Shown here: one piece after another, positions 1-34,839 of the stretch
Numbering within the stretch: the stretch's first letter is position 1
How the letters are laid out: each line of letters starts with the position of its first letter
Source of the DNA: a virus
DNA: 34,839 bases
Direction: 5' to 3' (one strand)
IMG/VR virus record: IMGVR_UViG_3300044591_001307
Span: 1-34,839 of that record
Program-made: the position numbers and the translations under genes
The notes under the pieces: generated by a model
What the model was told of the DNA's origin: nothing
Database searches by the model: none
The model's input: the letters and a program-made list of their open reading frames with translations, nothing else

Positions 1-249
1 TTCAAATTCTTTGATTAATTTAAGGCCCATCATAGGCATATCGTCACCACCAACTACAGGAGCGGCAGCAGATGGTGCTGATGCTGGTGCCGCATTACCC
101 TTTTTTCCTCTGTAGATCTCCGCCCAATCTACATTATCTTCTAGATACTTGACTGGTAGATTATCTTCTAACCATTGAACTGCTTTCACATGATTAGGGT
201 TCTTCTCGTCATAGAACTTGAAGAAGTTATGTAAATCGATTCTTGCCAT
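1..249 (-). CDS. Lytic enzyme, probable GH24-type lysozyme (3' end outside window)
   Basis: The gene starts with ATG at 249, with a GGAGA ribosome-binding site just upstream, and runs off the left edge, so only 83 residues are visible. Residues 1-50 form a module beginning MARIDLHNFFKFYDEKN that is closely similar to the N-terminus of the neighbouring C39-like peptidase. A short Ala/Pro linker follows, then the start of a second domain with LKLIKEFE. That string is how many GH24 (T4 lysozyme-like) domains begin, so a muralytic role is inferred. The catalytic residues are not visible. A different glycosidase or peptidase would also fit, because the domain is cut after eight telling residues. 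Confidence 0.6.
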   Translation of the reverse strand, partial: MARIDLHNFFKFYDEKNPNHVKAVQWLEDNLPVKYLEDNVDWAEIYRGKKGNAAPASAPSAAAPVVGGDDMPMMGLKLIKEFE

Positions 250-376
250 TGTCGTCTCCAAAGTATTTGTTGAAAAGTTTGGAAGCTTCTAAATGCTTTC
301 CGTGATTTGTAAGATCTTTAATTCTTTGCAAGATCTTTCTCTTGAAATTAATCGAAGATTCTGCCCCATCCATCAT
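227..376 (-). CDS. Possible 49-residue small ORF between two lytic enzymes
   Basis: An ATG at 376 follows a purine-rich AGGGGG. It opens a 49-codon frame overlapping the 3' end of the peptidase gene by 29 nt and the start of the next gene by 23 nt. The predicted protein is basic and probably helical, with RKILQRIKDLTNHGKHLEA and KLFNKYFG in it. The frame covers the whole gap between the two flanking genes, which otherwise would be noncoding. I do not recognise the family. It could be a chance frame, and the only support is its start site, its helical character and the lack of another use for the gap. Confidence 0.35.
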   Translation of the reverse strand: MMDGAESSINFKRKILQRIKDLTNHGKHLEASKLFNKYFGDDNGKNRFT

Positions 377-1019
377 TGCCCCCTGGACACCAACGGTGCT
401 TAAGAACTGCTTTGGTATAAATGGTTTTCTTACCATTCGTTACGGGACCAGTATAATTGTCATTGAGAGAACCATAAGGATCATTAATATAATATCCCTT
501 ACCATCTGGAGTCTTACCAATGACCACGCACATGTGCCCACCAGTAGGAGAAGTTAGAGAACCACGGTGGAGAATACCAATAACAACAGGTTTTCCTCTA
601 TCAAGACTCTTATCAATATCAACAAAACTTAAATTATAACTAAAGTGTGATTTAATACCATAACCTTGTAGAACTTTAGTCTGCACTGCATGGTCTGTAG
701 TATCACCAATCGCAAATACTTTCTTAACATACTCATCATCACCTTTAATGCTTCCTGGTTTGAGGAAAGCAAGACACATTGCACACGATGAAGAGTTGCA
801 AGTTCTTTGTGCATCTCTATAGTTGTCTACTTGGTTAAAGTATGGAACATCAAGAACTGCTGGAGTTGGTGGTTTTGTTCTAAAAATTCCAATCCATTCA
901 GATTCTGAGTCATCCATAAATTGAGCAGGAAGGTTATCCTCTAACCATTGAACTGCTGCTACATGATTCACATTACCATCATCATAATACTTAAAAAAGT
1001 TATGAAGATCTAATGTCAT
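348..1019 (-). CDS. C39-like cysteine peptidase with shared N-terminal module
   Basis: The 223-residue protein has two parts. Residues 1-50 (MTLDLHNFFKYYDDGN...) match the N-terminus of the adjacent lysozyme-like gene. From about residue 57 a papain-fold C39-type domain begins with VPYFNQVDN. The probable nucleophile lies in TCNSSSCAMC, the histidine in GGHMCVV and the aspartate in INDPYGS, the Cys-His-Asp order of the Peptidase_C39_2 family. There is no signal peptide or ABC partner, so bacteriocin processing is unlikely. Cleavage of cell-wall peptides or of a virion protein is more plausible. An AGAGGT ribosome-binding site precedes the ATG and a late promoter lies 26 nt upstream. Confidence 0.75.
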   Translation of the reverse strand: MTLDLHNFFKYYDDGNVNHVAAVQWLEDNLPAQFMDDSESEWIGIFRTKPPTPAVLDVPYFNQVDNYRDAQRTCNSSSCAMCLAFLKPGSIKGDDEYVKKVFAIGDTTDHAVQTKVLQGYGIKSHFSYNLSFVDIDKSLDRGKPVVIGILHRGSLTSPTGGHMCVVIGKTPDGKGYYINDPYGSLNDNYTGPVTNGKKTIYTKAVLKHRWCPGGNDGWGRIFD

Positions 1020-1044
1020 TATACCTCTTTTCTGACACTAGAGA

Positions 1045-1052
1045 TATTTATA
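1045..1052 (-). promoter_or_regulatory. T4-type late promoter TATAAATA
   Basis: The minus strand reads TATAAATA exactly, 26 nt before the peptidase start codon. This is the T4 late octamer recognised by the phage sigma gp55. It suits late expression of the lytic gene pair downstream. Confidence 0.75.
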
Positions 1053-1062
1053 AAATGCTCAA

Positions 1063-1242
1063 TTAATCTCCAATATATTCCAATGAAAAAATATCATGCT
1101 CCAAAATATCTGGATCTAACCATTCATTAAATTCTTTTTGAATGGCATGAGCATTTTCATAATTTTTTTCTTCGCATAGTGAGTGCATACGGTCAATTGC
1201 CCAATCATGTGAGATACGAAGTGTATTTTCAAGAATTGTCAT
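1063..1242 (-). CDS. Conserved-type small hypothetical protein, 59 residues
   Basis: The ATG at 1242 has a good AAAGGA site about 9 nt upstream and overlaps the end of the GIY-YIG endonuclease gene by 14 nt. A longer reading upstream would lie wholly inside the endonuclease gene and is not preferred. The product is acidic and mostly helical (ISHDWAIDRMHSLCEEKNYE), with no membrane segment or recognisable motif. Coupling to the endonuclease suggests it came with, or is now expressed from, that element. Function unknown. Confidence 0.6.
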   Translation of the reverse strand: MTILENTLRISHDWAIDRMHSLCEEKNYENAHAIQKEFNEWLDPDILEHDIFSLEYIGD

Positions 1243-1660
1243 TAAAATAATCCTTTCTAAAATATCTGGAGAGAATATTGCTATTGTAGTATGCAGGTTC
1301 TCCAGAGTCAAGTGCTTCAGTCAATACATTATTAAGAAATAGTTGTCTCGTTTCTTCAAAATTACATTTACCTTTGGTCTTATGAAGACTTATTATTTCT
1401 CTATTGAAAAACTCTTTGCCATACTTAATCACGTCTTCTTTAAGTTCTGGACAGGAACCATAATATTTTTTCCAATCAGACTCTGATTTAACTTTTCTAG
1501 ATTTTCCCTTCGGTGTGCGAAAAGACCAGAAGTATTTCCTACCCACATATCTGCGATTAGTTTTACTGCAAGATATGAGATATACAAAACCAAAATAATC
1601 TTCAATATTAGAAGACTCAAAAATTTCTCCATTGAATCTCCAAGGATTCTCATAGCTCAT
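1229..1660 (-). CDS. GIY-YIG-like homing endonuclease (divergent), 143 residues
   Basis: The protein contains FGFVYLISCSKTNRRYVGRKYF near residues 23-44. This corresponds to the first strands of a GIY-YIG nuclease (YLI...YVG), and the basic stretch KGKSRKVKSESDWKKYYGS follows. A conserved helix with KYGKEFFNREII and a Glu in NFEETR supports the same fold, where a glutamate holds the metal. It is shorter than usual and has no obvious DNA-binding repeats, so it may be free-standing or specialised. The start codon lies in an inverted repeat with a GATAAATA late-like promoter just upstream. It separates the proline-rich protein gene from the lytic genes. Confidence 0.7.
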   Translation of the reverse strand: MSYENPWRFNGEIFESSNIEDYFGFVYLISCSKTNRRYVGRKYFWSFRTPKGKSRKVKSESDWKKYYGSCPELKEDVIKYGKEFFNREIISLHKTKGKCNFEETRQLFLNNVLTEALDSGEPAYYNSNILSRYFRKDYFNDNS

Positions 1661-1689
1661 ATAGTAATCTTATAGAGCTATTATTTATC
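1652..1689 (-). promoter_or_regulatory. Late-like promoter plus start-codon hairpin of GIY-YIG gene
   Basis: The minus strand has GATAAATA at 1689-1682, one base from the T4 late octamer. It abuts ATAGCTC (1681-1675), which pairs with GAGCTAT (1658-1652). With one bulged T, three further A/T pairs include the A and U of the AUG. A late transcript would begin inside the 5' arm, so only read-through RNA could form the complete hairpin over the start codon. Confidence 0.45.
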
Positions 1690-1716
1690 TTCAACGCTAG
1701 CAAAGCGATTTTAGCA

Positions 1717-1745
1717 ACAAAAAAGGGTCTTGTCAAGACCCTTTG
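1717..1745 (-). terminator. Rho-independent terminator after the proline-rich protein gene
   Basis: On the minus strand GGGTCTT (1741-1735), loop GAC and AAGACCC (1731-1725) form a 7-bp stem, extended by A/T pairs and followed by a T-rich run. It lies just after the stop codon of the 448-residue gene. Confidence 0.85.
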
Positions 1746-1765
1746 AGAACCTTATGGTTTTTATA

Positions 1766-3112
1766 TCAAACTCCAGGAAGTTGTGGTCCTGTACGCTTTA
1801 GAGCAGATTGTGCTTCATTTGGGTTATTTGTTCCCTTTCCCAAATTATAAATCTTTTGAGTTTTTTGTGCTGCTTTATGAGCAGTGGGATCAATTGGTTC
1901 AGGCATTACACCTTCAACAATGCTTTTAATGTTTTCACTATCCATTTGCATCATTACATAAAGTGCTTCTTCTAAGGTGTCTACGTGCCCCTGTGAGAAG
2001 AGATACTCAAGGACTAAATCATAGGCATCATTCATCATTTTTTGCTCCTTGACTGGGTTTTTGGAAGCACTAACTCCAGCTTTGACTGCCGATAGTTCTT
2101 GTTCTTTTGTAGATTGTCCTGCAGACTTTGCTTTATCTCTTGCTTCTCGTGCTGCTGCTAGTTCTGCAGAAGTTGCTGCCCTTCTTTCAAATTTAACTCC
2201 ACCTACAGACCCTAGAGCATATCCTGCAGGGGATTTTTCAATCTTTGGTTGTGGTGCTGGTCTAGGTGCAGGAGCAGTTCTTGCAACAGGAGGTTGTGCT
2301 GCAGGTGCAGGTGAAGGTCTAAGTGTAGGTGGCGGCGGGGTTGCTCTTCCTGCATTTGGATCTCCAACCCAATCACCACTAGTACGAAATTCTGGATCTC
2401 TTCTTTTATTTTGTTCAGAATCCCATCTTTCCTTAGCTTTTTTTGCAGCTTCTGGATCCGTAATGGGTACATATTTTCCTGCTTTATTTTTTTGATACCA
2501 TCCTCTACCACCCTTTCCAGTTACTGGCGCTACTTGTGCTGGTGCTTCTGTTACTAAGGAATCATTTTCAGATTCGAAATGATTGACAATAACTGCCCCT
2601 TTTGGATCTTTTTTTACTGTTGGTGTTTGTCTTGCTACTGGCGGTTTTCCAGTTGGAGTTCTCCTTCCAGATCTAACATCCGGATCTGCCGACTTTTCTG
2701 GTGGAGGAACTAGCCATTGACCCAATTGTTTGCCTAGATCTTGACTTTGAGTAGGTTTAGGTGTTTGGGTTGAAATTTCTTTTGCAGTTGGTGGTTTGGA
2801 TTGTGGTTTTCCGCCACCGGAACCAAGAACTCTTTCAACAGATTTACCAATTTTTTCTAAATCTACAGAACCACCGGTAGCAGCTTTTGTTATTCCTGAA
2901 ATTGCCGATCCAGCATAATCCGCAACGGATTTAATAACTCCAGCAACTGGAGTTGCGATTTTATCACTCTCTCTACCAACTACTCTAGCACCCTTTTCCC
3001 ACTGCTTAGAAACGTCACTCTGCTGCTCGTCTAACTCAGTATTGTTATGAGAATAAATTGATCGGTAAATATCATCAATTTCATTAATTTTTTTCGAAGA
3101 AAGCTCGCCCAT
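1766..3112 (-). CDS. Proline/alanine-rich probable virion protein, 448 residues
   Basis: The N-terminus (about 100 residues) is helical with a glycine-rich patch (GSAISGITKAATGGS). A long low-complexity centre rich in Pro, Ala, Lys and Arg follows (residues about 100-310, with PPPPTLRPSPAPAAQPP). Near residues 364-401 is a compact helical motif, VLEYLFSQGHVDTLEEAL followed by VMMQMD. The same pattern occurs in the protein at 34066-34683. The gene is flanked by a late promoter and its own terminator, so it is a late monocistronic unit. I do not recognise a T4 counterpart. A virion or assembly role is inferred from late control and composition. Confidence 0.75.
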   Translation of the reverse strand: MGELSSKKINEIDDIYRSIYSHNNTELDEQQSDVSKQWEKGARVVGRESDKIATPVAGVIKSVADYAGSAISGITKAATGGSVDLEKIGKSVERVLGSGGGKPQSKPPTAKEISTQTPKPTQSQDLGKQLGQWLVPPPEKSADPDVRSGRRTPTGKPPVARQTPTVKKDPKGAVIVNHFESENDSLVTEAPAQVAPVTGKGGRGWYQKNKAGKYVPITDPEAAKKAKERWDSEQNKRRDPEFRTSGDWVGDPNAGRATPPPPTLRPSPAPAAQPPVARTAPAPRPAPQPKIEKSPAGYALGSVGGVKFERRAATSAELAAAREARDKAKSAGQSTKEQELSAVKAGVSASKNPVKEQKMMNDAYDLVLEYLFSQGHVDTLEEALYVMMQMDSENIKSIVEGVMPEPIDPTAHKAAQKTQKIYNLGKGTNNPNEAQSALKRTGPQLPGV

Positions 3113-3140
3113 TTTACTACTAGATAGTTCTTTATAATGA

Positions 3141-3148
3141 TATTTATA
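3141..3148 (-). promoter_or_regulatory. T4-type late promoter TATAAATA fused to a terminator
   Basis: An exact TATAAATA lies 29 nt before the ATG at 3112. Its first T is also the last T of the U-tract of the terminator at 3149-3175. Confidence 0.8.
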
Positions 3149-3175
3149 AAAAAAGAGGGTCCGAAGACCCTCTCA
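3149..3175 (-). terminator. Rho-independent terminator with TTCG loop, downstream of nrdB unit
   Basis: On the minus strand GAGGGTC (3172-3166), loop TTCG and GACCCTC (3161-3155) form a perfect 7-bp stem closed by a stable tetraloop, followed by seven Ts. It ends the nrdA-nrdB transcription unit. Confidence 0.9.
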
Positions 3176-3180
3176 CACAT

Positions 3181-3342
3181 TTAATAAACATCGTTACTCT
3201 TTGAGTCTTTCCAAACATAAGAGTAATCATAATCACCAAATAAAAAAAGATCCGATTCTGCAGCATCTTTATATGCGTTCAGGAGTTCCTGTTCGCACCA
3301 TTCATCATAATTGGAATCCTGAGAAAGTATCTTTGGTAACAT
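3181..3342 (-). CDS. Small acidic protein downstream of nrdB, 53 residues
   Basis: The ATG at 3342 lies inside the 3' end of nrdB (38-nt overlap), with GGGGGAA about 10 nt upstream as the ribosome-binding site. The product begins MLPKILSQDSNYDEWCEQE and is strongly acidic, ending in aromatic residues (FGDYDYSYVWKDS). No family is recognised. Overlap with nrdB makes translational coupling likely, and the terminator follows its stop codon directly, so it is the last gene of the ribonucleotide reductase unit. Confidence 0.65.
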   Translation of the reverse strand: MLPKILSQDSNYDEWCEQELLNAYKDAAESDLFLFGDYDYSYVWKDSKSNDVY

Positions 3343-4447
3343 CTTGTTTGATTCCCCCGACGATATAGGACTCAACTTCCGTTTCCTGGGGTGCCACTTG
3401 AAGTCCCTTAGAGGAAATCCAATGCTCAGTCCAAGGAAGTGGATTGTTCTTTGCTGGAATATCATAAAGTGGGCGAAGACCGATTGCCTTCATTCTACGA
3501 TTTGCAATCCATTCAACATACTGCTGCAACAGTTTGTCATTTAGACCAATCATAGATCCATCCTTGAACAGATATTCTGCCCAAAGTTTTTCTTGATTGA
3601 CTGCGTTCTCAAAGGTCTTGTAGACCCACTGCTCTTCTTCTTTGGAAATACGTGCCATCTCAGGGTCATCACCTTCTTTCCATTTGTTGAGAATGTTTTG
3701 AGTAATGACCAAGTGCTGATTTTCATCTCTAGCAATTAGAGAGATGATTTTTGCACTTCCTTCCATAAGTTTGAGTTCGCCAAATGCAAAACTGCAAGCG
3801 AAACTGACGTAAAAGCGAATACCTTCAAGAATATTAACGTTTGCAACTGCTCGAAAGAGTTTGCGCTTGAGTTCATACCTTGCCTCTTGTGCGTATGGTA
3901 CTTGTTCTAATGCATGAATCCATTCATTAGTTGAACCATAATGTTGAGCACTATTAATGAAGTCGTTATATGCCTCAGTTACACTGACGGCACGTTCCAT
4001 AATACGATCCTCTTTGAGAATAGTATCAAAGACTTCAGATGGATCTGAATAAACATTCTTGATAATATAAGTGTATGAACGGGAATGAATCATTTCCATA
4101 AACTCCCAAACCTTCATACACGCTTCTAGTTCGGGCAGTGAACAGTATGGAGCAAATGCCATACCAGGTCCACGACCCTGAACTGAGTCCAGCATCACCT
4201 GATACTTCAAGTTACTGGTGAAGATGTGCTTTTGTTCTGGGCGAAGAGATTGGTAATCTCCACGATCTTTTTGGAGGGAGACCTCTTCAGGTCTCCAGAA
4301 ATAACCCAATTGCTGTGTTGTTAGTTTATCAAAAATTGGATACTTGTAAGAATCATATCTTTGGATTCCTAGTGGTTGACCAAAAAACATAGGTTGCTTT
4401 TTGGTGTCTACTTCCTGAGGATTAAAAACGGTCATTGATTCGACCAT
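3305..4447 (-). CDS. nrdB: Ribonucleoside-diphosphate reductase class Ia, beta subunit
   Basis: NrdB carries the di-iron centre and tyrosyl radical that start reduction of ribonucleotides by NrdA. Visible E. coli-type landmarks are LLDS-like MLDSVQGR (Asp ligand), EFMEMIHSRSYTYII (Glu and His ligands plus the radical tyrosine), FAFGELKLMEG (Glu ligand) and ARDENQHL (Glu and His ligands). The chosen ATG at 4447 has GGAGGAAAAATCA before it and gives 380 residues, close to the usual length. A GTG at 4489 also has an AGGAGG site, but its extra 14 codons overlap the remnant NrdA tail and look noncoding. The gene is separated from nrdA by an endonuclease cassette. Confidence 0.95.
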   Translation of the reverse strand: MVESMTVFNPQEVDTKKQPMFFGQPLGIQRYDSYKYPIFDKLTTQQLGYFWRPEEVSLQKDRGDYQSLRPEQKHIFTSNLKYQVMLDSVQGRGPGMAFAPYCSLPELEACMKVWEFMEMIHSRSYTYIIKNVYSDPSEVFDTILKEDRIMERAVSVTEAYNDFINSAQHYGSTNEWIHALEQVPYAQEARYELKRKLFRAVANVNILEGIRFYVSFACSFAFGELKLMEGSAKIISLIARDENQHLVITQNILNKWKEGDDPEMARISKEEEQWVYKTFENAVNQEKLWAEYLFKDGSMIGLNDKLLQQYVEWIANRRMKAIGLRPLYDIPAKNNPLPWTEHWISSKGLQVAPQETEVESYIVGGIKQDVTKDTFSGFQL

Positions 4448-4469
4448 TGATTTTTCCTCCAAACCTGTT

Positions 4470-4505
4470 TTAAATCTTACAAGACTCACAATCTTCCTCC
4501 TCTGT
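4470..4505 (-). pseudogene. Vestigial NrdA C-terminus (TEEEDCESCKI plus stop)
   Basis: On the minus strand, directly after an in-frame TAA, eleven codons read TEEEDCESCKI and end with TAA 22 nt before the nrdB ATG. The ending C-E-S-C-K-I resembles the redox-active Cys pair tail of class Ia NrdA proteins, and the intact nrdA in this window ends CDSCTI. The fragment has no start of its own. The simplest reading is that it is the old 3' end of nrdA, left next to nrdB when an endonuclease cassette was inserted. The same bases are overlapped by a possible 16-codon leader ORF starting at 4521. Confidence 0.6.
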
Positions 4506-4571
4506 TTAAATTAACTTTTGGAAAAATTCTACACATTCTATTTACCTCCAAAAAATATTTGGGTTTCATAA

Positions 4572-4868
4572 TTAAACCTCAATAATCAAAACATCTTTTT
4601 TAGTCATAGGAATTTTAACATCCTGTTTTTTACCGTCAAACTCATCACAATAATCACAAATTTCTTCAGTAAAGGAATAATAGTCAATATTACTTTGCCA
4701 CTTTGTAGTGTAATTACAGTAATTGATTGATGATTGGAAGATGGCAAACTCATCCTCAATATTCTCATAATAATTGTCCTTGTATATAATCAGGACTTCC
4801 ATATCATCAGGATATTGTAAAAGTGCTTCTTTTAGATGTTTAACTTTCATAACTCTTGATAACTCCAT
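4572..4868 (-). CDS. Hypothetical protein downstream of GIY-YIG gene, 98 residues
   Basis: The first ATG (4868) has AAAGGA five nt upstream and overlaps the endonuclease gene by 22 nt. A second ATG at 4850 overlaps its stop as ATGA and gives the 92-residue form MKVKHLKEALLQYPDDMEVLI. That beginning is typical of a family of small phage proteins of unknown function, so either start is possible. The C-terminal half is acidic with a run of aromatic residues and CDYCDEFDGK. It probably travels with the endonuclease as cargo between nrdA and nrdB, since the NrdA tail remnant lies on its other side. Confidence 0.75.
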   Translation of the reverse strand: MELSRVMKVKHLKEALLQYPDDMEVLIIYKDNYYENIEDEFAIFQSSINYCNYTTKWQSNIDYYSFTEEICDYCDEFDGKKQDVKIPMTKKDVLIIEV

Positions 4869-5530
4869 CTGTATCCTTTACAGTGATTGAATTTTCCTTC
4901 ACAGGTATATTTAATGTTAGAAGGATTTGTTTCTACAAATTTAGCAGCATCACTAATAGATTGAAACTCTCTTAAAAAGTTTCCTTCAATATCATACTGG
5001 AATACTTTGGTTCTTTTTATGTTTGGATTGTTTTTTAGTGTTTGAGAAGTTTTAGATTTACTTTCTTCTTTGTGTGATTTTCCAGCAAATCCACAAGGAG
5101 ATGGTTGTCCCTTTCTCATTTTACTCCACTTTTCTTTTTGTTCTTCGGTATGTGTTTGATTGTAGAATGGATTTTCTTCTTTAATAAATTTACCTTTTCT
5201 TTTTAATGACAATAGTTGCTTCGTTTTTTCTGTATGAGAATACCCAAGCATACCACCATCACCACCAAGAGTTTGATTATATTTTGGTTTTAATTTAGAA
5301 ATCCAAAACATTTCTCTAAAACCTAAATTATCTTCACATTTTTCAATTTCTTCAATAATAAAATTGTCTTTTCCATACTTTCTAATTGCCCGATGAAGAT
5401 ATGTTGTTGAACTTCTTTTAGTGGCATCATAGCAGTGACTATAAAATCTTTTTTTCAAAGAGTTCATTGTCTTTCCAACATAAGTTTTATTATTGATTTT
5501 ATTGGTTATTAGATAAATGCGTCCAGACAT
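4847..5530 (-). CDS. GIY-YIG homing endonuclease between nrdA and nrdB, 227 residues
   Basis: The N-terminus reads GRIYLITNKINNKTYVGKT, the GIY-YIG core. The catalytic Arg region follows (KKRFYSHCYDATKR), then RAIRKYGKDNFIIEEIE and the conserved Glu in FREMFWI. Residues about 95-150 hold NUMOD3-like repeats (GYSHTEKTKQLLSLK, THTEEQKEKWSKMRKG), and the C-terminus has a NUMOD1/helix-turn-helix-like part (SISDAAKFVETNPSNIKYTC). This is the domain order of free-standing homing endonucleases. It sits exactly between the two reductase genes, a site used by mobile endonucleases in other T4-like phages. Expression is probably late, through the hairpin-enclosed promoter at its start. Confidence 0.92.
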   Translation of the reverse strand: MSGRIYLITNKINNKTYVGKTMNSLKKRFYSHCYDATKRSSTTYLHRAIRKYGKDNFIIEEIEKCEDNLGFREMFWISKLKPKYNQTLGGDGGMLGYSHTEKTKQLLSLKRKGKFIKEENPFYNQTHTEEQKEKWSKMRKGQPSPCGFAGKSHKEESKSKTSQTLKNNPNIKRTKVFQYDIEGNFLREFQSISDAAKFVETNPSNIKYTCEGKFNHCKGYRWSYQEL

Positions 5531-5540
5531 AGATATTATT

Positions 5541-5572
5541 AAAACCTATTACTATTTATAATAATAGGTTTT
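5541..5572 (-). promoter_or_regulatory. Late promoter inside the loop of an 11-bp hairpin
   Basis: On the minus strand AAAACCTATTA (5572-5562) and TAATAGGTTTT (5551-5541) are perfect inverted repeats. The 10-nt loop contains exact TATAAATA (5560-5553), 23 nt before the endonuclease ATG. Read-through RNA from nrdA would fold the AGG-containing 3' arm into the stem. RNA started at the late promoter would lack the 5' arm and stay open. Confidence 0.65.
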
Positions 5573-5582
5573 AATAGTTTTG

Positions 5583-7883
5583 TCAAATGGTGCAACTATC
5601 GCACGAAGATTCATCACTCTCCAAAATATCATTAAGAAGTGATTGAAGGTCTTGTTTTGGTTCTTCAATTACCTCATCAGTTTTGTGGTCATAAGTATTT
5701 TGATAGTATGCTGTTTTCCATCCCATCTTCCAGCACATAAGAAGGTCTTGAGCCATTACTGATGTTGGGACTTCATTATCTGGGTAATTTTCTGGATTAT
5801 AAGACCAGTTCCCAGAAATCGCTTGATCAAAGAATTTTTGCATAACAGCAACAATATGAATGTACCCACGATTGCTAGGCATATCCCAAAGAAGCGTATA
5901 ATTGTTCTTAAGTGTTTGATACTGGGGAACAATCTGCTTAAGGGGACCTTTCTTCGATTTCTTAACGGACAAGTAACCGCGAGGTGGTTCGATTCCGTTA
6001 GTTGCGTTTGACACAACGGAACTGCTCTCCGATGGCATCTGTGCGGACAATGTTGAGTTCCGTACTCCATATTGTAGTACTTGCTGTCTAAGACTCTCCC
6101 AATCATACTTAAGTTCGTTAGGTACAATCTCATCAACATCCTTCTTATAAGTATCTATAGGAAGAATCCCTTGCCCATACTTAGTTCTATGAGAATATTC
6201 GCAAGCACCTTTTTCTTTAGCAACATTTACGGTTGCTTGAATCAAATAATACTGAAATGCTTCAGTAAGGTCGTGAACCAGTTTCCAAGCACCAGGATCA
6301 TCATAATTCTCACCATTCTTAGCGAGATAATGAGCAAGACCAATATAACCTACGCCAAGTGAACGACGTGCTCTTGTGGCAATTTCTGCTGCTTTGACAG
6401 GATATCCTTGAAAATCAATGAGTTCGTCAAGAGAGCGAACAGCAAGATCGCAAAGAACCTCAAGGTCTTCATTATCCCGAATCTTTCCAACGTTAATAGC
6501 AGAAAGAATGCAAAGAGCAATTTCACCATCAGGATCATCAATATGTTGAATGGGTTTGGTTGGAAGAGTAATTTCCTGGCACAGGTTGCTCATCTCAACT
6601 TTATCCATAAAGGATGAGTGAGAGTTACAGTGATCGATATTCATAATATACAAACGACCAGTTTCTGCACGTTCTTTCAGGAGGTCCAGAAAGAGTTCTT
6701 GAGCTCCGATAGTCTTTCTTGGAATAGACTCATCTCGTTCATAACGTACATATAACTCGTCAAAAGCATCAGTTCCAAAAGCATCATACAGACCAGGAAC
6801 TGCGTGTGGGGAGAAGAGAGAGACCTCTTCGTTTTTGATGAATCGTTCATAGAACAATTTGGAGATTTGGATACTGTAGTCTAACTTACGAACACGGTTA
6901 TCTTCGGTTCCTTTGTTATTTTTTAATACTAGGATGTCTTCGATCTCTTGGTGCCAGATTGGGAAGTGGACAGTTGCTGATCCACCTCGGATGCCATTTT
7001 GAGTGCAGCATCGGACAGTTGCTTCAAACTTTTTGAGGAAAGGGACAACACCTGTATGCTGAACTTCTCCACCTCTGATTTTAGCGTTGATGCCCCTGAT
7101 GCGACCTGCGTTGATACCGATGCCCGCCCTTTGTGCAACATATCTGCCGATAGCCATATCAGAACTAAAGATGCTATCGAGGGTGTCATCAACATCAACA
7201 AGAACACAGCTAGCATATTGTCGAAGTGGAGTTCGCACTCCCGCCATGATAGGTGTGGGAATGTTGATTTTGTGTTTGGAGATTGCATCGTAGTACTTCC
7301 TAACGTAGTCTAAACGGGTTTCTTTAGGATACTTTGAAAAAATAGTTGCCGCAATCAAAAGGTACATAAACTGTGGCGTTTCATAAAGTTCACCAGAACT
7401 TCTGTCTTGCACAAGGTACTTATCAACGACTTGACGTAGACCTGCATAAGTGAACAAATAGTCACGACTGTGATCAATGAACGACTCAAGTTTATCAAAC
7501 TCTTCATCGGTATACAGGTCAAGAATTTCTGCGTCATAGACGCCCCTACCAACGGCACGAAGCACGTGCTGCTTAACTGTAGGGCATTCGTGCATACGAC
7601 CAAACAATTGCTTGCGAAGGGCAAACAGAAGCAGGCGAGCAGCGACGAACTGATAGTTGGGGTGATCTAGATCAATCAGGTCAGAAGCAGAGCGAATCAG
7701 AATTTCCTGAATCTCTGCAGTTGTAATACCATCATAAAATTGGATGCCTGATTGCATTTCTACTTGAGATGCTGATACGCTTGCTAGGTCTTTGCAGGCT
7801 TCCTCCACCATAATGTGGAGTTTATTTAAATCAAGGGGTTCAGTTTTACCATTTCTCTTAACGACTTTCGTTCCGTTGCTCAT
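5583..7883 (-). CDS. nrdA: Ribonucleoside-diphosphate reductase class Ia, alpha subunit
   Basis: NrdA reduces ribonucleoside diphosphates to deoxy forms for phage DNA synthesis, with NrdB as radical source. The 766-residue protein starts with an ATP-cone (VVKRNGKTEPLDLNKLH). The catalytic barrel shows ASCVLVDVDD (active-site Cys), NLCQEITLP (Asn, Cys and Glu) and ALCILSAINVGK (second Cys). AYYQNTYDHKT carries the Tyr-Tyr radical path, and the tail SSCDSCTI the redox Cys pair. Length and order match E. coli NrdA. The ATG overlaps the primase stop as ATGA. The C-terminal tail differs from the CESCKI remnant next to nrdB. Confidence 0.97.
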   Translation of the reverse strand: MSNGTKVVKRNGKTEPLDLNKLHIMVEEACKDLASVSASQVEMQSGIQFYDGITTAEIQEILIRSASDLIDLDHPNYQFVAARLLLFALRKQLFGRMHECPTVKQHVLRAVGRGVYDAEILDLYTDEEFDKLESFIDHSRDYLFTYAGLRQVVDKYLVQDRSSGELYETPQFMYLLIAATIFSKYPKETRLDYVRKYYDAISKHKINIPTPIMAGVRTPLRQYASCVLVDVDDTLDSIFSSDMAIGRYVAQRAGIGINAGRIRGINAKIRGGEVQHTGVVPFLKKFEATVRCCTQNGIRGGSATVHFPIWHQEIEDILVLKNNKGTEDNRVRKLDYSIQISKLFYERFIKNEEVSLFSPHAVPGLYDAFGTDAFDELYVRYERDESIPRKTIGAQELFLDLLKERAETGRLYIMNIDHCNSHSSFMDKVEMSNLCQEITLPTKPIQHIDDPDGEIALCILSAINVGKIRDNEDLEVLCDLAVRSLDELIDFQGYPVKAAEIATRARRSLGVGYIGLAHYLAKNGENYDDPGAWKLVHDLTEAFQYYLIQATVNVAKEKGACEYSHRTKYGQGILPIDTYKKDVDEIVPNELKYDWESLRQQVLQYGVRNSTLSAQMPSESSSVVSNATNGIEPPRGYLSVKKSKKGPLKQIVPQYQTLKNNYTLLWDMPSNRGYIHIVAVMQKFFDQAISGNWSYNPENYPDNEVPTSVMAQDLLMCWKMGWKTAYYQNTYDHKTDEVIEEPKQDLQSLLNDILESDESSCDSCTI

Positions 7884-8851
7884 ATTTTCTTCCAGTTGTT
7901 AAACTTAATTTTTGCTTCTAAACCTGAGTAGGTATTTGATTTTAACACATCCATAACATTAAGTCCAGCTAAAACCATATCATTAATATCTTTTTGCTGA
8001 ATACTCGTTGGCCAAATAATTACCTTGTCACCTCTATTGATGGTTTTTGATATTCTGTTGACGATTTCTCGATTGCGTGGTTCGTTATCAAAAACGTAAA
8101 TATAATCGCCCCAATTAAACGCCCCAATATCAACGTCGGACCCGCACATAGCAACAGCATTTTCAATAAATGTTGAGTCGAAAGGTCCTTCAACAATGTA
8201 AATGGGTTTCGAAGAATCCACTTGGTCAAGTCCATAAAGTTTGGGCGATTCATCAGAGAGCATCACAGTAATATATTTAACAGGATTGGGACCCAATGCC
8301 CTTCCCTGAAAACCTATTAAATTAGAGTCTGTATCATACAATGGTATAATAATGCGACTCTCATCCCTACCGATAGTGTCAAACGTAACTTTTTGAGTGT
8401 TAGTCCATGCTTTAAATTTATCAGCAAAATAAAACTTTTCTGGATTGAGTTTCCTTTTTTCCAGATACTCTTTAGCGATTGGTATTTTTGATGCTTTAGG
8501 CAAATCTAGTTTCTTTTTAAAGACTGGTTTTGCAAACTCAAACTTTGGTTCCTCAACCACAAAGTTTCTACCAGTGTGCCCCTCCTTGAACTTCTCAAGT
8601 GTATACTGCTTGTGAAGAACTGGATCTATTTCTTTGAGGAAGTTATTAAACGATAAACTTGCTCCGCAATTATGACACTTAAAGTTGGTATTGTTCTTTA
8701 CTGGATAAATATACCCTCTAGTCTTATTCTTGTTTTTTTGAGAGTCCCCACAAATAGGGCAGCGAAAGTTGTAGAGATCTGCCTTGACCCTTTTAAATTT
8801 TTGAAGACGCGAAGATACCAATCCAATATACTTGGAATCAATCAAATCCAT
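7880..8851 (-). CDS. 61: DNA primase, T4 gp61 type
   Basis: Primase lays RNA primers for the lagging strand, working with helicase gp41. The 323 residues begin with a zinc-ribbon in CPICGDSQKNK and CHNCGASLSF. A Toprim-like catalytic part follows, with IYIVEGPFDSTFIENAVAMCG (conserved Glu and Gly) and YVFDNEPRNREI (Asp). The length is close to T4 gp61 (342). There is no strong ribosome-binding site before the ATG at 8851. The stop overlaps the nrdA start by 4 nt, coupling primase and nucleotide reduction. Confidence 0.93.
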   Translation of the reverse strand: MDLIDSKYIGLVSSRLQKFKRVKADLYNFRCPICGDSQKNKNKTRGYIYPVKNNTNFKCHNCGASLSFNNFLKEIDPVLHKQYTLEKFKEGHTGRNFVVEEPKFEFAKPVFKKKLDLPKASKIPIAKEYLEKRKLNPEKFYFADKFKAWTNTQKVTFDTIGRDESRIIIPLYDTDSNLIGFQGRALGPNPVKYITVMLSDESPKLYGLDQVDSSKPIYIVEGPFDSTFIENAVAMCGSDVDIGAFNWGDYIYVFDNEPRNREIVNRISKTINRGDKVIIWPTSIQQKDINDMVLAGLNVMDVLKSNTYSGLEAKIKFNNWKKI

Positions 8852-8863
8852 TATGAAGGTGCT

Positions 8864-9286
8864 TTACTTTGCTCTCTCTATTGTAACCTGAGATGGTGAG
8901 CGTGTCAAGAAAGAAACCGCTGGAGGAGCAAATTTGATAAAGATTGCAATGACCGCTAAACCACCCAGCACTTGCCATCTAAATTTTGAAATACTTTCTA
9001 CTTTTTCTTCTACCTTATCTATCCTTTCACCCAATTCTTTACTTATTTGTTCATGCTGTTCTCTTGATGATCTTTTAATATCTTCAATCATCGATACAAT
9101 TAAATTGTCAGTTCTATTACACTGTTCAATCTTTTCATTATGAACGGCAAGCATTTGACTGATATTTTGACTCGTCTCACCAATCTTTTGAATTGCCGTA
9201 TCAATTCTTTCCATCATCTGCTCATACACAGATAACCTTTCTTCCAATATTGCTATTTTTGTATCGGTAGATGATGGATTAAACAT
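8864..9286 (-). CDS. Coiled-coil protein with C-terminal membrane segment, 140 residues
   Basis: The ATG at 9286 is preceded by TTAGGACA and lies just past the stop of the upstream gene. A more upstream ATG at 9325 would overlap that gene and lacks a ribosome site. Residues about 5-100 are a long heptad-rich helix (IAILEERLSVYEQMMERID ... LGERIDKVEEKVESI). It is followed by one hydrophobic span, WQVLGGLAVIAIFIKFAP, near the C-terminus. No signal peptide is seen. It is probably tail-anchored in the host membrane. A spanin- or holin-related role is possible but nothing in the sequence proves it. Confidence 0.75.
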   Translation of the reverse strand: MFNPSSTDTKIAILEERLSVYEQMMERIDTAIQKIGETSQNISQMLAVHNEKIEQCNRTDNLIVSMIEDIKRSSREQHEQISKELGERIDKVEEKVESISKFRWQVLGGLAVIAIFIKFAPPAVSFLTRSPSQVTIERAK

Positions 9287-9294
9287 TGTCCTAA

Positions 9295-9501
9295 TTATTG
9301 TGGTGGTTTTCTTCTTTGCATCCAACGAGAACGAGACCCTTTTCCACCATAGATATATCTTTTTTTCGGTGCAGGCATCACTGGGTCATATCCTGCAACA
9401 GGACCTTTTGGATCGGCGGCGCCAGTAAACCCATTGGCACCAACTACCATACCCTCCTCTTTAAGGGTTCTAATAATAGAAATAACTTTATCAATATCCA
9501 T
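9295..9501 (-). CDS. Small conserved-type protein MDIDKVISIIRTLKEEGM..., 68 residues
   Basis: The ATG at 9501 shares its A with the TAA stop of the upstream gene (TAATG), which fixes the start. An upstream start would lie inside that gene. A short helix (IDKVISIIRTLKEEGM) is followed by a Gly/Pro-rich stretch (GPVAGYDPVMPAPKKRYI) and a very basic end (GSRSRWMQRRKPPQ). To my knowledge similar short proteins are common in marine T4-like phages, with no established function. It is coupled in an operon with the 123- and 140-residue genes. Confidence 0.75.
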   Translation of the reverse strand: MDIDKVISIIRTLKEEGMVVGANGFTGAADPKGPVAGYDPVMPAPKKRYIYGGKGSRSRWMQRRKPPQ

Positions 9502-9872
9502 TAGATTGCTTGCAATTGAGAAAGACACTCATTGTCTTCCGGAATATCATGAATTTGAGTTCTAGGGTATTCTGGAAAACGATTCAAAAACAAAAGAAAA
9601 CTTTTAATAGATGGCCACAGTTCTTTTTCTAAATTATAGAAAAGTAGAGGAACCGTAGCATCACTAAAAACATTAAAAAGTATGATTAAATGATTAAGTA
9701 TAAGATGAGTCTTAAGCTCACCAGTATTCTTATATCTCTTTAGTAGTCTTTTAACATAACGAATTCTTTTCAAATCAGTTTCAAAATCCTCCATCGTTAC
9801 CGCTTGAGGATTATCGTAGAATTTTATAGCGAATAGTAAATAATTTTCTTCATTCAATTCATCAAATCTCAT
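9501..9872 (-). CDS. Conserved-type helical hypothetical protein, 123 residues
   Basis: The protein opens MRFDELNEENYLLFAIKFYD and is almost entirely helical. A basic helix (LKRIRYVKRLLKRYKN) and a hydrophobic centre (LILNHLIILFNVF) follow, the latter resembling T4-like phage proteins of unknown role. It starts 10 nt after the stop of the 194-residue structural-type gene and ends in a TAATG overlap with the next gene, so it is read in one operon. The hydrophobic parts are too short and interrupted for a clear membrane protein. Function unknown. Confidence 0.8.
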   Translation of the reverse strand: MRFDELNEENYLLFAIKFYDNPQAVTMEDFETDLKRIRYVKRLLKRYKNTGELKTHLILNHLIILFNVFSDATVPLLFYNLEKELWPSIKSFLLFLNRFPEYPRTQIHDIPEDNECLSQLQAI

Positions 9873-9882
9873 ACATCAATTA

Positions 9883-10467
9883 TCAGCTTTCTGGATATCT
9901 GGAATCGTCGTCGGCGTCGTTAGTAATGCTACTTCCAGCGACTAGAGTTTCGGACTTAACTCTGAAATTGCCGTGATTATCAACGTAAGTTACAATACCA
10001 ACCCATCCAGCGTGAGCAACTGCATAAGCAGCATTTTTACCACCAACTGTTCTACCAGCTGCAACAGTAGCTTCAATAGTGCTTACACCAACAACAGTTG
10101 AAAAATATGCTTTAGCACCATTACTATTTACCTTTACATCTGGTGCATAATATTGTCCATCCTCAAGAGTGTATTTTGGTTTTTGGGTTACTGTATAAGC
10201 AACACCAACACTTATTCCTGGTCCAGTAGTCCCTATTCCAATGAGAAATTGAGTTGATCCAATTGAAAGTTGAGTAGCAGATGTTACTCCAGTTATAACC
10301 GCCTGTCCGTATGTTGCACCAACGCCAATGACTAGAATATCACCAGTAGAAATTCCAGCGGTTACAAAAGTTGTACCACTTCCAGTTACAACTTCAGTAG
10401 TGAGATTGATTGTAATAGTTCCCGTAAGACCAGAACTGAATGAATCTTTATTGCCCCAAAGAGACAT
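9883..10467 (-). CDS. Beta-rich probable virion structural protein, 194 residues
   Basis: The N-terminus MSLWGNKDSFSSGLTG is of a kind I associate with cyanomyovirus structural proteins. The rest is rich in Gly, Thr, Val and Ser with short alternating strands (TGTITINLTTEVVTGSGTTF, VTYVDNHGNFRVK). This suggests a beta-sandwich or fibre-like fold, with no catalytic motif. An AGGGA site precedes the ATG, and a TATAAATA late promoter lies 32 nt upstream, consistent with virion production. Its exact place in the particle cannot be told. Confidence 0.8.
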   Translation of the reverse strand: MSLWGNKDSFSSGLTGTITINLTTEVVTGSGTTFVTAGISTGDILVIGVGATYGQAVITGVTSATQLSIGSTQFLIGIGTTGPGISVGVAYTVTQKPKYTLEDGQYYAPDVKVNSNGAKAYFSTVVGVSTIEATVAAGRTVGGKNAAYAVAHAGWVGIVTYVDNHGNFRVKSETLVAGSSITNDADDDSRYPES

Positions 10468-10498
10468 GTTTCCCTACCTATAAATTCTGTTATATTGA

Positions 10499-10506
10499 TA
10501 TTTATA
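10499..10506 (-). promoter_or_regulatory. T4-type late promoter TATAAATA fused to a terminator
   Basis: An exact TATAAATA lies 32 nt before the ATG at 10467. The U-tract of the terminator just upstream supplies its first T, in the same 16-nt context (TTTTTTTATAAATATC) as the promoter at 3141-3148. Confidence 0.8.
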
Positions 10507-10540
10507 AAAAAAGAAGACCTTTACTTTTGGCCTTCTTTAT
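10507..10540 (-). terminator. Rho-independent terminator after the 59-residue gene
   Basis: On the minus strand AAGAAGGCC (10537-10529) pairs with GGTCTTCTT (10519-10511), with one G-T wobble, and seven Ts follow. It lies shortly after the stop codon of the small hydrophobic protein gene. Confidence 0.85.
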
Positions 10541-10556
10541 TTTATTTAATTTTATA

Positions 10557-10736
10557 TCAGGGTGTTAAATCTTGAGCACCTTTCTTCTTCAATACTCCTT
10601 GAGCTTGAAGAAGAATAAGTGAAAGAATACCGTTTGACTTAACTTTTGGATTTGCTCCAAGTGCTTCCGAAACTGCAAAAAGAACGGTTGCGATAAGAGC
10701 CTGATTTGCTAAACACCAAGCGACGACTGCCGACAT
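10557..10736 (-). CDS. Small hydrophobic protein, possible membrane protein, 59 residues
   Basis: A strong GGAGG site six nt before the ATG at 10736 supports this short gene. The N-terminal half is hydrophobic (AVVAWCLANQALIATVLFAV) with few charges. A second, shorter hydrophobic part follows (GILSLILLQAQGVL), then a basic tail (KKKGAQ). Two membrane passages with a charged end would fit a holin-like protein, but the helices are weak and that role is only a guess. It has its own terminator. A weak late-like octamer, CCTAAATA, lies at 10767-10774. Confidence 0.75.
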   Translation of the reverse strand: MSAVVAWCLANQALIATVLFAVSEALGANPKVKSNGILSLILLQAQGVLKKKGAQDLTP

Positions 10737-10776
10737 GATGACCTCCGCGTGAAGAGTATCATGTATTATTTAGGAA

Positions 10777-12414
10777 TCAATCAAATCTAGAACCAAGGTC
10801 AGGTCTTTTTCTTGCTTGCTTAGCAGCATATCTGCCTTCACCCTGCTTACTTTCAGGTTTCGCATAAATTCCACCCGGTTGATCTACGTATCTACGACTT
10901 GATGCACGTCTTTCCTCTTTTGTTCTACCTTCTTTACCTCTGGTATGAGGATTTTGTCCCCCAGAATAAGAAGTTTGTGGGTTGGCAATTCCACCAATTT
11001 TCGTCTTTTGGCGCTGTCTTTGTGCTCCAGTAGAACCAAGTCCTCTCTTTTCTTCTGCTCTTGCTTCATCAACCATTTCACCTTCTAGATCATAAGAACA
11101 CTTAAGACCAATTGCTCTCAGTTTGTTTTTAGCAAGATTCATAGCAGTTGGAATTGAACGGGGATCCATTTCATCCTGTTCTTTCTTTGCTTTTTTATCT
11201 GCCTGAACAACTGTTTCTTCTTTTACTGGTTTCGTTGGTTTTGTTTTTGCACCCCCAAAAATTTTTTGAACATTTTGCGGAAGTTCATCTACAAATTTAT
11301 AAACCGAAGGTGGAACATTGGGAGCACTTCCACCACCTTTTGGTTCTGCTGCTTCTTTAACATGACCAGGAAGATCTTTGTGCTTGGTCTTTGCAAATTT
11401 CTTTGCTTCTTTCTTACTCATTCCTGCTGCTGCTTTTGCAACTTCTGGAGATGCTGGTTTTGCTCCCTTTTTAGCAGCATAAACCATTCCCATAAACTTT
11501 TGTTGGGCGGTACTTACTGCCTTTTCTGTAATGAAAGGTCCTTCCATTTCATGATGAGCAACTTGCATATAAGAAGTTGAATTTTTTCCAGTTCCAGGAA
11601 CTTCTGGATTAATAGTAATAGAATTCTTACCCTTCATCACATCAATTTTCTTTTGATTTGCATCAGGATTTACTTTTTCATCATTTACTTCGCCAAGAAA
11701 TGCTTCCGCAACACCCTTTCTTTTACCAATCGCAGTACTTCTAACTTTTCTACGATTCAGAAGATACTTATCAGTCTTATCGTGGTCACCGTCATTATCA
11801 ATGTCCTTATCTTCCTTACCAACTGGGTCTAAACCTTTACCTGCCTTTGCTCTTGCAGTTTGCTCACCTTTCTTTTTTTCACCTTCATAAGGTTCACCAT
11901 ACCCAGTCATTTCGACAGATTGAATGTTTGAATTGGAACGAAGTGCATTAATCTTTTCGCGGTCAGCATATCTTACATATGAACGACCATCCTTACCCGT
12001 AACTCTTACCTTATATTTTCTATGTTCAGAAGCTTCTAACTTTTCCATATATGTTAGAACGATTGGTTCCTCTTCTTTTTGAACCCCCTCTACAAATACC
12101 ATGTAAAGTGCATTTGCTACATTGGATGAAGCAAATTCTTCAATATTAAATTCTTCTGCTTTCATCCCACCTTTACCAAATAATTTCTGCTTTACCAGAG
12201 TTTTCTCTTGTTGACTCATACTACTGTTTGCAATATATTGTGAATATGCTTGTTGAAGAGGTAACTCTTCTCTTCTAGCACGATAACGAATATCATAAAT
12301 TGCTTGCTTTACTCTTTTTTCTGGAGATTTACCACCAGCTTCCTTTTTATCTCCAGCAGCAGCGGCAGGAGCGTGTTTTCTTGCTGGAAGCTCTTCAGCA
12401 ATATGTTTTTTCAT
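10777..12414 (-). CDS. Lysine-rich multidomain probable virion protein with DUF3008-like region
   Basis: The 545-residue protein is very basic. Residues about 30-110 are helical. Residues 204-215 (DIDNDGDHDKTD) look like an EF-hand or dockerin-type calcium loop, followed by NRRKVRSTAIGKR. Residues about 301-350 (AQQKFMGMVYAAKKG ... MSKKEAKKFAKTKHK) match my recollection of the DUF3008 family. The C-terminus is rich in Arg, Gly and Lys (YVDQPGGIYAKPES). Composition suits an internal head or scaffold-related protein, but no T4 equivalent is recognised. The gene follows the nucleotidyltransferase gene by 9 nt, with a CATAAATA late-like octamer upstream. Confidence 0.75.
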   Translation of the reverse strand: MKKHIAEELPARKHAPAAAAGDKKEAGGKSPEKRVKQAIYDIRYRARREELPLQQAYSQYIANSSMSQQEKTLVKQKLFGKGGMKAEEFNIEEFASSNVANALYMVFVEGVQKEEEPIVLTYMEKLEASEHRKYKVRVTGKDGRSYVRYADREKINALRSNSNIQSVEMTGYGEPYEGEKKKGEQTARAKAGKGLDPVGKEDKDIDNDGDHDKTDKYLLNRRKVRSTAIGKRKGVAEAFLGEVNDEKVNPDANQKKIDVMKGKNSITINPEVPGTGKNSTSYMQVAHHEMEGPFITEKAVSTAQQKFMGMVYAAKKGAKPASPEVAKAAAGMSKKEAKKFAKTKHKDLPGHVKEAAEPKGGGSAPNVPPSVYKFVDELPQNVQKIFGGAKTKPTKPVKEETVVQADKKAKKEQDEMDPRSIPTAMNLAKNKLRAIGLKCSYDLEGEMVDEARAEEKRGLGSTGAQRQRQKTKIGGIANPQTSYSGGQNPHTRGKEGRTKEERRASSRRYVDQPGGIYAKPESKQGEGRYAAKQARKRPDLGSRFD

Positions 12415-12423
12415 GAGTAAACT

Positions 12424-13740
12424 TTACTTCTTACTTTTTCTATATTTATTTATGAATTGCTTAATATCATATCCCAAATATGCCTTTCCGCCCGCTTGAA
12501 GATTTTCTTTTCCAGTTCCAACTGCACCTGGAGTCATATCTGAAAAATGTTTGAAGGCGCCCAAAGTTCCAGTAAGAGTATTAGGATGAATATTATCTCT
12601 CATTTTACGATCCATTCTAACCTCAGTGTATTCTACTAAGTCTTTGATCCAAGACTTGAACATTTGACCAGACTCAGTTACACAAATTAGATAGTTGGTG
12701 CCTCTACGAATAATACGACCAACTAATCCAGTATTTAAATTTTCAACTTTTTCACCAAGTTTAAAAATAGATTCTGTAAGATAGTTTTCACGAAGAGTTT
12801 GAAAATCAAACTTAGGTGCAATCTCCCAAATACTCCACCCTTCTTTAACACTCATTGCACCACGAAGGATATTAAAAAGTTCTTTTGCTTCAGCAGGTTT
12901 AACCTCTGGGGGAAGACCTGAACGGAAAGTTTTAAAGTCACCTTCTGCTGCAGCAAGCCTCATTCTAGATGCGGACATTCCTTCTACACCTTTTGCGTCA
13001 GGATCTCTATCTCCAGCAGACATAACTTCAATATTATCGAAGTTATATAATTGACCATTATATTGATTAGAAAGTTTTTCAAACTCTTTAACTCTATCTC
13101 CACCACCAATAATTCTTACACCAGCATAACCATTATTATGTGCCATTTTTAAGACATCAAAAATGGTTTTAGTATTAGAGTCATTTACAATATTGCCCGC
13201 ATGATTTGGATAAAACTTTTGCATATAAGCAATCTTTGTATCAGGATCAAGAGGATTCTTTTTCTTATCCTGACTTCTTGAAGGAAAGATTAGATATTGT
13301 CCATCTTTATCTTGAGATGCTGCTTGTGCCGCAACGTCCATTAATTGCTGGTGTCCAATTGTTGGTGGGTTAAAACGACCAAAAGCGACCGTAAGAGTTC
13401 CTTTTGTTTTGGGAACTGGAAGATATCGTGCAGGTGGTTGTTCTTGTGCTGCTGCTTGTTGCTCTGGTGCAGGTGCTTGCTGCTGAACAGGTTGCTGTTG
13501 AAGTTCTGGGTCATTATACCCAGGTGATGCAATTGTTTTTTCTTTTTCAGTTTGTACTGGATCTTTACCACCAACTTTTTGACGCTTATTATAAAACTTA
13601 AGTTGCCCGCCTTCAGTTTTTGCTACAAACTCTCCTTGCTTATCGTACCAACCACCATGCCCATCTCCAACAAGTCCAAGACGCTGTGCTTGCTGAGATG
13701 CGGTTGCTTCTGTTATGAATTGGAAAAAACTTTTCATCAT
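12424..13740 (-). CDS. Nucleotidyltransferase with capsid-targeting-like N-terminus
   Basis: The first residues, MMKSFFQFITEA, resemble the T4 internal-protein targeting peptide (MKTYQEFIAE-A) and contain I-T-E before A, a gp21-type cleavage pattern. A small Gly-rich module follows (LGLVGDGHGGWYDKQGEFV), then a Gln/Pro linker. Residues about 115-270 form a nucleotidylyltransferase domain with GRFNPPTIGH (the xxGH motif) and SASRMR (the ISxxxxR-type motif). The C-terminal 150 residues are unassigned and include a small SH3-like stretch (FKLGEKVENLNTGLVGRII). The nucleotide and acceptor are unknown. NMN adenylyl- or cytidylyl-transfer are family possibilities. Start could also be the second ATG, 3 nt on. 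Confidence 0.82.
   Translation of the reverse strand: MMKSFFQFITEATASQQAQRLGLVGDGHGGWYDKQGEFVAKTEGGQLKFYNKRQKVGGKDPVQTEKEKTIASPGYNDPELQQQPVQQQAPAPEQQAAAQEQPPARYLPVPKTKGTLTVAFGRFNPPTIGHQQLMDVAAQAASQDKDGQYLIFPSRSQDKKKNPLDPDTKIAYMQKFYPNHAGNIVNDSNTKTIFDVLKMAHNNGYAGVRIIGGGDRVKEFEKLSNQYNGQLYNFDNIEVMSAGDRDPDAKGVEGMSASRMRLAAAEGDFKTFRSGLPPEVKPAEAKELFNILRGAMSVKEGWSIWEIAPKFDFQTLRENYLTESIFKLGEKVENLNTGLVGRIIRRGTNYLICVTESGQMFKSWIKDLVEYTEVRMDRKMRDNIHPNTLTGTLGAFKHFSDMTPGAVGTGKENLQAGGKAYLGYDIKQFINKYRKSKK
12447..12454 (-). promoter_or_regulatory. Possible late-like promoter CATAAATA
   Basis: The minus strand reads CATAAATA, one base from the late octamer, 33 nt before the ATG at 12414. It lies within the end of the upstream coding region, so it may be chance. 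Confidence 0.35.
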
Positions 13741-13776
13741 CTATTAGAATATGTATTCATTTACTCTTATATAATG

Positions 13777-13784
13777 TATTTATT
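13777..13784 (-). promoter_or_regulatory. Possible late-like promoter AATAAATA
   Basis: AATAAATA differs by one base from the late octamer. It lies in the 44-nt gap right after the stop of the 307-residue gene and 37 nt before the nucleotidyltransferase start. There is no clear ribosome-binding site between. Confidence 0.4.
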
Positions 13785-14708
13785 CTACACAAATCTTGCA
13801 ACGGTCCTTCCCCCAAGAGGATTAATCGTAATTCTTGCCCCTTTTATACCATGATCACTTCTATCACCTTTATACACTGCTAAAAATATTGGTTCATAAG
13901 GACCAGTAATTCTATCACCATTATTCATTTTATGACCAGAAGACGTGAGTTCATAATATGTCCCTCTCTTTAAAACATTCAAAGTTCCTTGCATTGTTAC
14001 ATCTACATTATTTTCACCTGCAGGACCACTATAATTTTGACCATATACTGCTAATTTTTTTAATGTATCATCCTGTATTCTTCTACCTACTGTAGTTGCT
14101 GGAGGCATACCATCAGGAAACATATTCATCAGAGTGTTTATAAATGCTTGAGTTTCTGGATGTCCATAAATTGTAGGTTCAACTCTTTTAGATGTTCCTG
14201 CCCATTGTTGAAATCCCCTTGGACCAGATCCAGCTTTATGAGATACGTGCCCAACATATCCACCCTGACCTACAAAATGAAAATCACATTTTGGTGTTCC
14301 TGGTGTACTTTCACAAAGACCAACTTGATATGTTATTTTTCCCACTTTTAATGGAACAAAATCTGTACCAAGTTGATCCATTATTTTTGTCAGTTGCTTA
14401 TTAATACTAATAACTTCGGCGTCTTCTTTTGCCGTTGTTGCTTGAGTTCTTCCAGAAAATTCAGAATCCTTATAAAGTTCTGTGAGTCTTATTTCCTTTC
14501 CAGAATCAGTCAAAAGAACTATTGATTGACCCTTTTTAAATTTGTTAAAATTAGAAATACTTGTTAATTCTTTTAACAAATTTTTATTTAATTTTACAGA
14601 TGCACCGTTACCATCGTTTACTTTAAATTCTTTTGCGTTACGAATTCTAGATACAAAGATATTAAAATTATTTCTTTTTGCAAGTTCGGATACTGATAAC
14701 GTAGCCAT
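13785..14708 (-). CDS. Unrecognised protein, probable virion component, 307 residues
   Basis: The first 100 residues are basic and helical (SRIRNAKEFKVNDGNG; KKGQSIVLLTDSGKEIRL). The middle contains a striking Gly/His-rich block, CDFHFVGQGGYVGHVSHKAG followed by SGPRGFQQWAGTS. The C-terminus is beta-rich, ending ARITINPLGGRTVARFV. The middle block could be a catalytic or metal site (two His and an Asp), but I know no family for it. It sits among virion-type genes, just downstream of tRNA-Leu. No ribosome site is visible. Confidence 0.75.
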   Translation of the reverse strand: MATLSVSELAKRNNFNIFVSRIRNAKEFKVNDGNGASVKLNKNLLKELTSISNFNKFKKGQSIVLLTDSGKEIRLTELYKDSEFSGRTQATTAKEDAEVISINKQLTKIMDQLGTDFVPLKVGKITYQVGLCESTPGTPKCDFHFVGQGGYVGHVSHKAGSGPRGFQQWAGTSKRVEPTIYGHPETQAFINTLMNMFPDGMPPATTVGRRIQDDTLKKLAVYGQNYSGPAGENNVDVTMQGTLNVLKRGTYYELTSSGHKMNNGDRITGPYEPIFLAVYKGDRSDHGIKGARITINPLGGRTVARFV

Positions 14709-14727
14709 TTTTATTTTTATTTAGAAG

Positions 14728-14809
14728 TGCCCAAAAGAGGACTTGAACCTCCACTCCTTACGGAACAAGTGCCTAAAACTTGCGTGGCTACCAATTACAC
14801 CATTTGGGC
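14728..14809 (-). tRNA. tRNA-Leu (anticodon UAG)
   Basis: The minus strand folds into a class II tRNA. Acceptor GCCCAAA pairs with TTTGGGC, the D stem is GTG/CAC, and anticodon stem CAAGT/ACTTG holds loop TTTAGGC (anticodon TAG). A long variable arm (TCC/GGA stem) and T loop TTCAAGT follow. The discriminator is A, as in tRNA-Leu, and CCA is not encoded. Its first 15 bases are also the end of the HNH endonuclease gene. Confidence 0.93.
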
Positions 14810-15256
14810 TAATGAATTTCTTCCACAAAAAGTTTCAGTTTGTGAATGACAATTTGGACAAAGCAATCTTAAATTTGAAACTTCATTATTATAACATAAT
14901 CCATCAATATGGTCAACTTGCATTCTTAAATATTTTCCATTCCAAACAGATGCAATTCCACACTCAAAACAATAATCTCCATTTTTTTCAACTAACAATC
15001 TATGTAAGATTGATCTTCTACATTTATTACCTCTAGATAAAACATATTCCTCCAAACTATTCCATTTATTTTGTCCACCAAATTTAGATAATTTTTTAGT
15101 ATTATTTGGTTTGTATTCAGGTATCCATTTTTTATATCTAGAGCGTAATGTATCCGGTTTACAATTTAATTCTAAACATAATTCAGTTGGAGTTTTTTTG
15201 CCATTTAATAAGGATTTAATTATATAATCTTTTTTTAAATCTATATCTTTTCTCAT
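14795..15256 (-). CDS. HNH homing endonuclease between two tRNA genes, 153 residues
   Basis: The N-terminal half has a helix-turn-helix-like part (TPTELCLELNCKPDTLRSRYK) and a basic linker. The C-terminal half is an HNH nuclease with CFECG and CPNCHSQ zinc knuckles. The core is MQVDHIDGLCYNNEVSNLRLLCPNCH, containing the catalytic DH, the central N and the final H. The last codons (SLAQMV-stop) are read from the tRNA-Leu acceptor and D-arm sequence. A TATAAATA late promoter lies 22 nt before the ATG, in the loop of an imperfect inverted repeat. It is likely a mobile element lodged in a tRNA cluster. Confidence 0.92.
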   Translation of the reverse strand: MRKDIDLKKDYIIKSLLNGKKTPTELCLELNCKPDTLRSRYKKWIPEYKPNNTKKLSKFGGQNKWNSLEEYVLSRGNKCRRSILHRLLVEKNGDYCFECGIASVWNGKYLRMQVDHIDGLCYNNEVSNLRLLCPNCHSQTETFCGRNSLAQMV

Positions 15257-15261
15257 AATTA

Positions 15262-15296
15262 GTAAACGTGCTAGTATTATTTATATTAGCGTCTAC
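15262..15296 (-). promoter_or_regulatory. Late promoter in hairpin loop, HNH gene at 14795-15256
   Basis: On the minus strand GTAGACGCTA (15296-15287) can pair with TAGCACGTTTAC (15273-15262), giving ten pairs with one G-T and a 2-nt bulge. The 13-nt loop contains exact TATAAATA (15285-15278). The layout matches the promoter at 5541-5572. Confidence 0.5.
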
Positions 15297-15302
15297 CTAT
15301 AA

Positions 15303-15374
15303 TGGAGTGTAAGGAAATCGAATCCTTATTGCTGGAATGCAAATCCAGAGTAATAACCGTTATACGAACACCCC
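15303..15374 (-). tRNA. tRNA-Ala (anticodon UGC)
   Basis: The 72-nt minus-strand cloverleaf has acceptor GGGGTGT/ACACTCC with the G3-U70 pair that marks tRNA-Ala. Anticodon stem CTGGA/TCCAG holds loop TTTGCAT (anticodon TGC), and the T arm is AAGGA/TCCTT with loop TTCGATT. The discriminator is A and CCA is not encoded. It lies just downstream of the metallopeptidase gene. Confidence 0.93.
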
Positions 15375-15389
15375 AATAAAACCATTATA

Positions 15390-15797
15390 TCACCGAAGTG
15401 GCATAAGGTCAAATAGTTCTGGATGAAGTTGCCCATACTTACGCATCAATTCACCTGCTTTTGCATTTGCTTGATTTTCAGTTGGACTCCCAGCATGAGA
15501 ACTCTTACGGTCTAAACCTTTCTCCATATGCTGCTTATAATGAACATATTCATGAGCAAGAGTTCTCAAAATATCCATAGGATGACGATTGATAATACTT
15601 AAGTGAATAGCATTATCTCTCGATATTTCCCCAAACGCTGCAATTCTTTTTGCAAAGTCAGCATCATCTATGAGAATGACTGGAATATCATAAGTAAGAC
15701 GCAACTCTCTTTTTAAGAAGATAGTAAATCTTTTGAGAATTGCGTCAAACTGAATTTGAGTAACTGGTCTTCCTTTTCTTTTTCCAAGAAGAGACAT
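15390..15797 (-). CDS. Putative zinc metallopeptidase (HEYVH), 135 residues
   Basis: The zinc motif HExxH is seen in RTLAHEYVHYKQHMEKG near residue 80-90. A downstream Glu in TENQANAKAGELMRKYG is placed as the third ligand of a gluzincin-like SprT or minimal peptidase. The N-terminus is basic (MSLLGKRKGRP). The protein is short and lacks a signal peptide, so it probably acts in the cytoplasm or virion. It is the last protein gene before the tRNA cluster and follows the MazG unit by 17 nt. Substrate unknown, and the catalytic call rests on the HExxH and Glu. Confidence 0.75.
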   Translation of the reverse strand: MSLLGKRKGRPVTQIQFDAILKRFTIFLKRELRLTYDIPVILIDDADFAKRIAAFGEISRDNAIHLSIINRHPMDILRTLAHEYVHYKQHMEKGLDRKSSHAGSPTENQANAKAGELMRKYGQLHPELFDLMPLR

Positions 15798-15814
15798 ATT
15801 TTTTAAAATATTTA

Positions 15815-16000
15815 TTAGGCACCAAGAACAGCACCAATACCATCATCGATATCTTGAATTACTGTACGAATACTAGAAATACGAGGAGGAACAATTACAT
15901 CATCATAAGTATATCCTTTTTGCGCCTCAAACAGAACTTGACGGACTGCAGCGGCGGATCGAGCATCCATTTTAATTGTTACTTTTTTATCTTTAGTCAT
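15815..16000 (-). CDS. Small conserved-type protein, 61 residues
   Basis: The ATG overlaps the mazG stop as ATGA, giving a clear start. The sequence begins MTKDKKVTIKMDARSAAAVR, continues with a helix (AVRQVLFEAQKGYTYDD) and ends DDGIGAVLGA. No motif or membrane part is seen. Tight coupling to mazG suggests shared expression, not a shared function. Unknown role. Confidence 0.75.
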   Translation of the reverse strand: MTKDKKVTIKMDARSAAAVRQVLFEAQKGYTYDDVIVPPRISSIRTVIQDIDDGIGAVLGA

Positions 16001-16410
16001 CGGTCATCAGGTGCTCTATTTTCCGAAAAGTATGAATCAAACGCACCCTCAGGATAACGCTTGAGAAGTTTTTGAACATTACGAGCAACAACATCATCGA
16101 GTGTAGTATCCAGTGCCATACAAGCCTGGGCAACATACCACATAATATCACCCAGTTCAATAATCAGGTGCTCACGATTATCCTCATTATAAGGTTTACC
16201 TTGAAACACCATCTTCTTAACAATCTCCATAAACTCACCACCTTCTGCATTAATACCAACAGCAGAAGTCAGAAGACGCTCAATATTTGCACCTTTCTCA
16301 TCCAGTTCAACCAGGCGATCAGAAAGGGCAAGAAAGTCTTTAGATGCGTCAGAAGTTACGGCATCTACAAACTCAGCGTACTTATCAAAATTAACGTGTT
16401 TAGTTTCCAT
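15997..16410 (-). CDS. mazG: MazG-like nucleotide pyrophosphohydrolase
   Basis: MazG enzymes cut nucleoside triphosphates to monophosphate and pyrophosphate. Cyanophage forms are thought to alter nucleotide pools or alarmone levels in the host. The 137 residues show the alpha-helical metal motif, INAEGGEFMEIVKKM (ExxE-type) followed by HLIIELGDIMWYVAQAC (ExxD). It is a single-domain form, like other phage MazG proteins and shorter than E. coli MazG. It overlaps the helicase stop (TAATG) and the next gene (ATGA), so it belongs to the gp43-uvsX-gp41 operon. Confidence 0.9.
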   Translation of the reverse strand: METKHVNFDKYAEFVDAVTSDASKDFLALSDRLVELDEKGANIERLLTSAVGINAEGGEFMEIVKKMVFQGKPYNEDNREHLIIELGDIMWYVAQACMALDTTLDDVVARNVQKLLKRYPEGAFDSYFSENRAPDDR

Positions 16411-17789
16411 TAAAATTTAAATCCTTCAAATGACTTTTTGAGTTTCTTGTCTTCGTAATCATTATACTCGTCTTCGTTTCCAGAGTCAAGTATGTCTTTT
16501 TGTGCTGACTGTTCACAATCATACAGTCTCATTTTAGCACGATCAATACCCACAATAAAACGCTTAAAGATTGTTGGGTCATTATAACGATTCTTCAATT
16601 GTTTCACCATAATCTGTCCCAATCCCTCCAACTCTTCAGTGCTAATAAGGGCAAACATAAGATCAGCAGTAGCAGGGAGACCAAAGGACTCACTAGTATC
16701 AGTAAGTTCAACATCAGAATTACCATAACCACTGCGGGTAGTCTGGGTAGCAGAGACAATGGGAACATTGAATTCCACTGCCAAACCGCGAAGTTCCTCT
16801 GCAATTGACTTAATGTATGAATAAGAATTGATAGAACTGTTTGCCTTATGCCTAGAGGAAGCACAAATATTAAGGTAGTCAATGAAAATAATATCAGGTC
16901 GAAATGATTTCTTAAGAGCAAGTTCATTGAGAAGTGCCTTGAAATGTCCTGAGTGTGCAGAAGCGGTAGGATATTCTTTGATTACCAAAGAACCTTGTGT
17001 CTTCTTTGCAATATTATTTACTTTATTTTCAAATGCCGAACGTGGGAGATCAACCAGTTGCTGAATCGGGACATTGAGAAGGTTTGCATCAATTCTTTCT
17101 GCAATTCGTTCTTCCGCCATCTCAAGAGTGATGTAGAGTACGTTCCTACCCTGTAGCAACGCGGCACTAGCAACGTGACACATGAACAACGATTTCCCAA
17201 CACCCGTTCCAGCGAGAGCAATATTGAGAGTCTTGTTAGGTAAACCACCTTTCGTGATTTTGTTGAAATATTCCAAGTCAAACTCGATTTTATCTTCTTT
17301 ACGGTGGTAAAATTCATAACGCTCTCCATAATTTTGAAGATAATCGTGTCCAATATTATTATCAAAAGATACTGCTAGAGCATCTGAAAGAATACTTGGA
17401 ATAGCATCACGATTTTTCTTCCCATCATTACCATCGGCAATATGAATAGACTCCATAAGTGCTAGGTAAATGGCACGATCACGACACCACTTTTCTGTGG
17501 TGTCAAGAATCCATTGCTTATCTACTATAGCATCGTTCAAAGATGCATTGATTTCTCGAATCTCCTTGACTTCAGTTTCATTGAGATCTGTGCGATTTTC
17601 TACCTCAATGTTGAGTGCTTCAATGGTGATTGCTGAACCATACTTAACAATGAATTGAACAATCTCCTCAAAAATGACCTTCTCCGCCTTTTGCTCAAAA
17701 TAATCTGGTTGTATGAAAGGTATAACTTTTCGTGAGTAATCTTCATTAAATACAAGGTTCCTTAAAATAGTAGTTTCAATTCTTTCCAT
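16410..17789 (-). CDS. 41: Replicative DNA helicase, T4 gp41 (DnaB-like)
   Basis: This hexameric 5'-3' helicase unwinds the fork and partners with primase gp61. The 459 residues have an N-terminal helical domain (to about 150) and a RecA-like motor. The Walker A is AGTGVGKS (residues 193-200), the Walker B IIFIDYLNICA, and there is a DnaB-type SATQTTRSGY motif. Length matches T4 gp41 (475). The start overlaps the oxygenase stop as TAATG. The protein does not contain an intein or a gap. Confidence 0.95.
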   Translation of the reverse strand: MERIETTILRNLVFNEDYSRKVIPFIQPDYFEQKAEKVIFEEIVQFIVKYGSAITIEALNIEVENRTDLNETEVKEIREINASLNDAIVDKQWILDTTEKWCRDRAIYLALMESIHIADGNDGKKNRDAIPSILSDALAVSFDNNIGHDYLQNYGERYEFYHRKEDKIEFDLEYFNKITKGGLPNKTLNIALAGTGVGKSLFMCHVASAALLQGRNVLYITLEMAEERIAERIDANLLNVPIQQLVDLPRSAFENKVNNIAKKTQGSLVIKEYPTASAHSGHFKALLNELALKKSFRPDIIFIDYLNICASSRHKANSSINSYSYIKSIAEELRGLAVEFNVPIVSATQTTRSGYGNSDVELTDTSESFGLPATADLMFALISTEELEGLGQIMVKQLKNRYNDPTIFKRFIVGIDRAKMRLYDCEQSAQKDILDSGNEDEYNDYEDKKLKKSFEGFKF

Positions 17790-18346
17790 TATTTGTAATG
17801 CAAATAGGCACTCATAATATACTTTGGACCACTGATAGAAGGTTCTCCCTTATGAGGAAACATCCAGAGTGGGGGAAACATAATTAAGGTTCCCTGCTTT
17901 GGTTGAATTTGAACATCCTTAAAGACAGTTTGACCACCACTTTCAACATCATTCAAATACCACATAAACGATAAAAATCTGCGGGCGGTCCCATAGTCTA
18001 TCACATCTACGTGAGTATCAAACTGATCAATACCATTTGGTTCGTATTTTTTAATACGAAATTGTTCTAGAGCGTGTTCTTCAGGAAATACACGCTTATC
18101 TACAAACTCGTAATACTTATCACGATACTCAAAAATCTTTTTAATGATGTGATTATGAACTTGATTAACTTCTGGTGTTAATTCACGATTTTCTGTGAAA
18201 TTAAATTGATTAAAATTAGGTTTCCCCTCATTATCATGACGCTCTTGTTTGTCAGGAACCTGATCAAATAAACTAATTAGAAAGTTGCATATATCAGGTT
18301 CAAGAGCATTTTCGTAAATATGAATAAAATCTCGAAGTTCATCCAT
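17789..18346 (-). CDS. 2-oxoglutarate/Fe(II)-dependent oxygenase
   Basis: The protein has the double-stranded beta-helix metal triad: H-x-D in FDTHVDVIDYG and the distal His in MFPPLWMFPHKGEPS, with a Lys/Arg contact for 2-oxoglutarate after it. This places it in the prolyl-4-hydroxylase-like superfamily that is frequent in marine T4-like phages. The substrate (protein, DNA or other) is unknown. The ATG at 18346 follows AAAGGTGA and overlaps the uvsX stop by 8 nt, and gives 185 residues. A TTG further upstream is less likely. It is cotranscribed with uvsX and gp41. Confidence 0.88.
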   Translation of the reverse strand: MDELRDFIHIYENALEPDICNFLISLFDQVPDKQERHDNEGKPNFNQFNFTENRELTPEVNQVHNHIIKKIFEYRDKYYEFVDKRVFPEEHALEQFRIKKYEPNGIDQFDTHVDVIDYGTARRFLSFMWYLNDVESGGQTVFKDVQIQPKQGTLIMFPPLWMFPHKGEPSISGPKYIMSAYLHYK

Positions 18347-19343
18347 AAGAGAATTCACCTTTAGCAATCACATCCAGTTTTTCCATTACTTCTTCAGTAA
18401 AGTACTCTTTTGGATTTGCTAGAATTTGTTTGGCATAAATTTTCTTACCATCCATTTCATAACGTCCCGCAACATTCTTCCAGAGTCCGCCGAGTTCCCC
18501 GAGTTCCAAAAGACCATAATAGCGATCAAGACCGCGCTCATCATAAAATAGACGGACTTCAACTTGCTGGTTCTCCTTACTTAAACGCGACTTAGCAGTC
18601 TTTGCCTTGATAATATTTCCAACGATTTCTGTTCCATCCTTTTCCTTTTTCTTTGAAAGGTAAATGATACTAGAAGCAGCATACTTAAGACCACTACCAC
18701 CACCCATCTCCTTAGTAGGAACATAAGCACCAATAACATCATAAGTGTGATTGGTTACAATCATAGGGATTTTTGCTTGACCAAGTTTCAAAGTAAGCAT
18801 ACGGAATGCACCTTTAATCAGTTGGGATTTGGTCATGTCACGAACTTCTTTATCATTCAAAGCATCATTAATCTCTTTACTTGTAGAAAGCATTCCCAAA
18901 GAGTCTAGAACAAACATACAAGGATTTCGTTCTCCCTCAGGTTTTTTCATATACATATCTACTGCTTTGAGTGCCGTTCCACGAAACTCTTCAACAGTAA
19001 CAACATTGACAACCACAAGACGAGAAGTATCAATTCCACGGGATTCTAAAAGAGATTTAGTGATAGCAGCCTCAGTGTCAAAGTAGAGACAGTAACCATC
19101 GGGATGAGTATCAAGAAAGTTCTTAACCACGGCGAGAGAGAAAAAAGTCTTTCCAGTAGAAGACTCTCCAGCAATAGCAGTAATCTTATTCCCAGATACA
19201 CCACCAAATACACTACCTGAAACCAGTGCATTAAAAATGTATGAACCTGTATCAACATAAGTCTCTGTCTCATCAATGTCGGAAGCAAGTTGCGTATACT
19301 CACCACCAATTTCTTTTACAATATCTTTAAGAAAATCCATCAT
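18339..19343 (-). CDS. uvsX: UvsX RecA-like recombinase
   Basis: UvsX forms filaments on single-stranded DNA and drives strand invasion for recombination-dependent replication. The 334 residues contain AGESSTGKT (Walker A, residues 59-67), the Walker B strand CMFVLDSLGML and TNHTYDVIGAYV. The glycine-rich loop is GGGSGLKYAASSIIYL. Length is below T4 UvsX (391) but usual for cyanophages. A GGAG site and an ATGA overlap with the small gene upstream set the start. Confidence 0.95.
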   Translation of the reverse strand: MMDFLKDIVKEIGGEYTQLASDIDETETYVDTGSYIFNALVSGSVFGGVSGNKITAIAGESSTGKTFFSLAVVKNFLDTHPDGYCLYFDTEAAITKSLLESRGIDTSRLVVVNVVTVEEFRGTALKAVDMYMKKPEGERNPCMFVLDSLGMLSTSKEINDALNDKEVRDMTKSQLIKGAFRMLTLKLGQAKIPMIVTNHTYDVIGAYVPTKEMGGGSGLKYAASSIIYLSKKKEKDGTEIVGNIIKAKTAKSRLSKENQQVEVRLFYDERGLDRYYGLLELGELGGLWKNVAGRYEMDGKKIYAKQILANPKEYFTEEVMEKLDVIAKGEFSYG

Positions 19344-19480
19344 TCTTTCTCCATATTTTCATTTTTATCAATATAGTTCATTTTATAAGTCCATAATTTT
19401 TGATAGAGTGCAGAATCTCCTCCCAATCTCATAGCACTAATAATCGTATTCAATTCTTTTTCGTTAATAGGCAAATCCAT
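19340..19480 (-). CDS. Small protein between gp43 and uvsX, 46 residues
   Basis: The frame starts ATG at 19480, overlapping the polymerase stop TGA by one base, and ends in TGA overlapping the uvsX start. Both junctions argue for real translation. The protein (MDLPINEKELNTIISAMRLG and on to LYQKLWTYKMNYID) is helical and unremarkable. Similar short genes occur at this site in related phages as far as I recall, without a known function. Confidence 0.75.
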   Translation of the reverse strand: MDLPINEKELNTIISAMRLGGDSALYQKLWTYKMNYIDKNENMEKE

Positions 19481-21981
19481 CAGTTAAAAAATGACTCTAA
19501 GGTTGTTATATGTTCTGTTTTCCATCCAATTGCATCAAGAATGGACTTAAGTGGTTCAAGAAAACTTTTTTCAAATTGTAGTTCATAGTCAATATATTTG
19601 TCAAGTCCAAGTTCCAAAGGAAAATCTTGAATGAAAGAGACAATATTTTCTTGAATAATATTTGGTTTTTTGAGGTAGATAAATTTAATCTTTTCCCCAT
19701 TACCAATAAGTGAATATTTATTGGTGAGTTTTTTCTCTTTAATATAATGATTAAAGAGAAGTGCTCCACGAATATGAATTGGTGTTCCCTTCATATAAAT
19801 GTCAGAATGGGAATGATATTTACGAACATCTGAGGCAGTTCTTGGAAAAGCAATCTGCTCTGGTGGCAGTTTTTTGAAGTCAGAACGACACTTATCAATA
19901 AACTTAATCACCTGTTCTTCAGTTCCACTCATCATTAGTTTCAGACCATCTTTAATCATCTGGCGACAAGGAGCAGGTGTGGAGGATTTAACTGCCTCAA
20001 TACCCATCATCTTCAGTTTAGGTTCTTCATAACGAACACCCTCACTATCCCAAACATTGAGAATATACCGCTTTTTGGCAGTCCAGATTCCACGGTCAGC
20101 AATATTCTCCCGCTTCATCTGCATCTTTTGGTCATATGCATTCACATAATCCGCCAGTTCTTGGTAGCAACTTTCAATATATTTTTCAAGTTCCACCTTA
20201 GCGACCTTATCAAGGAACGAAACAACGCTTTCAGTAGTTTTTTCTCTTCCCTTGTATACAGTTTCAACCAAAGGACCCATATTGAGATAAATGGAATCAG
20301 TATCAGAAGCAATAACATAATCTACCTCTTTAGTTTTTAGAAGTTTATTGAGATAAGTATTCATTTTTTCTTCTATCCAACGAATAGCAACTTGCCCAGA
20401 AAGAGTAATTGCCTCAGCATTCGCTAATTTAAAGTAACGAAAATACTGATTACCAATAGCACCATAGGCAGAGTTAAGTTGAATCTTTCTTGCCATTTGG
20501 ATATTGTTACATCTAGCAATCTCCTTCTCAAGTTCCTTTGTCTTTTTCTTTTCATACTCCTGTTTAGCAGCAAGCATCTTCTTTTTGTAAATGGTGCGAT
20601 CTTCATAGATCTTTTCCATCAACTCTGGAAGAAATCCCCGAACATCTTTACGATACATTGCCCCATTAGCACATACCGCATAGTCCTTATACATTTCAAA
20701 TGTGAGTTGTTTGTTAAGGATCTTATCGACACTAACAGATGGGTGCCTTTCTTCTACCAAAGTTTCTGGTGAAATATTATAACCCATAATCAGGTGAGGA
20801 TACAGTGAGTTAAGGTCAAAGTTCACAACCCAATCATACACCCCAGGAATCGGTTCTTTTACATAAGCACCAGCATACTTAGAATCTTTATCAGACCTCA
20901 CGTTTGGAGGAATCACAATATTCTTCTTTTTCAGATAGTTGTAGATAATTGTATCCCACATACGAACCTGAGAGAAAACATCAGCATAGTTTGCCTTAGC
21001 ATCATACGCCATCGTCAAAGCAAGTTCAATGAGTTTCATCTTGTCTTCCAAACGGTCAACAAGTTCTACGTCAATGATGTTGTATTCTACAAACTTCTGC
21101 CAACCTTTGGTGTAGAAATCTTTGAACGTATCAAACTCACTGTGATCTAACTTTTTCTGACCAAGTTCTACATTTGCAATGTGGTCAAGACGATAAGATT
21201 CCTGTGCCTTATAAGTAAACTTCTTATAAAGATTCAGATAATCAAGTTGACTTACTCCACCAATATCATAGGAAATATGCTTACGCCCAGAGATGAATGT
21301 TTCACTTTCAGTTACCAATCCCCATGGAGACATACGCTTCATGAGTTTTTCTCCCAGAACACGATCTATACGACGAACCAAGTATGGGATATCATATAAT
21401 TCACTATTCCAACCAGTAATGACTTCAGGTGTATTCTCCTCAATCATCCACCAATTAATAAAGTCGTTCAACAAATCATGCTCATTTGTAAAAGAACGAT
21501 ATTTTACATTACTCTGTTGATTATTGAACTTACCAAGACCCCAAGTAAGAATCTGTTTTGTATTATAATCTTGAAGTGTAATGAGCAACACTTCTTCAGC
21601 GGCACTTTCCACATCAGGGAATCCATTCTCGGATGCAACCTCAATATCAATTGTTGTTACTTTGATTTTATTAATATCAAACTTAACTTCATCTTCAGGA
21701 TAAGTTTCGGAAATATATTGATAGATGTATCGGTCATTTCCATGAATTGAAAATCCTTGAACATCAGTATATTTCTTAATAAATTCTCTACATTCTCTTA
21801 CTGTTCCAGGTTGAATTGGTTCAACACATTCACCATTCAGAGTTTTATATTCAGTATTCTTTTTTGAAGGAACAAAAAGAGTCGGGTAAAACTTCTCACG
21901 GGTCATGAAATGTTTACCATTTTCATAACCACGGACCAAGAAGTGGTCCCCGACCATCTGGACATTTGTATAAAATCGCAT
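19480..21981 (-). CDS. 43: Family B DNA polymerase, T4 gp43
   Basis: This is the replicative polymerase with proofreading exonuclease. Exo I is TTIDIEVASENG (residues 110-120), Exo II ITGWNSELYDIPYL and Exo III YNIIDVELVDRLED. Polymerase motif A is FDLNSLYPHLIM, motif B KIQLNSAYGAIGN and motif C IASDTDSIYL. The last residues, TTLESFFN, fit a clamp-binding peptide (hydrophobic-x-x-FF). At 833 residues it is slightly short of T4 gp43 (898) with all catalytic motifs intact, and it is not split or interrupted. Translation probably couples to the Sm-like gene upstream, whose stop shares a base with this ATG. Confidence 0.97.
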   Translation of the reverse strand: MRFYTNVQMVGDHFLVRGYENGKHFMTREKFYPTLFVPSKKNTEYKTLNGECVEPIQPGTVRECREFIKKYTDVQGFSIHGNDRYIYQYISETYPEDEVKFDINKIKVTTIDIEVASENGFPDVESAAEEVLLITLQDYNTKQILTWGLGKFNNQQSNVKYRSFTNEHDLLNDFINWWMIEENTPEVITGWNSELYDIPYLVRRIDRVLGEKLMKRMSPWGLVTESETFISGRKHISYDIGGVSQLDYLNLYKKFTYKAQESYRLDHIANVELGQKKLDHSEFDTFKDFYTKGWQKFVEYNIIDVELVDRLEDKMKLIELALTMAYDAKANYADVFSQVRMWDTIIYNYLKKKNIVIPPNVRSDKDSKYAGAYVKEPIPGVYDWVVNFDLNSLYPHLIMGYNISPETLVEERHPSVSVDKILNKQLTFEMYKDYAVCANGAMYRKDVRGFLPELMEKIYEDRTIYKKKMLAAKQEYEKKKTKELEKEIARCNNIQMARKIQLNSAYGAIGNQYFRYFKLANAEAITLSGQVAIRWIEEKMNTYLNKLLKTKEVDYVIASDTDSIYLNMGPLVETVYKGREKTTESVVSFLDKVAKVELEKYIESCYQELADYVNAYDQKMQMKRENIADRGIWTAKKRYILNVWDSEGVRYEEPKLKMMGIEAVKSSTPAPCRQMIKDGLKLMMSGTEEQVIKFIDKCRSDFKKLPPEQIAFPRTASDVRKYHSHSDIYMKGTPIHIRGALLFNHYIKEKKLTNKYSLIGNGEKIKFIYLKKPNIIQENIVSFIQDFPLELGLDKYIDYELQFEKSFLEPLKSILDAIGWKTEHITTLESFFN

Positions 21982-22235
21982 TATGCAGTCAATTCAAGAT
22001 ACTTTTCAACAATTTCTGGTTTAGGATTTACAATAGTAAGAATACTATCGGAGTGAATCATCATTTCTGTTTGGTCAGATACATCTGGCCAAGGAGTTAA
22101 ATTTCCCTCAGCATCAATTTTATAGGGATTAATTAGTTTACAATCTGGTTCTCCAAGTTCAGAACCAACTTCAATAATCTCAGTGACAATTACATTGTCA
22201 ACCTTCAGTAAAAGACACTTCACTGTTTTCGACAT
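21981..22235 (-). CDS. Sm-like small beta-barrel protein, paralogue 2, 84 residues
   Basis: A GAGGAAA site lies before the ATG at 22235, which is inside the preceding gene (38-nt overlap). The chain (KCLLLKVDNVIVTEIIEVG ... INPYKIDAEGNLTPW) follows the same plan as the upstream neighbour: strand, K/N-P-x-K-I, L-x-P-W, then IVNPKPEIVEKY. The two are likely tandem duplicates. An Sm/Hfq-like barrel is my inference from pattern only, and no RNA-binding residues can be named. It ends one base into gp43. Confidence 0.75.
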   Translation of the reverse strand: MSKTVKCLLLKVDNVIVTEIIEVGSELGEPDCKLINPYKIDAEGNLTPWPDVSDQTEMMIHSDSILTIVNPKPEIVEKYLELTA

Positions 22236-22530
22236 TTACTTTTTCCTCATACATTTCTTTAATAGTTTGAATTGGTTCTACAATCGTAACAACCCAATCT
22301 GGCGGAACTGGTATTTGTTCATCGCTGGTTAGAATAATCCAAGGAGACAAAGAAATTTCTAAATCACCTTTTGAATTTTCATTTTCTTCTACCAACAAAA
22401 ATGCCTTTCTCGTCTCTATTTTATGAGGTTTCGTAAGTAGATACCCACATATCTTATCACCAGAAATCAATTCTTTGGCATCAGAAATAACAGTTTCACC
22501 AGACTTTAATAGTACTAACTTGATTGACAT
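22198..22530 (-). CDS. Sm-like small beta-barrel protein, paralogue 1, 110 residues
   Basis: The sequence begins MSIKLVLLKSGETVISDAKE, the form of an Sm-like first strand and turn. It continues through KPHKIETRKAF and SLSPWIILTSDEQ to WVVTIVEPIQTIKEMYEE, matching the plan of the next gene. It is the first gene after the strong sigma70-like promoter at 22552-22580 and so an early gene. There is no good ribosome-binding site. Phage proteins of this type are conserved next to gp43 but, as far as I know, unassigned. Confidence 0.78.
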   Translation of the reverse strand: MSIKLVLLKSGETVISDAKELISGDKICGYLLTKPHKIETRKAFLLVEENENSKGDLEISLSPWIILTSDEQIPVPPDWVVTIVEPIQTIKEMYEEKVNVENSEVSFTEG

Positions 22531-22551
22531 TTTACGATGTACTCTTCGATC

Positions 22552-22580
22552 ATTATAGCAAAAAAATGGGGGAGCGTCAA
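22552..22580 (-). promoter_or_regulatory. Sigma70-like early promoter TTGACG-17-TATAAT
   Basis: On the minus strand TTGACG (22580-22575) and TATAAT (22557-22552) are separated by exactly 17 nt, with TG as an extended -10. It drives the Sm-like/gp43/uvsX/gp41 operon. The -35 lies inside the terminator stem of the gene upstream. Confidence 0.85.
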
Positions 22581-22606
22581 ACTGGATTGTGCCAGTTGCT
22601 CCCCTG
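22561..22606 (-). terminator. Long two-part terminator after the 59-residue gene
   Basis: On the minus strand GGGGAGC (22604-22598) pairs with GCTCCCC (22575-22569). AACTGG (22597-22592) pairs with CCAGTT (22584-22579) inside it. Seven Ts follow the stem. The hairpin overlaps the -35 of the next promoter. Confidence 0.9.
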
Positions 22607-22628
22607 CGGCGACGATATTCAGTTCTAT

Positions 22629-22808
22629 TTAGTCGCCACCAGAATCACCAGAAGATCCTCCAGAACCACTATCAGTATTGAGAGCACAAACTTTCTTTTT
22701 GGGTGCCATAGCATATTTCACAGTTTTACCATAGCAATTTTCTTTTGTTGGTAAAGGAGGATTTCCAAAATCCCCAACTTTTTCCATAAACTGCTGAAAA
22801 GTTTTCAT
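22629..22808 (-). CDS. Small protein with capsid-targeting-like N-terminus, 59 residues
   Basis: The frame opens MKTFQQFMEKVGDFGNPPLP, close to the T4 internal-protein leader MKTYQEFIAE. The middle is basic (YGKTVKYAMAPKKKVCAL) and the end is an acidic Gly/Ser tail (SGSGGSSGDSGGD). A TCTAAATA late-like octamer lies 21 nt upstream, inside the end of the Hsp20 gene, and the gene has its own terminator. A small internal head protein is inferred. The cleavage residues (F-M-E then K) are not a clean match to the gp21 pattern. Confidence 0.7.
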   Translation of the reverse strand: MKTFQQFMEKVGDFGNPPLPTKENCYGKTVKYAMAPKKKVCALNTDSGSGGSSGDSGGD

Positions 22809-22831
22809 TGCCCAACTAAGTTTTTTTCTAT

Positions 22832-23272
22832 TTAGAGATAGTCCTTACGAGTATGATGCTCTGGTACTATTTTCCCAAGTACGATCCGTAAAAGTCCGTC
22901 TTCAAATGTGACTTCGCGAACTTCTGTGTCGTCGGATAAAGTCCACGCTCGTTTAAAACTTCTGCTAGCCACTCCCTTGTGGATAAACGTCCTATCCGTT
23001 TCGGCATTTGATTTTTGTCCTTCGACAAAAAGCTTTCCATATTCTGTGAAAACATTGACCTCTCCCTTCTTGAATCCTGCTAATGCAATCTCTAAGTGAG
23101 ACTCTACATTATTTACCTGAATAAGATTGTAGGGGGGATAGTTTGTTGTAGTTTCGTGAAGATTAAATAAACGATCAAAATATTCATCCATTCCAATACT
23201 ATTGCGAGTGATTCTTTCCATCAAAGCAGGAAGATCCGCAGCAGTAAACCGTGATGTTGCAAGGTTAGTCAT
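22832..23272 (-). CDS. hsp20: Small heat-shock protein, Hsp20 family
   Basis: The alpha-crystallin domain is clear: PPYNLIQVNNVESHLEIALAG, then the VFTEYGKLFVEGQK strand, SFKRAWTLSDDTEV and the end strand DGLLRIVLGKIVPE. A short helical N-terminus and a C-terminal basic tail frame it. These chaperones hold unfolded proteins and are near-universal in cyanomyoviruses, probably aiding capsid assembly or host proteostasis. A good AAGGAG site precedes the ATG, and an extended -10 promoter (TGTTATAAT) drives the gene alone. Confidence 0.95.
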   Translation of the reverse strand: MTNLATSRFTAADLPALMERITRNSIGMDEYFDRLFNLHETTTNYPPYNLIQVNNVESHLEIALAGFKKGEVNVFTEYGKLFVEGQKSNAETDRTFIHKGVASRSFKRAWTLSDDTEVREVTFEDGLLRIVLGKIVPEHHTRKDYL

Positions 23273-23332
23273 TATGGTAGCTCCTTAAAAAGCGAGTTTG
23301 TTTTTTGTGGACCCTTTCGGCATCCGTATATA

Positions 23333-23338
23333 ATTATA
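23333..23338 (-). promoter_or_regulatory. Sigma70-like extended -10 promoter for hsp20
   Basis: The minus strand reads TGTTATAAT, an extended -10 with TG one base before TATAAT, about 60 nt before the Hsp20 start. No -35 match is seen; that region is in the regA terminator. Confidence 0.6.
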
Positions 23339-23349
23339 ACACTTTACAT

Positions 23350-23378
23350 AAAAAAGGCGGGTGTAAAACCCGCTCTTT
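23350..23378 (-). terminator. Rho-independent terminator after regA
   Basis: On the minus strand GCGGGT (23373-23368) and ACCCGC (23362-23357) form a 6-bp stem with a 5-nt loop. Six Ts follow at once. It lies directly after the regA stop. Confidence 0.9.
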
Positions 23379-23379
23379 T

Positions 23380-23820
23380 TCATTCGGCATCCTCCACCTT
23401 TTTCTTTTTAGCACCAATATTATACTTGGTCTCTAAAATCCAATCTCCCTTATCCTTATAGGCAAGAACTTTAATTTGATTCAGGGGAGCAATATCCTGA
23501 ATCTTTTTAACATCAACAATCTCAATCAAACCCCAATCAGCGAGAAGTTGAGCGATACGATTGCGACGTTGCACATCATTCACAGTCAGGTTAGCGTGTT
23601 TGCCATCCAGAGCAAACAGTTCCTTAAAGTGAACGAGATAATACCTACCTTGCTTGTGTAGAATATGGCAAGACTGATAGATTTTCTTTTCCTTTCTTGA
23701 AGCAACTCCGATACGGGTCAAAGTCTCACGAACCTTAAGAAAATCATCAGGTTCATTAAGGATCACTTCCACCATTTGGTCGGGCGCCCACTTCACTTCA
23801 GGTTCTTGAACGACACTCAT
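23380..23820 (-). CDS. regA: RegA translational repressor
   Basis: RegA binds AU-rich sites around start codons of early phage mRNAs and lowers their translation. The family block is plain: DDFLKVRETLTRIGVASRKE, IYQSCHILHKQGRYYLVHFK and ELFALDGKHANLT. It runs on to RRNRIAQLLADWGLIEIV. At 146 residues it is longer than T4 RegA (122), because of a Lys-rich C-terminal extension (NIGAKKKKVEDAE). The ATG overlaps the gp62 stop as ATGA, as in T4 where the order 62-regA-43 is kept. The Hsp20 and Sm-like genes now lie between regA and gp43. Confidence 0.96.
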   Translation of the reverse strand: MSVVQEPEVKWAPDQMVEVILNEPDDFLKVRETLTRIGVASRKEKKIYQSCHILHKQGRYYLVHFKELFALDGKHANLTVNDVQRRNRIAQLLADWGLIEIVDVKKIQDIAPLNQIKVLAYKDKGDWILETKYNIGAKKKKVEDAE

Positions 23821-24197
23821 TTTGTTCCTCCAGTTTCAAATTTCGATTTAATAAATGTTAGTTGTTCTTTAGTAAGAATCCTCAAAGCTTGTTTTGCCTT
23901 CTCATTACTATAACCATAATAACGTTTGACATAATCAAGGTCTTTGATTTTATCTTGACGGAGCCAGGGAGAAAATCTCTTCTTTTTCCTCAGACTATTT
24001 ATATAAAAGTCATATTGCATCTTTTTTGGGAGGAAATGATATTGATTCATTTCATTTGCATACATCAAACAATCAATGTGCCCAGAAAAGCAGCGATTGA
24101 TAATATAGGGTGCATATTCCTTCTCAAGTGAAGGGTCTTCGTCAATCAGGTGCTGTTTCGTTTGATTGATCGAGTTTAACCAGTCCTTCAATTCCAT
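23817..24197 (-). CDS. 62: Clamp loader small subunit, T4 gp62
   Basis: gp62 with gp44 forms the loader that places the gp45 clamp on DNA. The chosen ATG at 24197 gives MELKDWLNSINQTKQHLIDED. The ORF upstream of this is only open from a TTG. The helical body includes YIINRCFSGHIDCLMYANEM, RKKKRFSPWLRQDKI and VKRYYGYSNEKAKQALRIL, as in cyanophage gp62. It is 126 residues, shorter than T4 gp62 (187). The first 56 nt overlap the end of the Dam gene, and the stop overlaps regA by 4 nt. Confidence 0.85.
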   Translation of the reverse strand: MELKDWLNSINQTKQHLIDEDPSLEKEYAPYIINRCFSGHIDCLMYANEMNQYHFLPKKMQYDFYINSLRKKKRFSPWLRQDKIKDLDYVKRYYGYSNEKAKQALRILTKEQLTFIKSKFETGGTK

Positions 24198-25014
24198 AAT
24201 TAAAAAGCAAGAGTTCTTTACGTTGTTTTTGCTCACGCATATATTCACCAACGGAACGCATCGTGTAAGTTAGATCAAACTCAGCAGCGTTCCAGTTCTT
24301 AAATCTATCTTTTACAAGTTGATCCGAATTATAACTGATTAACTGGTCCATATCATTAGAATCACAATCAGCAGCAAACTTATCGTGATCAAATCTTTTG
24401 TGCATTGATCCCTTATTCCCATAGAGATTGTCCTTAATATCATAAGGAGGATCGAGATACATAAAAGCACTCTTGTTTCCATCCATTAGATAATCATACG
24501 AGTAATTAGTTATACGCCAATTAGCGATTAACTTAGAATACTCTGACAATTTTTCAATTCCTCTCAGGGAAAAATTGGAGTTACTTGCTTGCCCTGAAAA
24601 AGATGAACTTTCGGTAAGACCACTAAAAGAACATTTGTTAACAATATAGAAAGCGACAGCACGATTAAAGTTCGTTTCAGACTCATCATTGATATGCTCC
24701 TTTGATTTTAAAAAAAGTTCTTTAGCAAGTTCAGGAGTATTGTAGGCAAGTTTACAATCAACTAGTTCGTTCTTTAAATCATTCCCAAACATCTGGAGTT
24801 GTTGCCAGAAGTTTACAAGAGGTTCATAGAGATCGTTTACCCAAATATCCAAACTGGGATACTTTTTAGTAATATATATCGCAACACTTCCACCACCAAT
24901 AAATGGTTCACGAAATTCATCATAGTTCCGTAGGTCTGGAAAGTATGGACCCATCTTTTCACAAGCACGGGACTTTCCGCCAGGGTAGCGTAACGGGGTT
25001 TTAAGAGATTTCAT
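24142..25014 (-). CDS. dam: DNA adenine methylase (Dam type, D12 class)
   Basis: The enzyme transfers methyl from S-adenosylmethionine to adenine, probably in GATC-like sites. Motifs are KTPLRYPGGKSRACEKM at the N-terminus, REPFIGGGSVAIYI (AdoMet-binding FxGxG, residues about 36-48) and MYLDPPYDI (DPPY, around residue 190). At 290 residues it is close to the usual 270-280. The C-terminus (LVKLDQSNETAPD) overlaps the gp62 start by 56 nt. The gene is lodged between gp44 and gp62, which are adjacent in T4. Confidence 0.95.
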   Translation of the reverse strand: MKSLKTPLRYPGGKSRACEKMGPYFPDLRNYDEFREPFIGGGSVAIYITKKYPSLDIWVNDLYEPLVNFWQQLQMFGNDLKNELVDCKLAYNTPELAKELFLKSKEHINDESETNFNRAVAFYIVNKCSFSGLTESSSFSGQASNSNFSLRGIEKLSEYSKLIANWRITNYSYDYLMDGNKSAFMYLDPPYDIKDNLYGNKGSMHKRFDHDKFAADCDSNDMDQLISYNSDQLVKDRFKNWNAAEFDLTYTMRSVGEYMREQKQRKELLLFNYGIEGLVKLDQSNETAPD

Positions 25015-25210
25015 AATCAGGTTTGTTATACTTCAAGTATTCAAAGAAAGTGAGTTTCATTTCTTTTTGAGTCATCCCACAATGCTTTGCTGCTTGTGGC
25101 AGATTCATTTTAGAATAAAAGAGTGCCTCATTTGCCTCTTTTACATTTTCAGGGGTTGTTTTCACTGGAACTTCTTTAAGAAGTTTATCATCAATTTTAT
25201 AGGGGTTCAT
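25001..25210 (-). CDS. Small HTH-like hypothetical protein between gp44 and dam, 69 residues
   Basis: The ATG overlaps the gp44 stop (ATGA) and the stop overlaps the Dam start by 14 nt, so it is tightly coupled. The second half (MNLPQAAKHCGMTQKEMKLT) looks like a helix-turn-helix of the type that recognises DNA, followed by FFEYLKYNKPDYEIS. It may be regulatory or structural, and no known function is assigned. Confidence 0.75.
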   Translation of the reverse strand: MNPYKIDDKLLKEVPVKTTPENVKEANEALFYSKMNLPQAAKHCGMTQKEMKLTFFEYLKYNKPDYEIS

Positions 25211-26157
25211 TGGAATTCACACTCTGCCATAATTTCAATCAGTGCTGCTAGGAGATTAATTTCTTGGTCAGCCACAAAACAAATTTGGTATTGATACTTA
25301 GCAATAATAAGAACGGCAGCGGGGATAGACTGGGGAAGTAGAACACTATAAAGGGCGTCATAAACCCTGCGAAGAATGATAGAAGAATCGTTGTCCAAGT
25401 TGGCGACCACCCACTTTCGGACTTCTGTGAAATTTTTTTCTTTGATGTATTTAATGAGATCATTTACGGCAATGTCAGAGAAGGATGCAAGAATACCAGA
25501 GTCAATTTCTCCACCAACAGAATAACGTTGGCATTCATTGAGAACTCGCCTAAAATCAGGAAAATGCTTGGATATCAGTTCGGCAAGAACTTTTGAATCA
25601 TATTTAATTCTTTCATTATCAAGAATATTTTGCAATCTTTTGAAAAAAGAACCTGCTAATTGTGCCTTCTCTTTACCCTTTACACTAAAATCAACAACAG
25701 CACATCGGGAATGAAGAGGTTCAATAATTTTATTTTTGTAGTTACAGGTAAAGATAAATCTACAATTATTGTAAAATGTTTCAATATTTGCTCTTAGCAA
25801 AAGTTGAACATCATTACCCGTATTGTCCGCCTCATCTATAATAATAACTTTATGTTTAGAATCTGCTGTTAGTGAAACTGTTGATGCAAAGTTTTTTGCC
25901 TGATTCCTTACAGTATCAAGAAAACGACCTTCATCAGAACCATTAATTACATAATAATCTGCACCCAATTGATTACAAAGTGCTTTTGCAATTGTAGTTT
26001 TACCAATACCAGGAGGTCCAGAAAGAAGAAGATTTGGAATCTCGCCCTTACTGACAAAATCATTAAATGTTTTCTTTGTATCATCTGGAAGAATACAATC
26101 ATCAATAGTTTGAGGTCTGTATTTTTCTACGAACAAAAATGAATTGTTATCGCTCAT
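25207..26157 (-). CDS. 44: Clamp loader large subunit, T4 gp44 (AAA+)
   Basis: gp44 is the ATPase of the sliding-clamp loader. The N-terminus (FLFVEKYRPQTIDDCILPDD) and NLLLSGPPGIGKTTIAKALC (Walker A, residues 46-54) are typical. So are KVIIIDEADNTG (Walker B) and the sensor 1 region FIFTCNYKNKI with EPLHSRCAVVDF (SRC motif). The 316-residue length equals T4 gp44 (319). The ATG at 26157 is used, since the ORF upstream begins with TTG. The gene lies just 16 nt after a GIY-YIG endonuclease, has no ribosome-binding site and is AU-rich at the start, a possible RegA target. Confidence 0.95.
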   Translation of the reverse strand: MSDNNSFLFVEKYRPQTIDDCILPDDTKKTFNDFVSKGEIPNLLLSGPPGIGKTTIAKALCNQLGADYYVINGSDEGRFLDTVRNQAKNFASTVSLTADSKHKVIIIDEADNTGNDVQLLLRANIETFYNNCRFIFTCNYKNKIIEPLHSRCAVVDFSVKGKEKAQLAGSFFKRLQNILDNERIKYDSKVLAELISKHFPDFRRVLNECQRYSVGGEIDSGILASFSDIAVNDLIKYIKEKNFTEVRKWVVANLDNDSSIILRRVYDALYSVLLPQSIPAAVLIIAKYQYQICFVADQEINLLAALIEIMAECEFQ

Positions 26158-26173
26158 AATCAAAATAAAAAGT

Positions 26174-26707
26174 TCAAAGGTAATAATAGTTTGCGAATGA
26201 TTTACTTCTCATTCTCCAACTTACAGTATCTTTATGGATACCAAGTATTGTAGCACATTCTTTTACAGATTCATAAATCACACCATCAACATAGCATTTT
26301 TTTCCCATAGATTTTGAAAGATTTTTTTTATGCTCTTCAGTAAAGGGAACTCCTTTTCTTGGATGAGAATTTTTAGACCAATATTCTTTTTGGGACTTAC
26401 GCATTTTATCAATAGAATCTTTTGTGTGCTTCGTTCCCCACAAAGAATTCAAAGAAGGATTTAACCATTCGCAGTATTGTTGTTCCACGGATTTAATGTC
26501 TTCACCTTCGTGAATCCATTTGACAACTTCAATAGTAAAATTATGATATCCATATTTTAAAAAATTGTTATAAAGTTTAGGACAATCCATTTTATTACTA
26601 TTACACATTGTTATATGTTTAGCAAATCTAAGCATATAATTCTTTTCAGTAGAACCTATGTAATTTTCTCCTGTTATTTTGTTTCTTATTTGATAAACGC
26701 AACTCAT
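26174..26707 (-). CDS. GIY-YIG homing endonuclease upstream of gp44, 177 residues
   Basis: The core is SCVYQIRNKITGENYIGSTEKNYMLRFAKH, with VYQI and YIG plus the catalytic Arg (LRFAKH). The helix NNFLKYGYHNFTIEVVKWI and the Glu of SVEQQYCEWLNP follow. The C-terminal part holds a NUMOD3-like stretch (FTEEHKKNLSKSMG) and a HTH-like end (SVKECATILGIHKDTVSWR). The ATG is inside an 11-bp hairpin and follows a GAGG site in its loop. It is inserted in the gp45-gp44 interval, a conserved replication junction in T4. Confidence 0.92.
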   Translation of the reverse strand: MSCVYQIRNKITGENYIGSTEKNYMLRFAKHITMCNSNKMDCPKLYNNFLKYGYHNFTIEVVKWIHEGEDIKSVEQQYCEWLNPSLNSLWGTKHTKDSIDKMRKSQKEYWSKNSHPRKGVPFTEEHKKNLSKSMGKKCYVDGVIYESVKECATILGIHKDTVSWRMRSKSFANYYYL

Positions 26708-26744
26708 TTACTAAACCTCGTAATATAATACTATTTAGTAAATG
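26705..26744 (-). promoter_or_regulatory. Start-codon hairpin of GIY-YIG gene upstream of gp44
   Basis: On the minus strand CATTTACTAAA (26744-26734) and TTTAGTAAATG (26715-26705) are perfect 11-bp inverted repeats. The final ATG of the 3' arm is the start codon, with GAGG in the 18-nt loop. ACTAAATA (26739-26732), a distant match to the late octamer, overlaps the 5' arm 25 nt from the start. Confidence 0.55.
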
Positions 26745-26750
26745 AATTAT

Positions 26751-27260
26751 TTACACCCATTCTGGTTTACGTTCTGGCATACGGAGATAGTTGTCCGCAA
26801 CCCAGGGTTTGGAAGCAATATACATTTTGTATGCAGTAAATGTATCAATGCTTTCATCAAATTTGTATTCGTCAGGCATAGCACGAACGAATGGAGTCAC
26901 CTCAGTAATCTTTCCTTTGGGAAAAAGGTAGTATGCGGCAACAAGAGTATTATAACACGAATGCTGCTTGCCGTATCGCAGAGTGTACTCATCACAGAGA
27001 TTCATCCCGTGCTTAATCAACCAGTAGGCATTGTCAATAGTCTTTGCTACCCATTGAGTGCAGGGATGATTGCGAAAGGCACCCTTCTCAGTTGCATAGG
27101 AGGTTCCATCTGCTTTAGGAAGAGTGCCATAGTTGTGATACCACTTAGATGCCACGATAGAAAGCATTTGGCAGCACTCAAGAGACATTTTCGTTACGTG
27201 ACGGTCAGGAAGTACGATAGCACTTTCTGCTGGAAATGGTGAAGTGACAAAAATATTCAA
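26751..27260 (-). CDS. Pyrimidine-dimer DNA glycosylase-like protein, 169 residues
   Basis: The protein begins NIFVTSPFPAESAIVLPDRH and contains MSLECCQMLSIVASKWYHN, ATEKGAFRNHPCTQWVAKT and DEYTLRYGKQHSCYNTL. That layout belongs to a widespread phage family usually annotated as pyrimidine dimer DNA glycosylase, from similarity to T4 endonuclease V-type enzymes. The catalytic assignment is from family naming, not from proven residues. The start is a TTG at 27260 directly after the HNH gene stop, with GAGG about 9 nt before. No in-frame ATG lies upstream. Confidence 0.7.
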   Translation of the reverse strand: MNIFVTSPFPAESAIVLPDRHVTKMSLECCQMLSIVASKWYHNYGTLPKADGTSYATEKGAFRNHPCTQWVAKTIDNAYWLIKHGMNLCDEYTLRYGKQHSCYNTLVAAYYLFPKGKITEVTPFVRAMPDEYKFDESIDTFTAYKMYIASKPWVADNYLRMPERKPEWV

Positions 27261-27262
27261 AG

Positions 27263-27844
27263 TTAGTTCCTCAAAGTTTTGTAATAATTTAAAAGTAGTT
27301 CTAACTCTTTAACTGTAGCATCTCTCTTTAAGATATTTGCTCTTCTACTGACAACTGTAACATTTCCTTTTATATAACCTTTGGAACTGTCAATTCTATC
27401 TACACTCGGAGCATACATCCAAGTTTGTTTGTCTTCTCTTTTTAACTCAAATCCAAATACAGGGCATTTTTCTGGAATTATAATATCTTCCAATTCAATA
27501 GAAAACTCTCTTCCAGTTCTTTTGCATCTTGATTTGATGTTTTTGTAGAGAAGTTTAGCAGCATCAACTTTCCAATCTCTGTTTAATTTTTCAATTTGTC
27601 TTATTTTTGTAGAACATTTCTTACAAATGTCTTTTGTTCCAGAATTAACATTCCATTTTTCAATTAAACTAAACTTATTAAGATTTAGTGATTGATTGCA
27701 CTTTTTGCAAACTTTGTATCTGTTTGGATTTTCTTCTCGGTGTTTCATACCAAATTCTCTTGCATTATATACATTCATACATTTGCGAGAGCAAAATTTT
27801 CTTTGTCTTTTGCCAAGAATAGAATTACATTCCAAACAATACAT
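27263..27844 (-). CDS. HNH homing endonuclease with zinc fingers, 193 residues
   Basis: Two zinc-finger-like parts open the protein: CLECNSILGKRQRKFCSRKC and, near residue 45-80, VCKKCNQSL followed by DICKKCSTK. The nuclease part has CPVFGFELK and then APSVDRIDSSKGYIKGNV, where DRIDS is the H-N-H-type active core with N and H replaced by a variant, and VTVVSRRANILKRDA. Such proteins are common in cyanomyoviruses as mobile HNH genes. A late promoter lies 25 nt upstream and the ATG is in a 7-bp inverted repeat. It abuts the TTG of the glycosylase-like gene. Confidence 0.82.
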   Translation of the reverse strand: MYCLECNSILGKRQRKFCSRKCMNVYNAREFGMKHREENPNRYKVCKKCNQSLNLNKFSLIEKWNVNSGTKDICKKCSTKIRQIEKLNRDWKVDAAKLLYKNIKSRCKRTGREFSIELEDIIIPEKCPVFGFELKREDKQTWMYAPSVDRIDSSKGYIKGNVTVVSRRANILKRDATVKELELLLNYYKTLRN

Positions 27845-27896
27845 TTGATTATCTTCTAACTGTATAAGTATTTATAAAAAGAAAACTTACAAATGT
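27841..27896 (-). promoter_or_regulatory. Late promoter between inverted repeats, HNH gene at 27263-27844
   Basis: On the minus strand TATAAATA (27876-27869) lies between ACATTTG (27896-27890) and CAAATGT (27847-27841). The second arm holds the start codon. The 7-bp stem and 42-nt loop are weaker than at 5541 and 26705. An inner TAAGT/ACTTA pair sits around the promoter. Confidence 0.6.
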
Positions 27897-28090
27897 TATT
27901 TCACTCTATCAAATCTCACAAAAGGAAATACTCCTTTTGGCATAATAGTCCAGGTTCTTTTTGTTGGTTCATCCCAATATCCACTAAAACCAGTTGGAGT
28001 ACAATATCCTTGATTATGCCAAACAAAACCAAAGATTTTCCCCCAATCACTTGTGATAAAAACTGGCAAACTTGTTTTAGTTTCATTCAT
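27896..28090 (-). CDS. Small hypothetical protein, 64 residues
   Basis: The chosen ATG at 28090 directly follows the stop of the HExxH gene. An ATG at 28117, in frame, would add nine residues and overlap that gene. The protein (LPVFITSDWGKIFGFVWHNQ and on to PTKRTWTIMPKGVFPFV) is aromatic-rich and probably beta-structured. No family is recognised. Neither start has a clear ribosome-binding site, so coupling to the upstream gene is likely. The HNH endonuclease gene follows. Confidence 0.65.
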   Translation of the reverse strand: MNETKTSLPVFITSDWGKIFGFVWHNQGYCTPTGFSGYWDEPTKRTWTIMPKGVFPFVRFDRVK

Positions 28091-28091
28091 A

Positions 28092-28514
28092 TCAGAAACA
28101 GTACTTTTGGAGTACATATTTAACTTCGTTAGGTTTATCTTCCATCCAATATGCTTCGTGTTCAATTCTTCTAGGGGCAGTAGAAGCACTTAAAGAATTT
28201 TTAATATCTTGAAGTTTATTGGATGGAAGAGGCATATCATTTAGTGATATTCCAAATGGTTTGTATCCATTACAAAAATGACCAACGTGAGTACCTTCGT
28301 GATAAACAGTTTCATTAATATAAAATTTTGGATCAAATCCACTGCGTTTAATATTTTTGGTGCATATTATGAATTTTTTATCAAAATCTGCATATCCAAA
28401 AAGATTTTTGTTACTCCTACAATATCCAAAATTTTCAAGAACAGAATATTTTGCTCGATAGATTTGATTAAGAATATCTTTTGCTTGAGGAGTAAGATAC
28501 AGTAAGAATTCCAT
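28092..28514 (-). CDS. Putative zinc metallopeptidase (HEGTH), 140 residues
   Basis: The motif TVYHEGTHVGHFCNGYKP is an HExxH zinc site near residues 72-80, and RRIEHEAYWMEDKP about 40 residues later supplies a likely Glu third ligand. The N-terminus (EFLLYLTPQAKDILNQIYRA) is helical. No signal sequence is present. The ATG overlaps the gp45 stop (TAATG), so it is coupled to the sliding clamp. Substrate unknown. A protease role is a family inference. Confidence 0.7.
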   Translation of the reverse strand: MEFLLYLTPQAKDILNQIYRAKYSVLENFGYCRSNKNLFGYADFDKKFIICTKNIKRSGFDPKFYINETVYHEGTHVGHFCNGYKPFGISLNDMPLPSNKLQDIKNSLSASTAPRRIEHEAYWMEDKPNEVKYVLQKYCF

Positions 28515-29200
28515 TAACCAAAAGTAGAATCAGGTTCCAGAGCAATATAATAGCAGAGGTTGTACTTAGGATTCGTGAACTGTGACAGAAGTTTAGAAGA
28601 CACTACCACGTCATAGGCACCAGGAATAATCTTGATGTTTTCTACCTTGAAGTTAAAGGTAAACTCCTTGTCAGTTTCACCAACCACGATGGCATACTCG
28701 TTAGAAGTATCATTCTTCTTATCACGAACCACCAGTTTGATCACACCATTCTCACCAACCGCAGAGAGATCAGGGAGTTGATATACTGCTGCTGCCTTGA
28801 CCAGTTTCTCCAGAGAAGTGCTGTCCAGTTGGAAGCAAACATCTTGTGAAGGAAGTTGAATGTCCTTATCGGGGGGTGAAATGATCACATTGGGGTCTGC
28901 AAAGAAATACTTCACACGACGTTTGCCTTCTTTGATGCTTAGGTAAGATCCCTCAGTGAAATCAAGATCAGGGTCCTGATGAAGACTCAGACCATTCAAA
29001 AACTGGTTGAGATCATAAATCGCAAAGTCACGGGGGAAGTCTTCTGTAATCTCTGCCTCGGCAAGAATGTTCTTTGCCACAGAAATCGTGCGAAGACGAT
29101 TGCCCTGTTTCACAAGAATCGAGTTGTTAATACCAGCAAAGTTCTTGAGAAGTGCGAGAGTATTGTCAGAAAGTTTCATAGTTTTGTTCGGAAGTTTCAT
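28514..29200 (-). CDS. 45: Sliding clamp, T4 gp45
   Basis: gp45 is the trimeric processivity clamp for gp43 and the coactivator for late transcription with gp33 and gp55. The sequence MKLSDNTLALLKNFAGINNS at residues 8-27 matches T4 gp45, and DFAIYDLNQFLNGLSL and YYIALEPDSTFG agree at the centre and end. The frame is open from ATG 29200. An ATG at 29179 would start exactly at the T4-like MKLS and could be the real start. Length 228 is normal. The upstream DUF3310 gene ends 2 nt earlier. Confidence 0.93.
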   Translation of the reverse strand: MKLPNKTMKLSDNTLALLKNFAGINNSILVKQGNRLRTISVAKNILAEAEITEDFPRDFAIYDLNQFLNGLSLHQDPDLDFTEGSYLSIKEGKRRVKYFFADPNVIISPPDKDIQLPSQDVCFQLDSTSLEKLVKAAAVYQLPDLSAVGENGVIKLVVRDKKNDTSNEYAIVVGETDKEFTFNFKVENIKIIPGAYDVVVSSKLLSQFTNPKYNLCYYIALEPDSTFG

Positions 29201-29202
29201 AA

Positions 29203-29529
29203 TCAGCGAAATTCAGTAAGACCATTATCTTTGCGAGAATAATGCCCATCGAAGTGGAGAAGAAGCATAGCATAGTGAATAACCTTCATCAAATCACGTT
29301 TGTTGCGTCCATCTTTATCACCATAACGACTTCCATATTTTAAGATATTTGCCTGACAGAATCCTGGTGCAAGATCTTTTGCCGCCATCAAGTCAATTGT
29401 TTGAATGTCTTGATACTGCTGATTATGTCCACAGTAGTGACTGCCGTAAGTGCTAGTCACGTAATCTTGAATATCTTTTAGGATTTTATCTTCGTTGTAT
29501 TTCCAAAGATGATTTGTTTTTTCAGTCAT
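29203..29529 (-). CDS. DUF3310-like protein (108 residues)
   Basis: The chain HYCGHNQQYQDIQTIDLMAAKD followed by GFCQANILKYGSRYGDKDGRNKRDLMKVIHYAML has the pattern of DUF3310 proteins (called nucleotide kinase-like), with conserved NxLKYxxRxG and DLxKxxxY. Function is not established. The ATG at 29529 leaves a leader of about 50 nt after the promoter at 29586-29614. ATGs at 29553 and 29571 and a TTG at 29586 are possible, but 29571 lies only about 8 nt from the expected transcript start. Confidence 0.82.
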   Translation of the reverse strand: MTEKTNHLWKYNEDKILKDIQDYVTSTYGSHYCGHNQQYQDIQTIDLMAAKDLAPGFCQANILKYGSRYGDKDGRNKRDLMKVIHYAMLLLHFDGHYSRKDNGLTEFR

Positions 29530-29585
29530 AGTAATAGTAAAATTCGAATCAATCATAAAGAGAAGGCACATTTTTACCTTCCCCA

Positions 29586-29614
29586 ATTATATCAAATTTG
29601 AGGAGGATAGTCAA
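29586..29614 (-). promoter_or_regulatory. Sigma70-like early promoter TTGACT-17-TATAAT
   Basis: On the minus strand TTGACT (29614-29609) and TATAAT (29591-29586) are 17 nt apart, with TG before the -10. It straddles the end of the AAA ATPase gene and drives DUF3310 and gp45. Confidence 0.8.
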
Positions 29615-30722
29615 TGTATTCTACAGTCAATTCAGGTTGTGAAGGCATCACAAAATCAGCATCCACCTTATCATACAGTTCAAGGAAAGCAGTCTTGGTT
29701 TCTTCATCAAAACGATTCACACAGACTTGAATTGCCTTTGCCTTATCGTTGAAGATGCTGTAAGCACGAATGATATGAACCAGACGACGGGTGCTGATGA
29801 TTTCCTCAATACCACCATCATAGAAGGTCTTGCGGATAATATCACCCCAATCCACCAGACGCTTGCAGAAGTCACGATCCTCCATCCCAAGGTCCAGAGC
29901 GATGCCTTCCAGAATCTTCTGCTCAGTAGCAGGAGCAGGATAGGACTGCTCCAGAGTCACAGGGAAACGCTCTAGAAACGCCTCGTTGAGCACGTTGGTG
30001 CCAATGAAGCGCCCATCATCGCTGCCCTTGCCCTTGGTGTTTGCAGTGGCGAATACGTTGAATCCAGCAGCAGGTTTGACGAACTTGCCGATTTTCTTGA
30101 GGAAGACACCCTTACCTTCCAGAACAGATTGAAGACACAGAATCTTGTTAGAAGCAAGGTCAATCTCATCCAGCAGAAGGATTGCACCACGTTCCAGTGC
30201 CTCAATCACAGGACCGTTATGCCAGGCAGTTTCACCATTCACAAGACGGAAACCACCAATCAAATCATCCTCATCAGTCTCAATGGTGATGTTGACACGA
30301 ATCAGTTCACGCTTAAGTTGAGCACACGCTTGCTCAATACTGAACGTTTTACCATTACCCGAAAGACCCGTAATGAACGTTGGATAAAAAAGATTGGAAG
30401 AAATAATTTTCTTAATATCGTTAAAATTACCAAACTTGACGAAGGTATCATCTTTATCAGGGATCAGGTTTTGTTCCACGGCAGGAAGTGCGGGAGGTGC
30501 TTGATAAGAACGTTCAATCTCTTCTACACGTTCTTGAGTCACTTCCAGATTCCAACGACCACGAGAAGTCTTGAATTGCTCCAAACGACGAGTCACAGTC
30601 TGGTAGTTGAGACTACGAGAAGCACAGAAACCTTTCAGGTCACCAGAAGTAATTTCGGAACCATAAAGTTCTTTGATGGATTCAATCAGTTGAGCGTCGT
30701 TCACAGAGGACTTGCGAGACAT
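29592..30722 (-). CDS. cobS: MoxR/CobS-like AAA ATPase
   Basis: The AAA+ core has FITGLSGNGKTFSIE (Walker A, residues 119-126), AILLLDEIDLASN (Walker B, about 181-189) and NVFATANTKGKGSDD (sensor 1). The arginine-finger region is LNEAFLERFPV. Cyanophage proteins of this type are called CobS, after the ATPase of aerobic cobalt insertion. The first 100 residues are a separate helical domain. The partner VWA protein is encoded upstream, and no CobN-type gene is seen here, so a MoxR-type chaperone or remodelling role is also possible. It is terminated by its own signals. Confidence 0.88.
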   Translation of the reverse strand: MSRKSSVNDAQLIESIKELYGSEITSGDLKGFCASRSLNYQTVTRRLEQFKTSRGRWNLEVTQERVEEIERSYQAPPALPAVEQNLIPDKDDTFVKFGNFNDIKKIISSNLFYPTFITGLSGNGKTFSIEQACAQLKRELIRVNITIETDEDDLIGGFRLVNGETAWHNGPVIEALERGAILLLDEIDLASNKILCLQSVLEGKGVFLKKIGKFVKPAAGFNVFATANTKGKGSDDGRFIGTNVLNEAFLERFPVTLEQSYPAPATEQKILEGIALDLGMEDRDFCKRLVDWGDIIRKTFYDGGIEEIISTRRLVHIIRAYSIFNDKAKAIQVCVNRFDEETKTAFLELYDKVDADFVMPSQPELTVEYIDYPPQI

Positions 30723-30754
30723 AATGTAGTTAGGTGGTTTGTTTCAACAGACTT

Positions 30755-30760
30755 ATTATA
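30755..30760 (-). promoter_or_regulatory. Sigma70-like -10 for the AAA ATPase gene
   Basis: The minus strand reads TATAAT about 32 nt before the ATG at 30722. The -35 candidate (TTGGTT, 16 nt upstream) is weak and lies in the terminator at 30766-30792. Confidence 0.5.
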
Positions 30761-30765
30761 CACAC

Positions 30766-30792
30766 AAAAAAGGGGCAACCAAGTGCCCCTTG
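30766..30792 (-). terminator. Rho-independent terminator after the 44-residue gene
   Basis: On the minus strand GGGGCA (30789-30784) and TGCCCC (30777-30772) form a stem with loop CTTGGT. Six Ts follow. The 17-nt repeat is directly upstream. Confidence 0.88.
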
Positions 30793-30793
30793 T

Positions 30794-30810
30794 GACAGTT
30801 TGAAAAGTGG
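30794..30810 (-). repeat. 17-nt 3'-UTR element, copy A
   Basis: CCACTTTTCAAACTGTC on the minus strand lies between the 44-residue gene stop and its terminator. An identical copy is at 34047-34063, in the same place relative to another terminator. Confidence 0.75.
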
Positions 30811-30828
30811 TTCAGGTAAGGTTCATTG

Positions 30829-30963
30829 TTAACTTTTCTTTTTAGTTGCTTTTGTCGGTTTTTCAACAACAACTTCTTCAACCTTGACCGATTCTGATTT
30901 TACTTCTGGTTCTGGTGTTACTTCTGGGGGTGTTTCCTGAAGTAAATCTGTAAATCTACTCAT
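30829..30963 (-). CDS. 44-residue charged peptide between the VWA and AAA genes
   Basis: The frame MSRFTDLLQETPPEVTPEPE to EKPTKATKKKS is a short protein rich in Glu, Pro, Val and Lys, with an acidic centre and a basic end. It has a stop, a 17-nt repeat and a terminator right after, and a GATAAATA late-like octamer 25 nt before the ATG, so it is a defined small unit. An AGG lies just before the start. It may be disordered. No function known. Confidence 0.7.
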   Translation of the reverse strand: MSRFTDLLQETPPEVTPEPEVKSESVKVEEVVVEKPTKATKKKS

Positions 30964-30987
30964 TAGACCTAGTATAATTCTTGAAAG

Positions 30988-30995
30988 TATTTATC
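30988..30995 (-). promoter_or_regulatory. Late-like octamer GATAAATA before the 44-residue gene
   Basis: GATAAATA, one base from the T4 late octamer, lies 25 nt before the ATG at 30963, spanning the end of the VWA gene. The same variant precedes the GIY-YIG gene at 1660. Confidence 0.4.
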
Positions 30996-33141
30996 AAGCA
31001 ACAAGTTCCACAAACTCACCCAAAATTTTCTTATTCATTTTTTTAGTTTTAAGACTTTTCACAAATGCGGATTTAATTTGTGCCTTTGTTGCATCCTCAG
31101 CAACAGCAAACTCAGATTCCTGAGAAAGAGTGTTTGCAGACAGACCGAAGTAGGAATGATAACCAGAATTCTTAAGAATAAATGCTTTCTCTTTTTTCCA
31201 AGCGTTCGTTACCTTATCATACTCAGAACCATAATATCCACAGTAGCGACGAATAAAAGCGCCAGCATCACGAGATTCAAGAACACGAATACCAATAAAG
31301 TTAATATCAATAAACTTGTCCCGCAAATTGTGAAGAAGAACCTCAGTGAAATCCTGATGCTCATAGTCACAAGAATAGGTCATTCCAGTCTTACGATCGC
31401 GAAGAAAGGCATTAGATCCAATATGAGCAGTGCCCATAAAGGGGTTATCCTCCCAGCGGCGTTGAACCTCACGATGATATTTCACAAGGCAACCCTCACC
31501 ATCAGTCAAAACCACACACTGAACTTTCTGCAGTTTGTTCTCCTTCTGGAACTTAGGCAGAATCTGGTGAAGAGAAATCAGTGCCTCATTCAGGGGAGTG
31601 CCTGAAAGTCCCATTCCAAGAGGAGTAGAATAGTAGCAGTGAGAATTATAAGAGAATGACTTAGCAAGACGAAAGATATTTTTCATCTGCTCCTCCAGAG
31701 TGTTTGAATTCACTTTGCTGGTGAGAAGATTCATCATAGAGAACCATTCACCCACCTGAACAAGACCATCTTTCTTCTTGTAGGCAAGTTCACGAATGTT
31801 TGCCTTACCATCTACATCATACTTTACAAGAGGATAATCAGTGGTGAAGGCATAGACCTCAAACGGAATCGCAACTTTTTTACAAAACCAAATAAGATTG
31901 AAGAGTTGTTTGGCAGTATCCAGCATCACATTGGACATAGAACCAGACCAGTCTAGAACGAACACCAGACCATGATTCTTACCATCAGCAAGAGTTGTAA
32001 CCTTCCTGAAGATATCTTCATTATACTTGTAAGTGTGCAGTTTGGAGCAGTCCAGAACGCCAGTACGGGCAGTTGATGCACGTGCATAGGAATCTGCTGC
32101 CTTGCGACACTCAAACTCTTTCACCAGATAGTTGACTTCCTTTTGAGCAGAACGCTTGAATTCAAAATACTGCTTATCAACTTCACCAAAGATATTCTCA
32201 TACTTATAATCATTTCTTGTAAGAAAGTCATCCCAAGATTCTTTACACTTGGAATGAATCTCTTGATTGGGAACAATAACTTTAGTCAAATCAAGTTGAG
32301 GCAGTTCAAGATAAACATTCTCATAAGGGTTAGTACCGACGAGTTCTTTCAGTGCCTCTTCAAGAGACTCCATCGTTTTGACTTCAGGTTCCTCATTCTT
32401 CTCACCACCTTCATTCGTAGGTTGCTGTTGCTGAGAATTTTCTTCAGAAGAGGAAGCACGATCAGAACCCTCAGTTTCAGGTTGATCGCTCTCACCTTGC
32501 TCCTGATCACTAAAATCAGAAGCAGGTTGATTATCGGCACCACTTTGTTGCAACTCAAGACTATCCAGAGAAGTCTTGGTTTCTTCCTGTTGCTTTTGCT
32601 TACAATACTTATACAATGCTTCTGCAGCAATTAACACATCAGCAAAGGTCTCAGTATTAGCAATCAGTTTGATAATCTCAGTCTCTTCACCACGCTCAAT
32701 CGGCACATCAACATAATTGCCAATCTTGAACCACAGGTTTGCACGGTCAGCAAGGTTATAAGTTTCTACATTATCATCTTTGATTTGAAAGAAGTCATCA
32801 TCGGCAAGTTCCTTGTAACCACTATAAAAACTTTTAGGAGAACCTGGATATTTTCTTTTACAAAGTTTTTCTACACGCACATCCTCACAAATATTTACAA
32901 AAGTCGCTGGGACTTTACATTCTTTAGTCCAATCATAATTTGGGGTCCAAAGGGCATGGCTAATTTCGTGCAGGACAAGCATGGTGTAAATATTATCACT
33001 CGCTTTTTCCCACATAGGTAAGGTCAATACCCTTGTATGGACATTAAAACAAGCAGTTTCTACCTTTTTATGTTCCACCACAAGGTCCTCCGTCGCCAAT
33101 AAACGAGCAAGGGACCCTTTGACTTCAAACTTAACGGACAT
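30994..33141 (-). CDS. CobT-like VWA protein with N-terminal HExxH domain, 715 residues
   Basis: Residues 50-100 contain VLHEISHALWTPNYDW (HExxH, residues 58-62) and NICEDVRVEKLCK, an E-D-x-R-x-E pattern of metallopeptidase-like domains found with VWA proteins. Residues about 195-260 are an acidic, Gln- and Ser-rich region. The C-terminal half holds a von Willebrand A domain with MIDAS LVFVLDWSGSMSNV (DxSxS) and VVLTDGEG. It pairs with the AAA ATPase downstream as in CobT/CobS or MoxR-VWA systems. The role is unknown, and a cobalt chelatase role is not shown. Confidence 0.87.
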   Translation of the reverse strand: MSVKFEVKGSLARLLATEDLVVEHKKVETACFNVHTRVLTLPMWEKASDNIYTMLVLHEISHALWTPNYDWTKECKVPATFVNICEDVRVEKLCKRKYPGSPKSFYSGYKELADDDFFQIKDDNVETYNLADRANLWFKIGNYVDVPIERGEETEIIKLIANTETFADVLIAAEALYKYCKQKQQEETKTSLDSLELQQSGADNQPASDFSDQEQGESDQPETEGSDRASSSEENSQQQQPTNEGGEKNEEPEVKTMESLEEALKELVGTNPYENVYLELPQLDLTKVIVPNQEIHSKCKESWDDFLTRNDYKYENIFGEVDKQYFEFKRSAQKEVNYLVKEFECRKAADSYARASTARTGVLDCSKLHTYKYNEDIFRKVTTLADGKNHGLVFVLDWSGSMSNVMLDTAKQLFNLIWFCKKVAIPFEVYAFTTDYPLVKYDVDGKANIRELAYKKKDGLVQVGEWFSMMNLLTSKVNSNTLEEQMKNIFRLAKSFSYNSHCYYSTPLGMGLSGTPLNEALISLHQILPKFQKENKLQKVQCVVLTDGEGCLVKYHREVQRRWEDNPFMGTAHIGSNAFLRDRKTGMTYSCDYEHQDFTEVLLHNLRDKFIDINFIGIRVLESRDAGAFIRRYCGYYGSEYDKVTNAWKKEKAFILKNSGYHSYFGLSANTLSQESEFAVAEDATKAQIKSAFVKSLKTKKMNKKILGEFVELVA

Positions 33142-33164
33142 TTGGTTGTGTGCGATATGTGAGT

Positions 33165-33170
33165 ATTATA
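33165..33170 (-). promoter_or_regulatory. Sigma70-like -10 for the VWA gene
   Basis: The minus strand reads TATAAT about 23 nt before the ATG at 33141. No good -35 is seen 17 nt upstream, so this is a tentative early promoter. Confidence 0.45.
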
Positions 33171-33188
33171 CGGTAACTTTAAAACGCT

Positions 33189-33908
33189 TCACACCTTTTT
33201 ATCCAGTTCCTCAACTGTCACAACCTTCCAACCCTTATGGTTTGTATACTTACCACGAGCAACAGAAGTCATTAAACGAGCAGTTAAATTATGTTCTTCA
33301 CAAAATTTTTTCATATTATTAGTAATGAAAATATTTTCATCAGGACTTTGAATTGTATATTCATATTTTATACTTCTATTAGAAAGTTTTTTTAAAGTTT
33401 CTGGTGTTGCTTTTCTACCAATATTCCATTTACCATATTCAACACCTACTTTGTTTGATATAATTCTTCCAAGAACCCAACCATCACCAGGACATTCTTT
33501 ACAAAGTTTTTCTTTTATACCATTATTCCATCTTTTATTTCCCTTTCTAACTTTACTCAATTTTTCTCTATGTTTTTGAGATAGGGACTTACCAAGTTTT
33601 TTTTGTCTCATTTTTTCCTTTGTAATATCACTTATATTTGATGTTCCATCACCACCTTCTGTCCTATTATGCAGAATACCTGTCCCCAAATCTTTTCTAC
33701 CAAAAACAGCAATCATATACTTTTCGTGATTAAATGCCTCTTCTTCTAAAAGATTTTTCTTTAAAAACAAAATCCGTTCTTTTGGTGGAACAAAAATATT
33801 GATGTGATTTTTACTATATGCCCTATCTCTTTGGCCCTTACCAATATAATAAGGAGTTCCATCTTTACGCAAATAAGCGTAAGTATAAAATCTTTTTGGA
33901 TTTTTCAT
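33189..33908 (-). CDS. GIY-YIG homing endonuclease upstream of the VWA gene, 239 residues
   Basis: The N-terminus, FYTYAYLRKDGTPYYIGKGQRDRAYSKNH, is a GIY-YIG core (YAYL, YYIG) with a longer, basic loop. The later catalytic Glu is probably in LEEEAFNHEKYMIAVFG. NUMOD3-like repeats follow (TKEKMRQKKLGKSLSQKHRE), and the end has a HTH-like part (MKKFCEEHNLTARLMTSVA). This is a free-standing homing endonuclease. An AGTAGG site lies before the ATG, and a late promoter 25 nt upstream is enclosed by a large inverted repeat. Confidence 0.92.
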   Translation of the reverse strand: MKNPKRFYTYAYLRKDGTPYYIGKGQRDRAYSKNHINIFVPPKERILFLKKNLLEEEAFNHEKYMIAVFGRKDLGTGILHNRTEGGDGTSNISDITKEKMRQKKLGKSLSQKHREKLSKVRKGNKRWNNGIKEKLCKECPGDGWVLGRIISNKVGVEYGKWNIGRKATPETLKKLSNRSIKYEYTIQSPDENIFITNNMKKFCEEHNLTARLMTSVARGKYTNHKGWKVVTVEELDKKV

Positions 33909-33914
33909 CCTACT

Positions 33915-33996
33915 CTAATACAACGGCATAAGTATTTATACAGGAAAAGGCACCCGAAAGTGCCTTAACCATCCTAACAGATTGCCGTCGTATTAG
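33915..33996 (-). promoter_or_regulatory. Inverted repeat enclosing a late promoter and terminator, GIY-YIG gene
   Basis: On the minus strand CTAATACGACGGCA (33996-33983) and TGCCGTTGTATTAG (33928-33915) pair over 14 positions with one G-T. The loop contains the terminator at 33947-33966 and exact TATAAATA (33940-33933), 25 nt before the ATG. A further GATAAATA lies just outside at 34011-34004. Confidence 0.6.
33947..33966 (-). terminator. Hairpin, probable terminator
   Basis: AAGGCAC (33966-33960), loop and GTGCCTT (33953-33947) on the minus strand form a 7-bp stem followed by TTCC, a weak U-tract. It lies inside the larger inverted repeat before the endonuclease. Confidence 0.6.
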
Positions 33997-34015
33997 GTTC
34001 AACTATTTATCATAC

Positions 34016-34042
34016 AAAAAAAGGAGGTCTTGCGACCCCCTT
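34016..34042 (-). terminator. Rho-independent terminator after the 205-residue gene
   Basis: On the minus strand GGGGGTC (34040-34034) and GACCTCC (34029-34023) form a stem with one mismatch and loop GCAA. Seven Ts follow. Confidence 0.88.
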
Positions 34043-34046
34043 GGTG

Positions 34047-34063
34047 GACAGTTTGAAAAGTGG
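34047..34063 (-). repeat. 17-nt 3'-UTR element, copy B
   Basis: CCACTTTTCAAACTGTC on the minus strand, identical to 30794-30810, sits between the stop of the 205-residue gene and its terminator. Confidence 0.75.
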
Positions 34064-34065
34064 AC

Positions 34066-34683
34066 TCAAGCACCTTCAAGTTTTCCCATTTGTCTTGCAG
34101 ACTCTTTAGCTTTTTGCAATGCTTGTCCAGCATTTTGTTTTCCTGGAATATAGGTAAGACCTGATCCAGATTTTTCAGCATTTTGACGATTAAATTTATC
34201 TTGGGTATAATCAATTCTTGCAGTTTGCTCAATAATACTCTGCTTCCACTCTTCACTCATATTAGCCATAATAGCGATTGCTGCCTCATTAGTTTCTGCG
34301 TAACCTTCGGCAACTAGGTGCTCAAGAATGTAGTCGAAGAGGTCTACCTGTTCTCCAAGTTCTCCAAGTGCTTTTGCCTTACGAACTTTATTTGGTCTCA
34401 ACTTACCACCAGGATAGTTTCTTTCATCATTACCCTCAAAATCAGGATCTACATTAGCACGATGTCTTGCTGCTCTCTCAGGAGATGCCTTATCTGCGTG
34501 AATACCTGCTCTGCGAGTAGGTGAAGTCTTTTCTGCTTCACGCTTATCTTTTTGCTTTTGACGACTTCTTTGTTGCTTGAAGTCTTTCATCGTCATACCT
34601 TCATCAAGTTGTTCTACTTCCCGTGAAGCATAAACAGAATTAAAGGCTTCTAGCAACCCAGCGTATTCTTTTTGAATATCCAT
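34066..34683 (-). CDS. Virion-type protein with a shared helical motif, 205 residues
   Basis: The N-terminus MDIQKEYAGLLEAFNSVY holds an L-L-E-A site of the gp21-cleavage type, followed by a very basic region (FKQQRSRQKQKDKREAEKTS). Residues about 115-153 are the motif LFDYILEHLVAEGYAETNEA then IMANMSEEWKQSI, similar to the 448-residue protein at 1766-3112. The C-terminus is basic and Gln-rich. A TATAAATA late promoter lies 21 nt upstream and a terminator follows, so it is a late single-gene unit. Scaffold or internal head roles are guesses. Confidence 0.78.
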   Translation of the reverse strand: MDIQKEYAGLLEAFNSVYASREVEQLDEGMTMKDFKQQRSRQKQKDKREAEKTSPTRRAGIHADKASPERAARHRANVDPDFEGNDERNYPGGKLRPNKVRKAKALGELGEQVDLFDYILEHLVAEGYAETNEAAIAIMANMSEEWKQSIIEQTARIDYTQDKFNRQNAEKSGSGLTYIPGKQNAGQALQKAKESARQMGKLEGA

Positions 34684-34703
34684 TTTTATAAAGACTTTTT
34701 AGG

Positions 34704-34711
34704 TATTTATA
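34704..34711 (-). promoter_or_regulatory. T4-type late promoter TATAAATA
   Basis: An exact TATAAATA lies 21 nt before the ATG at 34683, just after the stop of the gene upstream. A short A/T-rich inverted repeat (TATAAAG/CTTTATA) flanks it. Confidence 0.75.
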
Positions 34712-34713
34712 AC

Positions 34714-34839
34714 TCAGTATACTTTATAGTTTTTGTTGTTCCAAGTAAAAGTAGAACCCATTCCACTCTTCTGTTTTGCTGTTTTATATGCCTTATCAAA
34801 AGACTGTGCTCTAGTCAAACCTTGATCTGGATTTTTTGG
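34714..34839 (-). CDS. Probable virion protein (3' end only, start outside window)
   Basis: The 41 visible residues end with AQSFDKAYKTAKQKSGMG then STFTWNNKNYKVY. This Phe/Trp-Asn-rich tail (x-F-T-W-N-x-K-x-Y) is one I associate with several T4-like marine phage structural proteins. The rest, including the start, lies right of the window. Its late-controlled neighbour suggests a virion role. Confidence 0.6.
   Translation of the reverse strand, partial: PKNPDQGLTRAQSFDKAYKTAKQKSGMGSTFTWNNKNYKVY

Follow-up and report, generated by a model that had tools for sequence, protein, structure and literature searches.

A hairpin at the gene start combined with a late promoter has been reported for the homing endonucleases I-TevI, I-TevII, I-TevIII and SegB of phage T4 and for MobE of Aeromonas phage Aeh1 (PMC2988022; PMC3014915). 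The genes for I-TevI (in the td intron), I-TevII and I-TevIII are located within early or middle transcription units with a late promoter just upstream, as are the genes described here, and the stem of the I-TevI type prevents translation from initiating on read-through transcripts and is unable to form on late ones (PMC2988022), the same behavior as is predicted below. The present genes differ from that of I-TevI in being free-standing and residing in cyanophages, which are devoid of MotA, and one form of their leader, hereafter the composite leader, adds a terminator within the stem. Free-standing homing endonuclease genes with a start hairpin and a late promoter, as here, are also represented by mobE and segB: mobE lies in a ribonucleotide reductase gene, similar to the site of the gene starting at 5530 described below, and segB in the T4 tRNA region (PMC2988022), similar to an HNH gene starting at 15256 between tRNA genes. 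However, the nuclease at the nrd site is of the GIY-YIG type here and of the HNH type in the case of mobE, and an enclosed terminator has not been described for either mobE or segB. The T4 late genes e, soc and 49 (endonuclease VII) are similar in that a stem in the early RNA conceals their start (PMC3014915); unlike the genes considered here, they are non-mobile, although gp207 of Synechococcus phage S-SRM01 closely parallels gene 49. In Aeromonas phage 25, a stable hairpin precedes the free-standing Seg endonuclease gene seg43, as here, but the stem leaves the ribosome site free and an enclosed late promoter has not been described (PMC2988022).

The window, i.e., the whole 34.8-kb stretch of DNA analyzed here, is a viral contig record from a T4-like cyanobacterial phage. 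It carries nrdA/nrdB and genes for DNA polymerase, clamp, clamp loader, RegA, UvsX, Hsp20, MazG and a CobS-like ATPase, along with tRNA-Leu and tRNA-Ala, and the closest match to its nrd DNA among annotated phage records is S-SRM01. All recognized phage genes lie on the minus strand, to which the coordinates of all stems, promoters, leaders and endonuclease genes below refer. TATAAATA, the T4 late promoter octamer, occurs 9 times in the window, exclusively on this coding strand (expected, 2.5 +/- 1.6), and 8 of the 9 copies are situated shortly upstream of a gene start. In T4, late RNA starts 5 to 7 nt past the octamer. For cyanophage S-PM2, NATAAATA has been reported as the late motif, and MotA is absent from cyanomyoviruses (PMC2984593). 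The endonuclease genes of the window are embedded in early and middle operons, namely nrdA-nrdB, the clamp and clamp-loader genes, and the tRNA cluster.

We consider it likely that the hairpins in front of these genes act as cis-acting locks. Free-standing homing endonuclease genes would thereby remain silent as long as they are carried on early or middle read-through transcripts, and would be opened only by transcription from their own late promoter. Read-through RNA would hold both arms, and the start region would thus be paired, such that ribosomes could not load, whereas a gp55-type late polymerase starting at TATAAATA inside the hairpin would produce RNA lacking the 5' arm, with an open leader of ~16–19 nt. 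In the simple version of the lock, the octamer occupies the hairpin loop (5537–5576 and probably 15262–15296), whereas in the composite version (33905–34010) read-through RNA would mostly be terminated first and the remainder blocked at translation. The start sites are assumed from T4, and we infer them together with termination, the translational block and late-only expression.

The initial annotation placed an 11-bp repeat with a late octamer in the loop at 5541–5572; the repeat is indeed present and is longer, forming a perfect 15-bp hairpin at 5537–5576, with arms and loop TATTAAAACCTATTA-(TTATAAATAG)-TAATAGGTTTTAATA, a 10-nt loop and six bases between the stem end and the ATG at 5530. The gene that it precedes (4847–5530), located in the nrdA-nrdB interval, encodes a free-standing GIY-YIG homing endonuclease, as judged from its domains (NUMOD3 and NUMOD1) and from empty sites, and the octamer TATAAATA in the loop (5553–5560) would direct transcription from ~5547, if T4 is a guide. 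The window contains 5 perfect inverted repeats with arms of 11 bp or longer and loops of no more than 20, compared with 0.22 per shuffle; 5537–5576 is the longest of these, and stems of at least 14 bp were seen in 0 of 60 shuffled windows. Another of the five, with 12-bp arms (26704–26745), spans the start of a further endonuclease gene. The start region at 5530 is the costliest to open of 35 gene starts (18.9 kcal/mol, a value reached in 0 of 100 shuffles), and its predicted opening cost drops from 17.3 kcal/mol on read-through RNA to 4.4 kcal/mol on late RNA. The initial annotation stressed concealment of the AGG in the 3' arm; as this AGG is 14 nt from the ATG, the stem more likely blocks the ribosome footprint in the start region than hides a classical Shine-Dalgarno sequence. 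A point against the lock is that no good Shine-Dalgarno sequence is visible before 5530.

Among ~75 IMG/VR relatives of the 5530 gene, the hairpin is near-universal, with the stem found in every readable leader and the exact octamer in the loop in all but one of them. One lineage carries AGACC/GGTCT in place of AAACC/GGTTT and G.U intermediates are present, the compensatory change in this family being modest, with few independent changes. Furthermore, of 82 loci with the GIY-YIG gene, 81 have TATAAATA after nrdA, as against 0 of 77 loci without the gene, in which nrdA and nrdB are mostly adjacent. Because they occur solely at loci that carry the endonuclease gene, the hairpin and promoter belong to the inserted cassette. 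The I-TevI-type reading originally put forward for this site thus fits what we observe: the predicted late RNA lacks the 5' arm, the hairpin persists among relatives, where some of the changes are paired, and hairpin and promoter are absent from loci without the gene. Control of the I-TevI/mobE/segB type, a further case of a known strategy, is well supported by this combination of folding predictions and comparisons.

The same annotation extended the arrangement to six endonuclease genes, each with a start repeat that encloses or abuts a late or late-like octamer. For the group, this was borne out: the six gene starts rank 1, 2, 3, 5, 6 and 10 of 35 by opening cost (p = 1.8e-5, the value spanning 1.8e-5 to 3e-3 over nine window choices). 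Singly, 5541, 26705 and 15262 exceed all 100 shuffles, whereas 1652 (marginal) and 27841 (weak) are within chance, with 13 and 16 of 100 shuffles as high, respectively; at 26705 the octamer is outside the stem, and the signal at 33915 emerges only when more upstream sequence is taken in. Between read-through and late RNA, the predicted opening cost falls from 10.5 to 0.4 kcal/mol at 15256, from 7.6 to 1.8 at 27844, from 20.5 to 8.0 at 33908, from 10.5 to 2.7 at 1660 and from 14.2 to 8.4 at 26707; four non-endonuclease late genes with exact octamers show a change of 0 to ~3.

The stem at 15262–15296, also found in related loci L203–L208, encloses TATAAATA (15278–15285) and precedes an HNH endonuclease gene (14795–15256; domain searches) located between two tRNA genes. 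The 3' end of this gene (14795–14809) overlaps tRNA-Leu (14727–14809), and tRNA-Ala (15302–15375) lies on the other side. A 12-bp stem at 26704–26745 covers the ATG of a gene for a GIY-YIG endonuclease with an I-TevI-like DNA-binding domain (26174–26707; domain searches), with the late-like TGTAAATA (26748–26755) just outside, so that late RNA would retain most of the stem. The stem is kept in nearly all relatives, and the TATAAATA octamer occurs in only two, outside the stem; as a late-promoter switch, this site is a poor fit and was rejected. Its loop, TAGTATTATACTACGAGG (26714–26731; relatives L084–L125), shows almost no variation and could contain a sigma70-like -10 promoter rather than a late promoter. 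A weak stem at 27841–27896, which surrounds TATAAATA (27869–27876) before an endonuclease VII/HNH-like gene (27263–27844; profile search), is not beyond chance alone, as judged by shuffles and relatives, and the hairpin claim was dropped for this gene, the stem test being passed by only 4 of 28 relatives. At 1652–1689, a stem that is marginal by shuffles and opening cost lies downstream of the late-like GATAAATA (1682–1689) and over the start of gene 1229–1660; the latter, although initially counted among the six, is SegE-like (phrog_447) and not clearly a homing endonuclease.

The repeat noted at 33915–33996 does form a stem with the octamer, of 14 bp, but belongs to a different, composite structure that encloses an intrinsic terminator as well. 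In this leader (33905–34010; 78.2 bits with covariance model R1), the 5' arm CTAATACGACGGCA (33983–33996) and the 3' arm TGCCGTTGTATTAG (33915–33928), the latter followed by a bulged A and GTAGG ahead of the ATG, make up the outer stem, within which the terminator GGCACTTTCGGGTGCC-TTTT (33945–33964) and the late promoter octamer TATAAATA (33933–33940; octamer scan) are located. The gene under its control (33189–33908) encodes a homing endonuclease of a GIY-YIG-like family (TYAYLRKDGTPYYIGKG), a label that is based on PHROG matches and the YYIGKG motif because a PDB profile search gave no confident match and only weak GIY-YIG ones (E 0.22).

A further 80 loci were gathered by protein similarity only, and an alignment of 40 leaders was built from sequence without structure. 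RNAalifold applied to this alignment recovered the same outer stem, a conserved single-base bulge and the terminator, with two-sided compensatory changes at 20 of 20 counted pairs. Paired cells amount to 92.0% in the family compared with 67.2% in shuffled and at most 55% in slid alignments, and covariation is 0.719 compared with 0.267 in the control; compensatory change maintains the outer stem (helices 1 and 2) separately from the terminator stem. Of 63 late-octamer leaders, 54 have a perfect helix of 10 bp or more surrounding the octamer, compared with 32 of 306 cross-paired controls, and the median predicted opening cost over 57 composite leaders falls from 13.9 to 2.8 on late RNA. In this family, AGAG is situated at the end of the stem. 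In the modeled structure, the composite leader is a new form of the known strategy, in which termination and a translational block would be nested around the late promoter.

Model R1, built from this alignment, matches the window, related loci, phage B23 and S-SRM01 (six times), and all matches that were checked, except for one, precede endonuclease genes. The exception, L058:4405-4509, is a full composite leader with no endonuclease gene behind it, perhaps a scar of gene loss. None of the 4227 Rfam models matched the composite leader, the matches in the window being tRNAs only; five related loci yielded only tRNAs and one abiF match outside the leader (L518:4389-4425, E 1.2e-6), ~1.4 kb downstream of a composite-leader endonuclease gene. 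No description of such a leader was found in the open-access literature, to which the search extended.

A short element at the start of the 5' arm, X (CCTAA, 33993–33997), can pair either with the ATG-adjacent 3' side or with X' (TTAGG, 33973–33977) just past the arm; when X pairs with X', the outermost portion of the outer stem cannot form, and the X:X' match exceeds all of 2000 permutations. Tentatively, the composite leader might therefore be not a passive lock but a portable two-stage switch, in which an attenuating terminator is combined with a translational block, X:X' could set the share of read-through RNA that is opened, and the whole is passed as a unit from one nuclease gene to another, unrelated one; we regard this as possible rather than probable.

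The composite leader precedes both GIY-YIG-like genes and HNH genes (the latter in L154, L158, L300, and S-SRM01 gp066 and gp297). The leaders of gp297 (HNH) and of L493 (GIY-YIG-like family) are identical at 91 of 98 aligned positions, whereas comparison of the two proteins revealed no meaningful similarity. Regulation of the two folds, for which convergence or sharing had been suggested, is shared in relatives: one leader before genes of both folds is an exchange of a regulatory part and not convergence. The leader travels with the endonuclease gene and is swapped between GIY-YIG and HNH genes.

The association with endonucleases was also seen in a blind screen of 443 loci (4.28 Mb), comprising 458 distinct TATAAATA sites before ORFs in 185 protein clusters, which were classified by local profiles and motifs. 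Pairing between the upstream sequence and the octamer-to-start segment was scored against shuffled upstream sequence, with 95 nt taken upstream, a 45-nt stem screen having missed the composite leaders. A score of z <= -3.5 was obtained for 15 of 49 endonuclease clusters and for 1 of 136 others (Fisher p = 4.7e-9, to be read with the caveat that many loci were retrieved via the window endonucleases, making the screen partly non-independent, and that the clusters are phylogenetically non-independent). The top ten clusters of the first screen were all of the GIY-YIG, HNH or endonuclease VII types, and PHROG scans assigned the weak-pairing group mostly to unknown late proteins and in a minority to endonucleases. 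A leader's own arms outdo every tested foreign arm in 28 of 88 endonuclease leaders, compared with 3 of 80 others.

A cleaner test is offered by S-SRM01, a cultured phage with a complete genome. Of its 28 gene-preceding TATAAATA sites, those with the eight strongest stems are all at endonucleases, strong stems being found at 8 of 14 endonuclease sites and 0 of 14 others (~p = 0.001 by hand). Equal hairpins at other gene starts, named in the initial annotation as a refuting observation, were not encountered by opening cost, shuffles, clusters or S-SRM01. Given that many endonuclease genes with TATAAATA lack a strong stem (22 of 49 clusters, which are above z = -2, and 6 of 14 sites in S-SRM01), the lock is common and not universal. 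Endonuclease relatives in RN05-S, ACG-2014f and S-N03 (L528, L530 and L531) lie within late operons, the insertion in RN05-S and ACG-2014f being between uvsY and uvsW; in all three, the gene starts within ~25 nt of the upstream gene, leaving no room for the leader, and model R1 found no match. These three cases would accord with a lock that is required in early or middle operons alone.

Explanations other than a translational lock were weighed against these data. Fortuitous pairing, whereby A+T-rich intergenic DNA yields inverted repeats around A+T-rich octamers, could account for 27841 and 1652, which individually are within chance, but for the group it is excluded by the shuffles, cross-pairing, the 136 non-endonuclease clusters, S-SRM01 and covariation, and for 5541 and 33915 it is refuted individually; we give it next to no credence. 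We also find it very improbable that the structures are mere terminators or insulators that end upstream transcripts, with the translational block being incidental. The composite leader does include a real intrinsic terminator, and at non-endonuclease late genes (window 3141–3175 and 10499–10530, and many other loci) the T-run of an intrinsic terminator continues directly into TATAAATA (GGGTCTTCGGACCCTCTTTTTTTATAAATA); in place of the hairpin lock, the remaining late genes of these phages apparently depend on an octamer-fused terminator. The simple hairpins, by contrast, lack a T-run and stop six bases short of the ATG, and compensatory change in the composite outer stem proceeds without regard to the terminator stem.

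Alternatively, the inverted repeats could be DNA operators, palindromes over the late promoter that are bound by the endonuclease or another protein, resulting in repression. I-TevI binds an operator overlapping its own late promoter (PMC2988022), and the core of the 5541 palindrome, including the loop, is highly conserved in sequence. Nevertheless, the similarity of the 5530 leader to 75 empty nrdA-nrdB junctions is no greater than to shuffled junctions, and the composite arms vary freely with pairing kept, with G.U pairs and a one-sided bulge, which fits RNA and not a DNA site for one protein family. An autorepression operator overlapping the late promoter was thus set aside on the leader/empty-site comparison; in I-TevI, it is an extra layer, outside the hairpin mechanism. 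As a general account, the operator is unlikely, although a role of this kind could be additional to the hairpin at 5541, and a stem could instead affect how stable the RNA is or serve as a site in the DNA. We favor the RNA lock; observed in its support are the structures and their covariation, the association with endonuclease genes, the confinement to loci that carry the gene, and the exchange of leaders.

What was known from a few examples of the T4 era thus becomes a general rule testable on many genes: a late promoter enclosed by an RNA stem is the mark of a mobile endonuclease in cyanophages. Exchange of leaders between GIY-YIG and HNH genes shows that the regulation of selfish genes is itself a mobile, interchangeable part, and the composite leader constitutes a covarying RNA family absent from Rfam, with six copies in one cultured phage. 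Endonuclease genes that had been labeled hypothetical are brought to light as well, and start codons are corrected: in S-SRM01 (NC_070963), the annotated starts of gp075 (51291) and gp297 (192466) fall within the RNA leader, either in the terminator or adjacent to it, and the true starts are probably at 51348 and 192520, respectively.

Stems at other kinds of genes were seen as well. S-SRM01 gp207 (126172 in the record), which has an endonuclease VII domain, is preceded by a 14-bp hairpin that encloses late octamers and ends at the ATG. A late gene of the endolysin type, coding for a C39-like peptidase, has its start at 15451 in L431 and at 15814 in L421; an octamer-enclosing stem is present in 1 of 3 distinct leaders, which may parallel T4 gene e. 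Finally, late proteins of very unlike length have in common the N-terminal peptide MSR.TG.DA..LMEAY..VYAPQEL or MK(S/T)F.EFL.EA (window 1766–3112; L434, L370, L371 and L023; S-SRM01 175050, 176324 and 177710). The latter peptide resembles T4 capsid-targeting sequences, and the late proteins bearing these peptides are possible virion-internal or injected proteins.
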